46,580 nt of DNA from positions 1 through 46,580 of the IMG/VR virus record IMGVR_UViG_3300005537_000034; one strand, written 5' to 3'. The notes under the pieces are model-generated. The model was given only the letters and a program-made list of their open reading frames with translations, was not told the origin of the DNA and did no database searches. Position 1 is the first letter of the stretch; every line of letters starts with the position of its first letter. Made by a program: the position numbers and the translations under genes. The stretch comes from a virus. Below, one piece after another: positions 1 through 46,580 of the stretch.

Positions 1-296
1 CCGTCGCAGGAGCCGTAGACACCGTTGTTAAAATGACGACCAAGGGCTACATGCACTTCCAGGGGCGTGCCTGCGGAGAGCAGCACAAGAAACTCAAGTT
101 CACGCATGTGGGTGGGGAGATGGGCTATATGTGGGAGGAGGATGTAGACAATACCGTTGTCGTAGAAGCACGGACATTGCTCAAGACCTACAAGAAAGCC
201 TCAGAGCGGTCTCTGGCGCGGATGTTGGCAAGCAGCACCGGCATAGACGAAGAGAGGGCGCGTGGGATTATTCGCCGCGAAAAGGAGAAGGCGTGA
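1..296 (+). CDS. C-terminal end of a probable RepA-like AAA ATPase (5' end outside window)
   Basis: The reading frame is open to the left edge of the window, so the ATG at 33 is probably internal and the gene starts upstream. The visible part has the pattern VDTVV - GR - LKF - W, which resembles the last strands of RepA/AAA_25-type hexameric ATPases. It is followed by a basic helical tail (SLARMLASSTGI...RGIIRREKEK) that could be a winged helix. No Walker motif is inside the window, so the ATPase assignment is an inference from a short tail and from the replication context. The stop overlaps the next start (GTG at 293). Confidence 0.5.
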   Translation, partial: VAGAVDTVVKMTTKGYMHFQGRACGEQHKKLKFTHVGGEMGYMWEEDVDNTVVVEARTLLKTYKKASERSLARMLASSTGIDEERARGIIRREKEKA

Positions 297-493
297 AGAC
301 TACGTATCGTATTGTCACAGATGGTCATGGTTTATTTCGTGTCCAATTTAGAACATGGCCTGGGTGGACAATATCCCGAGTTAATAGTAGTGGATGGTTC
401 ACAAGCCTTGAAGATGCCACACGAGCACTAGAGAATATTGCAACCCGAGGAAACCCAAGTAAGTGGGTAGAAGTCTATAGAAGGAAGGTCTAA
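293..493 (+). CDS. Small hypothetical protein
   Basis: A 66-residue protein starting at a GTG that overlaps the stop of the preceding gene (GTGA at 293-296). This tight coupling decides the start over upstream in-frame codons. The sequence is basic and Trp-rich (WPGW, GWF, KWVEVYRRK) with one predicted helix (SLEDATRALENIA). No family recognised. It ends 1 bp before the next ATG and is probably co-transcribed with the replication genes. Confidence 0.55.
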   Translation: MKTTYRIVTDGHGLFRVQFRTWPGWTISRVNSSGWFTSLEDATRALENIATRGNPSKWVEVYRRKV

Positions 494-494
494 C

Positions 495-758
495 ATGAAG
501 AAACTACTGAAGATTGATGTGCGGAAGACCAATATCCGTAAAGGGATTAGGAGCACGCCCAAGCTGTGCCCGATTGCCCTTGCAGGCCGCCGAGTCAGCC
601 ATAAGGAAGTCGTAGTCGATGGAACTTATCTGTCATTAACTTGCGGAGACGAGGAGTTATCTTACACGCTGCCGAAGAAAGCGCGACGATTCGTTGACCG
701 CTTCGATGCAGGGAAGCCGGTGAAGCCGTTTACGTTTACCGCGAGACTGGAGGCATAA
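495..758 (+). CDS. Conserved small phage protein, unknown function
   Basis: An 87-residue basic protein with the pattern CPIALA near residue 26, then a strand-rich middle and FVDRFDAGKPVKPFTF at the C-terminus. Small proteins with this CPIAxA...FD.G..V.PF.F layout recur in early regions of phages, but I know of no assigned function. The start is an ATG 8 bp after an AAGGAAGG ribosome site, and the stop overlaps the next ATG (TAATG at 756-760). Confidence 0.65.
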   Translation: MKKLLKIDVRKTNIRKGIRSTPKLCPIALAGRRVSHKEVVVDGTYLSLTCGDEELSYTLPKKARRFVDRFDAGKPVKPFTFTARLEA

Positions 759-1504
759 TGGACTTCGTTCAGTTTCCAAAGATACCACGTCTCAATAGAG
801 ACTGCGTAATCACCGAGAAAATCGATGGCACGAATGCACAGGTGTGTATCGTGCCCTCAGATGGTAACAATGGTGATACTGCTTTAGGACACGCCGATTT
901 CCTCTCGGATGGAATCGTCTGCAAGCATGCTATCCTCGCGGGTTCTAGGACTCGATGGATTACGCCAAAGGCTGATAATGCCGGGTTTGCTCGTTGGGTT
1001 GTTGAGCACATTGAGGAGCTAAAGCACCTTGGCCCAGGGCAGCACTTTGGCGAGTGGTGGGGCAATGGGATTCAGCGCGGCTACGGCCTCACCAATGGCG
1101 ATAAGCGATTCTCCCTCTTCAATACCGCCCGTTGGGAGACCGATAGGCCGTCCTGTTGCGGCGTCGTGCCTGTCCTGTATCGGGGACCATTTAACTCACA
1201 GGCTGTTGAGTGGGCGGTAGACCATTTGAGAGCGCATGGAAGTCGTGCGGTCCCCGGCTATGTCCGTCCCGAGGGCATTGTCATCTACCATGAACACTCG
1301 AAGTCCTATTTCAAGGTCACCCTCGAAAACGATGAGATGACTAAGGGGGAGGCTGAATACAGGAGCCGTCAAGAGAAGGGCCAGCGGCCTTCTCATGTAT
1401 CCTACCGTGAACATCTAGATACAATCAGTGGCTCAATCGGCGCTGGCATGAACACTGCAACAGTGGCAGTAGAAGCAAACGTATTTCAACTAGGAGAAAA
1501 CTAA
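758..1504 (+). CDS. RNA ligase, Rnl2-like nucleotidyltransferase superfamily
   Basis: A 248-residue protein with the covalent nucleotidyltransferase signature EKIDGTN at residues 20-26, where Lys21 would carry AMP. Further motifs are FGEWWGNGIQRGYG (motif III region), EGIVIY (motif IV) and YFKVTLE (motif V lysine). Order and length fit phage Rnl2-type RNA ligases, which seal nicked RNA, for example after host tRNA cleavage. It lacks the C-terminal domains of NAD-dependent or ATP-dependent DNA ligases. No polynucleotide kinase partner lies in the window. A role on DNA ends cannot be excluded from motifs alone. Its TAA is followed directly by the ATG of the next gene. Confidence 0.8.
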   Translation: MDFVQFPKIPRLNRDCVITEKIDGTNAQVCIVPSDGNNGDTALGHADFLSDGIVCKHAILAGSRTRWITPKADNAGFARWVVEHIEELKHLGPGQHFGEWWGNGIQRGYGLTNGDKRFSLFNTARWETDRPSCCGVVPVLYRGPFNSQAVEWAVDHLRAHGSRAVPGYVRPEGIVIYHEHSKSYFKVTLENDEMTKGEAEYRSRQEKGQRPSHVSYREHLDTISGSIGAGMNTATVAVEANVFQLGEN

Positions 1505-2443
1505 ATGGCATTTGCAGACCGTATTCGTAAGACTGGTGGATTTCTCAACAACGTCGATGGGAAGATTGTGGACCTCGTTGCCACGAACAATCCTGACTTT
1601 GGTGCCGCGAGCCGAGAGCAGAATAGCAGCTTCAATGCCCTCTGGCTCACGCTCACGACCCGTATCGATGGGGCCGAGAAGGACGAGACCTCGAACATTG
1701 CAATGGGCGGCGGCGATGATTTCGTTATCAGCGACGACGGGCATCAGCTCGTGCCCGCATCGAAGGATGCCGCATTGTGGGCCAATACGCCCGGTGTGAG
1801 GTTCTTGGCATCTGGGTATGCCAATGGTATTCCCGATAACACCGGAGCACCCGGCACCCCCATCGATCTCACCGACTTTATCGGCTATCGTGTCCGTTTC
1901 GTCCAAGTCATTGACCAGGACGGCATGGACCGCATGGCAAAGAAAGTCAAGGCCAATCCCCGCAAGTATCCCAAGTATAACGACAAGGGGCAGCGGCAGG
2001 ACAAGACCGACAAAACGAAGTATTACGACCAGCGGAATCCTGAGATTGCTCAGGTCTACGGCAAGGACGACGTAGAAGTTCGCCCTCGTGCAACTGCGGC
2101 TGCGAAGTCTTCCACCACTTCTGGTGCCAAATCCGCGAATGGGAAGACGAATGGTAGCGTGAAGGCCGTTGCGGCGGCTGATGAAGGGCTCGCGGCATTC
2201 GCTGGTGAGGTTCTTGTGGCTGTGCTCCAGAAGCATGACGGCCAAGTGAAGAAAACTCAGCTCAATCAGTTCGTCACCCGCGACTACGCGAAGGACCCAC
2301 GGCGTGAAGATGTCCGTAAGTTCCTCTTCAACGATGAGAACTTGCAGCAGTTCTCGGCTGAGGGCATTACCGTGGGCGATGACTTCTACACGGTGAACTT
2401 CGATAAGTCTGGGCGAGACCAGATTATCTCGCTCCAGTCGTAG
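1505..2443 (+). CDS. Conserved phage protein, possible ssDNA-binding protein
   Basis: A 312-residue protein. The first ~190 residues hold a strand-rich core (ALWLTLTTRIDGAEKDE, DDFVISDDGHQLVP, GYRVRFVQVID). A low-complexity charged linker with K/D/Q and then A/S/T/K residues follows. The C-terminus (~residues 230-312) looks like a small winged helix (VLVAVLQKHDGQVKKTQL...VRKFLF). The N-terminal pattern matches a conserved phage family usually found beside recombination and replication genes. A single-strand DNA-binding role is a contextual guess; no OB-fold signature can be proven by eye. It is followed by the largest non-coding gap of the left arm. Confidence 0.6.
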   Translation: MAFADRIRKTGGFLNNVDGKIVDLVATNNPDFGAASREQNSSFNALWLTLTTRIDGAEKDETSNIAMGGGDDFVISDDGHQLVPASKDAALWANTPGVRFLASGYANGIPDNTGAPGTPIDLTDFIGYRVRFVQVIDQDGMDRMAKKVKANPRKYPKYNDKGQRQDKTDKTKYYDQRNPEIAQVYGKDDVEVRPRATAAAKSSTTSGAKSANGKTNGSVKAVAAADEGLAAFAGEVLVAVLQKHDGQVKKTQLNQFVTRDYAKDPRREDVRKFLFNDENLQQFSAEGITVGDDFYTVNFDKSGRDQIISLQS

Positions 2444-2533
2444 TCGGCGTATGGGGTCAATCCAGCGGTAACGGGAGTGGGACTAGAGGCTGGGAGCAAC
2501 CGCCCACACACGACCCCCCAAGATAGCGCGTTC

Positions 2534-2577
2534 TCTGGCAGCAGTCTTCCGCGCTTGGTAATCAAAAGACTGCCAGA
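2534..2577 (+). other. Long imperfect hairpin in intergenic region
   Basis: TCTGG (2534-2538) and CAGTCTT (2542-2548) pair with AAGACTG (2566-2572) and CCAGA (2573-2577). This gives a 12-bp stem with a 3-nt bulge and a 17-nt loop. No T-run follows, so it is not a typical intrinsic terminator. It lies in the stretch 2444-2636, where I see no convincing gene. It may be an RNA processing or regulatory element upstream of the next small gene. Confidence 0.45.
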
Positions 2578-2636
2578 TATTCATACACCCTAGTGCTGGT
2601 GCTCCAGGGCATGTGGGTAAATTAACTGGAGAACTG

Positions 2637-2861
2637 GTGGGTGCCTTGTATAGTGTTGGGGACATAGTTGTCGGATTTCCGACTAGAGCCCTGACCTATC
2701 GAAACAAGGGGTATACCGCCCACTGGGTCGATTTTGAACTTCGACTAGGAGAACAGGTGATGCTGTATTATCGTGATACTGGGTGTCTTCGACATGCTCA
2801 GTATGGACATGATAAGCCGGTGAGACTCCGGTGCCTAGTCGAACACTTTATGGGCCGGTGA
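2637..2861 (+). CDS. Small hypothetical protein
   Basis: About 74 residues, with strand-rich sequence (VGDIVVGFPTRALTY, HWVDFELRLGEQVMLYY) and a basic C-terminus. I chose the GTG at 2637 because TGGAG lies 5 bp upstream; an in-frame GTG at 2613 would add eight residues but has a poorer ribosome site. No family recognised. Its last codons and stop lie inside the first arm of the branched fold described next, so translation termination and RNA folding could interfere with each other. Moderate to low certainty that it is expressed. Confidence 0.4.
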   Translation: MGALYSVGDIVVGFPTRALTYRNKGYTAHWVDFELRLGEQVMLYYRDTGCLRHAQYGHDKPVRLRCLVEHFMGR

Positions 2862-2932
2862 TTGAAACTACGGCATGGAGCCCGTAGGACTGCGTATCGA
2901 GCGATACGTGACTACCGCGTGAATAACCGGCC
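2853..2932 (+). ncRNA. Candidate structured RNA, three-stem junction
   Basis: An outer 7-bp stem pairs GGCCGGT (2853-2859) with ACCGGCC (2926-2932). It encloses two perfect hairpins. One pairs CTACGG (2868-2873) with CCGTAG (2882-2887) around an 8-nt loop. The other pairs CGTATC (2893-2898) with GATACG (2903-2908) around the tetraloop GAGC. A 17-nt single strand (2909-2925) completes the junction. It does not fit a tRNA (no T-arm consensus, wrong spacing), and I could not match it to a riboswitch or ribozyme core. It ends about 25 bp before the start of the exported phosphatase gene, so it may be a leader or cis-regulatory element. Confidence 0.5.
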
Positions 2933-2957
2933 TACTCTTTCTACCTAAAGGAGACGT

Positions 2958-3416
2958 ATGAAATCACTCTGTATCGGTCTACTAATTCTTACACTCGCGG
3001 CACCTGTATCGGCCGAGACAAACCCTTTGGCCTGGAAATCCAATCAGCAGGTAGCCGATTGGTTGTCTACGGGAGGAGTCGCGGCCTCTATCGGCCTCGA
3101 TACACTCCACAACTGGAACGACCCTCATCGCGGAGAGGCATTGAAGTGTGAAGCCTTCCGACTAGGAATGACTGTGGGCATTGCGGAATTGACCAAAGCC
3201 TTTGTGCATCGCACGCGCCCCGATGGTAGCGACAATAAGTCATTCTTCAGTGAGCATACGGCGCTTGCGGCAGCATCGGCCACTGGGTGGAAGCTGGGGA
3301 TTGGGTTCACCATCGGCGTCGGGTATGGCCGCATGGCCGCGAACAAGCACTATGGCACCGATGTGTTAGTCGGAGCCGGTGTCGGCGCACTATCTCATTT
3401 GCTCTCGTGTAACTAA
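2958..3416 (+). CDS. Exported PAP2-family phosphatase
   Basis: A 152-residue protein with an N-terminal Sec signal peptide (LCIGLLILTLAAPVSA, residues 4-19). All three PAP2 acid-phosphatase motifs are present: K80-x6-R87P88, then SEH at 98-100 (variant of SGH, His100 catalytic), then R125-x5-H131-x3-D135. The family removes phosphate from lipids such as undecaprenyl pyrophosphate or phosphatidic acid, or from soluble esters, outside the cytoplasmic membrane. The start has a strong AAAGGAG site. A structured leader lies just upstream. A periplasmic lipid phosphatase in a phage early region is unusual and could alter the envelope. The substrate cannot be told from sequence. Confidence 0.8.
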   Translation: MKSLCIGLLILTLAAPVSAETNPLAWKSNQQVADWLSTGGVAASIGLDTLHNWNDPHRGEALKCEAFRLGMTVGIAELTKAFVHRTRPDGSDNKSFFSEHTALAAASATGWKLGIGFTIGVGYGRMAANKHYGTDVLVGAGVGALSHLLSCN

Positions 3417-3425
3417 GGATAGCCT

Positions 3426-3602
3426 ATGAATGTCTCAGACATCGACCATCTCCCCGTGGCAAACCAGGAGCCTCGCGCACTAGTTATCGAACTTCTCGTG
3501 ACCAAAGGCTACCTCAAGACTGGGTATCCATTGACCGCGCACAACTTCTATCCGGCCCTCGTGGAGGCACTGGAAGCCGCACCAGCGAAGGTATCCCAAT
3601 GA
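3426..3602 (+). CDS. Small hypothetical protein
   Basis: A 58-residue protein starting with ATG at 3426, 9 bp after the stop of the phosphatase gene. It reads MNVSDIDHLPVANQEP at the start and ends EAAPAKVSQ. It is mildly acidic with two probable helices. Its TGA overlaps the next start (ATGA at 3599-3602), the coupling typical of this operon and good support for translation. No family recognised. Confidence 0.55.
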   Translation: MNVSDIDHLPVANQEPRALVIELLVTKGYLKTGYPLTAHNFYPALVEALEAAPAKVSQ

Positions 3603-3820
3603 GCGAGAAACGATACATTGTGAAAATCGAAGACACTGATGGCGTCGTGTGGCTCAACACGGGGTCTTTTGAGGCGAATCGTAGACACTTGCTCGCATGT
3701 GTGACTACGGCTATCTCACTCGCACAGGAAAAGGATACCCGAGTAGCCGAGTATGCGGCACAGATTGCCTTTGGCCCACGACGCTACTTTGAAGACGTAG
3801 CACTCGATAGCGATTTCTAA
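3599..3820 (+). CDS. Small hypothetical protein
   Basis: A 73-residue protein with a beta-beta-alpha pattern: KRYIVKIEDTDG, VVWLNTGSF, then a helix RRHLLACVTTAISLAQEK. No signal peptide or membrane segment. The start overlaps the previous stop (ATGA) and the stop TAA overlaps the next ATG (TAATG). It sits directly before the recombination genes, but nothing in its sequence gives a function. Confidence 0.55.
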   Translation: MSEKRYIVKIEDTDGVVWLNTGSFEANRRHLLACVTTAISLAQEKDTRVAEYAAQIAFGPRRYFEDVALDSDF

Positions 3821-4500
3821 TGCTGATTACGCCCCTCTCCATTGACCCTGCCTCTCTGCATCTTGGAGACAGCGGCTCCATACGGGCTCCTGGGCTTCAC
3901 GCGAGCGATATCTATAACTCATACTATCAGGATATCGAGCCTGAACGCTACAAGCGCGGCGACGGTGAACTACCGCCGCCGTTGTTGTTAGAGACAGGGA
4001 TAATCATCGAGAACATGTTGGAAGAGGGGCTGAAACGCCGCTTCGAGAAGTCTACAGGTGCCGAACAGATTGAGCGACCTGGCGAGTTTATCTACGAGGG
4101 TGAATGGCATGGACGGCCTTTTAATCTTGCTTATAACCCTGACCTCTTTATATATAATGGTGTCGGTCTCCGAGTCGGGGAGATAAAGGGGACGTGGCTT
4201 TCGTCTCATATTCCCCATGCATGGCTGTCCTCAGCCGAGAGCATTGCGGAGCATTCTGGTGACATCGAAGCGGCCATCCACGGCAACGAGAAACTCTCCA
4301 AATACTGGTGCCAAGTAATGATGTATGCCTACATGATACGGTCGCGGTTTGGCCGCTTGTATGCATGTTTCATCGCGGGGGATTATAGTAGGCCGTTCAA
4401 GTCTCAGTTGGTCGCGGTCGATGTCGAGTTTAGTGAGGATGAACTGGAGCACAACTGGGGAAGTCTGATGAATTTCGCAGTGGGGAAGGGGCTCATCTAA
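3820..4500 (+). CDS. PD-(D/E)XK nuclease (RecB/Cas4-like exonuclease)
   Basis: A 226-residue protein with the PD-(D/E)XK layout: Glu in the early helix (IIIENMLEEG, about residue 64), Asp108 in NPDLF, E121-I-K123 in GEIKGTW, and the RecB-type QxxxY helix (Q165-V-M-M-Y169). This family cuts DNA using divalent metal. Phage members usually act as 5'-3' exonucleases paired with an annealing or strand-exchange protein. The next gene is a Sak4-like ATPase, which supports a recombination pair. A missing CxxC cluster argues against a full Cas4-type iron-sulfur enzyme. Confidence 0.75.
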   Translation: MLITPLSIDPASLHLGDSGSIRAPGLHASDIYNSYYQDIEPERYKRGDGELPPPLLLETGIIIENMLEEGLKRRFEKSTGAEQIERPGEFIYEGEWHGRPFNLAYNPDLFIYNGVGLRVGEIKGTWLSSHIPHAWLSSAESIAEHSGDIEAAIHGNEKLSKYWCQVMMYAYMIRSRFGRLYACFIAGDYSRPFKSQLVAVDVEFSEDELEHNWGSLMNFAVGKGLI

Positions 4501-4508
4501 AGGAGACT

Positions 4509-5246
4509 ATGCCAAAGAAAACTGACTACGGAAACTTTAAGCCATTAGAGTCGGCGGATAGGTATCGGCTCATCGTGCGGTCGTGGGGGCCAGAGGGTAG
4601 CGGCAAGAACCACTTTGGCTTCACAGGCCCCTCGCCCATCTTCGGCCTCTACTTCGACCCAGGCGGGCATGAGGGAGTCGCGGAGAAGTTTATCCGTGAG
4701 GGGAAGGAAATTCATGCGGTCGCGTATCGCTTCGATAAGTCGAGTATGGAGCAGTCTCAGGCGAAGGACCTCCGAGACCAATTTATCGAAGACTACGAAT
4801 TGGCGCTAAAGAATGCCCGCACCATCCAGTGGGATGAGACTGAAGTCTGGGAACTGTTTCGGTGGGCGCAGTTTGGGTCCGATAGTGAGGCACCCAAAAA
4901 CTATGCTCAATTGAATGCTCAGTATCGCTATCTCATCCAGGCGGCATATGACGCGGGCGTGAACCTGCAGTTGATTCAAAAGGTCCGCGAACGCTGGGGA
5001 CTGAACGACAAGGGGAAACTCGGCCCCACCGGCATCTATGACCCACAAGGGTTCAAGGAAGCGAACTACATCGTCCAAGTGGACCTCCAGCATTCGTGGT
5101 CTGAGGAAGACGGCTTCAAGGTGCAGATTGGGAAGTGTCGGCAGAATATGACGCTGCGGGGGCAGGAGTTTGGCGGCGGCTCATTGGATTGGCCGACGTT
5201 GGGCGGATTGGTGTTTCCTGAAAGTAGCGAAGGCGACTGGCAATGA
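4509..5246 (+). CDS. Sak4-like RecA-fold ATPase (phage recombinase)
   Basis: A 245-residue protein with Walker A GPEGSGKN at residues 27-34 and a Walker B-like IQWDETEVWEL at about 107-117 (Asp109, Glu110). This arrangement is typical of the phage nucleotide-binding family that includes Sak4 single-strand annealing proteins with a compact RecA-like core. Members promote annealing or strand exchange in phage recombination. The upstream exonuclease and downstream ERCC4 nuclease support this. It has a good ribosome site (AAAGGAGAC). The Walker A ends in N rather than the usual T/S, which is notable because that residue normally coordinates magnesium. Confidence 0.7.
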   Translation: MPKKTDYGNFKPLESADRYRLIVRSWGPEGSGKNHFGFTGPSPIFGLYFDPGGHEGVAEKFIREGKEIHAVAYRFDKSSMEQSQAKDLRDQFIEDYELALKNARTIQWDETEVWELFRWAQFGSDSEAPKNYAQLNAQYRYLIQAAYDAGVNLQLIQKVRERWGLNDKGKLGPTGIYDPQGFKEANYIVQVDLQHSWSEEDGFKVQIGKCRQNMTLRGQEFGGGSLDWPTLGGLVFPESSEGDWQ

Positions 5247-5995
5247 TGTTTATCGATTCAAGGGCTGGAAGCATTGACCTCTATGCCTCGATGCAAAAGG
5301 CCAATCTCCCTGTGCAATTGGCAGACCCAGACCTCCCGTATGGGGATGTCTACTTTGTGGGACGAGGCGTCGGTGGCACTGGCCTAAATATCGGAATCGA
5401 GCATAAGACGGTCTCTGATGTTATCAATAGCATCCAAACCAATCGCCTCCAAGGTCACCAGCTCCAAGGCATGAGGGAGGCCGAGGAGGGTGCGGCTCCC
5501 TTCTACGACCATTGCTGGCTCATTATCGAGGGTAAGCCGAGCTACGATAGGCAGGGGATGCTCATCCACCGTCGCGGCGGCAAGACATTTCGTATGGGCA
5601 TGACCATCAACGAACTATATAAGCGCCTCACAGTCTTGCACCTATGCGGCGGTCTCAATTGGCTCTGGTTTCAGACGCGGCGGGACACCGTGAAGTGGAT
5701 AGACGCCTTCTATCATACGTGGACGGATAAGGACCTCGACCAGCATAAGAGCCACTTGGGGCTCTATGAGGCTCCGACGCTCATTCCCGTATCGCAGACC
5801 GTGCGGACGTTGGCAACACTCCCCGGTGTGGGACTCAAGGTGGCAAAGGCGGCTGAGAAGGAATTTGGCTCCATTAAGGCTGCGATTATGGGCTGTCCCC
5901 AACAGTGGGCAAAAATCGAAACAACTGATGACCGTGGCAAGAAAAAGCAGTTTGGCCTCAGTCATGCAAATAGGCTGGTGGAGGCAATCCGATGA
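5243..5995 (+). CDS. ERCC4-type structure-specific nuclease with helix-hairpin-helix domain
   Basis: A 250-residue protein. The N-terminal half carries the ERCC4/XPF nuclease pattern: Asp35, then E53-H-K55-x3-D59 (IEHKTVSDVINSI, variant of the ERKxxxD core). The C-terminal part (~residues 190-212) has a helix-hairpin-helix, LPGVGLKVAKAAEKEFGS, which binds the DNA backbone. The enzymes cut branched DNA such as flaps and fork junctions. It overlaps the ATPase gene by 4 bp. It would act in recombination or branch removal before packaging. The active-site Arg is replaced by His (EHK), a conservative change seen in some relatives. Confidence 0.75.
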   Translation: MMFIDSRAGSIDLYASMQKANLPVQLADPDLPYGDVYFVGRGVGGTGLNIGIEHKTVSDVINSIQTNRLQGHQLQGMREAEEGAAPFYDHCWLIIEGKPSYDRQGMLIHRRGGKTFRMGMTINELYKRLTVLHLCGGLNWLWFQTRRDTVKWIDAFYHTWTDKDLDQHKSHLGLYEAPTLIPVSQTVRTLATLPGVGLKVAKAAEKEFGSIKAAIMGCPQQWAKIETTDDRGKKKQFGLSHANRLVEAIR

Positions 5996-6081
5996 GGAGA
6001 AAAGTGTTCGCCTGGGGGTATCTGCTGGCCGTCCTGGCTCTAAGTGCCTTCGTGGTCTATGAAGCGTATCTACACGCATAG
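5992..6081 (+). CDS. Very small membrane peptide
   Basis: A 29-residue peptide, MRRKVFAWGYLLAVLAL at the start, with one hydrophobic helix and a basic N-terminus. The start overlaps the stop of the nuclease gene (ATGA at 5992-5995). A strong GGAGG site for the following gene begins at its stop. A single-pass inner membrane location is likely. No function can be assigned, and so short a frame is uncertain. Confidence 0.45.
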   Translation: MRRKVFAWGYLLAVLALSAFVVYEAYLHA

Positions 6082-6089
6082 GAGGAATG

Positions 6090-6461
6090 ATGAGTAACGA
6101 AGGCTACTACACACAGACGATTGAAGGCGACGTGGAACTGTGCGATAATCCTGACTGCGCGCTGTGCGGAGAACCCTCGCCACATGGAGAGTATCAGGCC
6201 GATAGGTCCGATGCGGTGGCGGCGGTGCCGCACGGCGGCTACGCCAGCGACGGCGAGTATTATTTCGCGGTGCCCGCAGAGCGGAGGCGCACGTATTTCA
6301 TCACGGCCACAGTGCAACTCGTGGTCGAGGATGAGTGTGTATCCTTCGCATTGATTGAAGTGAAGGATAGACTCAACTCCCTGATTGCCGATGGCCCGCT
6401 GCGGAATGACCCCCTGAATGGGGCAACCATCGAAGACATCCAAGATATCACAAGCCGATGA
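6090..6461 (+). CDS. Hypothetical protein with possible zinc site
   Basis: A 123-residue protein. Two ATGs lie in tandem; the second (6090) is better spaced from GGAGG at 6081-6085. An early cysteine cluster C-x4-C-x2-C (CDNPDCALC) may bind metal. The second half is strand-rich (YFITATVQLVVEDECVSFALIEV) and acidic. The stop overlaps the start of the polymerase gene (ATGA at 6458-6461), so the two are translationally coupled. No family recognised. Confidence 0.55.
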   Translation: MSNEGYYTQTIEGDVELCDNPDCALCGEPSPHGEYQADRSDAVAAVPHGGYASDGEYYFAVPAERRRTYFITATVQLVVEDECVSFALIEVKDRLNSLIADGPLRNDPLNGATIEDIQDITSR

Positions 6462-9100
6462 GATGTAGAGGCGTAGGACCGGCCCCCTGTGAGTGGATGG
6501 TCGTCGCAGAGGGGCCGGGGCCGGAAGAGGATAGAAAGGGGATTCCTCTCGTTGGTAAAACGGGCAAAGAGTTTGATAGATATTTCAATGGCGATAGGCT
6601 CCCTGAGCGTCGGGAGATATTCGTCACCAATCTCTACCGCCAATATGGGGGGAAGAACTATGAGTGGACCGCTGAAGACTTGGAGCGAGACAGTCTTCTA
6701 CTCCTCGATGAGTTTCGGCGGGTGTGCCCTCGTCTCGTTATTACTATGGGTCGTCACTCAACACGATACTTTCTTGGCGATGTCAGTATGGATGATGTGC
6801 ATGGGCTACCTTGGACTATTGATTTTCATGGTCGCGGGATAACCGTTTTCCCCCTCTACCACATTGCCGCAGGCTTCCATAACCCCGAGATATCCGGCTA
6901 CGTCAGCTACGACTTCCAACAACTCGAAGCCTACTTCGATGGGAAGCTGACGGCGAGGAGACTTTACGATGACCCGTTCAAGGAGCCGAGCTACACGGAA
7001 ATCACGGAACTATCCCAGATTATCATTGACCCATCAAAGCCGATTGCTATCGACACCGAGGGTTATCCAAGAGCCCCTTGGAGTCTTCAGTTTTCACAGG
7101 ATGCTGGCCGAGCATCCATCATTCGAGGTAATCGTTCCTCCCTGGTGGTCAGGCGATTTGGAGAGCTACTTAGACAATCTGGAGCACGAATCGTCTATCA
7201 CAATTCTCTACACGATTTAACCACGATGCGGGCGATGGGGATTGAGACCGCAGACCTCCCCTTCGATGATACGATGGTGGCGGCCTATTTGCTCCAAGTA
7301 GAACCCAAGGGCCTTAAACCCCTCTGCATACGCCACTGTAACATGAAAATGGACTCCTATGAGGACATCATGGGAGACGCACAGAATAGACTCGCGTATG
7401 ACTACTTCGTGAGCCTCTGGGACATAGAACAGGATGATTATGAGCAACGACAACAAGCCGAATTTATACGCCTCACTACAACAGCTTATGTCAACTCCAG
7501 AGGGAAGACAGTTACTGGTAGACGCCTTAAAGTGTTACCAAAAATCAGCCGTTCCATATTACACAAGGCAGTCGAACGAGGAATGCGCTCCCGAGAGCCC
7601 TACAAACTGTGGCAAAAGTGGGAAGACGACGCCCTCCCCATCAGAGTCGCGGCCTACACACGACTCGGAGATATGCCTGAAGCTACGCTTGACCATGTGC
7701 CAATCGAACGAGCCATACATTACGGAGGAAGAGATTCAGACGGCACTGGACGACTTGCTCCTGAACTTTCAGGACGAATTGATGTCTTGGGGCTTAGAGG
7801 GGTCTATGAGTTGGAGCTATCAACCTATCCCCTCATCGACCGAATGCACACAGTCGGCATCAAACCAGACCTCCCACATTTCGCTCGATTATCCGCGAAG
7901 CTGGGGACCGAAGTAGAAGGGCTACAGGCGAAACTTGAAACAGAAACGGGCCTCGAAGGCTTCAATGCCAACTCCGGTGACCAGGTTGCCGATTACGTCT
8001 TCGACCGACTTGGACTGGAGGGTTATAAGCGCACAGAGTCTGGACGCTTCTCGACCAACGATAAGGTCCTCGAAGCCTTGGAGCATGAGCATCCTGAGTA
8101 TCCTGTCATCTCGACTATTCGTGAGTATCGTGAGGTCTACAAGCTTAAACACACGTTTGTGGACCGTATTCCAGACTTCGCCCGCCGATGGCCTTACGAC
8201 GGTCGTGTTCACGCTACGTTTAGGACCACGAGGGTGGTCACTGGGCGATTGGCGGCTAGTGACCCGAATCTATTGGCACAGCCGAAGCACGGGAAGTTTG
8301 CCAAGGAATTTCGTAGAGGGTGGGTAGCGGATGAGGGGCATCTGCTGGGTGAGTGGGATGAGAGCCAAGGTGAGCTACGTGTGCTGGCACATCTTAGCCA
8401 GGACCCTCTTATGCTTGCTGTCTTTCGTGGCGAGCGTCGTAATCCTGATGGCTCTCTCATTGACCTTCATGCAGCTTTGGCTGAGAGGATATTTGGCGTC
8501 AAGCCTAGCCAGCAGGACAAAAGCAAACACCGGCTCCCCTCAAAAGCCGTGAACTTTGGTCTCCCAATGGGGATGACGAATAAAGGATTAACCCTTGAAC
8601 TACGGAAGAATGGCGTAGACATCAGCGAAGATGACGCCCAACGATGGATTGATGAGACCGACGCGCTCTACGTGGGGGTTCCACGATATAAAGCCCGTAT
8701 GGTCGCGGAGGCGAAGCGGAATGGATACATTCGGTGCCTTAGTGGTCGCATTCGTTATATTGGGGGCATTAAGTCTTGGGATGCGGCGATACGGGCCGAG
8801 GCTGAACGATTCGCGTTTTCCACCCCCATCCAAGAGGGACTCACATGGCTCGTGAAGCAGGCGGAAGTGTCCATTTGGAAGGAAATCATTGGCCCCTATG
8901 GGCGACAAGGCCGCTACGTGCAGCCGATTCTTCAGGTGCATGATTCGATAAACCTCGAATTTGAGGATGACCCGAAACTGGCACAGGACCTGAATAGACA
9001 CATGCGGGAGATACTGAGCCGCATCCCAGAGGGCTTCACGGTGCCAATGGATAGTAGTGGGGAGTATGGGCCGAATATGGCCGATATGAAGGAGTTTTGA
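6458..9100 (+). CDS. Family A DNA polymerase with N-terminal uracil-DNA-glycosylase-like domain
   Basis: An 880-residue replicative polymerase. Residues ~10-165 resemble family 4-type uracil-DNA glycosylase (AEGPGPEEDRKG...PLVGKTG, TNLYRQYGG, FPLYHIAAGF). The 3'-5' exonuclease shows Exo I D199-T-E201, Exo II H248-N-S-L-H-D253 and Exo III Y422-GGR-D426. The polymerase motifs are A (D634-ESQG-E639-LR), B (R692-x3-K696-x3-F700-x3-M704) and C (H828-D829-S830). Compared with E. coli Pol I, positions I709, Y766 and E883 become Gly, Met and Ser. The Exo II-III gap is about 95 residues longer than in Klenow. No 5'-3' nuclease domain. UDG-like/PolA fusions are known from SPO1-type phages. Confidence 0.9.
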   Translation: MRCRGVGPAPCEWMVVAEGPGPEEDRKGIPLVGKTGKEFDRYFNGDRLPERREIFVTNLYRQYGGKNYEWTAEDLERDSLLLLDEFRRVCPRLVITMGRHSTRYFLGDVSMDDVHGLPWTIDFHGRGITVFPLYHIAAGFHNPEISGYVSYDFQQLEAYFDGKLTARRLYDDPFKEPSYTEITELSQIIIDPSKPIAIDTEGYPRAPWSLQFSQDAGRASIIRGNRSSLVVRRFGELLRQSGARIVYHNSLHDLTTMRAMGIETADLPFDDTMVAAYLLQVEPKGLKPLCIRHCNMKMDSYEDIMGDAQNRLAYDYFVSLWDIEQDDYEQRQQAEFIRLTTTAYVNSRGKTVTGRRLKVLPKISRSILHKAVERGMRSREPYKLWQKWEDDALPIRVAAYTRLGDMPEATLDHVPIERAIHYGGRDSDGTGRLAPELSGRIDVLGLRGVYELELSTYPLIDRMHTVGIKPDLPHFARLSAKLGTEVEGLQAKLETETGLEGFNANSGDQVADYVFDRLGLEGYKRTESGRFSTNDKVLEALEHEHPEYPVISTIREYREVYKLKHTFVDRIPDFARRWPYDGRVHATFRTTRVVTGRLAASDPNLLAQPKHGKFAKEFRRGWVADEGHLLGEWDESQGELRVLAHLSQDPLMLAVFRGERRNPDGSLIDLHAALAERIFGVKPSQQDKSKHRLPSKAVNFGLPMGMTNKGLTLELRKNGVDISEDDAQRWIDETDALYVGVPRYKARMVAEAKRNGYIRCLSGRIRYIGGIKSWDAAIRAEAERFAFSTPIQEGLTWLVKQAEVSIWKEIIGPYGRQGRYVQPILQVHDSINLEFEDDPKLAQDLNRHMREILSRIPEGFTVPMDSSGEYGPNMADMKEF

Positions 9101-9345
9101 TGGGCTATGAACTACGGGATGAAGTGTGGGATGAGTTTCAGAGAGCGACGTATAAGCATCCGCCGATGGCGTCCCACCATGAGGCATATGCGGTTATCCG
9201 CGAAGAACTTGATGAGTATTGGGAGGAAGTGAAGAAACGCCCAAGTCAGAGAGACCCTGTGAACTTGCGATTGGAATTGGTGCAGACGGCAGCGATGTGT
9301 ATCCGCACTATCCATGACCTATGTGACCCCAAGGAGACCGAGTGA
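9100..9345 (+). CDS. MazG-like protein
   Basis: An 81-residue all-helical protein with EELDEYWEEVKK and, about 20 residues later, LRLELVQTAAMCIRTIHDL. This matches the helix pair of MazG/dUTPase-fold nucleotide pyrophosphohydrolases (ExxE ... ExxD), although the final Asp position is occupied by Gln-Thr-Ala (ELVQ). It may therefore be an inactive or divergent member. The start ATG at 9100 shares one base with the polymerase stop (TGATG). Co-location with the polymerase suggests a role in dNTP pool control or sanitation. Confidence 0.6.
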   Translation: MGYELRDEVWDEFQRATYKHPPMASHHEAYAVIREELDEYWEEVKKRPSQRDPVNLRLELVQTAAMCIRTIHDLCDPKETE

Positions 9346-9557
9346 ATTACTACTACGCCATGAGTCCAATAGATATCGGTGTGCTTCTCGTGATTGCACT
9401 CTTAGTGGGACTTAATGGTGGATTCTGGTTTGGCTACACAAGGAGACAAAGTGACAGAGATAGAGCAGCGAAAGATAGACCTAGTGAATCGGCTCTTAAA
9501 GAATGCGCTAGATGCTATCTATGCCCAAGACGATGTATTAGAGGGGGGATTCGATGA
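9342..9557 (+). CDS. Small membrane protein
   Basis: A 71-residue frame starting GTG at 9342 (overlapping the previous stop, GTGA) or ATG at 9360. It has one clear transmembrane helix (IGVLLVIALLVGLNGGFWFGY) followed by a basic tail. The first half looks genuinely coding. The second half, after about 9450, overlaps a better frame starting at 9451, so the true extent is uncertain. The stop forms ATGA with the start at 9554. Confidence 0.45.
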   Translation: MNYYYAMSPIDIGVLLVIALLVGLNGGFWFGYTRRQSDRDRAAKDRPSESALKECARCYLCPRRCIRGGIR

Positions 9558-9696
9558 CACTGACCACGACTCAGACGACAGAGGTTCGCATCTCGACGGC
9601 TCTGAAGTCGAAGCTGATGAAGCGGCTTCGCGTCTACGACCAACTGAATGCCCAGAAGCAGGCCACGAAGGCGGCAATGGACAAAATCAAGGGTGA
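9451..9696 (+). CDS. Small acidic protein overlapping both neighbours
   Basis: GTG at 9451 follows an excellent CAAGGAGA site by 6 bp. The first ~35 residues (VTEIEQRKIDLVNRLLKNALDAIYAQDD) form a convincing amphipathic helix. Downstream of about 9554 the frame becomes Asp/Glu/Gly-rich and overlaps the next gene by 143 bp, so this part may be a shadow. It could be real with a disordered acidic tail, or an indel may have split a single membrane protein. Confidence 0.4.
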   Translation: MTEIEQRKIDLVNRLLKNALDAIYAQDDVLEGGFDDTDHDSDDRGSHLDGSEVEADEAASRLRPTECPEAGHEGGNGQNQG

Positions 9697-9934
9697 GGTC
9701 GAAAACCTCTTCCTCGATGCGGATGAATTTGATGCGCTCCAGAATGGCGTGAAAGTGGAGGGATTCGCCCTGAAGCACGTCTCAGGCACCAGGCGGAAGT
9801 TCAATCGGAAGAAATTTATCGACCTGGGCGGCTCCGTGGAAATCTACGATATGGCGAGGCCCCATGTGCCTACGAAGGCATTTATGAGCATCCGGGTTCC
9901 CGGTGAGCCCGAGGAAGCCGATAACGACGAATAG
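9554..9934 (+). CDS. Hypothetical phage protein with coiled coil
   Basis: A 126-residue protein. Residues ~10-55 form a basic helix or coiled coil (ISTALKSKLMKRLRVYDQLNAQKQATKAAMDKIKGEVENLF). A strand-rich part with RRKFNRKKFIDLGG follows, then an acidic C-terminus (PEEADNDE). A GAGGGGGG tract 4 bp upstream acts as the ribosome site. The layout (long helix, then a GVKVEGFALKHVSGTRRK strand block) recalls small phage proteins found next to polymerases. Function unknown. Confidence 0.65.
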   Translation: MTLTTTQTTEVRISTALKSKLMKRLRVYDQLNAQKQATKAAMDKIKGEVENLFLDADEFDALQNGVKVEGFALKHVSGTRRKFNRKKFIDLGGSVEIYDMARPHVPTKAFMSIRVPGEPEEADNDE

Positions 9935-9973
9935 GCATAAAACATGCACTTCAATCTGACGAGGTATCTCACT

Positions 9974-10240
9974 ATGAACTTTCTCCAGAAAGACATCGCA
10001 CTGGGCTTTTTGCGCCACATTTTGGGCGGCATCGGCGGCTTCATCGTCGCCCACGGATGGCTCACGAATGCTCAGGATGCCCAATTCATCCCCCTCCTGG
10101 CACAGGTTTTGCTTGGGGCGGCCATGTTCGTCGCGGCTCTTGTCACTTCCGCGATGCAGAAGGTGGCATCTGCACCCGCCGTTGTGGTTCCACCGGCCCC
10201 GGCAAAGATTGTGCCAAATCCGCCTCTTGGAACCAAGTAA
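9974..10240 (+). CDS. Holin-like two-TM membrane protein
   Basis: About 88 residues from ATG 9974, which follows GAGG by 9 bp; an in-frame ATG at 9944 would add ten polar residues. Two hydrophobic helices (FLRHILGGIGGFIVAHGWL and FIPLLAQVLLGAAMFVAALVT) are separated by a short turn, and a Pro/Ala-rich tail ends the protein. The RHxLxxxGGxxVAxG pattern resembles a family of small phage membrane proteins often called holins. The next two genes are a hydrolase-like TIM barrel and a spanin-like protein, which supports a lysis role. Holin function is an inference. Confidence 0.55.
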   Translation: MNFLQKDIALGFLRHILGGIGGFIVAHGWLTNAQDAQFIPLLAQVLLGAAMFVAALVTSAMQKVASAPAVVVPPAPAKIVPNPPLGTK

Positions 10241-11416
10241 ATGGTTGGGCATCTCGATATCTACACGGCGAACCCTACGGCGGCCATTAGCCTGACCCAT
10301 GATAATGGGCAGGCTTTTGACGCGACAGCCGTAGACGGCCATGCGGTGATTGGCCCCTTCGACCTCCCAGATGGGAATGGGGCGACCCTCGTAGTTGATG
10401 GAGAGACCTTCCGAGGGGTTCTGTGGGTGAGTCAACTGAATCCGGTGAATGGGTCTGCCACCTTCGGTATCGACACATTCCCAGCGTTTACGCCGCCGTT
10501 GCCTCCGGTGCCCTCCAGGGACCAGGTGTGCGCCGTCCGTATGCACTTCCAGGGGGCTCAGGTGCAGACCGATGCCTATGGTCTCCTCCCCCTCTTCCAG
10601 CCGGTGATGACCTCTCCTGGGCTCTCACAGGCCGATAGGGAGCGAATCTACCAAGCGACAGCAGGAGACACCCATTATAATCTGTCGCTATCCTGGCGGT
10701 ATGCGGAGCCAGGGCAAGCCTACACCAACATCCCCGGCCGAGACCTCTCACAGGACCTTCCCACCTTCCGCACCTACGTGGTCGAGGCGATTCAGCACGG
10801 GCGGATTCCGCTGATTACCCTCGCGGGCGACGGTAACGGTGCTGGACCCGGCTACAATGACCCTGGCGGCTGGACCTACGGTCACGATTGGCTCATGGCG
10901 AACTTGGCACGTATCTTGGATGGGCTTAAAGATGTCCGAGACTACTGCCTCTTCGTCCCCGGCTATGATGCCATCTTCTACGGGTGGTCACCGGCTCAGG
11001 TCAAAGCCTTCGTAGACCTCTTCCGCCAGCTCTACCCGAATGGTCATCTGGGGCTAGAGTTTTCGATTGGTATCTCCCATCTAGGCAATGGGGCTGCGGA
11101 CTACGCCCCTGGAGGCACCATGCAGGGTGTGGATGTGGTCCTGAGTGAGTTTGACTGGCCGGTCACAGGTGACGGCATCTGGCAGATTGCAGCCCGTTTG
11201 CTGGGGAGTGCGTATAAACGCCCAGCGGATGAACCAGCCGCCGATGACCCGCCGCCAACAGCCCACTATCTCGCGGTGCCGACGCCGAGGGGGCCGTATT
11301 ATGCGGTCTTCTATGAGCGCGGCCTCTATAACCAGGTGAGGAATCAAGCCACGGTGGCTGATATCGATAAATCCCGCGCCTATGGGCAGTCGGTTGGCTA
11401 CCAGTATTGGGGGTAA
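10241..11416 (+). CDS. Glycoside-hydrolase-like TIM-barrel protein, possible endolysin
   Basis: A 391-residue protein starting directly after the previous TAA. Residues 1-90 are a beta-sandwich-like domain (DIYTANPTAAISLTHDNGQ...). From ~95 to the end the strand/helix alternation is that of a TIM barrel: VCAVRMHF, YNLSLSWRY, IPLITLAGDG, CLFVPGYDAIF, LGLEFSIGI, VVLSEFDWP, YYAVFYERG, YQYWG. Acidic residues at strand ends (Glu in LEFS, Glu-Asp in SEFDW) are candidate catalytic groups. No signal peptide. Its position between a holin-like and a spanin-like gene suggests cell-wall hydrolysis, but a surface polysaccharide enzyme is also possible. Confidence 0.5.
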   Translation: MVGHLDIYTANPTAAISLTHDNGQAFDATAVDGHAVIGPFDLPDGNGATLVVDGETFRGVLWVSQLNPVNGSATFGIDTFPAFTPPLPPVPSRDQVCAVRMHFQGAQVQTDAYGLLPLFQPVMTSPGLSQADRERIYQATAGDTHYNLSLSWRYAEPGQAYTNIPGRDLSQDLPTFRTYVVEAIQHGRIPLITLAGDGNGAGPGYNDPGGWTYGHDWLMANLARILDGLKDVRDYCLFVPGYDAIFYGWSPAQVKAFVDLFRQLYPNGHLGLEFSIGISHLGNGAADYAPGGTMQGVDVVLSEFDWPVTGDGIWQIAARLLGSAYKRPADEPAADDPPPTAHYLAVPTPRGPYYAVFYERGLYNQVRNQATVADIDKSRAYGQSVGYQYWG

Positions 11417-11417
11417 G

Positions 11418-11726
11418 ATGAAGACTCTCGTTTTTCTGCTGATGTTCTTGACAGCGGCACCTGTGTTCGCACAGGACCCGATTGGCCGCGTGAGTCTGCC
11501 CGTATTCCAGGTGGCAACGACGCCGCAGCCGACTCAGGACCTGTTGATTGCCGTGGCAAATCTCCAGGTCCAAGTGAATGACCTAAATGTCAAGGTGGCG
11601 GCGATTCAGGCCAACCAGGCTCCTAGCGCCCTAGAGCGTGTGTTGACATCCTCGCAGTTCTGGGTGCCTTTTTCGGCCCTCGTCACATTCGTCGTCGGTC
11701 GCTACGTGGTGCCGAAGACCAACTAA
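11418..11726 (+). CDS. Exported coiled-coil protein with C-terminal TM (spanin-like)
   Basis: A 102-residue protein. The chosen ATG at 11418 begins a clear signal sequence (KTLVFLLMFLTAAPVFAQ, residues 2-19), and its A overlaps the preceding stop region. Residues 41-65 form a heptad repeat (LLIAVANLQVQVNDLNVKVAAIQ), and residues ~81-98 a C-terminal membrane helix (FWVPFSALVTFVVGRYVV). The layout mirrors unimolecular spanins, which fuse inner and outer membranes in lysis of Gram-negative hosts, except that no lipobox cysteine is present. It follows the hydrolase-like gene. The spanin role is a hypothesis. Confidence 0.5.
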   Translation: MKTLVFLLMFLTAAPVFAQDPIGRVSLPVFQVATTPQPTQDLLIAVANLQVQVNDLNVKVAAIQANQAPSALERVLTSSQFWVPFSALVTFVVGRYVVPKTN

Positions 11727-11752
11727 CTCGTCTAAAGGAGACTGGAGACTTC

Positions 11753-12523
11753 ATGCAAGTCGTTACAGTCGATATCCCTGAAAGTCACGGTTACCTTATT
11801 CCCATAGGAGACATGCACCGAGGCGATAAGCACCTATCGACCAGCGGACTGAATAAAGTGAAGGGTTACCTCAACTGGGTGCAGGAGCGGGATAATGCCC
11901 GCATCTTCCTCATGGGAGACATCCTCAATGTCGCGTCACGCACAGCGAAGTCGAATCCCTTCGAGTCGGTCTCAGTCGGGGATGAATACGAATCGGCACT
12001 CGAACTCTTCCGTCCATATGCGCCCAAGATTGTCGGCTGCATCACCGGCAACCACGAGCAGCGGATGTATCGGGACTTCGGATTCAATCCTCTTCAGCCG
12101 TTTTGCAAAGAGCTTGGCATTGTGTATTGCGGCTATTCGGCGGCACTGAAGATTCGTGTTGGCAAATGTAAGTCCAATAGCTTCTACCAGACCTACTGGG
12201 GGTTTGCACATCATGGCACAGGAGGCGGCGGCACACTCGGCGGTGCCCTCAATAAGAAAGTCAAGCTACAAGAAGTGGTGCATGGGATGGACTTCTATAT
12301 GTCTGGTCATGACCATCAGCTTATTGTTGGCACACGGAATATTCTTCTTCCTGAACGTGACCAGATTGTCCACCGCCGCGTCCATTATATTGATACTGGC
12401 AGCTTCCTTGATTGGGATAAGTCGTATTCTGAGGAAGCGGCTATGCCAATCTCTAAGCAAGGTGCCCCGAGGCTGAGGTTCGATGGCAAACGCCATAGCC
12501 ATGACCTCCATGTGAGTATCTAA
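11753..12523 (+). CDS. Calcineurin-like metallophosphoesterase
   Basis: A 256-residue protein with the complete motif set of the family: GD20-M-H22 (metal 1), MGD56-xx-N59, GN100-H101-E102, the histidine pair HH153-154, and GH186-D-H188. These bind two metals and hydrolyse phosphodiesters or phosphomonoesters. There is no signal peptide, so it acts in the cytoplasm. The start follows an AAAGGAGACTGGAGAC tract. Substrate unknown: nucleic acid, cyclic nucleotide (possibly against a defence signal) or end-processing are all open. The last base of its stop overlaps the next ATG. Confidence 0.85.
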   Translation: MQVVTVDIPESHGYLIPIGDMHRGDKHLSTSGLNKVKGYLNWVQERDNARIFLMGDILNVASRTAKSNPFESVSVGDEYESALELFRPYAPKIVGCITGNHEQRMYRDFGFNPLQPFCKELGIVYCGYSAALKIRVGKCKSNSFYQTYWGFAHHGTGGGGTLGGALNKKVKLQEVVHGMDFYMSGHDHQLIVGTRNILLPERDQIVHRRVHYIDTGSFLDWDKSYSEEAAMPISKQGAPRLRFDGKRHSHDLHVSI

Positions 12524-12879
12524 TGGCTAAGAAACGCCCACGGCTCACACGGAAGCGCGGCTGGTCTCTCGGCCAAAAACTCTGGAAGGAGTTTATGGAG
12601 GGGAGGGTGTATGAGTGTATCATCACGCATCCGAGCCGGTATGTCTACGGAGCCCAGATAGGCAAAGATGTCTTCGTAGACCCCCGCACGAGTGTGCTGA
12701 CCGTGCTGCTCCACGAATTACTCCATCGGCTACAACCCAACTGGTCCGAAGCAAGGGTTCATCGAGAGTCTAAACACGCTCTCGCCTGCATGAGTGAGGA
12801 AGAGAAGACCGATTGGTGGCTCGCCTATGAGATGCTCAAGCGAAATCACAAGTCGGTGAAGCTAAAAAAGGGGGATTAA
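12523..12879 (+). CDS. Zincin-like putative metalloprotease
   Basis: A 118-residue basic protein with H64-E65-L-L-H68 followed by Glu76 (SEARVHRES). This is the HExxH zinc site with a nearby acidic ligand, as in small SprT-like or ImmA-like zincins. No signal peptide. Residues 1-20 are highly basic. A cytosolic peptidase acting on a host or phage protein is possible, but no substrate can be named. It is coupled to the phosphoesterase stop (TAATG) and ends directly before the next GTG. Confidence 0.65.
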   Translation: MAKKRPRLTRKRGWSLGQKLWKEFMEGRVYECIITHPSRYVYGAQIGKDVFVDPRTSVLTVLLHELLHRLQPNWSEARVHRESKHALACMSEEEKTDWWLAYEMLKRNHKSVKLKKGD

Positions 12880-13128
12880 GTGCCGATTCGAGAATACGAA
12901 TGCGTGGAATGCGGATTCAGGACCGAACGGATTGAATATACTGACCAGTTTGACCCAATTACCTGCCCACGCTGTGCGGAGGAAATTGGCTCTGAGAGGC
13001 GTATGAAACGGGTGATTAGCATCCCTGCGGACCCCCATTTTGTCGGTAGCGGCTGGACAGGGAAGTCCTATAACTACAATGCCCCCAAGGGCACACATCC
13101 GGTGCCTGCTCCAAAGGAGAATAAATGA
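12880..13128 (+). CDS. FmdB-like zinc-ribbon protein
   Basis: An 82-residue protein starting GTG right after the previous stop. The first half is an FmdB-type zinc ribbon: REYECVECGF ... ITCPRCAEE, two CxxC knuckles about 23 residues apart. The C-terminal half is Gly/Pro/Lys-rich and probably unstructured. FmdB-like ribbons are common small phage proteins of unknown role. A second one lies next to the portal gene. Confidence 0.7.
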   Translation: MPIREYECVECGFRTERIEYTDQFDPITCPRCAEEIGSERRMKRVISIPADPHFVGSGWTGKSYNYNAPKGTHPVPAPKENK

Positions 13129-13367
13129 GTGAGCCGAAGCAGGAAGTTCAGGTGATGGTGGAATACGCGGTTGCCCTGGTGCCCTGTTCGCAGGGGCAGT
13201 CATTGGCGAAGGTGCTGACCGATACGGGCCGCCAAGGCTGGGAGCCGTGCGCCTCCTATGGGTCGAAGATGCCGGGGTCACCACTCGCGGCGGTGCCACC
13301 TGAAGACTGCCATGTAGTCGTCTTCAAGCGGTATATTGAAGTCCCTATCGGCAACAAGGAGAGCTAA
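13125..13367 (+). CDS. DUF4177-like small protein
   Basis: An 80-residue protein with the DUF4177 layout: a first strand (QVMVEYAVALVPC), a helix (SLAKVLTDTGRQGWEPC, the typical 'GWE') and a last strand (CHVVVFKRYI). The function of this family is unknown. The start overlaps the previous stop (ATGA) and the stop overlaps the next ATG (TAATG). Confidence 0.55.
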   Translation: MSEPKQEVQVMVEYAVALVPCSQGQSLAKVLTDTGRQGWEPCASYGSKMPGSPLAAVPPEDCHVVVFKRYIEVPIGNKES

Positions 13368-13924
13368 TGAGTGCTCAGAACTGCGGCTGCGACCCAGAGG
13401 CGAGCCACGTCTGCGAGTGGCATCGGTTGCCAAAGTCAGAGGTTGTCGTAGGGTCTCAATACACACCTACCGTGCCGATTAGTGTCACATCAGGCGGCGG
13501 AATCGGTGCCACGGTTCGGATTCCTTATACTCACGAGACCTATCGAGTCAAGGCTCAACTCCAGACCTTCGAGACTGGCGCGACCCGCAACGATAATAGT
13601 GAAAAGTTCGACTACGAAGCCTTCCTGAACCCTGATGTGCTACATGAGTTTGGGAAGTTCATGCACCATCATCGGCGGCAGAAGGATGGCTCAGTCCGCG
13701 ACGGCGATAACTGGCAGAAGGGGATTCCCTTCAAAGCCTATATTAAGTCTCTCGTGCGACACTCGATAGACCTCTGGAGGATGCACCGTGGCTACACGGT
13801 AATCAATCCAGACACCGGGGAGCCGCACACACGCGAAGAACTGTGCTGCGCGGTGATGTTCAATGCAATGGGATACCTGAAGGAGCTACTGCATCCCTCA
13901 GTCGTGAACCTGGAGGGACCATGA
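13367..13924 (+). CDS. dATP/dGTP diphosphohydrolase-like protein (DUF5664/MazZ-related)
   Basis: A 185-residue protein. Residues ~68-175 match the DUF5664 / dATP-dGTP diphosphohydrolase N-terminal pattern: FETGATRND, FDYEAFLNP, GDNWQKGIPF (119-122 region), SLVRHSIDLW, and an acidic ELCCAVMFNAMGYLKELL helix. In phages with 2-aminoadenine DNA, related enzymes (MazZ) remove diphosphate from dGTP and dATP. The N-terminus has a CGC...C..H cluster (residues 6-19) that may bind zinc. No purZ lies in this window. Activity and nucleotide choice cannot be told from sequence. Confidence 0.65.
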   Translation: MSAQNCGCDPEASHVCEWHRLPKSEVVVGSQYTPTVPISVTSGGGIGATVRIPYTHETYRVKAQLQTFETGATRNDNSEKFDYEAFLNPDVLHEFGKFMHHHRRQKDGSVRDGDNWQKGIPFKAYIKSLVRHSIDLWRMHRGYTVINPDTGEPHTREELCCAVMFNAMGYLKELLHPSVVNLEGP

Positions 13925-14100
13925 TCCGCTACGCCTCACTCATGGTTGCGTTTATTGGCGCAACGGCTATCTGGGGCGCGATTCCGACCGTCGAGGGATT
14001 CTGGCTAGGGGGACTCTGGGCGGGAGCCGTAGGATTCGTCGGGAGTCGAATCGCTACAGCCGTCAGTGGGAGTGGGGCGGACTGGGAGGATTACGAATGA
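13921..14100 (+). CDS. Small membrane protein
   Basis: A 59-residue protein starting with ATG at 13921, overlapping the previous stop by 4 bp. Two hydrophobic helices (YASLMVAFIGATAIWGAI and FWLGGLWAGAVGFVGSRIAT) precede an acidic C-terminus (DWEDYE). The stop overlaps the next start (ATGA at 14097-14100). A two-pass inner membrane protein; an accessory holin or antiholin is one possibility, unproven. Confidence 0.55.
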   Translation: MIRYASLMVAFIGATAIWGAIPTVEGFWLGGLWAGAVGFVGSRIATAVSGSGADWEDYE

Positions 14101-14450
14101 AAATCTATGTCGCCGCGAAGTGGGAGGAGCGACCGAGGGCTCAGGAGGTTATGGCTCAACTCGTGCGCGCGGGCCATACCATTACCTATAATTGGACCCT
14201 CAATGAGAACTTTACACAGGCGTGTGCGGTGCTCGATGCCAATGGCGTCAAGGATGCCGATGTCGTCTTAGCCCTCGTGGAAAAGGACCTTCCCTACCAG
14301 GGGCTCTGGGTCGAGGTCGGCATCGCGGTCGGGCGCGGTATCCCCGTGATGCTCGTGGGCGACTATGGAGAGAAGAATATCTTCACGCTCCTGCCCCTCG
14401 TGCAGCGAGTCAAATCGGTGGATGAATTTCTACAGGGGGCCGCATGTTGA
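14097..14450 (+). CDS. Nucleoside 2-deoxyribosyltransferase-like protein
   Basis: A 117-residue protein with the NDT/Rossmann-like pattern MKIYVAAKW (N-terminal strand), HTITYNW, DADVVLALV, then LWVEVGIAVGRGIPVMLVG, in which Glu73 occupies the catalytic glutamate position of nucleoside deoxyribosyltransferases. The family swaps bases between deoxynucleosides or cleaves deoxyribonucleotides. Phage and bacterial relatives of this size are often of unproven activity. Placed one gene after a dNTP diphosphohydrolase-like gene, it fits nucleotide-pool remodelling. Confidence 0.7.
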   Translation: MKIYVAAKWEERPRAQEVMAQLVRAGHTITYNWTLNENFTQACAVLDANGVKDADVVLALVEKDLPYQGLWVEVGIAVGRGIPVMLVGDYGEKNIFTLLPLVQRVKSVDEFLQGAAC

Positions 14451-14779
14451 CGAGACCCTATGACCGGCCAAAAGCGGAAGACGATGAGGAAACCCCTGAG
14501 CCTATCAGTTACGTCGAAATCGAGGTCTTGGATATTGAAATCCAATACCCCGATAAAGTCTTAGCGGTGGCATGTCTACGGGAGTCGAAAGGCGATACGT
14601 GGGCCTATAAGATTATCGGAGGCCAAGTCTGCATCGTCGTGAAGCAAGGGGATGTAGAGAGTATCTTCCATCTCCCACAGGCATTCTACCACTCGTTTCG
14701 GAAGCGCACCGTAAAGGTTCCAGCCCCTAAGTATGTGCCACCCTCTGCGGACGCCTTAGTCGCTCCCCTTCCCGTTTAA
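14444..14779 (+). CDS. Hypothetical protein, last gene of the left arm
   Basis: A 111-residue protein with an acidic N-terminus, then strands (YVEIEVLDIEIQYPDKVLAVACL, AYKIIGGQVCIVVKQGDVESIFHL) and a Pro-rich C-terminus. The start overlaps the previous gene by 7 bp. Its 3' end overlaps the opposite-strand gene by 24 bp, marking the meeting point of the two transcription units. No family recognised. Confidence 0.6.
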   Translation: MLTRPYDRPKAEDDEETPEPISYVEIEVLDIEIQYPDKVLAVACLRESKGDTWAYKIIGGQVCIVVKQGDVESIFHLPQAFYHSFRKRTVKVPAPKYVPPSADALVAPLPV

Positions 14780-15109
14780 TCGCCCCTTCATATAGTTAAT
14801 ACCGTCGCGGATTTGCTCCAAGGTCGCCTCCTGACGCCTAGAGGATTCCTCTAGGCGGCTCAGGGCTCCTGCGAGCAGCGCCGTCGCATCAATCGCGGTC
14901 TTGGCAGTCGCAGAGGCGGCCTGCTTAGACGCCTCTGCGGCCTCTGCAGTGAGCCGAGCGGCTCTCTGCGTGAGTGTTTCAGGTAAGTGGCTCAGAATCG
15001 GTCGATTCTTGAGAGCCAGTTGGTAGATGATATAGCCGAGCCCCCCAGCGAGCCCAAGCGGTGTGAGGCTATTGAGGGTCGAGACCAGATTCGTGAGCCA
15101 CGCGAGCAT
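14756..15109 (-). CDS. Membrane-anchored coiled-coil protein
   Basis: A 117-residue protein with one N-terminal membrane helix (LTPLGLAGGLGYIIYQLAL, ~15-33) and a long Ala-rich coiled coil (~45-105: LTQRAARLTAEAAEASKQ...LSRLEESSRRQEATLEQI). GGAG lies 6 bp before the ATG. It is the last gene of the right arm in transcription order. The TM-plus-coiled-coil layout could be a holin partner, an o-spanin-like protein without partner, or a membrane scaffold; none can be proven. Confidence 0.6.
   Translation of the reverse strand: MLAWLTNLVSTLNSLTPLGLAGGLGYIIYQLALKNRPILSHLPETLTQRAARLTAEAAEASKQAASATAKTAIDATALLAGALSRLEESSRRQEATLEQIRDGINYMKGRLNGKGSD
14836..14856. repeat. Perfect 21-bp palindrome at the convergent junction
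   Basis: GCCTAGAGGA (14836-14845) and TCCTCTAGGC (14847-14856) are exact reverse complements around a single T. The site is 57 bp past the last + strand stop and inside the C-terminal coding part of the opposite gene. In either transcript it folds into a 9-bp stem with a 3-nt loop. No T-run follows on either strand, so it is not a standard terminator, but it could stop or process both converging transcripts or bind a dimeric protein. Confidence 0.6.
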
Positions 15110-15112
15110 AGA

Positions 15113-15514
15113 CTACTCCACATCTAACACGGCTTGATTATAGGTTTCCCAGTCCACGTTAAGCTCGTGGGCGAGTTGTCGTTCGATGTTTTCCGCAAAG
15201 CGATGTTCGCGGCGATAGGGCGCTGCGGGGTCATCTCCTGGCTCCGACTCATCCCCAAGGTCGCGGTTTTGCTCAAATTCCATATCGAAATCTGAGACAT
15301 CCTTTTCTTTGATGCCCCTGTGTTTGCAGAGAGCCATTTCTACTAGCTCATGGACTGCTACGAGCAACTCATACCGCCAGTCTTCCATCTCTGAGACGCG
15401 GATATCCCAGGACTGCCGAAAGGGGTAGCTGCTATTCTCCCACCAGTCGCCCACGGTCTCATACCGCTGGTTCTTATGAGGGATACTAGCCAATACGACT
15501 TTGAGGCTATCCAT
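15113..15514 (-). CDS. Hypothetical phage protein with HELVE motif
   Basis: A 133-residue protein. I place the start at the ATG at 15514, which follows AAAGGAG by 5 bp; the longer frame to 15580 lacks such a site and would overlap the ATP-grasp gene. Residues ~50-65 read YELLVAVHELVEMALC, a helix with HExxE, found in a family of phage proteins. It resembles a zincin helix but with Glu replacing the second His, so protease activity is doubtful. The C-terminus has a second His/Glu-rich helix (EHRFAENIERQLAHEL). Confidence 0.65.
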   Translation of the reverse strand: MDSLKVVLASIPHKNQRYETVGDWWENSSYPFRQSWDIRVSEMEDWRYELLVAVHELVEMALCKHRGIKEKDVSDFDMEFEQNRDLGDESEPGDDPAAPYRREHRFAENIERQLAHELNVDWETYNQAVLDVE

Positions 15515-15558
15515 ACGGGCTCCTTTGAGTAGAGAAAGGATGTGGGAGAGGTCAGACA

Positions 15559-16890
15559 CTATTTCAGGAGCCCCATACACTCAAGGGCTTCAAAGCGGCG
15601 TTGTGGGTTGCTAGGGTAATCGCGTTTACCGTGGTCACAGTCAGCAAGGTCTGTGCGGTAGCCGATGTCGGGATACCATATCTTCTGATGCTTGAGGGTG
15701 TCGAGGCAGTTGCGGCTCGCATCCTGAATGGTATAGTCGTGAACGCTATAAACTCCCACGTCCTGACTGTAGCCACTGAGGAGGTAGTTGTCGCCCTCGC
15801 AGTAGAGGTCATAGGGGTAGTAGCCATGACAGACTTTCTCGTCTATTAGAATGGGCCATCCGATACGCGGATGCTCAATGTAGAGATTGATAGAAGCGCC
15901 GAAGCCTTTGCGGAATTGGTCTGGGGAGACTTTCCCATCAATCCAATTGTCAATAATCTCTCCAAATGGCTGCATCGCAATCGTGTGGAAGAAGTTGGGA
16001 TGCGCGGAGTAGCCAAACCGATTACAATTCTCTAAGAACCAGACTTCCTGGTCGCCGCAGATGACGTTGACATCCACGAAGCCTGTATACTTTGCCGCCT
16101 TATAGGGCTTCAGGACCTTTGCAACCGTCCGCTGAATCCCCTCGCAGTTGATGTCTACCTTGAAGATGATATCCTGTGAGCAGCCGCAATGTTCTCCGAG
16201 GTCCCAATTCAGGAGCCTCTTGCTCTCCAGTCCGCATGTCGCCAACCACGGCTCTCCGTTGTTGAGCCATAGCTCGAAGTTCACTTCTACCCCCTTCTTG
16301 CGCTCCTGAAGGATGAAGCCCTTAGTCGTCGGCTCACTGAAGTTTTCGAGGAAGACTTGTAGCGCCTTATTCGCCTGCTCATCGTCTTCATGCTGCGGCA
16401 CGAAGGTCATGTAGTTCAAGTTGGAGTCATTCGGCTTGAACACATAGGCGCAATCCTCGTGCGCTTGGATGTATTTTAGCCCCTCCTGCACCGTCTTACA
16501 CTCTATCATGTCGGGGATGCCGAGGCCACCCTCTTTGGCCGCTTCAATCGCTGCCGCCCTATCATGTTCCATCGTGTGGCTTAGCGCCGATGCGCCAAAC
16601 ACACGACAGCCAGCCTCTCGGAGCGTCTCACTGACATCAGAGAGGTGATTAGAATCAAAGACCCAAGTAGCATCATCATTGGCATACCTCTTCAGGGCGA
16701 CATTGATAGGGAGCTTCTCTACGAGACCGCTCCCATTCAACATGAATCGCTCTTTCTCATGCTTATCAGAACCCTCAGCCTCAAAGGGTTTGTAAGCATA
16801 GATTACTTCATAGCCCTCTTCCATGAGCCGCTTCGCCCATCCCAGCCCAGAGTAGTCTTCCCCGGCAATAATATACGGTCTGTGCTTCAT
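15559..16890 (-). CDS. ATP-grasp ligase related to PurD
   Basis: A 443-residue protein. The N-terminus is a Rossmann-like domain (YIIAGEDYSGLGWAKRLMEEGYEVIYAY). The central ATP-grasp has CAYVFKPNDSN (phosphate-binding lysine strand), GFILQERKKGVEVNFELWLN (metal/nucleotide Glu), CGLESKRLLNWDLGEHCG, and YTGFVDVNVI ... VWFLENCNRFGY. The last two blocks match the ESKR and E-N-R-FG core of glycinamide ribonucleotide synthetase (PurD). Such enzymes join a carboxylate to an amine using ATP. The C-terminal ~120 residues are unlike PurD. The first base overlaps the protease stop (TAATG). A role in purine supply, in modifying DNA or in peptide ligation is open. Confidence 0.75.
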   Translation of the reverse strand: MKHRPYIIAGEDYSGLGWAKRLMEEGYEVIYAYKPFEAEGSDKHEKERFMLNGSGLVEKLPINVALKRYANDDATWVFDSNHLSDVSETLREAGCRVFGASALSHTMEHDRAAAIEAAKEGGLGIPDMIECKTVQEGLKYIQAHEDCAYVFKPNDSNLNYMTFVPQHEDDEQANKALQVFLENFSEPTTKGFILQERKKGVEVNFELWLNNGEPWLATCGLESKRLLNWDLGEHCGCSQDIIFKVDINCEGIQRTVAKVLKPYKAAKYTGFVDVNVICGDQEVWFLENCNRFGYSAHPNFFHTIAMQPFGEIIDNWIDGKVSPDQFRKGFGASINLYIEHPRIGWPILIDEKVCHGYYPYDLYCEGDNYLLSGYSQDVGVYSVHDYTIQDASRNCLDTLKHQKIWYPDIGYRTDLADCDHGKRDYPSNPQRRFEALECMGLLK

Positions 16891-17501
16891 TAGGTCCCCA
16901 GGAGGAAGGCTTTGATAATCAGGAGATTCACAGAGTAGGAGGTATTCTTGACAGACCGCTGATTGATGGAGACGAGGAAGCCCTCTTCATCGACCACAGG
17001 ACCGCCACTCATCCCCTCAATAGACGCGCCCTGGGAGAAGTAGCCTGGCGGCATCTCGTCGGTGGCCTGGTAGTCGAGGAGGAAGGGGATTTCCTTAATG
17101 ACGGTCAACTGTGACCAGCCCCACGCATAGCCGATTGCGGTGAGTGGCTCAAAGCGTTCGACGGGATAGCCACGAAAGACGAGTGCAGGCTTATTGAGGT
17201 CTACCTCTAGGAGGGCGAGGTCCGCGACTTCATCCTTCTTGAGGACTTTCACAGGCTTCCCATCTGCGGTCATTTGGTCACCAAGACAGTGGGCGGCCGT
17301 CAAGACCCTGTGGATACCGATGACTTCCCCGGTGCAGGAATATTCTGCCGTCTGCGGATCCACCCATGTCAAGACCTGAGCATAGCCCGTAATCCTCACA
17401 ACGGAGGCTTCTACGCGGTCTACCATCCTCGTGTAGACGGTCTGATGTCCGTGGATTAGAACAGAGAATGCAAGAACGATTGCATGGAAGAGAGTAAGCA
17501 C
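16890..17501 (-). CDS. Exported trypsin-like serine protease
   Basis: A 203-residue protein. It has an N-terminal hydrophobic segment (LTLFHAIVLAFSVLIHG) that reads as a signal peptide or anchor. The complete chymotrypsin-fold triad is visible: His71 in TAAHC, Asp94 in ADLALLEV, Ser165 in GMSGGP. Single Cys57 (SCTG) could pair with Cys72. DegP-like PDZ domains are absent. It lies after the ejection-protein genes and directly before the ATP-grasp gene. It could process virion proteins, act in the periplasm in superinfection or lysis, or degrade host surface proteins. Confidence 0.8.
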   Translation of the reverse strand: MLTLFHAIVLAFSVLIHGHQTVYTRMVDRVEASVVRITGYAQVLTWVDPQTAEYSCTGEVIGIHRVLTAAHCLGDQMTADGKPVKVLKKDEVADLALLEVDLNKPALVFRGYPVERFEPLTAIGYAWGWSQLTVIKEIPFLLDYQATDEMPPGYFSQGASIEGMSGGPVVDEEGFLVSINQRSVKNTSYSVNLLIIKAFLLGT

Positions 17502-17502
17502 A

Positions 17503-18699
17503 TTATTTCACCTGTTCCTGTTGCTGAAGGGCTGAGCCGAGTGGGTCTGAGGAGATGAGATTGGAGCCTGCGCCGATATACTTCTGAAGACTACGGGGGA
17601 CTGATTCCGCCATCTTATCGAGAGCCTTCGCACCTGGGCCTGGATACTTCCCCAGGACTGATTTGGCCGCGAGAATCAGTGGCGTCAGGGCTTCAATGCC
17701 GCCTGCGCCCGCCCCATGCGCGATACTCGCCGGAATTAGTCCTGCTGCCATCAGTAGCGACCAGATATTGGTGAGGCTCCGAGGCTTCCCCACTTCCTTG
17801 GAGAGCGCATTTAATTCTTCGGTGGCCTTCTGGATATCAATAGGCGTCTTGTTGCCTGCTGCTACACGAGCCGCTTGAGCTGCTGTAAGTCCACTGGCTA
17901 TTCGCGCCGAATCCTCCCCGGTGCCTTCAAGGCCAAGGTTCTTGATACGGGCGGTATGTTGTGAAACCTGTTTGGCAAGTTCCGCAGGGTCTACAGAGGC
18001 GTCTGTCGTATTGTGGGCAAACTGGTGTGCGATGTCGCCCCGCATCTTATTGGCACCAGCGCCGAGGAGTTTGCCCGCCCCATACCCCACAGCCCCACCG
18101 GCTCCACCCAGTGCCATTGCCTTGGGGTCTCCACCAGTCTGGAGTCCTGCCATCCCGGCATTGGACGCCATTGCGGCTCCCAACGAGTCTGTCATCGCCC
18201 CTGGCATGGCCGCGAACATGCCAATATCCGCAACCCCGGCTCCGACCTTCTGTGCGGTGCCCTGCGGCTGTAGACTTCGATGAGCCTGTTCTAGTTTACC
18301 AACGAGCCCGCCGAAGTCTGAGGGGTCTGGAGCGTGACCGGAGATAGCCCTCGCGCCCCTATCAATCGCTAGTGGAAGACCGAGCGCGGTATCTCCGACA
18401 CGTTTGACCGCGCCCTGGAGACCTCCTTCGAGCGCATGGGCGATTGGACTCTGAGACTCACCACCGGCCCCCGGAGTCGCAGGTTTTGAGATAATCCCCG
18501 GTGCTGGAGTCTTCGTGGCCGCGACCTTGGGCTTCTCCGTAGGTGTGTCTGATGACTTGGCCTTTGTCGGACCAGGGATATCATCGTAGACGCCCTTATA
18601 CTTCTCTCGGACTTTGGCATCCAGTTGTTCGTCGGAGATGTCATCGTATTGGCCGGGATACTTTGAGCGAATCAGTTCTGGGAGCGTTTTATCAGGCAT
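17503..18699 (-). CDS. Ejection-type virion protein with N-terminal KYPG/YDD repeats
   Basis: A 398-residue protein. Residues 5-42 hold two copies of a ~18-residue unit (KYPGQYDDISDEQLDAKV then KYKGVYDDIP), a motif common at the N-termini of phage internal or injected proteins. A Pro/Thr/Lys-rich linker follows. The middle (~residues 85-225) is a long Gly/Ala-rich, membrane-compatible stretch, and the end is helical. The gene sits at the end of a run of similar proteins after the tail hub. Release into the host envelope during DNA entry is inferred by analogy with podovirus ejection proteins. Confidence 0.6.
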   Translation of the reverse strand: MPDKTLPELIRSKYPGQYDDISDEQLDAKVREKYKGVYDDIPGPTKAKSSDTPTEKPKVAATKTPAPGIISKPATPGAGGESQSPIAHALEGGLQGAVKRVGDTALGLPLAIDRGARAISGHAPDPSDFGGLVGKLEQAHRSLQPQGTAQKVGAGVADIGMFAAMPGAMTDSLGAAMASNAGMAGLQTGGDPKAMALGGAGGAVGYGAGKLLGAGANKMRGDIAHQFAHNTTDASVDPAELAKQVSQHTARIKNLGLEGTGEDSARIASGLTAAQAARVAAGNKTPIDIQKATEELNALSKEVGKPRSLTNIWSLLMAAGLIPASIAHGAGAGGIEALTPLILAAKSVLGKYPGPGAKALDKMAESVPRSLQKYIGAGSNLISSDPLGSALQQQEQVK

Positions 18700-20399
18700 T
18701 ATCGGATACCAAGAGGGTCTGAGGAACTAGGGGAGCCAGCGCCACTCCGAATACCAAGGGGGTCCTTATCGCTACCAGGCCCAACGACGGCTGGTGATGT
18801 GCCCCCAAGATGGTCAATCTGCGCCTTCACGTCTTTCACTGTCGCCTCTCGCTCCTTCACCATGTTGGACATATCGGCCTTCATGGCGGCGATAGCGGCT
18901 TTGAGCTGACCTGGGGTCTGGGCGGCGTTGAGGAGCTTCGTGGCCTCTTCGGCGGCACTATCTGTTAGAGCGGCACCACTGATAGTGCCGGTGGCTTGTG
19001 CGGCCTTCGCATACTCTCGAACTGCCGTGTAAACCTTCGTCTCGAAGTCTGAGAGCTGTTCACCGGAGGTCCCTGAGCGGATAAAGCCATTCACGACACG
19101 GTTGATAAATTGCGTATCTGTGCGGGCATTCCTATCGCTCGCACCTTGCACGAGGTCCAGGTTGTCGGATGCGGTCTTTGTAAAGGTGGTGAGTGAGGAG
19201 ACCGCTTCCTGCTGCTGCTTAAGGGTCGCGGAGAGTGATGAGCGAATGAGCCGAGTCGCGGCGATATTTGGTAGCTCTCCGGTGATAGGGTCACGCTCTG
19301 CGGCTTTCTTGAGCACACCGAGCTTTAGTGGCACCGTCATGCCCGACATCGCAGAGCCAACGGCCTGGAGCGCCTGTGGGTCTCCAGACCTGAACATCTT
19401 TGCTAGCATCTCCGTGACATCCGGCGTCATGAGTGCCGCCATTTGCCCCTGTGCGGCGACAGCGGGCGGCTCAAAGGCTTTATTGAGAATCTTGACTCCA
19501 GGCTCCTGTAGTCGAGGGTCATCTAGCCGCACGACTTTATTGTCGGCATCTGTGATAACCTGTGTGCGGGGGTCTCGATTGAAGACGCCGCCGTGTATTT
19601 TGTCCTTCGGCATTGCTTGAGCGAAGGACGCACTAACATCCTTGAGTTTGTCCTTGTCGGCTCCGCGAGCTTCGGCCTTAATCATTGCCGCCACAGCCTC
19701 TTGGGGAGTCTTCGCATTCTGGTAATCTACAGCGAATTGTGCAAGCGCCTGGTGCCCAGGGGTGCCCGTGAAGGTGGATGGCATCTCTACCTTCTCAGGC
19801 TGTGCGGACGGCTTAGGAGCCCTCGTGGCACCGAATACACTATTCACATAGGACTCGGCCTTGGCGAAGTCGCCCCCTGCGGCTAGATACTTGCGAATCG
19901 CTTCCTTCCGATTCGAGGCACCGGCTACCGCCGTCGCTAACGGGTCAGGCTGGCCTTCTGCATTGACTGATTGCCCACCGGGGACCACCCCATTCGGTGC
20001 CGATGACACAGGCCCGCCAGAGACCGTCTCCCCCTTCTCAAAGGGGCTAGGATACCCCATCGTCTTATAATGTTCCTCGACCTGTTTGATGACCGCAGGA
20101 TTAGAGACTTTGAGCCCTAGTGGAAGAGATGGATTCTTCTCTTCACGGGCGATGAGCTTATCCTTCGCATCCTCCTGGGCTTTCTTCGCGGACGCCTCCC
20201 TCTGCTCCCGTAGCGACTGAGCATTCTCTTCCGCTGTCTTCCGCTGTTGCTCGCGGGTTTGGATTTCAGACTCGATATTTCGCTTATTCAGCTCATCTCG
20301 GAGGGCCTGACGCTTCAACTCTTCCTGCTGCAAGAGTGCCGACTGGAAGGCATCTGACGCCGCTCCCCCTGGAGAGCCAAACTCAAAATTCAATGGCAT
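18699..20399 (-). CDS. Large coiled-coil virion (ejection-type) protein
   Basis: A 566-residue protein. Residues ~18-95 form a charged coiled coil (LLQQEELKRQALRDELNKRNIESEIQTREQQRK...). The remainder is helical with Ala/Gln/Lys, and the C-terminus repeats DPLGIR twice. The last base overlaps the next start. It shares the SSDPLG phrase with the end of the following gene (SSDPLGSALQQQE), suggesting related packing or processing signals in these neighbouring virion proteins. Role inferred from position and composition only. Confidence 0.55.
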   Translation of the reverse strand: MPLNFEFGSPGGAASDAFQSALLQQEELKRQALRDELNKRNIESEIQTREQQRKTAEENAQSLREQREASAKKAQEDAKDKLIAREEKNPSLPLGLKVSNPAVIKQVEEHYKTMGYPSPFEKGETVSGGPVSSAPNGVVPGGQSVNAEGQPDPLATAVAGASNRKEAIRKYLAAGGDFAKAESYVNSVFGATRAPKPSAQPEKVEMPSTFTGTPGHQALAQFAVDYQNAKTPQEAVAAMIKAEARGADKDKLKDVSASFAQAMPKDKIHGGVFNRDPRTQVITDADNKVVRLDDPRLQEPGVKILNKAFEPPAVAAQGQMAALMTPDVTEMLAKMFRSGDPQALQAVGSAMSGMTVPLKLGVLKKAAERDPITGELPNIAATRLIRSSLSATLKQQQEAVSSLTTFTKTASDNLDLVQGASDRNARTDTQFINRVVNGFIRSGTSGEQLSDFETKVYTAVREYAKAAQATGTISGAALTDSAAEEATKLLNAAQTPGQLKAAIAAMKADMSNMVKEREATVKDVKAQIDHLGGTSPAVVGPGSDKDPLGIRSGAGSPSSSDPLGIR

Positions 20400-20410
20400 A
20401 GGTTATCTCT

Positions 20411-21436
20411 TTAGAGGAAGCTCGCAACCCACTTCCATACACTGGGGGGAATCACGGACGCATAGCCTGCGATATTGGAGAGTGTCCCCGGCCCGTAGTT
20501 GCTGGTGTCTGTCGCTGGACTAGAGGGGAAAGCGGAGCCACTTTGAAGCTGGGATGTCGCTTGGGATGCGGCGGCTTTGGCTCCAGGGGCATTCGCCGCT
20601 ATCTGAGCCGCACCGGGTAGCATCGGATTGGATGGCCCCGTAAAGCCTGCCATTCGAGCCCACGGAGGCAGCTCACTACTCGGAGTGGTCTGTGGGAGTG
20701 TCGGCTCATAGAGGGTCGCATTCGCGTCCCTGAGCCGCTTTAGGGCTGCAGCCTGACTCGTCTGCTGCTGCGCCTGCTGCTCGATTTGGATTTGCTGCTC
20801 GTTCTGCTGGCCTTTGAGCGCATTGGCGCTATTAGACGCCTGCTGCTGCGAGAAGGCACTGAGAGCCCGCTGCCACGGCTGGATTTGACTGGGAGCCCCA
20901 CCGTTGGCCCCAGGACCACCTCCGGTCGCCGCTGGGCCTGTAGGAGCCAGTCCGCCGAGTCCACCCGCTGAGGACCCCGTAGATGCCGGAATTACCCCGC
21001 TAGGAACGGAACTTGCAACAGTCGAGCCAAGTTCTGTGGAGGGGAGGGCCGCCTGGCTGGCGAGAGCATCCCCGAGAGGCCCCAAGGAGGTCGCTTCTGC
21101 GCCACCCGCCGTGAGGTCTGCAGCCCCAGGAATCCCGATGGTCTCAGGGACGCCTTCTGCGCCGACAGCCCCAGCACCGGCTCCAGTGGCTCCCATAATA
21201 TACGGTGCGAGCCAACTGGCAACACCCGCTGTCGTGAGGGCTGGAGCCGCATACTGCGCGACATCCCCAATTCCCGTAGCGAGTTTACTCCAAAAACCAG
21301 GCGTATCGAGCCCTTGAGCGGCCCAGATGGCGGGGTCAGCCTTTGAGAGGTCTCCTTGGCCTGGAACTGCCTGCCCATACGGAAGCCCGGTCTTCGGGTC
21401 AATATAATCGAGCGGAGATTGAGCCGTGTGTGCCAT
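20411..21436 (-). CDS. Virion (ejection-type) protein
   Basis: A 341-residue protein rich in Gly, Ala, Gln and Pro. The N-terminus reads SPLDYIDPKTGLPYGQ. A Gly/Ala-rich hydrophobic stretch at ~65-160 could insert in membranes. A Gln-rich helix follows (~195-245, QQQASNSANALKGQQNEQQIQIEQQAQQ). It ends with IPPSVWKWVASFL, typical of phage internal proteins. AAGGA precedes the ATG. No enzymatic motif. Confidence 0.55.
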   Translation of the reverse strand: MAHTAQSPLDYIDPKTGLPYGQAVPGQGDLSKADPAIWAAQGLDTPGFWSKLATGIGDVAQYAAPALTTAGVASWLAPYIMGATGAGAGAVGAEGVPETIGIPGAADLTAGGAEATSLGPLGDALASQAALPSTELGSTVASSVPSGVIPASTGSSAGGLGGLAPTGPAATGGGPGANGGAPSQIQPWQRALSAFSQQQASNSANALKGQQNEQQIQIEQQAQQQTSQAAALKRLRDANATLYEPTLPQTTPSSELPPWARMAGFTGPSNPMLPGAAQIAANAPGAKAAASQATSQLQSGSAFPSSPATDTSNYGPGTLSNIAGYASVIPPSVWKWVASFL

Positions 21437-21445
21437 GATACGTCC

Positions 21446-22471
21446 TTAGTAAGTCGGGTGATTACCCGGCTGCTCATACCAGATGTTATAGTTATTATTA
21501 GCGATGGCCTGATAGAGTTGATTCTGCGCGGTCATCTGCGCTTCTTGGAGGCTGATGGCCGCATTGAGCTGCGCGATTTCACCCTGCATCTGGGTCGATT
21601 CTTCTGCGGTCAGAATCCCCTGCATTGAGGTTAAGGCTTGCTGCATTTGGTCACGGCGGGCTGTTAACTCATTGGAGACGAGTCCTGCTGAATACGACCC
21701 ACTCGCCTCACCAGCCGCCTCCGTAATACTACGGTCTGCCGCCTGCACATTCGCATTTGGCCCACCCGCCTCTGCCGCCTGAGACTCTAGGTTTCTTGCG
21801 GTCCTCGTCTGCTCTGCGGTATACGGAGCCGTCTCCATCTGAATGGTGGGGTCCGTGAGCGGATTGATATTGAGCGACTGATTGGCGTTGGCCTCCAACT
21901 GCTTCACGAGGGCGTCTCGGAGGGCTTGGTCCTGTGGGCTCAGAGCCCCAAACGGTGACGTGGGAGCACCTTCAGGCCCCTTCTGCACCACATTCCATGA
22001 GCCGCTGGTGTCATCGAGGTAACGGTTACCACTGATACCAATGGTATTCGTGCCCGCATAATACGCCGGTCCAAGCCCAGAGGCCGCCCAGGGGGACGCA
22101 TTCCACGCATCAATCGCAGCCTGCACATTCCCCGGGTGCTGCGCGAGGAAGGCTTGGAAGGCCGCCACGGGGTCTCCACCCGGATTGTAGGGAGGCAGCG
22201 TCGAGGGAGGCGCTGGCGTATTCTTATTCCGCCCCGGAGGCACACCACCGCTTGCTGGCACAGGTGGGGCTTGATTGGGATTCGGGGTCGGATTCGGCCC
22301 CGCAGGAGACGTATCATTCCGTGGCGGCGGCACATACGGCTGCAGCACACTCCCCGGTGGAGGCGTCCCAGGATTGTCCACGGTTGGCGGCGGGCGTCTG
22401 ACAGCCGTCGCTTTTTGCGGATACGCGGCTTGTGTCGGGTCTGTGTAGTCGGCGGGATTTGAGTATGCCAT
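21446..22471 (-). CDS. Virion (ejection-type) protein with Pro-rich N-terminus
   Basis: A 341-residue protein. Residues 1-100 are Pro/Asn/Gly-rich and disordered. Residues ~100-165 read like a small folded domain (DPVAAFQAFLAQHPGNVQAAIDAWNASPWA). The rest is helical with Gln/Asn/Ala (QTRTARNLESQAAEAG...QLNAAISLQEAQM), ending NIWYEQPGNHPTY. Such helices are frequent in proteins delivered through short tails. Function inferred from gene order. Confidence 0.55.
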   Translation of the reverse strand: MAYSNPADYTDPTQAAYPQKATAVRRPPPTVDNPGTPPPGSVLQPYVPPPRNDTSPAGPNPTPNPNQAPPVPASGGVPPGRNKNTPAPPSTLPPYNPGGDPVAAFQAFLAQHPGNVQAAIDAWNASPWAASGLGPAYYAGTNTIGISGNRYLDDTSGSWNVVQKGPEGAPTSPFGALSPQDQALRDALVKQLEANANQSLNINPLTDPTIQMETAPYTAEQTRTARNLESQAAEAGGPNANVQAADRSITEAAGEASGSYSAGLVSNELTARRDQMQQALTSMQGILTAEESTQMQGEIAQLNAAISLQEAQMTAQNQLYQAIANNNYNIWYEQPGNHPTY

Positions 22472-22477
22472 AAGTCT

Positions 22478-23116
22478 TTACGTGGGATTCGCCGCGTTAT
22501 TCGCTGTGAGAGGCACCCAACAATACGCATTGAGGGCGAAGTTGTTACTGAGTCGAAACTGAGACCCATTCGAGGCGGGTCCTGGCCCGAGCACGAGGCG
22601 ACGACTTGATGGCCCCTGCCCCGCCGCTACATTCTGACTGGTGACCACATCAGAGCCGCTTGAACTCGACTGAAAATCGAGCCACTGGAAGCCTCCCCCC
22701 ACGAATTGGGTCGCTTGATTATTCGGCGTGGTGTCGAGATTCAGGGGAATATTGAACTGCGGCAGGTAGACGTAGAGAGAGGTCGGCGTGGCTCCCGTGA
22801 TGGTGGACGTGTTAATATTCAAGTAGATGAGCACCACTTGCCCAAACTGTAGATAGGAGAAGAAGGTCACATTCGCATTGGCGACAGTCCACGCACCCGC
22901 CGATGCCGCGAACATCGAGGGGTCTACAGGGAATGCGGTCAGCTCGCCCACAGGCGCACCATTGAGCTTCAGATGGTTTGCCGTAATGGACGAATGAGAC
23001 CCATCATTATTGTGCTGCTGCTGCGCCCAGGTATTGAGCTGCACAATGAGATTACTAAACTCATCGGCCACCTGTGCCCACGACTGAATATCATTGGACG
23101 ACTTCAGACTAAACAC
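22478..23116 (-). CDS. Tail-associated structural protein
   Basis: A 212-residue protein. An N-terminal helix (IQSWAQVADEFSNLIVQLNTWAQQQHN) is followed by a beta-rich body (SLYVYLPQFNIPLNLDT, FQWLDFQSSSS, SRRLVLGPGP), a layout often seen in small trimeric fibre or spike proteins. The start overlaps the end of the tail hub gene by 8 bp. Exact role unknown. Confidence 0.55.
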   Translation of the reverse strand: MFSLKSSNDIQSWAQVADEFSNLIVQLNTWAQQQHNNDGSHSSITANHLKLNGAPVGELTAFPVDPSMFAASAGAWTVANANVTFFSYLQFGQVVLIYLNINTSTITGATPTSLYVYLPQFNIPLNLDTTPNNQATQFVGGGFQWLDFQSSSSGSDVVTSQNVAAGQGPSSRRLVLGPGPASNGSQFRLSNNFALNAYCWVPLTANNAANPT

Positions 23117-25157
23117 TTTCCTCGTCCCTCTCTTTGATAGCGATACCGTTTACCTGCCACAACCCGCTAGGGCTCAGGAGGTCTCCGAAGCCGACTTGGA
23201 GCGCATACATCTCACTGGCAAACACATTATCAAGTGGTCGAATGACTTGTGTCTCAGCCCCCACTGGTGTGAGGTCAATGTTATCAAACTCATGAACCTC
23301 AATGCCGAAGTCTCGAATCGCACTTACAGAAATAGACGTGCCGCTCGAAGGGGCCGCGAGCACGGTGCCTGCCCGAGCGCCAAACTTCTGCAGCAGGCTC
23401 CCTGAAATCTGCGGTCGGGAGGTAATCGTGGCTGAGTAGGCCGCCCCATCATCGAGGGAGCCGGTGTCGCACATTTGGATGTTGTTGCGATTCCCACTGG
23501 TTTCGAGACCCACAAATGGGAGCCATGCTAACGAAAGCGGCGTCGTGCCCCCAGAGCTAAGGTTCGTGTTAATATTACTGGAGAAGAGACAGGCACAGAG
23601 GGCTCGATTGGACCTCCCACTTGACCATGTAGCCCATCCTCTCCTCGCCTCGCCCCCATAGGTTGGTAGATTCGATGTGCCTGGCGCGGTTATCGTCTGC
23701 ACATTACTTGTGTGTAGCACAATCCGCTGATTTGGGACGAGGCTTCCATTCACGGCGAGCCAATAGTGGACTTGCTGCTTATCGGGGTAGTAGAGGCCGA
23801 CGCAGGGCTGTAGCGCATCCATATTGACGGTGCCCCAGACTTTGAGAATATCATACCCACACGTTTGAAGCCCCTGGGAGCCGATGCGGCATGGACCCAC
23901 CTTCGGGTCGAGGAAGTAGAGGCAGGGGTTGCCGTTCTCATCAATCCCATGCACGAGGCTTCCGCCCATTGCGCCCCGTGCCGTCGTCAACAACTGCGAC
24001 GAGTAGGCTTGATTGATATTATTGGTTCTCGTGAGCTTATATATCCTTTGCCACTTGAAGACAAAGATATACCCATTGATAGACTGCGACATCCCGGTAA
24101 TGTCGCCACCGTCCTGGCCGTCCAAGTTAATCGTATTCGCCGTAGAAACGGGAATCCGCTCATCGTTGCCAGTGCCAGGGTCATTGGCGACCGGAGTCCA
24201 TCCCACGGTCGAAGAAAGCGAGTTGGTCTCCCAGGCCCCTGCAATGAGTAGACGGTCCTGGTCAGCCACCACGAACCGCGCCGACCACGGCACCGTATAG
24301 TTCCCAATCGCTTCCGAGAGCACACCAACCGACTGATAGCCTACCGTATAGGCACTAATCGTATCTGTCGCATTGGCGAGCCCAATATTAAATGTGCCAA
24401 TCCGATAGTAGATGACATTATCAATACTGGCCTCAAGTTCCCATCCATTCTCGCCTTCCCCAGGAGACGTAGGTCGCACCACCAACGCCCCAGACCCGGT
24501 GCCGCTTGGGCCAAAGAACACCGGCAACGACGGTTCACTACGGAGTAAGTTTGTGGCCGTCTGGTAGATAAATCTCACTCGATAGTAACGAGCCCCACTA
24601 AAGGTTCCGACGCCTGTGTTGAACACCGTAGGAGCCGCATTGACGGTTGCGAGTCCGACCCGCCGATGCACGGTGCCGTCCCAGACGTGGAGCCGGTCAG
24701 CGGCTCGACTATTCCGGTAGGCATGGAACATCTTCCCATGAAGACTGACGGCCCGATGCTGGTAGATGCGGCCTATTGAGATATCAATAGGGTCTGCGAC
24801 GGTGATATCGTTCCATGTCGCATTGGCATACCGCTCAAGGTGTCCCTGCCCGGTGAAGTTTGCCTGGTCCGACCAGAGTGCCCATAACTCCGCATCGGCC
24901 ATGTCCCCCGGATTTGCATGGGCCTGGGACTCAATACTCGGTAGATGCTGAAAGAGGAAGGTGACAGCGGTATCGACGCCTCCGGTATATCCCGCGCCTC
25001 CGAGTGTCACATTAGCCGTCCCTTTACGCTTTTCCCCACACATCGACAACCACCACTCCACATTCTCGGCCACCGTGCATTGGTCGGCCTGGAGGGCAGT
25101 CGGCGGGTCCTGCACATTGAGGCCGCCACGGAGCGAGTTGAGAATGAAGTCTTCCAT
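23109..25157 (-). CDS. Tail hub/stabilisation beta-propeller (P22 gp10-like)
   Basis: A 682-residue protein. It begins DFILNSLRGGLNVQDPPTALQADQ, the GGLN..P..L...Q signature seen at the start of podovirus stabilisation proteins of the P22 gp10 kind. Multiple beta-blade repeats follow (YYRVRFIYQTATN, GWELEASIDNVIYYRIG, RFVVADQDRLLIAGAW, GYIFVFKWQRIYKLT). These proteins attach to the adaptor ring and hold the tail machine. The upstream gene is the adaptor, in the expected order. Good confidence in the role, less in exact homology. Confidence 0.65.
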   Translation of the reverse strand: MEDFILNSLRGGLNVQDPPTALQADQCTVAENVEWWLSMCGEKRKGTANVTLGGAGYTGGVDTAVTFLFQHLPSIESQAHANPGDMADAELWALWSDQANFTGQGHLERYANATWNDITVADPIDISIGRIYQHRAVSLHGKMFHAYRNSRAADRLHVWDGTVHRRVGLATVNAAPTVFNTGVGTFSGARYYRVRFIYQTATNLLRSEPSLPVFFGPSGTGSGALVVRPTSPGEGENGWELEASIDNVIYYRIGTFNIGLANATDTISAYTVGYQSVGVLSEAIGNYTVPWSARFVVADQDRLLIAGAWETNSLSSTVGWTPVANDPGTGNDERIPVSTANTINLDGQDGGDITGMSQSINGYIFVFKWQRIYKLTRTNNINQAYSSQLLTTARGAMGGSLVHGIDENGNPCLYFLDPKVGPCRIGSQGLQTCGYDILKVWGTVNMDALQPCVGLYYPDKQQVHYWLAVNGSLVPNQRIVLHTSNVQTITAPGTSNLPTYGGEARRGWATWSSGRSNRALCACLFSSNINTNLSSGGTTPLSLAWLPFVGLETSGNRNNIQMCDTGSLDDGAAYSATITSRPQISGSLLQKFGARAGTVLAAPSSGTSISVSAIRDFGIEVHEFDNIDLTPVGAETQVIRPLDNVFASEMYALQVGFGDLLSPSGLWQVNGIAIKERDEESV

Positions 25158-25159
25158 GA

Positions 25160-27052
25160 TTAGGCAATCTGAAGAATCGAGCCTTCGATATTATACACGA
25201 CACTCGTGAAGGTGCCTGCCGTATAGATAGTAATCGTAGAAGCCCCAAGCGCATGGATATGGAACGCGAATCCGTGATAGGCACCAACGCCAGTGGTGTC
25301 AGTGATATTGACGACCAATGTGGAGGCGAAGTTGAAGGGCTGTGTCTGCACGACGCCGATTTCATCCGTATACTGCACGCCGACTTGGAAATTATGAGAG
25401 ACAGACGTGACAACTCGCACATAGGCCGTGACGAGAAAGGCTCCATCAACGGCACCAACCGTGTAGGAGACGACAGACGCGAGAGCGGTGGTCTGCCCCG
25501 TGAGCCGATTGAACCCATAGATGGCCGGAACCCCACCAGCCGCCGTGGGGATATTATTATACTTTAGGATTTTCGTGCCGAGCCGTACGGCTCCCGCTGT
25601 AGGAGCCACCGCAATCGAGGTCGTGTGGGTGCCATTGATAGCGACAGATGTCGTGGAATTGGAGTCGTCACTTATCGTCGTGGTATTGATATTGGTGAAC
25701 GGAAATGCGAGCCCCACGTCCCAGGTGCCGAGGCTACCGAGAACTATCCCAACCGCACTCGTGGCTCCAGTCGCCGTGACCCAGATGCCCATCGTATTCG
25801 GAATCTGCCCCGCCACATAGGCATCAGGTGTGGATGTGTTATTGTTGCTACGAACCTCTATACCATTATTGGTGCTCGCGGTCGTGTCGCGGATACCCTC
25901 AAAATAGCCTCCGACACCGCGTCCGACGCCGCCGCTAAAGATATGTCCAGTCCCCTGAAGTCCACACGCATCGGGATTTGTGCCCCCCGAGGCTGGACTT
26001 GTCGCATAGGAATAGGCCGCGCCTACGATGGCCGCCGACTGCACTTGTGTGAGAGGCCGCCCAACCGCGACTACGAAGATACCTGCATTCTGGTCATTGG
26101 ATTGACCATTCGTCATCTGCGTGAGCGGTATCGACTCCACACGATTGATTTTCATCGTGGGACCCACGGTCGCAACCGGATTCGCGTAGGTGCCTGTCAT
26201 CAGCTCTAGGCGGAAGGGGTTTGAGGCATTCGCAGGCGCACCAAGACCTGTCTCATCACCGACCCCAATCTGGAGCTTCTCTCTCGTGGGGTCGTAGAAG
26301 AAGTTCACGCCATCTTGAATGAGGGGGCCGCCTGCTGCCGTGAAAATCACGGACCCTGTAGGAGCCCCAAGAATCGCTAGCGAGGCACCACCACTCCCAC
26401 CACCAGCCCCCGGCACACCCTCCTCATAGATAGTACCTCGTGTTTTCCCTTGCACCCAATCCATATAACTCGACTTCGAGAGGAAGAAGCGGAGGTCGCT
26501 GAGCCGCTGAGCATACTTGATGCCCGAGTCCTGTGCGAGCTTGACCTTCTCTAGCTTAAGATATTCGTCCTCAAGCGCCCCGTGGACGAGGATGTCGTGG
26601 AAGGATTCTGGAAACTGTGGCTCCATCGTGCCGCTGAGATTCGTGGCATTCTGTAACACATCCGCATAGAGGATAAACGGCACCGCAGGCACACAATCCA
26701 TCTCGACGGTCACGGAGTTCCACGCGACTCCCACAATACAATAGTAGCTCACGAAGGTGTTAGGCGACGGCTGCGTGGCCCTCAACTCCTCGACACTGAT
26801 TTCCTTGAGAATACGATAGGGGTTGACCGAGCGGTCAACAATGTTGACAATCTTCTCCCCCGGAAACGTCACCTGGGGATTGCCCACGGTCACAGCCACA
26901 TTCACGGTTGTTCTGCGGCTCAGGTTAATCCCGAGAGCCGACGTGACCCGTTTATAGCGGTCATTGACGGTGTTCCCAATTCGGACCAGGGAATCAGGCG
27001 ACGTGAGATTCAGTCGCCCCTGGACGGCTCGCGTGATATCAGCAAACGTCAT
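25160..27052 (-). CDS. Head-to-tail adaptor fused to a fibre-like C-terminal domain
   Basis: A 630-residue protein. Residues 1-~210 match the podovirus adaptor/gp4-like type: DITRAVQGRLNL, an early helix-rich part, then SFHDILVHGALEDEYLKLEKVKLAQ and a terminal helix. Residues ~225-630 are Gly/Thr/Val-rich beta sequence with VNFFYDPTREKLQIGVG, a phrase typical of fibre or spike proteins. Adaptors are normally only ~150-250 residues, so this is a fusion. It lies between the tail hub and the surface protein block. Confidence 0.65.
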   Translation of the reverse strand: MTFADITRAVQGRLNLTSPDSLVRIGNTVNDRYKRVTSALGINLSRRTTVNVAVTVGNPQVTFPGEKIVNIVDRSVNPYRILKEISVEELRATQPSPNTFVSYYCIVGVAWNSVTVEMDCVPAVPFILYADVLQNATNLSGTMEPQFPESFHDILVHGALEDEYLKLEKVKLAQDSGIKYAQRLSDLRFFLSKSSYMDWVQGKTRGTIYEEGVPGAGGGSGGASLAILGAPTGSVIFTAAGGPLIQDGVNFFYDPTREKLQIGVGDETGLGAPANASNPFRLELMTGTYANPVATVGPTMKINRVESIPLTQMTNGQSNDQNAGIFVVAVGRPLTQVQSAAIVGAAYSYATSPASGGTNPDACGLQGTGHIFSGGVGRGVGGYFEGIRDTTASTNNGIEVRSNNNTSTPDAYVAGQIPNTMGIWVTATGATSAVGIVLGSLGTWDVGLAFPFTNINTTTISDDSNSTTSVAINGTHTTSIAVAPTAGAVRLGTKILKYNNIPTAAGGVPAIYGFNRLTGQTTALASVVSYTVGAVDGAFLVTAYVRVVTSVSHNFQVGVQYTDEIGVVQTQPFNFASTLVVNITDTTGVGAYHGFAFHIHALGASTITIYTAGTFTSVVYNIEGSILQIA

Positions 27053-27054
27053 AG

Positions 27055-27330
27055 CTATTTACACTCGATATCGAAGTTGACTTGTCGCGTCTCCCCGCTT
27101 GAGGATTGCACAAGGTTAAAGATGGTATAGGCCGTTCCTGCCACGAAGCCGCCGAGCTTAATCGAGGTCTTCGCGGTCGTATTGGACGTTTGATACACCA
27201 TGAGCCCAATAGGCACGGTCCACGAGGATGATGAAATGGACCCATTCTGGAGCCAGTTTGTCCAATTGATATTATAGACCCTGATATCACTGGGGTCTAC
27301 AATGCGGAGTCCGAGACTTGGAGTCGCCAT
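27055..27330 (-). CDS. Small beta-rich virion protein
   Basis: A 91-residue protein. I take the ATG at 27330 because longer frames overlap the preceding gene's end. The pattern VYNINWTNWLQNGSISSSSW-TVP and IGL is a recurrent phage module (NW..WL..gsIsss.W.vp.Gl) found in tail or capsid-surface proteins. The C-terminus has TAYTIFNLVQSSSGETRQVNFDIEC. Probably a small Ig-like or beta-sandwich structural protein. Confidence 0.55.
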   Translation of the reverse strand: MATPSLGLRIVDPSDIRVYNINWTNWLQNGSISSSSWTVPIGLMVYQTSNTTAKTSIKLGGFVAGTAYTIFNLVQSSSGETRQVNFDIECK

Positions 27331-27331
27331 C

Positions 27332-30151
27332 TTAACACTCGCATTTCGAGACAATCAGGTCGAGGTCTACATCGGGCACGAGGTCGATGCGGTCATTATT
27401 GACGGTAAAGATATCGCAACTCGTGGCGATGATAAAGGGTGAGACGATGGTTTCATTCGGATTAAACGCCGTGCTGTAGTCGCCCCGGAGGAAGAGGGCA
27501 TACACCGTGGTTGGCGGATTGGGCCACTCCAGCATGTGGAAGGGCACGACACTACTGGTCGGTAGTGTCTTCGCAGGCTGCACATGCGTGCGGAGGTCTT
27601 GTGGATAGGTCCGACGCGGCGGATTCGTCCACTCAATCTGGTTAAACGGCACCCCGCTAATTTGGCTGTAGTAGATAGACGTTCTGAGGTCTAGCGCGTA
27701 GAGCTTCGTGAGCGGATTCGGCCACTCGGTCTGATGGAATGGCACGGTCCCCATAATACCGATACTGGTTAGAGCCGCCTGGGTCCAGGTTCTGAGACTC
27801 GGTGAATACGGCCCAGGTGTCGGATTATTCCAATCAAGCTGGAAGAAGGGATTCGGCAGGAATACCGAGAGTGCCAGTGCCTGCTGGACTCCAGTTCTCA
27901 GGTCGAACGGATACGGTTTCTGACTCGGATTATTCCACTCAATCGGAATGAAGGGGGCAATCGTCCCCAACACGTAGTAGCTAGCGAGCGTGTGGAGATT
28001 CCGAGGATACGTGGCGAGTCGTGGGAGTGACCAGTCCACGTTCTGGAACGGCACCACCGTCGTATTCGTGAGGCTCAGCGACGGATTGAGCCACTCTCTC
28101 AGCGAATGGTCATAGCGTTTGGCAACGGGGTTCGGCCAATCAAACGCCGTAAATGGCGTCGTGATGAACTGCGCGAATGACTTCTGGATGAAGGAGGTCA
28201 CATCCAGCGGAGTAACCCGAGTAACCGGCAGCGGCCAGTTGGTCTGATTAAACGGCTGTGTGCCAGCTACGCCTCGACTGGTTAGGGCCGCTTGCACCCA
28301 TGTGCGGAGGCTTTCAGAGTAGGGCGCAGGGAACGGATTGAGCCATGTCGTCTGAAAGAATGGATTCGGGAGAATAACGCTAAGGGCGAGGGCCTGCTGC
28401 ACACTCGTGCGTAGGTCCTGTGGGTAGCTACGGGCGGTCGGATTAGGCCACTCGACAGGGAGAAACGGAACCGAGAAGTCGTTGACGTAGTAACCGAGGA
28501 ATGTGCGGAGACTTATCGGATACGGGGTCGTCTGCGGAAGCGCCCAGTCAAGCACCTGGAATGGCGCAACGATATTATTGTAGAACGTGAGCGCAGGGTT
28601 CGTGCCTGTTCTCAGGGAGGCATCGTAGCTACGAGGCGTCGGATTCGGCCAGTCGAGGAGCGCGAATGGGGTCGTCGCAAACGGGATAAAGGTTGACTGG
28701 AGGAATGAGACAACATCGAGCGGAGTCTTTTTCCAGACCGGGTTGGGCCACTCCGTCTGACTAAACGGCAGCACATTCCCTGTAGAAATACTCTGCTGCA
28801 GCCACACGCGGAGGTCGCTAGGATATGTCCGACCCTGCGGCGGGTCCCAGGATTGGTGGGTGTAGAAGGGCTGAGGTCCTGTGACGCCGCTGAGCAGACT
28901 ATAGCGCGGCTGTGCAAGGGTGCGAAGGTCGTTATCCCACCGTGGGAGCACCGGAAGCGGCCACTCTACGGTCGAGAAGGGAGCCGTGTTATCGACAATG
29001 AAGTAGCCAATGAAGGTCCGTAGATTCGTATCATACGGCTTTGGCGTCGGCAAATCCCATTGCATCGGCGTAAACGGACTTGGGCTCCGGAGGGTGCTCT
29101 CCAGTCCATTCCAGAGTGAGGTTCTCAGGTCCTGTGGATACGTTCTCCAAACAGGGTTCGGCCAATCAAATGTTGGACTGCCGAGTGAGAGCAGATTTGC
29201 GGCGGCATAATTCTGCCCGCCAGGGTTGATAAACGTGCGGAGGTCGAGTTGATAGCCTCTGGGAATCGGATTCGGGTAGTCGTAACTTGGCCCCTGACCT
29301 TGAGCCCCAAAAAAGGTATCCTTTCCAATGAGCTTCGCCCGCATCGGGTCGAGCGAGGTGCGGAGGTCACTAGGGTAGAGCGCACCTCGTGGATTCTCAA
29401 TCGCGGTGGGAAAGAGCGGCATCACCACCGCTGTCGCGGCCTTGAGCGAGAGCGTAATCGTTGCGGCTGAAGTGGTCGAAGGCGTCCCGGTCCACGAGAA
29501 GGAGGGCGTATAGGTTGAGACGCCCACGGCTACCTGGTCCGCGACCCAGAGACGACCAAGAGAGCCTACACCGTCTTTATTCGTTCCACCCCCGTTGTCT
29601 CTATCCGTCCATGCGCCTCCAAAGGTGCCGCCCGCTGGAGATGCGACGTTCGAGGCGGACTCATAGACCGCAATGACCACATCGTTCGTGACGGTTGTGG
29701 TGATGGCGGCACAGGTAATCGGGGAGGGATTGGAGCCTGTGACGGAGGACCCATTGGTGGCATCGAGTGGAGAAGTCGCAATGTGCGAATATTCTAAGCA
29801 CTCAATAATGAGTCGATGGTTTGAGTCATTGCTAACCGTTACCGTGACGGTATTCGCAACATTTGACCGGATGCCGTGGGCGACAAAGGCAAAGAGGGTG
29901 TCGCCAGCACCACCGGCTACACCGTCATCAAATGGCCCCGCTGCACTAGTATAGGTATTGCCCGCAGAGTCTGTAACCGAGTAGTTCGAGCCTGTCTTTC
30001 CTGCGGTGCTGTTGCTTCCCCATCGGACAATAACAACGATAGCATGGTCGCCGTCGCCGCCCGTGTCATTATTCGACCCGAACGTGGCTGTGACAGTATT
30101 GGTGCCAGAGCTATTACCGGGAATAGACTGAATAAAGGCCGGGACGGACAT
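27332..30151 (-). CDS. Giant surface protein with 19 tandem W-P-N-P/DLRT units
   Basis: A 939-residue protein. Residues 1-~240 are a beta-sandwich-like domain (AIVVIVRWGSNS, TVTVTVSNDSNHRLIIECLEY, AATITLSL). From ~245 to ~905, I count 19 units of 31-40 residues, each with W-x-x-P near the start, then Y-P-x-D-L-R-T, then an aliphatic/Gln-rich segment ending in PF. Units 7-11 and units 12-16 repeat as blocks of exactly 171 residues. The end (SCDIFTVNNDRIDLVPDVDLD) differs. AAGGA precedes the ATG. I do not recognise the family. Placement among tail genes suggests a virion surface or adhesin role. Confidence 0.7.
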   Translation of the reverse strand: MSVPAFIQSIPGNSSGTNTVTATFGSNNDTGGDGDHAIVVIVRWGSNSTAGKTGSNYSVTDSAGNTYTSAAGPFDDGVAGGAGDTLFAFVAHGIRSNVANTVTVTVSNDSNHRLIIECLEYSHIATSPLDATNGSSVTGSNPSPITCAAITTTVTNDVVIAVYESASNVASPAGGTFGGAWTDRDNGGGTNKDGVGSLGRLWVADQVAVGVSTYTPSFSWTGTPSTTSAATITLSLKAATAVVMPLFPTAIENPRGALYPSDLRTSLDPMRAKLIGKDTFFGAQGQGPSYDYPNPIPRGYQLDLRTFINPGGQNYAAANLLSLGSPTFDWPNPVWRTYPQDLRTSLWNGLESTLRSPSPFTPMQWDLPTPKPYDTNLRTFIGYFIVDNTAPFSTVEWPLPVLPRWDNDLRTLAQPRYSLLSGVTGPQPFYTHQSWDPPQGRTYPSDLRVWLQQSISTGNVLPFSQTEWPNPVWKKTPLDVVSFLQSTFIPFATTPFALLDWPNPTPRSYDASLRTGTNPALTFYNNIVAPFQVLDWALPQTTPYPISLRTFLGYYVNDFSVPFLPVEWPNPTARSYPQDLRTSVQQALALSVILPNPFFQTTWLNPFPAPYSESLRTWVQAALTSRGVAGTQPFNQTNWPLPVTRVTPLDVTSFIQKSFAQFITTPFTAFDWPNPVAKRYDHSLREWLNPSLSLTNTTVVPFQNVDWSLPRLATYPRNLHTLASYYVLGTIAPFIPIEWNNPSQKPYPFDLRTGVQQALALSVFLPNPFFQLDWNNPTPGPYSPSLRTWTQAALTSIGIMGTVPFHQTEWPNPLTKLYALDLRTSIYYSQISGVPFNQIEWTNPPRRTYPQDLRTHVQPAKTLPTSSVVPFHMLEWPNPPTTVYALFLRGDYSTAFNPNETIVSPFIIATSCDIFTVNNDRIDLVPDVDLDLIVSKCEC
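27430..29425 (-). repeat. Tandem protein repeat array with a five-unit super-period
   Basis: Codons for the unit-opening Trp lie at 28750, 28237 and 27724, giving two successive super-repeats of exactly 513 bp (28238-28750 and 27725-28237), each of five units. Within them, matching units share phrases: LDVVSFLQ / LDVTSFIQ, TTPFALLD / TTPFTAFD, QQALALSVILPNPFFQ / QQALALSVFLPNPFFQ. The block before them (units 2-6) is 528 bp. The pattern points to growth by duplication of a five-unit segment, followed by divergence at nucleotide level. Confidence 0.75.
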
Positions 30152-30157
30152 GAATCC

Positions 30158-31618
30158 TTACCAGAGATAGAGAACGGCATCAGCGGTGAATCCACCTGGC
30201 GGCGTAAAGCTCTGCGTCGAGGAGCCTCCAATTTGAAAGCCTGCGGGCTGTGTGAGAATCCGAACCCCATCAAACCACTCCACATTGAAATTCTTCGTGG
30301 GGGCGGCTGAGAGGTCTACCGTGAAGGTGCCCCCGGTCGGGGCATAGACGAGATACTCCACACCATTATTGGCGAGGGCAAATCCGGTGCTAGAGAGTGC
30401 GGGCTGCGGCGTCATATTGAGGAGGCCCACTCGGATTCCATAGGCAACCGCTTGACCGATATTATCTCGAAAATTATCCCAGCGGGTGTCTGGTCCGCTA
30501 CAGACGCCATTGACGGGGCTCACGCAGAGGTTTCGACTCTGAGAAGCCCAGTTGATGAGATACGGGTCCATGAAGACCACATTATGCCCATTCATGACGT
30601 TTTCCCAGAGATACTGTCGATTCACCTGGGCGCTGTCGAGCCACATGCCGAAATACGAGTGGTCGGAGTCGTTAATGTTTGGCTTACACGCGGGCGTGCC
30701 GGTGCCACAATTCGTGGTGCCTGGGAACTTCGCTACGAGCGCAATAACATCCGCATTCGTGTTCTGTAATGCGCTATCATTCCCCGGAACCTGCGTGGTT
30801 GGTAGGAACACTGGGTGCTTGAGCGGCTTCCCTGCCTCATACGAGTGGATGAGGTTAATCATATGCCCCGACCAAAATGTGGAGGATGCGGTCGGTGCCT
30901 CTTCAGACACTTCCCAAATCACATTCTGGAGGTCATTGAGGGTATCAATCACTTTTTGGACATAGGCATCTTGGACGGCTGTGATGGCATTAGCCGAGGT
31001 CATCGTCATCGAACTGAGCGCATTATCGTCCGCAATCCCATTGACGTTATTGCCTGAAGAGAAGGGATACCCGTCCCCGGCCCCACGATTATTGATGAGC
31101 CCAAGTCCATCAAAGAGTTCCACAATGGCGTAGATATGGCTCTGCTGAAGCTGGAGGGCGCGAGCGCGGAGTCGGTCGAAATAGGACTGATTGAATTGCG
31201 TGAAGTCGAACCTGAGGAGACCATCAGACGCATTCCCTGGCCCGAGGCGCTGCCACGGGAAGGGGGTCATCGTCCATGTGCCGCCTGGACCCCAGTTGAA
31301 ATAGGTCGGCAAATCCTTGTGCCAGAGGATGGTGCAATTCTGATTATGGGAGAGGATGAAGTTCACAAAGTTCGTGAAATTCATTGGCGCAGGCGAAGCA
31401 CTCATGTCTGTGTCTTGCTCCACGTTCCATGAGTGGCTTCCCGCGAGTAGCACCGACCGACCTTGTGGATTCACAAAGTAGTGGTAGTTCGTCGCACTGG
31501 CGACGAGCGGCCCCATTGTCGGAGGCGCAGGAGGAGGAGGACGATAGATGAATTGGGCACTGGCAGGGGTCAGACAGACCCCCACCAATGCCAACACAAC
31601 CAGGAGGCGTTTAGCCAT
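30158..31618 (-). CDS. Exported glycoside hydrolase, DUF4038/putative collagen-binding type
   Basis: A 486-residue protein with a Sec signal peptide (RLLVVLALVGVCLTPASA), then AQFIYRPPPP. The body follows the DUF4038 TIM-barrel layout: SVLLAGSHSWN near residue 55, FVNFILSHNQNC, FDRLRARALQLQQSHIYAIVELF, DLQNVIWEVSEEAP (candidate acid/base Glu), and GHNVVFMDPYL. The C-terminal ~80 residues (FALANNGVEYLVYAPTGGTFTVDLS) match the putative collagen-binding domain usually paired with DUF4038. These act on plant or bacterial polysaccharides. A signal peptide on a gene in the tail module is odd: the product would leave the cell. Confidence 0.7.
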   Translation of the reverse strand: MAKRLLVVLALVGVCLTPASAQFIYRPPPPAPPTMGPLVASATNYHYFVNPQGRSVLLAGSHSWNVEQDTDMSASPAPMNFTNFVNFILSHNQNCTILWHKDLPTYFNWGPGGTWTMTPFPWQRLGPGNASDGLLRFDFTQFNQSYFDRLRARALQLQQSHIYAIVELFDGLGLINNRGAGDGYPFSSGNNVNGIADDNALSSMTMTSANAITAVQDAYVQKVIDTLNDLQNVIWEVSEEAPTASSTFWSGHMINLIHSYEAGKPLKHPVFLPTTQVPGNDSALQNTNADVIALVAKFPGTTNCGTGTPACKPNINDSDHSYFGMWLDSAQVNRQYLWENVMNGHNVVFMDPYLINWASQSRNLCVSPVNGVCSGPDTRWDNFRDNIGQAVAYGIRVGLLNMTPQPALSSTGFALANNGVEYLVYAPTGGTFTVDLSAAPTKNFNVEWFDGVRILTQPAGFQIGGSSTQSFTPPGGFTADAVLYLW

Positions 31619-31626
31619 GAGTGCGA

Positions 31627-32124
31627 TTAGAGCGGCTCATAGACGATGTGCGAGCCCACCAGACCGCCGCCCGTGGTAATGGCGCTAAGACTGATTTCGC
31701 CCGTGTTCACCGCGTTGCCCCTCACGATGGGTTCCTGACCGGGAGGGAAGTTGAGACGCACAATCCCGCCGAAGGGATTGAAGCTCATGTTGTGGAGATG
31801 CAGCGACGAAGACCGCTGCGGCTTCGTGGTCGCCGTGTCAAACGACGCAGGAGCCGCTGCGAGGGCCGCCGTGTCGGGGTCTAGCGAGCTATCGTTGGCC
31901 GCCGCCGACAAACTCAGGGTCGCACCCACGGTGGAGTCGCGGCCGAGAATCATGAAGGTCGGCGCAGACGAGCTAGACTGCCCACCGAGGTAAACCTCGT
32001 GAACAATCAGTCTCTGGGAGGCCGTTCCACCCTGGAGACCCATGAACTGCGAGTTGACCATGTTGGTGGTATCAGCAACCGCTGTCGCCGTCCACGAAGT
32101 CACCGAAAAGATACGATTTGCCAT
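31627..32124 (-). CDS. Small virion protein, possible decoration protein
   Basis: A 165-residue Ser/Ala/Thr-rich beta protein starting ANRIFSVTSWTATAVADTTN. The layout (VTSW..., LIVHEVYLGGQSSSSAPTFMIL, SFNPFGGIVRLNFPPGQEP, GSHIVYEPL) is of a compact beta-sandwich. CAGGAGA lies before the ATG. Similar small proteins occur in metagenomic phages and may decorate the capsid or tail; no activity suggested. Confidence 0.5.
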   Translation of the reverse strand: MANRIFSVTSWTATAVADTTNMVNSQFMGLQGGTASQRLIVHEVYLGGQSSSSAPTFMILGRDSTVGATLSLSAAANDSSLDPDTAALAAAPASFDTATTKPQRSSSLHLHNMSFNPFGGIVRLNFPPGQEPIVRGNAVNTGEISLSAITTGGGLVGSHIVYEPL

Positions 32125-32145
32125 TTCTGTCTCCTGTGTTGTCTA

Positions 32146-32472
32146 CTACGGTTTGAGGGTGAGCGAGTCGAGTCGGTCGAGTTCATCGAGCATTTTCACA
32201 TAGGGCCTACACTCCACGTTGCAGGGAAAGGTATCACACGTATACGCATCGCATTTGGCGCAGTAATCGTGGGCTCGCACCCGCCCAGGATTAAACACGA
32301 TGGTGCGCTGACAGTGTGGGCAGGTGCTAATATCGGCTTCAAAGACGGCTCCTTCGCCCACGGGAATCGCACCAGGGGACGCCTGCACGTCGGCCTTCGT
32401 GACACCGGGGCTGAGCCGGTGGTCGATGATGAAGTAGCCTAGGCCGCTGAGAAGTTTTGAAAGTTTTGCCAT
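32146..32472 (-). CDS. Zinc-ribbon hypothetical protein
   Basis: A 108-residue protein. The ATG at 32472 follows AAAGGAGACTTCT, which is better than the longer frame start at 32505. The basic N-terminus (AKLSKLLSGLGYF) precedes CPHC (about residue 51) and CAKC, with two further Cys (CDTF-PC, NVEC), making a double zinc-binding arrangement. Acidic C-terminus. Role unknown; it lies between two virion genes. Confidence 0.6.
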   Translation of the reverse strand: MAKLSKLLSGLGYFIIDHRLSPGVTKADVQASPGAIPVGEGAVFEADISTCPHCQRTIVFNPGRVRAHDYCAKCDAYTCDTFPCNVECRPYVKMLDELDRLDSLTLKP

Positions 32473-32483
32473 AGAAGTCTCCT

Positions 32484-34559
32484 TTACATCAATGTGCCAA
32501 AACAAATAGGTTGCATCGGTGTAACGATTACGGTATTTCCAAGACCGAGGTAGGCCATAAACACATCATGACGCCAGCGTCCGTCGCGTGAATCGGTGCC
32601 GAGGGTCGCATCGTAATTGGTGTGGAAGAGGACCCAGCGCCCATCGGGGCTGATATTCAGAACCGGCTGATTGAGAAAGAAGGCCCCCGTGTCGGTCTGT
32701 GGTTGTTGGTCTACGAGGGAGCGGTGGTGGCAGATACGTCTCCATGCGGTTGTCGGGAGCGGCGTCGTGTCAATGCGGATAATCTCACTATCGCCAGCTC
32801 TCCACGGAGTGGTATTCGGCGTGGTGCTCGTGTAGGTATAGGGCGGCTGACTATTCGCGTCGTTATAGCGGTAGTTAGAACTGGTGAACACATAGGGCTG
32901 ACCAGGCACCGCATCATTAGGCGAAGCGTGGTCCGCGATGTAGACCTCCTGCACGGGCCATTGAGGCGTCATCACATTACGGAGCGTGCCATTCACAGCC
33001 GTGAGTTGCCGATAGACATATTGCAGCCCATCATACGTGCCCGAGAAGGTGTCCTGGTTTACGCACTCCCCGTTTGCCCCGGTCTCCATGTGGCCTCCAG
33101 CACTCGTCTGAAAGCCGGTAATCGTATTGGTCTGCGTGTCCCAGACATACTCAGGGAATTGGGCGTTATCGGCCAGGGCGGGTGTAATGAGCACCCAGCG
33201 GCCTGTGAGGTCGAGGGAGAGGCTATGAACGTGAAGCCCTGTGACCCCAGACTTGTTCTGCAACTCTGGGCGAGTAAGAGTGTTAATGACGATAGAATTG
33301 GAGGGCGTTACGAGGTCATAGAGGAGGGCGAAGAAATGATGGTCCTGCCCGGTGCCCCCACAGAGGACGATGAGCTTCGTCTGCTGGCACATGATGGTGT
33401 TGAGGAAGGTATCTCCTGTCGGAAAGGTTCCTGGGCCAAGGATGCCATTGATAACGGTCGCCGCATCGAAAAGGGTGATATTAACCTGAGCATTGATATT
33501 GGTTACGTCTACCCGACCTACAGTATGATGATTGACGGCAGATGTCAGAGAGCCGTAGAGGTAGTTTGGGTTAATGGCGCAGTCGAAGGAGAGGTCGTTG
33601 TAGAGACCAATCTGCGACCCCCATTGCCAGGTGAGGGTGGTCGGATTGAAGGAGGCGGCATAGAAGGAGCCATCCGTGCGCTGCACGTAGAACTTCTTCG
33701 AGTCTGAAGACCAGCCGTGTTGAGAGCCGGTAGCATTGACGTTCCACGACTGATTAAGACCAGCCTGGATAGTATTGCCATCAGTTATTCTTGCAATCCA
33801 TGTGCCAAAAGCCGGGTCATTATAGGTAAAGCCTTCTGGCCCGAGTGCCACCGCTGTGGGCTTCGTGCGGACAAGCCTATCGGTAATGGTGCTTGTCTGC
33901 AAGATGGCGACGTGAGTCGGTGCAATCGTGAAGGTGACGCCTGCAAACGAAGTCGGCGCTGTCGTCGTGACCGAGGGAAATATGGATGAGGGCGGCGTAA
34001 TTACGGTATTATCGACCCATGCCGAGGCCGTTCCACTATTACCATTCGTGAAGGACGATGCTAATGTGACATTATTCCCAGCAGTCGGCACCGAAGTCGT
34101 GTTCCAGATGAACATGCCGAGCGCACAACGGTCGGTCAGGGAGTTTGATGTGAGAATGAAAGTTTGACCGTTCGAGACAAGCCCCGACTGCGTGTTATCG
34201 AAATTCCCCTGGAGCGCATTATAGGCCGAAAGCGCCGAGGAGAAGATGTCTGTCGCGGCTGAAGTCGTAATCGTGATAGTATCGGTGCCTGTTGCGGGCG
34301 CGACGAAGAGGTAGAGATAAAAGTTATGGTAGGGAGGCCCATTCCCCGTAAACTTGAGCACCTGTGAGGGATTCACACCCGCGCATGTGACACTCGTTAC
34401 GAGGTCACTGTCAGAGCCAATACGCACAAAGACAGCCACGATGCGATTATTATTCGCACCAACTGTAATCGTGTAGCTAAGCGATGTCGCGGCCAGGACG
34501 GAAGAACTATTCGAGTTCTCCCATACGGGGTCGAGACGCCCGCCTTGTGGGTCGCTCAT
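32484..34559 (-). CDS. Beta-sandwich plus beta-propeller surface protein
   Basis: A 691-residue protein without signal peptide. Residues 1-~225 form a beta-sandwich of the same kind as the N-terminus of the 19-unit repeat protein (SLSYTITVGANNNRIVAVFVRIGSDS...DTITITTSAA). The rest is propeller-like, with blades containing WSSDSKKFYV, LSLDLTGRWVLITP and ISPDGRWVLFHT, which are WD40/PD40-like signatures. Histidines in NHHTVG, QDHHFF, HVHS and GGHME recall the metal-binding face of oligogalacturonide lyases. A carbohydrate-active tail protein is possible. The start overlaps the previous stop (TAATG). Confidence 0.55.
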   Translation of the reverse strand: MSDPQGGRLDPVWENSNSSSVLAATSLSYTITVGANNNRIVAVFVRIGSDSDLVTSVTCAGVNPSQVLKFTGNGPPYHNFYLYLFVAPATGTDTITITTSAATDIFSSALSAYNALQGNFDNTQSGLVSNGQTFILTSNSLTDRCALGMFIWNTTSVPTAGNNVTLASSFTNGNSGTASAWVDNTVITPPSSIFPSVTTTAPTSFAGVTFTIAPTHVAILQTSTITDRLVRTKPTAVALGPEGFTYNDPAFGTWIARITDGNTIQAGLNQSWNVNATGSQHGWSSDSKKFYVQRTDGSFYAASFNPTTLTWQWGSQIGLYNDLSFDCAINPNYLYGSLTSAVNHHTVGRVDVTNINAQVNITLFDAATVINGILGPGTFPTGDTFLNTIMCQQTKLIVLCGGTGQDHHFFALLYDLVTPSNSIVINTLTRPELQNKSGVTGLHVHSLSLDLTGRWVLITPALADNAQFPEYVWDTQTNTITGFQTSAGGHMETGANGECVNQDTFSGTYDGLQYVYRQLTAVNGTLRNVMTPQWPVQEVYIADHASPNDAVPGQPYVFTSSNYRYNDANSQPPYTYTSTTPNTTPWRAGDSEIIRIDTTPLPTTAWRRICHHRSLVDQQPQTDTGAFFLNQPVLNISPDGRWVLFHTNYDATLGTDSRDGRWRHDVFMAYLGLGNTVIVTPMQPICFGTLM

Positions 34560-36040
34560 TAGGGAGTTCCTACGTGATAGACATGCACGAGTGGACGGTT
34601 CTGGTCTAGCTCATCGCAGACAAGATAGACGAGGCGAGTTGCGGCATCCCAGGAGGCTCCGCAGCCAAGATTATTCCCATCCCCGTCTCCTGGAACCCCT
34701 AGTGACCATCCGGTGTAGGGCACCACATCATAGGGATTCTTCGTGCCATTCTTCACGGCGATGAGGTCATTGACATCGAAGGCCCACACAAACTCTGTCG
34801 AGGGCCACGCGAAGTCGCCGCCTGATTCAGTGCAATTAGCTAGGTCGGGGTCATAGGCATACGGATGGCCTGCATACGCCGAGTCGAAGCACGGAGCACT
34901 ACCGCAGTCTGTTCCGGTTACGGGGAAGGTATTTTGGGTGCAGGGTTTGTAATGGTAAGCTCCAATCGACTTGGCCCCAAACACCAGCACCGACCGGGTG
35001 TTATCGGCAAAGAGGATGCCCGAGGATGTGGTTTGGCCTGCCGCATTATCCACAAAGGGAATGGTGTTAATCGCAGGCGTATTGAGCGGCGAGTGCGCGT
35101 TTGTAAAGGTAATCGTTGGGACGTTCCCGCCCACGGTGCAATTGCCACCACCATTCGGCCAGGTGCCGGTGCCGTTCACCAGGACACAGTTCTGTGTCGG
35201 GTCATTGCTATTCCAAGCCCCCAGATTACTGTGGCTAATATCGTAGTAGACGAGGGGGACGGCGGTAATATTCGTAGACGTAGACGGCTGCGTAGCAAGC
35301 GTATCGCCGTCGAGGGCAAAGAGGGATGGCCCAATAGGCCCGCAACTGACAATGCTCCCAGCCATTGCCCCAGAAATGAGTGAGCCGCCGAGGGCCGCCC
35401 GATACGCCGTTGGAATCACGGTCAAATACTGGCCCGCGAGACGCGGCGTGTGGGGAATGCCTGGAAACGTGTAGCCGCCTGTTTGACTCCCAAACGTCAG
35501 ATTTCCGACCCACGCGAGCTGGCTCTGCACACAGTTCGCATCATACCCAATCCACTCGGTGCCAATCAACTTGCCATTATAGACGACGCTACTCCCGAGC
35601 CCGTTACCTCCCGCCGTCATAATGATAGCCGCTTTGCCTCCACTGGCATCCGTAAACCCTTGCACATGGGTGCCGAAGTTGAGCCCCCCGGTTCCAACCA
35701 CCCGAGGGTCAAGGAGCGCGGGAATCACAATCTGCGCCATGCTCGATTGATTCGAGACGCGGAAGGCGGCAAGGTCACCCTTAATGAAGAGGGACTTCCC
35801 ATTGATAGGGTCATTGTAGACGACACCGCCGACCCACCCAGCCGCAAAGGTGGAAGAGTCGTTGAGGGAGCCGTAGTTCCCGGCTGGGAGTCGAAAGGCT
35901 CCGACATAGGTGAAGTCTGACGAGTGGAGAAGATTCGGGCCTCCACCCTGCACCACAGGAGGGCGATTGATAAACTGCGCCCGAGGAGCGGTGTAGCATA
36001 TCCCAAGACCCAATACGAGAGTAATGAGTAGACGCTTCAT
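34559..36040 (-). CDS. Exported cysteine-containing beta-propeller-like protein
   Basis: A 493-residue protein with a Sec signal peptide ([18 protein letters not shown]) followed by AQFINRPP, the same post-signal phrase as in the glycoside hydrolase gene. The mature part begins [13 protein letters not shown] and has repeated strands ([48 protein letters not shown]). About a dozen cysteines, several paired in sequence (CTVGG, CTQN, CGSAPC), suggest disulfides in an oxidising compartment. The start overlaps the upstream gene stop (ATGA). Function unknown; secreted or surface-bound. Confidence 0.55.
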
Positions 36041-36216
36041 TCCTTCCCATCCTTGAATGCACGACTCAGCTCAGACGGTTTCTTCCGTTTCTTGCGTGAC
36101 TTCCCGGCCTTGCTGAAGGCAATCGCTACCGACTGCTTCTCCGGGTAGCCTGACTTTCGTAGCTCCCCGATATTGGAGCCGATGATTTCCTTCGTGTGTC
36201 CTTTAAGGAGTGGCAT
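36037..36216 (-). CDS. DUF6496-like small basic protein
   Basis: A 59-residue protein. The ATG at 36216 begins [18 protein letters not shown], then [18 protein letters not shown] and a Lys/Arg-rich end (KKRKKPSE). This is the pattern of the small DUF6496 proteins found widely in phages and some bacteria, role unknown. The stop overlaps the next start by 3 bp. Confidence 0.65.
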
Positions 36217-36217
36217 T

Positions 36218-36532
36218 CTACACCCACCGTTGTGTCTGCTTCGATTTATCGCCGCCTTTGGTGCCCAGGTGGCGCACATAGTTCGTGTAGCCTTTTTCCT
36301 TGGCAACACGGTTTAGTTCCTGTCGGCTACGGAATCTCCGTGGCGTCCCATCCGCATTGCAGAGGGCGTGCTTGATTTCCACATCAATCTCATCACCAAT
36401 CACATGCCCAGGGCGATAGAGGTTTTCGAGCTGCCCGCCGCACTCGCAGCGGTCTACTTTTCGCTCACTCGTCTCGTAGACATCGACTTTCTCTTGTCCA
36501 CATTCAACGCAGCGTTTATCATGGAGCGGCAT
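36218..36532 (-). CDS. FmdB-like zinc-ribbon protein next to the portal
   Basis: A 104-residue protein: CVECGQ near residue 8 and CECGG near residue 29 form the zinc ribbon. A basic helical tail follows ([24 protein letters not shown]). Small zinc-ribbon proteins occur beside portal genes in many phages. The last base of the portal stop overlaps this start (TAATG). It resembles the ribbon at 12880-13128 but has a different tail. Confidence 0.65.
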
Positions 36533-38661
36533 TAGATATCACTCGACCTTTTGAAGATTTTCGGCATCCCGCCCCAGTGCGGGTGCGCGTCTGCGGGTGG
36601 TCTTGTCATCATCTGGGAGGCCGGTTTGCCGATGGGTGGCTGTGCGCCAGGATGGTTACCTTGGGGCTGTGGGCCTCCACCGGGGGGCGGCGGCTGTCCT
36701 GGGGCACCACCTTGTCCGCCCTGTGGGGGCGCAATCGGCGCACTCACGTCTTGGAGCATGAGCTTCGCCGCCTGCATCTCCTGCGGTGTCGGCGCTTGTC
36801 CATTGTGCAGGAGGAGAGCGACTACCAGAGCGTTAGTCAAATCCTCAACCCCGCTGAAGCGGTAACTGATATTCGGCTTCTCCACGGGCGGCTTCGGGTC
36901 TACCACGACATCAGCCGGGTCGAGCCCATGTAGCTCAATTATCTCTGCGATGATGGGCTTCGGATTCACGAAGCCTGATTTGCCCACCAAGTTCAGCACC
37001 TTCATGAGCCGCTCAATGCGCTGATTGGCGTCGAGGAGCACGGTGGAGTCTGGACGAATCCAGAACACCATCTCATTGGAGATGTGCTTCCAATCGACCG
37101 CGCCGAGCCGCTGCTGCTCCTCTTGGCCTAATAGAGGGAAGTCCCCATTGAGTGCCAGGAGTCCACCGACCACTTCAGCGGTCCCGGTGACAAAGGCGGC
37201 GACTCGATTCCGCTCATAACCAATACGAGTCTGGAAGTTATTCTGCACCAGCGTTTGTTCAGTAGCCGAGCGCCTCCCTCGACTCGACTGACCCATCTGG
37301 TTCGCACCGGAGTTCCATTGCTCATTGAGGTCCTCACGGATGATACGGTCAAACTCGAAGTCTTCTGGGGGGTAGGCGGCTCGTGCGACTTCTCCCATTG
37401 CCTTCTGTCCGTCACCCTGGATAGGCACGAAGGCTTGGTCCTCGCCGCGCATAATGGTGTCGATGACCATCGGGTCTACGCGGTCAGTGTTTAGCCACCG
37501 TAGCGGCTGCGACCTATCCCGATTCATCACAATCTGCGTGCGGGACCGAATCATCTCCTCCACTTGTGGACGGCCAATGGCGGAATCAGACGGCGGAATA
37601 GCATCGTCGGATATGTATGTAAGAGTAAGCACCCGCACAGGAAACTTGCACGCACCCACATACTTCTTCGACTGCTCATCAAATCGCTGCCCCTCCCACG
37701 GGCCGGGTGGAATCACCGGCTCAGTCTTGCCTTTCACGAAGACGACGCGCCCAATCTTCTTAAAGTATTTCTCTTCAGGGTCAAACCGATGGCACCAGTA
37801 GAAGACCTCATCGTAGTCTACGACTGCCTCATCCCCATATTCCTTCTCGGTGTCTCGACGGAGATTATCCTCTTTGCCACGCTCTCCGAGGATTTTCTCC
37901 TTATCCTCCTCATCGAGGTTGAAGAGGCGCTGTGCATCCGCCCACAACATCTTCCCTGAGTGCCCAAGCCAGTCGGCGTCATCGAAGTTGGAGCCGGTAA
38001 ACTCCACGGGCCAGAGGAAGTCGCTGGGGCTCAGGCGGCGAATATAATACCGCTCACTGACCTTCTCATCCACCGTCTCCATTGGGACCTTCATGAGGCC
38101 CGCCTTCATCATGAGGAGCTGTGGGAGCGGGAGGTTCTCGATTTCCTTGGAGGGAATCTGCTTCGGCTGCGTGAGGGCTTCGTAACCCGTCAGCAGCACG
38201 CCCACGCCAGAGGCATTGATAGCATCCAAGATACACTCGTCCATCGCAGAGCCCATGTTGGCCGAGTCGAGGGTATCATTGAGCTGCTTCCCGAAGACAG
38301 GGACGGCAGGGTCGAACTGCTTCTGCTTCGCGGTGAGGTAGACCTTGGGCGTCTGGGAGTAGAGCTGGGCATGTTTGGCTTTGGTCATGGCCCAGTCGAT
38401 ATTCACATTGATACGGTCCTGGTCGTCGTATTCGGTGAAAGGCTTCCCTCGCCGGTAGTCTACGTTGTCACTCCAGGTCTTCACGAGGTCTCGGCGGACA
38501 CGCTTACACCTGTCGATACGTGTCATCCATTTCTTCGCGGAGTCCTCGCCACTTGTCTCCTTATTACTATCAGGAGACCCAGGCTTCGGACCTTCCCCGA
38601 ATCCATCCTTTGCAGGGGTGTCTGCGTATCCCGCAGAGCCTCCAGGCGATTGAAATGCCAT
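36532..38661 (-). CDS. Portal protein
   Basis: A 709-residue protein with typical podovirus-type portal features: a wing-like N-terminal domain (RVRRDLVKTWSDNVDYRRG, NVNIDWAMTKAKHAQLYSQTPKVYL), long helices, SRGRRSATEQTLVQNNFQTRIGYERNRVAAFV in the stem/clip region, and VFWIRPDSTVLLDANQRIERLMKVLNLV in the crown region. The C-terminus is Pro/Gly/Gln-rich (GQGGAPGQPPPPGGG). It forms the dodecameric ring for DNA packaging. Gene order (terminase, scaffold, capsid, portal) differs from the commoner terminase-portal-scaffold-capsid. Confidence 0.85.
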   Translation of the reverse strand: MAFQSPGGSAGYADTPAKDGFGEGPKPGSPDSNKETSGEDSAKKWMTRIDRCKRVRRDLVKTWSDNVDYRRGKPFTEYDDQDRINVNIDWAMTKAKHAQLYSQTPKVYLTAKQKQFDPAVPVFGKQLNDTLDSANMGSAMDECILDAINASGVGVLLTGYEALTQPKQIPSKEIENLPLPQLLMMKAGLMKVPMETVDEKVSERYYIRRLSPSDFLWPVEFTGSNFDDADWLGHSGKMLWADAQRLFNLDEEDKEKILGERGKEDNLRRDTEKEYGDEAVVDYDEVFYWCHRFDPEEKYFKKIGRVVFVKGKTEPVIPPGPWEGQRFDEQSKKYVGACKFPVRVLTLTYISDDAIPPSDSAIGRPQVEEMIRSRTQIVMNRDRSQPLRWLNTDRVDPMVIDTIMRGEDQAFVPIQGDGQKAMGEVARAAYPPEDFEFDRIIREDLNEQWNSGANQMGQSSRGRRSATEQTLVQNNFQTRIGYERNRVAAFVTGTAEVVGGLLALNGDFPLLGQEEQQRLGAVDWKHISNEMVFWIRPDSTVLLDANQRIERLMKVLNLVGKSGFVNPKPIIAEIIELHGLDPADVVVDPKPPVEKPNISYRFSGVEDLTNALVVALLLHNGQAPTPQEMQAAKLMLQDVSAPIAPPQGGQGGAPGQPPPPGGGPQPQGNHPGAQPPIGKPASQMMTRPPADAHPHWGGMPKIFKRSSDI

Positions 38662-38699
38662 AGAATACCGTGCTCCTTTACCCCTTTAGAAATCTAAAC

Positions 38700-38727
38700 G
38701 CCGGTCGTGTTTAGGGTGCTGACCGGC
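38700..38727 (-). other. Hairpin upstream of the portal gene
   Basis: GCCGGTC (38700-38706) pairs perfectly with GACCGGC (38721-38727) around a 14-nt loop in the 117-bp gap between the small membrane gene and the portal gene. The sequence after it on the - strand (GTTTAGATTTCT) is only mildly T-rich, so terminator function is doubtful. It may shield or expose the AAAGGAG site of the portal mRNA. The rest of the gap shows no gene. Confidence 0.4.
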
Positions 38728-38778
38728 AGACCACCCTCGACACCCAGGAAAAGGAGGGAAACCCAGGTGGAGTCCGAA

Positions 38779-38949
38779 CTATCGAGAGAGGGACGTTAGC
38801 TCATCAAAGTGTTGCACAATCCAATAGACCACAAAGACCACCGCGAGCACTCGTGCGACGATAGCTGCATCGGGGACGAACTTCTCGACAAGGGTAATAA
38901 ATGCCCAGCACAACACGAGGACGATAATCAGTGCCAAAATCAAGTGCAT
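38779..38949 (-). CDS. Small two-TM membrane protein
   Basis: A 56-residue protein starting MHLILALIIVLVLCWAFITL, a first membrane helix. A short charged loop (VEKFVPDA) and a second helix (IVARVLAVVFVVYWIVQ) follow, then a polar end (HFDELTSLSR). Very strong membrane character and a proper stop support a real gene, although the ribosome site is weak. Such short two-pass proteins near the capsid genes are often holin-like; the function here is unproven. Confidence 0.6.
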   Translation of the reverse strand: MHLILALIIVLVLCWAFITLVEKFVPDAAIVARVLAVVFVVYWIVQHFDELTSLSR

Positions 38950-38964
38950 GGAGACTTTCGACTA

Positions 38965-39009
38965 TCCAGAGAAACAAAGAGCCCAATCCAAGAATATGAA
39001 CTGGGCTCT
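38965..39009 (-). terminator. Probable Rho-independent terminator
   Basis: On the - strand AGAGCCCA (from 39009) pairs with TGGGCTCT (to 38978), an 8-bp perfect stem with a 16-nt loop. It is followed at once by TTGTTTCTCT, a T-rich tract. It lies 36 bp after the stop of the gene at 39046-39537, where a terminator would be expected, and before the small membrane gene. Stem, tail and place all agree. Confidence 0.6.
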
Positions 39010-39045
39010 AACGCTGAGCGATGCGACGAATTACGAACGAACGAA

Positions 39046-39537
39046 CTAGGCTTTGGCTTTCTGGGTCTTGCGCTTCTCCGCGAGCCACTCCTTGTCAATC
39101 TGCTCGTTCTCAGTCTCGATGTCCTGCTCGTCAACAATCTGCTTCACGAGGTCGGTGAAGTCCTTGAACAGCTTGTAATTCTCCATGCGCTGGTCAGGGG
39201 TCGCATCACTATACATGATATGCACCGACTGCTCGCTAATGGGCTGTCCTTCGTTCTTCACGATGACCTGGACCTTTTTGTTGAGATACCGTCCGCTGCG
39301 ATGGACCCTATTGAGAAGCTTTACCTGGTCATCCGTGAGATTCTCAAGGAAGAGGGTGTGCGTATTCTGCGTCGTCTCCCGAAGGAGCTTCACCTTCCTA
39401 GCGTGCGCCCTCTGATACTGACCAATCGAGAGCTTCCGAGGGCCTTGCGTGGCCGCGATGCCTGCAGCAATGCCTGCCGCAATGCGGTCACCGAGCGCAT
39501 CGGTCTGCGTTTCTGTAAGTATCGTTTCGTCTGACAT
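39046..39537 (-). CDS. Hypothetical protein of the capsid region
   Basis: A 163-residue protein. The ATG at 39537 has AAGGAGG upstream, so I discard the longer frame to 39630. The N-terminus is Ala-rich (RIAAGIAAGIAATQG). The middle has basic helices (YQRAHARKVKLLRET, DDQVKLLNRVHRSGRYLNKKV), and the end is a charged coiled coil (VKQIVDEQDIETENEQIDKEWL). It could be a minor head or scaffold-associated protein, but no family is recognised. A terminator follows. Confidence 0.6.
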   Translation of the reverse strand: MSDETILTETQTDALGDRIAAGIAAGIAATQGPRKLSIGQYQRAHARKVKLLRETTQNTHTLFLENLTDDQVKLLNRVHRSGRYLNKKVQVIVKNEGQPISEQSVHIMYSDATPDQRMENYKLFKDFTDLVKQIVDEQDIETENEQIDKEWLAEKRKTQKAKA

Positions 39538-39545
39538 AATCCTCC

Positions 39546-39989
39546 TTAGAGATTCTGTGCAACGCCGTAGAGTGCGAGAGACGTGGCTCCCGCGTAGGTG
39601 CCAGTGGTCACATACTTCGCCCGATACCACGAGCCAAAGAGGCCACTCAAGATGGTATTCGCAGTCAATGAGCCGTCTGTCGGTGTCACGGCGGCGGCGA
39701 GTGCAGTCGTTGCCACCACCGCAGAAATCTTCGTTGCGGCAGCGGTGGTGAAGCTAAAGTTCATGATATCGACCCAGGTGAGGCCGCCGTCAAGACTCGT
39801 CTGGATGTAGGCATTCGCCGTGGTGCCGCCAGAGCCATAGAGGAAAACGGCCTCCACACACAGATAGTTGACCCCACTCAGACGCTTCACGGGAGACGTG
39901 GCAGTCGCCGTGATGGCTGTCGAAATCGTGAGAGGAGCCAGGAACACAATGTCCTGGCCCCCGATATGCAGTTGGCCGTTGAGTGCCAT
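39546..39989 (-). CDS. Small beta-rich virion protein
   Basis: A 147-residue Thr/Ala/Gly-rich protein (IVFLAPLTISTAITATATSPVKRLSG, ANAYIQTSLDGGLTWVDIM, WYRAKYVTTGTYAGATSLALYGVAQNL). The 'SLDGGLTWVDI' phrase is typical of phage tail or capsid-decoration domains. One of a group of four small beta proteins between the capsid and portal genes. Confidence 0.55.
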   Translation of the reverse strand: MALNGQLHIGGQDIVFLAPLTISTAITATATSPVKRLSGVNYLCVEAVFLYGSGGTTANAYIQTSLDGGLTWVDIMNFSFTTAAATKISAVVATTALAAAVTPTDGSLTANTILSGLFGSWYRAKYVTTGTYAGATSLALYGVAQNL

Positions 39990-39991
39990 GA

Positions 39992-40462
39992 TTAGCTATT
40001 CGCAAACGGCGTAGCGATGGTGCCGCTCGCCATGTTGGTGCCATCCACGAGCCATGTGGTGGAATTGAGACAGAAGAAGTAGAAATTGGTGTTAATCAAT
40101 CCGCCCGTGGTCGTGCCATTGGTATTCAGCGCACTATTGGTCGAGCCGTTGGGGAAGAACTCGGTGCCGGTGCCTGCCGCAACCGTCGAGAAGATACCAC
40201 CGATAAACAACTCGGTGCCGGTCGTCTTGGAGACAATCTTCTGTGCGGTCGAATTGACGGTGACCACGAACATATAGTTCAGGCCCGTAATCGATGCAGC
40301 CGGAAGCGTATACGTGAGGGTCGCACGGTCCAAGAGGAAAATTGTTCCAGACTGAGAGGGGGTCAACTGAACAGACGCGCTTGCACTGGTCTTCACGGCC
40401 ATGCGAGTGCGAATAGGTGACTTGAAGAACCACGAACCGCCTTTATAGATGGGTGCAGCCAT
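39992..40462 (-). CDS. Small beta-rich virion protein
   Basis: A 156-residue protein with KTSASASVQLTPSQSGTIFLLDRATLTYTLPAAS at its start. The S-G-T-I-F-L-L-D-R-A...Y-T-L-P pattern resembles head-fibre or capsid-fibre proteins, whose beta domain begins this way. Asn/Thr-rich loops follow. Likely a surface decoration protein, role uncertain. Confidence 0.55.
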   Translation of the reverse strand: MAAPIYKGGSWFFKSPIRTRMAVKTSASASVQLTPSQSGTIFLLDRATLTYTLPAASITGLNYMFVVTVNSTAQKIVSKTTGTELFIGGIFSTVAAGTGTEFFPNGSTNSALNTNGTTTGGLINTNFYFFCLNSTTWLVDGTNMASGTIATPFANS

Positions 40463-40487
40463 GAGGGACTCCTATGGAGTGTGGAAG

Positions 40488-40520
40488 AGGCGGCAGGAGT
40501 TTACAAGGCTCCTACCGCCT
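40488..40520 (-). other. Strong hairpin between virion genes
   Basis: AGGCGG-c-AGGAG (40488-40499) pairs with CTCCT-a-CCGCCT (40509-40520), an 11-bp stem with one mismatch and a 9-nt loop, just downstream (- strand) of the 35-residue gene. No T-run follows, so it is more likely a processing or mRNA-stabilising hairpin, or a weak terminator that sets relative levels of capsid-region genes. Confidence 0.45.
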
Positions 40521-40533
40521 ATGAGTGGGCTAC

Positions 40534-40641
40534 TTATTTCTTCGAGCCAGGACCATACGGGTCGTTCGAGCCCAGACCGGGCTTCCCAACGGTTCCGTGC
40601 GTGCCTGCCGGTGCAGAGGTTTTCGAGGGCATATCTGGCAT
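40534..40641 (-). CDS. Very small Gly/Pro-rich protein
   Basis: A 35-residue frame, MPDMPSKTSAPAGTHG at the start and ending DPYGPGSKK. GGAGT lies about 5 bp before the ATG at 40641. It is free of hydrophobic segments and probably disordered. Its position between two virion genes with proper spacing on both sides supports a real minor protein. No family recognised. Confidence 0.5.
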   Translation of the reverse strand: MPDMPSKTSAPAGTHGTVGKPGLGSNDPYGPGSKK

Positions 40642-40653
40642 GAATGACTCCGA

Positions 40654-41145
40654 TTAGACCGTAGCGTTGCCCGCAGTTGAGGGATAGTCGAGTGACACAC
40701 CACCGACGTTCGACACCGAGGTCACAGTGGCCGAGGCACCGAAGATGATGGTTGCCGCACCGGCAGTCGTGGTTGCACGGCCCGCCGTTGCTGAGGTATA
40801 CAGCGCGAGCGGCGTGGTAATGGTCGCGGTCACGAAGGCCGCAGAGCCATTGAAGCCATAGATTTGCACCCAGCCCCAGGTCGCGGCGAGGTTTGCGCCA
40901 ATCGAGACGCCAACCTTGGCCGAGTAGGTGGCCGTTGTCACGAGACGAGTCGTAACGATGGTGCCTGCGGCGGTGTAGACATACCCCACGAAGTCGTTCG
41001 CGGCGGTAGAGGCCACACCGGGGAGGTAGATATAGACGCCGCCATTTTCATCGGCAACGTGGAAACCCACGGGGTTCCGCTGGGTGGTGTCTACGTCGGT
41101 CAGCAGACCAACGGAGGCGTCAGACGAAGACTTATTTGCAGCCAT
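40654..41145 (-). CDS. Small virion protein, possible decoration protein
   Basis: A 163-residue protein, very rich in Thr, Ala, Val and Gly, with alternating strands (GGVYIYLPGVAST, VTTRLVTTATYSAKVGVSIGANLAA, WGWVQIYGFNGSAAFVTATI). It is the gene immediately after the capsid protein in transcription order, the usual place for a capsid decoration or head protein. Low sequence complexity limits any further call. Confidence 0.55.
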   Translation of the reverse strand: MAANKSSSDASVGLLTDVDTTQRNPVGFHVADENGGVYIYLPGVASTAANDFVGYVYTAAGTIVTTRLVTTATYSAKVGVSIGANLAATWGWVQIYGFNGSAAFVTATITTPLALYTSATAGRATTTAGAATIIFGASATVTSVSNVGGVSLDYPSTAGNATV

Positions 41146-41169
41146 TGACTTGTCTCCTGAACCTCAGAA

Positions 41170-42111
41170 TTACGAGGTATAGAATACGCCGACACGCGAC
41201 CTATTGTTCACAATAAGCTGCATCGCGGAGTAGATTTTGAAGGTGAAGCCGTTGGCATTCTGGATTTCCTGCGTCTCTCCCTTGTCTCGGAAGTATTCCT
41301 TCGAGACGGCGAGGAAGACCGACTTCGGATTGAACATCCAGGCACGAGTCGTGTTTCCATACTGGCTGTAGACGTAACGGGCGGTCTTGAAGCCGAGGAC
41401 GCGGAAGCCTGCCTTCAGCTCATCCGTATCGACCCATCTCTGATTCGCTTGCTGAGTGCCCTCGAAGAGAGCCTGCTGAGCGGAGTCAGAGACGATGATG
41501 GAGGGTGCGTGCATATCGCCGCTGGACTTCGCGCACTGGTTCCAGGTCGTAGTCATCGCGGCTTCAATATCCGTGTCATCCACGTAGATATTGTGCTGAT
41601 TCTTCCACCAGGTATTCACCGAGGGGTCAATACCTCCGGTGGAGGTCAGACCATCAATGGTGAAGTAGACATACAAGGTGTTCATGCCGTTGTTGGCCGC
41701 CGTGGCAAACAGGACATTCTCAATCTTGTCGTCGTGGGAATTGATGCCGTTCTCCAAGAGCTGCTTGGTCAGGGCAATCTTCTGATTCTGAGTCGGGTTC
41801 TGGACTTCATCCCGCTTCGACCACACGACCGGGACGCTCAACTCGGCGGGCGTGAAGCTCGCAGAGGTCACGACTTCGGTCTTGGTCAGCGATACGGGGG
41901 TCAGTTCGGAAACGAGGAACTCGGTTCCAGGGTTCGCCTGGTAGTCGAGTGGTGCCTCAATCGTGGGACCAAATGACCGTCGCTTGATAGCGCCCTGGCG
42001 CTCCATTTCACGCAACAGACCGTTAGAAGTCCACTGATTGGCGGCCTTACGCATTTCGGCAACGACTTCCGGGTAGGAAACCGCAGCCATCTGGCCGATT
42101 GTTAGAGCCAT
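41170..42111 (-). CDS. Major capsid protein
   Basis: A 313-residue protein; the ATG at 42111 (ALTIGQMAAVSYPEVVAEM) has GGGAG upstream, better than an in-frame start three codons earlier. HK97-fold features include a long N-terminal helix, a beta-rich middle (EAPLDYQANPGTEFLVSELTPVSLTKTEVVTSASFTPAELSVPVVWSK), a long spine helix (QKIALTKQLLENGINSHDDKIENVLF) and SIIVSDSAQQALFEGTQQANQRW before a beta-rich C-terminus. It follows the scaffold gene after an inserted nuclease gene. A perfect 19-bp palindrome lies just upstream. Confidence 0.8.
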   Translation of the reverse strand: MALTIGQMAAVSYPEVVAEMRKAANQWTSNGLLREMERQGAIKRRSFGPTIEAPLDYQANPGTEFLVSELTPVSLTKTEVVTSASFTPAELSVPVVWSKRDEVQNPTQNQKIALTKQLLENGINSHDDKIENVLFATAANNGMNTLYVYFTIDGLTSTGGIDPSVNTWWKNQHNIYVDDTDIEAAMTTTWNQCAKSSGDMHAPSIIVSDSAQQALFEGTQQANQRWVDTDELKAGFRVLGFKTARYVYSQYGNTTRAWMFNPKSVFLAVSKEYFRDKGETQEIQNANGFTFKIYSAMQLIVNNRSRVGVFYTS

Positions 42112-42130
42112 AGGAAACACTCCCTGATAA

Positions 42131-42149
42131 TACGCATAATTTATGCGTA
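42131..42149. promoter_or_regulatory. Perfect palindrome upstream of the capsid gene
   Basis: TACGCATAA (42131-42139) and TTATGCGTA (42141-42149) are exact reverse complements around one T, 20 bp before the capsid start. The patch is AT-rich in an otherwise GC-richer genome. On the - strand TTACAT, a 17-bp gap and CATAAA give a weak sigma70-like promoter candidate overlapping it. It could be an operator for strong late expression, or a hairpin protecting the capsid mRNA. Confidence 0.5.
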
Positions 42150-42194
42150 AATTAGCAATTATATGTAACTGCTCTCAGGGCTGGTATCTCTGAC

Positions 42195-42219
42195 GCTTGA
42201 TACTGCGAAGTAATCAAGC
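42195..42219. other. Hairpin with GNRA-type loop between nuclease and capsid genes
   Basis: GCTTGAT (42195-42201) plus ACT pair with AGT plus ATCAAGC (42213-42219), with one bulged A and the loop GCGA on the + strand. It lies in the 144-bp gap downstream of the nuclease gene. No T-run follows. A further 6-bp hairpin (GCTAGA / TCTAGC, 42262-42277) overlaps the last codons of the nuclease gene. The pair may mark the edge of an inserted segment. Confidence 0.4.
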
Positions 42220-42255
42220 TCTGGGAGGGGTCGGGAGGACCTGTCTACGATGCGG

Positions 42256-42771
42256 CTAAACGCTAGAAACGTCTAGCTGCGGGGGTTCTGCCGTCATATA
42301 GCCAGGAAGAAAAACCATCACACTAGGTAGTCCCTTAAAGGCTTCCAAAATCTCAACCCTTTTGGCGAACCATTCATGGTTGATATGAAACCTAAAAAAC
42401 TGTTGATGAAGGGTTTTCTCTAGGGGTCGTCCACCCGGAGCGACCGCTATTAGCTCTAGTGGGGAACTATGAGCCGTATTGAGTGTTGTTATACGTTGGT
42501 CTACATTGGTCGAAAACCCAATCTTGTAACAAGGGGATGGGGTTCGTCCCTCAATCAAATAGACTAACGAAAGTCCATTAGACTGGTAGTATTTTACTAC
42601 CGACCTAATAGGCGATTGCTCTCGTGCTCTCTTTTCGGCCTTACGAGCCGCCACTTCGACAATCCCACGTCTTCGGTTATTGATGCAGTTACGGCACCAA
42701 GCCTTTTGTGGGGCGTTGGGGTAGAAACTTTCGTCATCCCCATTAAGCTTGCAACAAGTGCAATATTTCAT
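42256..42771 (-). CDS. Free-standing GIY-YIG-superfamily nuclease (T5orf172/Mug113-like) with zinc finger
   Basis: A 171-residue protein. The N-terminus has a zinc-finger-like CTCCKL ... FYPN ... WCRNC (residues 4-29), like HNH/homing-associated fingers. Residues 68-135 match the T5orf172/Mug113 domain: SLVYLIE (70-74, 'GIY' strand), YKIGFS (82-87, 'YIG' strand), R93 (catalytic Arg), LEKTLHQQFF with Glu118 (metal) and NHEWF. These enzymes nick or cut DNA and spread as homing endonucleases. It sits alone between scaffold and capsid genes, a known hot spot for such insertions. Confidence 0.75.
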   Translation of the reverse strand: MKYCTCCKLNGDDESFYPNAPQKAWCRNCINNRRRGIVEVAARKAEKRAREQSPIRSVVKYYQSNGLSLVYLIEGRTPSPCYKIGFSTNVDQRITTLNTAHSSPLELIAVAPGGRPLEKTLHQQFFRFHINHEWFAKRVEILEAFKGLPSVMVFLPGYMTAEPPQLDVSSV

Positions 42772-42897
42772 ATACTACCCTATCGAGGGAGGGGCCGGGG
42801 GAGGTCGGTAGCAAGGAGGGAAGATATGTGTGTCTACGGACGCTCACCCCGGAGGAGAACTACTTAGTGCCTATGCAAGTGGTATGCCAACTCCAGA

Positions 42898-44028
42898 TTA
42901 CTTAGACTTTTTGGCAATAGCTCGCTTAATAGCCCTAGTCACGGCGTCGTCGCCGCCATCGGCCTCAGACAATTCTTCGCCTTCGATAGGTTTCGTGCCA
43001 TCGCCCTTACCCGAGACTGCAGTTGACACCGGAGCGGCCTTAATTTCCTTCAGAAGGTCAGCACGCATCTTCTCGCGGTCGGCTACGAGTGCGGCTTCTC
43101 TCTCCTTGGACTTCTTGGCAATGACTTGGGCGTAGGCCAATTCGATAGGCAATCGCTGCTTCGCGGCTGTGGCTGCATTCATGGCTGCGATGATTTCCGC
43201 CTCATTCTCCTTGAAGCCATCCCAGGTGCGGGCAATGGACATCTGCTCGACGATGCGCTGATTCGCGGCACTAATCTGCTTCTGGGCGGCTATCGAGTCG
43301 GTGAGCGGCTTCGTAGACTCCGCGACGGCTGCTTTGGCTTCCTCTCTCACCCGCGCGAACACCTGAGCATTATTCCACTCGGTGAGCTTCTCATAGCCTT
43401 CGAGGCTATAGGTCATGGAACCATCGGGGAGCTTGTAGTCGGGCTGCGGCTTCGAGGCTAAGTCAGGCTTAAAGGCCCCTGGCTCTGGTTTCTTGACCAA
43501 TTCGCCGTAGAGTTGCGGGTAGGCCGTCGCAAGAATCTGGAGGAACTTCTGGCTATCCGTCGCCATAATTTGCCCCAATGTTCGCATGGGGGTTACTTCC
43601 TCCTCATACTGCCGCACCTTCCCCTGTAGCTCAGGAAGCTGGGCAATATAGGCTTTCACTTGGTCGCTGAGCGGCTTACCTGTGTCGGGGTCTTTGCCGA
43701 GGACCAACGCCGCCAACCGCTTCTCTGCGGTCGCCACAATCCGCTTCACTTGCGAGTGCGGAATCCGATTCTCGCGCTTCCGCTGGTCCTGAGCTGGAAT
43801 CTTATCGAAGTCTAGTTCTTCGTCGGGCTTAGGCTTATCCTCACCCTTGTCTTTGTCGGCCGGGGTTTCCTTGGGTTTATCACCGGCAACGGGCGCTTCC
43901 TCCCCATCTACGACCTCCTCGACTTCAGACTCGCCCTCGTCAATGTGTGCAGAGGGGTCATCGGGGACATCTCCGCTAGCTTCGGCTTTTTCGACTTGCG
44001 CGGCAATAATAGCTTCCAAATCTGGCAT
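42898..44028 (-). CDS. Scaffolding protein
   Basis: A 376-residue, highly charged, mostly helical protein. The N-terminal ~80 residues are acidic (DEGESEVEEVVDGEE, KPKETPADKDKGEDKPKPDEEL). The body is coiled coil (QGKVRQYEEEVTPMRTLGQIM, ARVREEAKAAVAESTKPL), and the C-terminus ends with a basic helix (AVTRAIKRAIAKKSK), the usual capsid-binding element of phage scaffolds. Its position between the large terminase and capsid genes agrees. The start overlaps the terminase stop (TAATG). Confidence 0.75.
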   Translation of the reverse strand: MPDLEAIIAAQVEKAEASGDVPDDPSAHIDEGESEVEEVVDGEEAPVAGDKPKETPADKDKGEDKPKPDEELDFDKIPAQDQRKRENRIPHSQVKRIVATAEKRLAALVLGKDPDTGKPLSDQVKAYIAQLPELQGKVRQYEEEVTPMRTLGQIMATDSQKFLQILATAYPQLYGELVKKPEPGAFKPDLASKPQPDYKLPDGSMTYSLEGYEKLTEWNNAQVFARVREEAKAAVAESTKPLTDSIAAQKQISAANQRIVEQMSIARTWDGFKENEAEIIAAMNAATAAKQRLPIELAYAQVIAKKSKEREAALVADREKMRADLLKEIKAAPVSTAVSGKGDGTKPIEGEELSEADGGDDAVTRAIKRAIAKKSK

Positions 44029-45593
44029 TAGCGTCTCCTTACGGACTCGTCACCAAGGTGTCTCAGTTTGCTACGAACATTCGGATTGGGCTGCATCCAC
44101 TTCGGCTTACTACTCGTCTTGTGCTCCTTTGAGGTCGAGATGCGTCCTGAGCAGAAATAGGAGAGGGTTATGACCCAGTGGTCTTGGCGACTATCCGCAA
44201 TCCGTTCGGGGTGTCTGGTGTCAACTCGAACCTCTCCCAAGGTGCGGACCAAATGTGGGCATTCATACTCAAATATTTGAAGCTGAGGGAGGCCATCCTC
44301 CAGAATCGTATTAAGATATTCATGGATAGCAAACCCTGCTTGGCTACGGTCGTTCGTGCTGGGCGAGAGAGGCACACGATTGTTGTCAAAGATATCTCCC
44401 ACGCTTTGGAAGTCTGTGGCCTCCGAGCCGACGAACATGGTAGGGTCGCAGAATGTCTCAACAATGTGGTATCCTTCGGACTCTTTGTAGATATCCTTAG
44501 CGACTTCCTTCGCGGTCGTCGAATGCCACTGGCGCTCCTTCATGACGAAGGCGCGGTTACGAGGGCTGAGCTTCAGTTCTCCGTGGACTTTGTAGTAGAC
44601 GGGGACCTGTGCAATCCAGAGACAAACGGCGGGGTCTGGGCTGAAGCCCCAGTCGAGCGCACGGTAGAACTTAATCCACTGGTAGGGGTCTTCGAGGGAG
44701 ACGGTGCCGCCCCGGCTATAGATAAGCGGATACTCCTGCACAACATGCCACGGAACCTCATCATGACCCTCTTCCACACGTTTCTTGGGGCGGTAATCGT
44801 GGAAATACATGCCCTCCACAATCCACTCGCCATCGAGCCACGCGCGGCGGATATGGTCAGGGAGGTTCTTGAGTCGCTTGACGTATTGGACTCTATCGAC
44901 ATAGGGGTTGTCATCGAGGGTTGTGTGGATGGCTTGGTAGTCGTCGGGGATGTAGTCCTCATCCTCTTCGGGCGTGATGTCCTTTGTGATGTAGTAGCGG
45001 CGGATTTCGCTGGCTCCCACACCGATGGGGTTCGTGCCGCCTCGCACAATCGGCATGAGCCCGCTACCCTCTGGGACACGTAGACAGGCGGCAATCCGTG
45101 TCACCATCTCCCAGGTGAAGGTGGAGATTTCATCGAAGTAAATGGCACAAAACTCCGATGACAGCAGATTCATCGTGTCGTCTTCGGTCTGACAATGGCC
45201 GTAGAAGCCGAGGGAGCCATTGGGGTAGTAGGCAATAGATTCCGTCTTGTTGAAGTAGCCGCCGAGGGCTTTCATCTCAGCCCCAATGAACTTCAGATGG
45301 GACTTCCGCAACTGCGGCATCGTGCGGCGAACAATCAGGTAGTCATAACCCGGATGACTGAGTGCCCGCATATGGGCATCGTTGCGGATGGCTTTGGACT
45401 TCCCAGTGCCGCGACTACCCTCCAGAATACAGTTGAGGGCTGTGGATTCATGGAAATCTAAGCCCTTCTCAGTCGGCACATACCGATGGGTAATCTTCCC
45501 CCGCCGCTTAAACTCGAAGGCATAGGCATCCTCCCATGCCTTGGTGACTGTTTTGCCGTCAGACTCCAGGTATGAAGGTCTATCGTCTCGCAT
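44028..45593 (-). CDS. terL: Terminase large subunit (packaging ATPase/nuclease)
   Basis: A 521-residue protein with Walker A GSRGTGKS at residues 59-66, Walker B IYFDE at 151-155, coupling TNP near 188, and nuclease-domain Asp314 in RALDWGFSPDP. Further RNase H-like acidic residues follow in ETFCDP (about 390). It cuts concatemeric phage DNA and drives it through the portal. No clear ribosome site precedes the ATG at 45593, and the start overlaps the upstream small gene by 14 bp, so translation is probably coupled. Confidence 0.9.
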   Translation of the reverse strand: MRDDRPSYLESDGKTVTKAWEDAYAFEFKRRGKITHRYVPTEKGLDFHESTALNCILEGSRGTGKSKAIRNDAHMRALSHPGYDYLIVRRTMPQLRKSHLKFIGAEMKALGGYFNKTESIAYYPNGSLGFYGHCQTEDDTMNLLSSEFCAIYFDEISTFTWEMVTRIAACLRVPEGSGLMPIVRGGTNPIGVGASEIRRYYITKDITPEEDEDYIPDDYQAIHTTLDDNPYVDRVQYVKRLKNLPDHIRRAWLDGEWIVEGMYFHDYRPKKRVEEGHDEVPWHVVQEYPLIYSRGGTVSLEDPYQWIKFYRALDWGFSPDPAVCLWIAQVPVYYKVHGELKLSPRNRAFVMKERQWHSTTAKEVAKDIYKESEGYHIVETFCDPTMFVGSEATDFQSVGDIFDNNRVPLSPSTNDRSQAGFAIHEYLNTILEDGLPQLQIFEYECPHLVRTLGEVRVDTRHPERIADSRQDHWVITLSYFCSGRISTSKEHKTSSKPKWMQPNPNVRSKLRHLGDESVRRR

Positions 45594-45825
45594 ACTTTAT
45601 AGGCTGCGTGTATTCCCAGTATTCGGGTGGGGCCGAGTCAATCCAGTGCTGAAAACGCTCGCTCGCGGCACGAATTATCTCTTCGGTGTTATAGACGGGA
45701 TATTCCTCGTCCCAGTCCATACCTATAAGCCGTTTACGGATAGACTCTCGTGTCTCGGAGAGCACTGCCCGGTCATAGGCATCTATAAGTCCCTCACGGA
45801 GTAGATGTGCTTCTCCTTTAGTCAT
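45580..45825 (-). CDS. Small hypothetical protein before the large terminase
   Basis: An 81-residue helical, charged protein (EAHLLREGLIDAYDRAVLSETRESIRKRLIG, EEIIRAASERFQHWIDSAP). AAAAGGAGG lies 4 bp before the ATG, the strongest ribosome site in this arm. It overlaps the terminase start, so it may serve in part to drive terL translation. No family recognised. Confidence 0.6.
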   Translation of the reverse strand: MTKGEAHLLREGLIDAYDRAVLSETRESIRKRLIGMDWDEEYPVYNTEEIIRAASERFQHWIDSAPPEYWEYTQPIKYARR

Positions 45826-45838
45826 ACGCCTCCTTTTA

Positions 45839-46032
45839 GGCGAAAGTGGGTCGGTGGGATGCGGCCAATCCGCATATTCTGGGGCGAAAGTGGCTAAAAG
45901 TCTAATGATTTAGGGGTGGGATGCCGCTTCTCTAACAATACCGTAGAAACTCTCTAAATCCCTAATAAAAAGGGGTGGGATGCCACCTATATAATGTGTA
46001 GATAGATTCTACAGAGATTCTATCGTCTACAC
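45839..46032. repeat. Repeat-rich 215-bp gap between terminase genes (possible packaging site)
   Basis: Three copies of GGTGGGATGC lie at 45853, 45915 and 45974 (62 and 59 bp apart). The last two extend to GGGGTGGGATGCC with similar AT-rich left flanks. GGCGAAAGTGG occurs twice (45839, 45883). AGATTCTA occurs twice, 11 bp apart (46004, 46015), inside a GTGTAGA/TCTACAC inverted repeat (45996-46032). On the - strand the third copy makes a 5-bp hairpin followed by CCCC and TTTTT. No gene is seen in 45826-46040. Candidates: terminase-binding or packaging site, or a terminator after the upstream gene. Confidence 0.55.
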
Positions 46033-46040
46033 GCAGGAGA

Positions 46041-46553
46041 TTAGTCTTCCTCGACCAACTCGGCATCCACCGATGGCTGCGACCCTCGTGGGATACCGCC
46101 GAGCTGGATGCCGATTTGAATCTGTGGCCGCTCATCGGCACTATCTACCGCCTCCACAACCCTCTCCACGTTGCCGTCCTTGTCGCGGTGGCTCAGGTGC
46201 TCGATGGCCCACTGGGCGGCCTTACGGGCGACATCGGGGTCTCCAGCGGTCAACACGGCCTTGTGGGCCTTCACGTAGTCCATCGCGGCGGATTGAAACT
46301 CTTCCCGCGCCTGCTGGATAGATTTGCGGATAGTGGCGGGCTTCCGCTGCAAGACTGTGGCGAGGGCTGTGACCTGAGCTGGGACGAGGGGGGTGTCTTG
46401 CTGGGAGACGGCGGCGACAACGGCCTTCTCCGTCTTCGTGAGGGAGCCTGCTTTGAGCACCTTGGCGGCGGCATACCGCTTCCGCGCGGCGAGCTTCTGA
46501 GCCTCTCTGCGCTTCTCCTGCTGAACCTTTTTGGCGAGGGGGTCTATAGCCAT
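46041..46553 (-). CDS. Probable terminase small subunit (5' end may lie outside window)
   Basis: At least 170 residues. The N-terminus is basic and helical (KKVQQEKRREAQKLAARKRYAAAKVLK). A helix-turn-helix-like part follows (VPAQVTALATVLQRKPATIRKSIQQAREEF), then AAQWAIEHLSHRD and an acidic C-terminus. The layout and position upstream of terL suit a DNA-recognising small terminase. The ATG at 46553 has no ribosome site, and the frame is open for nine more codons to the window edge (LLAKRISPQ), so the real start may be further right. Confidence 0.6.
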   Translation of the reverse strand: MAIDPLAKKVQQEKRREAQKLAARKRYAAAKVLKAGSLTKTEKAVVAAVSQQDTPLVPAQVTALATVLQRKPATIRKSIQQAREEFQSAAMDYVKAHKAVLTAGDPDVARKAAQWAIEHLSHRDKDGNVERVVEAVDSADERPQIQIGIQLGGIPRGSQPSVDAELVEED

Positions 46554-46580
46554 TTGAGGGCTAATCCTTTTTGCTAGTAG

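Follow-up and report, generated by a model that had tools for sequence, protein, structure and literature searches.

A W-x-x-P repeat protein and two conserved small partner genes in uncultured phages: a putative multivalent virion component

Tape measure proteins of siphophages contain 11-residue tandem units, whose repeated W and F residues have been proposed as anchors for small auxiliary proteins (PMC3271669). The protein described here is like those repeats (PMC3271669) in several respects: it is a structural-region protein with many tandem units, regular W/F anchors, multi-unit duplication and small partners. Nevertheless, its units have 30-42 residues with WPNP and LRTW and no confident helix, and the arrays occur in apparently different phage kinds, fused to baseplate-type, Hc3, Gly-rich and beta-sandwich domains. 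Therefore, we rejected membership of the tape measure family on unit length, composition and context, and we kept the comparison as a working analogy.

The protein is encoded in IMG/VR virus record IMGVR_UViG_3300005537_000034, which was analysed over its whole 46,580 bases (the window). Regarding other described families, in the related locus L037 an array is followed by a head-closure Hc3 domain of the P22 gp10-like type (phrog_578); this family is only a fusion partner, and the array itself has no phrog_578 match. In L007 the array is the C-terminal extension of a baseplate wedge or tail-protein-I-type protein (phrog_26379, phrog_6), next to the fibre-attachment position. However, the array lies outside that family, and the cultured relatives (phiKX1) match the N-terminal part only; in Komagataeibacter phage phiKX1, the relative of this baseplate-type domain is encoded immediately behind Baseplate J. 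Finally, a Gly_rich_2 domain (PF21722) is fused N-terminal to the array in L002, a place that is taken by a beta-sandwich-like domain in the window protein.

Repeat units, the 171-residue period and its age

The real ORF is on the minus strand, the plus strand having stops throughout 27332-30151. The features of the window that are referred to below are the following:

27332..30151, minus strand: repeat protein gene, 939 aa with an ATG start, 19 units by HMM
29414..30151, minus strand: N-terminal domain (aa 1-246), beta-sandwich-like by inspection, with a suggestive, weak relationship to stand-alone cassette proteins
27437..29413, minus strand: 19-unit array (aa 247-905), from the unit HMM, spacing 30-42 aa
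28238..28750, minus strand: super-repeat block 1, five units (aa 468-638), 513 bp
27725..28237, minus strand: super-repeat block 2, five units (aa 639-809), 513 bp
30158..31618, minus strand: glycoside-hydrolase-like gene (DUF6298, Collagen_bind_2) with a signal-peptide-like N-terminus, between the companion and the repeat gene
31627..32124, minus strand: companion protein, 165 aa, of a family confidently predicted as all-beta, whose relatives adjoin repeat genes at ten motif-found loci
32146..32505, minus strand: Cys-rich zinc-ribbon-like protein, 119 aa, or ~107 aa from an internal ATG, always adjoining the companion

The preliminary description had reported 19 tandem units in a 939-residue protein of the structural or tail region, belonging to an unknown repeat family, and this repeat observation is confirmed: the unit HMM gives 19 units at aa 247-905, and no well-described family claims them in the libraries searched. 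The unit length of 31-40 residues given there agrees with most units (31-38), although the HMM range is wider (30-42). The last 34 residues of the protein are unrelated to the units. The family consensus is W-P-[NV]-P-[RK]-G-x3-P-x-D-L-R-T-W ... P-F-x-Q-x-D, and the conservation of the unit positions across the family is 100% for P, 90% for L, 89% for another P and 86% for W, with a further P and T also near-invariant and linker lengths varying; these figures are partly biased, because the residues of the search pattern were pre-selected. Features that were absent from the first search pattern are nevertheless conserved, namely the PF before W, the second W after LRT and the linker types. There are two recurrent linkers, a short one (PFxQxD) and a longer one (LxLxGQDxFFGxxGxxPxYD), and the window repeat protein has the long type in its first unit: LIGKDTFFGAQGQGPSYD.

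The two adjacent five-unit blocks of exactly 513 bp, or 171 residues, were also found as described. The W-x-x-P spacing is 33+35+32+35+36 = 171 and occurs twice in succession, and the autocorrelation per residue reaches 1.24 at lag 171, compared with at most -0.45 for the best lag in each of 300 shuffles. This lag dominates the scanned range of 10-400, in which the top lags are 171, 342, 238, 273, 340, 67 and 35. Within the five-unit period, units of equal phase are more alike than other units (39% vs 34%, permutation p = 0.003). The 171-residue period continues in weaker copies before and after both blocks.

These lengths bear on a tape measure role, in which the protein would set the length of the tail. 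Known tape measure proteins do have tandem repeats with conserved W and F as auxiliary-protein anchors (PMC3271669), but their described units have 11 residues, whereas here the units are of 30-42 residues and proline-rich, and lag 11 is not in the top 15 autocorrelation lags. Besides, an SU10-type adaptor is present in the window phage, where no gene for a tail tube was recognised, the arrays vary from 2 to ~30 units across relatives, and one of them is fused to a baseplate-type protein, so we consider this role very improbable. The adaptor belongs to the gene at 25160-27052 (minus strand), where it (PF24175, aa 1-187) is fused to a long, fibre-like-looking C-terminal part; judging from this adaptor, the window phage looks podovirus-like.

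Regarding the age of the period, blocks 1 and 2 are 59% identical in protein and 57% identical in DNA. Their differences by codon position are 61/49/109, the third positions being 64% different, and 56 of the 101 residues identical between the blocks have a differing codon. The longest exact DNA match common to both is 13 bp, dN is 0.42 and dS is saturated. Tandem Repeats Finder reported no repeat in the DNA, its longest allowed period (500) being below 513. Both an assembly duplicate and a recent recombination would be near-identical in DNA, so the two are excluded for these blocks, and with them the assembly artefact at the 513-bp period against which the preliminary description had warned. 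That the gene as a whole is an assembly artefact or a chance low-complexity ORF has a negligible probability: the blocks are indeed spaced by exactly 513 bp, but they show 57% DNA identity and saturated synonymous sites, and homologues are found in many independent contigs. By their substitution pattern, the blocks are an old duplication under purifying selection.

The idea that the length of the protein changes today by five-unit recombination was not borne out, because of this DNA identity, the absence of exact matches longer than 13 bp and the relatives L061 and L064, which are 72% identical over ~1,215 residues without any unit-sized indel. L077 and L079 are 87% identical, yet they differ by segments of 74 and 58 residues. 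The length of an array can change but is often stable. The super-periods are unlike among relatives (78 residues, or two units, in L105; 76 and 192 in L005; 35/70 in L071; 38 in L073), and therefore multi-unit duplication has occurred more than once.

The same divergence has to be set against another explanation, a flexible spacer rich in proline that would keep neighbouring proteins or the N-terminal domain at a distance from the particle and whose motifs would be only remnants of duplication. The composition of the repeat protein (Pro 13.7%, Thr 10.5%), its low-confidence extended model and the fusion of arrays to different domains are what a spacer could look like. However, the motifs are strongly conserved between diverged units and across unrelated phages, which is partly biased by the search pattern, and the conserved residues have been kept through synonymous change. 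Both facts argue for specific contacts, and make a mere spacer quite unlikely.

Relatives, partner genes and domain fusions

Pfam, PHROGs and NCBIfam gave no match for the window repeat protein, and the array regions of its relatives stayed below all curated cut-offs. The best hits among PDB sequences (E 0.76 and 0.34) were not meaningful, tblastn of the window protein and of the relatives' arrays against 50,697 phage records found no array match, and single-protein searches of viral contigs and isolate phages retrieved no relatives of the window protein. Regarding the literature searched, no relevant paper was found with the motif strings of the repeat. Degenerate DNA patterns (W-P-N-P ... 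D-L-R-T) did find relatives in ~15 IMG/VR contigs, all of them viral (L002-L010, L031-L033 and L035-L037). Pattern matches in genome contigs were discarded as single hits that appear to be due to chance. Variant arrays retain PFxQxDWPNP and have LRTW replaced, as by QTPFQVG in L083; in L071, NLLxTTLAP is added.

The repeat gene is the last of a three-gene cassette on one strand, in the order Cys-rich gene, 165-aa all-beta gene and W-x-x-P repeat gene. In the window the cassette extends from 32505 to 27332 with one gene inserted, and in several related loci the slot between the companion and the repeat gene is likewise occupied by other genes. At ten motif-found loci, homologues of both partners (35-54% identity) lie upstream of the repeat gene in the same order; apart from them, the only window gene matched in the phage loci of the set was TerL, weakly. 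The Cys-rich proteins have ~100 residues in the family and would bind zinc.

The companion profile alone recovered 80 loci. After clustering of the companions at 80% identity, the Cys-rich gene adjoins the companion in all 39 clusters, and among the 31 clusters with at least 3 kb of downstream sequence a W-x-x-P repeat gene follows in 18, while none of 2,178 other ORFs passes the same test. No downstream repeat gene was detected in the remaining 13 of the 31, several of which carry sub-threshold variant arrays (e.g. L050, L075, L077, L085), so the companion may also act without the repeat protein. The companion gene was not found in the available sequence of the array loci L002 and L007. There was no match to the companion in the cultured phages or plasmids searched, and in a host search of ~800 sampled genomes of two phyla its profile gave one weak hit, rejected as chance, in a frame with an internal stop and with the partner genes absent. 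Thus, as far as these searches reach, the repeat family and the cassette are undescribed in the libraries searched, and no cultured phage matches them.

Other repeat types occur in the slot after the companion. In L048 (6543-8252) a 570-aa ORF just after the companion has a 19-residue period (TISGTxxxAPTVAYAVTT), and in L091 (6511-9498) a 996-aa ORF after the companion shows, by inspection, repeated IPT/TIG-like beta domains.

Regarding the N-termini, a motif MATxxRxPx or MTIRAP is found at the N-terminus of 13 distinct ORFs, all of them downstream of the companion on the same strand. This common but not universal motif is absent from the window repeat protein, which has a beta-sandwich-like domain there, like L033 and L008, whose arrays are also fused to such domains. 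The domain of L033 is a separate gene in L053 and in L050, in the latter directly before the variant repeat gene. Against the stand-alone beta-sandwich family of related cassettes, the window N-terminal domain gave a probability of either 56% or 1%, depending on the set-up, which is a weak likeness. The beta-sandwich that was thought to be common to this N-terminus and the neighbouring propeller protein was not detected (hhalign probability 0.8%). In L058 inspection shows a Gly-rich region ahead of the array. Together, the fusions point to a virion appendage. After their arrays, L009 (5681-6082) and L010 (3583-4000) have a similar Ig-like C-terminal region (QNWSGxGYMAxYEIDTS..., read directly).

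The phages that carry the cassette differ in their terminases (Terminase_3 vs Terminase_6C) and in their capsid families (phrog_29, phrog_21712). L111 has a head-tail adaptor/portal, and L058 has a sheath-like PHROG match, although the Pfam sheath model found none. Since the cassette recurs with different terminases and capsid proteins, it has probably been exchanged between lineages. The fusions and these differences favour a component of the particle that phages of different types would carry.

Predicted structure and a possible docking role

AlphaFold2 was run as a single chain on ten units of the window protein with an 18-row alignment, and gave a mean pLDDT of 43, a pTM of 0.18 and almost no secondary structure. 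In a second job the companion of L031 was joined to two units, two TGA stops being read as Gly as a computational linker, with 46 alignment rows for the companion and one row for the units. The companion was predicted all-beta at a pLDDT of about 90; the two units reached ~50-63, each with a single short helix at LxLRTWLS, and the model did not dock these low-confidence units on the companion with confidence. The solenoid that had been suggested for the units is not supported by a pLDDT of 43 and short helices only, while such values under shallow alignments are no proof of disorder: the low pLDDT of the units may come from the few rows (18 and one) and from the use of single chains. An array of short docking motifs fits these models better than a solenoid.

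The whole L031 model, including its low-confidence tail, was used as the query of a fold search. Against the PDB it had a loose likeness to viral jelly-rolls (TM about 0.3), and against BFVD it matched mostly uncharacterised phage proteins, the best with an E of 1e-7 and a TM of 0.70 on the target.

Tail fibres are usually trimers, and the repeat protein could be a self-assembling fibre or adhesin in which three chains intertwine around a core of W, P and LRT, fold only as an oligomer and need no docking partner. A single-chain prediction would fail for such a trimer, as was observed, and the neighbourhood, with a carbohydrate-active-enzyme-like protein and Gly-rich and beta-sandwich domains, is typical of receptor-binding regions. 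Nevertheless, unit lengths of 30-42 with irregular linkers are unusual for a fixed rise per repeat, and the strict association with two small partners is left unexplained. A fibre is for these reasons doubtful.

We tentatively prefer to see the repeat protein as a multivalent virion appendage or scaffold of a conserved cassette, whose motifs dock a small partner. By analogy, a multivalent anchor chain is what comes closest to this combination of short conserved motifs, variable linkers and a small protein that is strictly co-conserved. The N-terminal domain would attach the repeat protein to the particle. The remainder would be a long proline-rich chain in which variable linkers alternate with 19 short docking motifs (PFxQx[D/E]WPNP...DLRTW). 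On each motif would sit a single subunit of the small partner, for which the 165-residue all-beta protein is the most plausible candidate, and the chain would thus display as many subunits in a row as it has units. The arrays would have grown through old duplications of one to five units. The logic would be the one reported for the anchors of tape measure proteins, although here the chain would be non-helical and would have a role other than that of a tape measure. We infer the virion location, the docking and the identity of the partner, and we propose this specific mechanism with moderate to low confidence.

On a broader scale, and with more reserve, we suggest that a mobile cassette of uncultured phages might use a linear-motif array to recruit many copies of a small all-beta protein into a string-of-beads appendage or scaffold, in phages that belong to different packaging lineages and whose tails also seem to be of different types. 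Phage structural regions are already known to encode repeat proteins, but this repeat family and the three-gene cassette have no match in the libraries searched or in cultured phages. The partners give a testable hypothesis, namely that one unit binds one partner subunit, and profiles would allow many unannotated environmental phage genes to be named as one system.

Other genes of the window

Rfam and tRNA scans of the window gave no matches. In the structural region, the glycoside-hydrolase-like gene (30158-31618, minus strand) and the gene at 34559-36040 (minus strand) have similar signal-peptide-like starts followed by RPP, and this RPP resembles the N-terminal motif of the relatives' repeat proteins. 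In the late region, 16890-17501 (minus strand) encodes a trypsin-like peptidase (PF13365, E 1.5e-11), and the adjoining gene at 15559-16890 (minus strand, 443 aa) has a below-threshold likeness to the phosphoribosylglycinamide synthetase C domain. A MUG113/T5orf172 (GIY-YIG-type) gene at 42256-42771 (minus strand) is an insertion that separates the capsid gene from the late gene following it. On the plus strand, 6458-9100 encodes a family A DNA polymerase with an N-terminal uracil-DNA-glycosylase-superfamily domain and a 3'-5' exonuclease, and 2958-3416 is a PAP2-superfamily phosphatase-like gene with a signal-peptide-like start.
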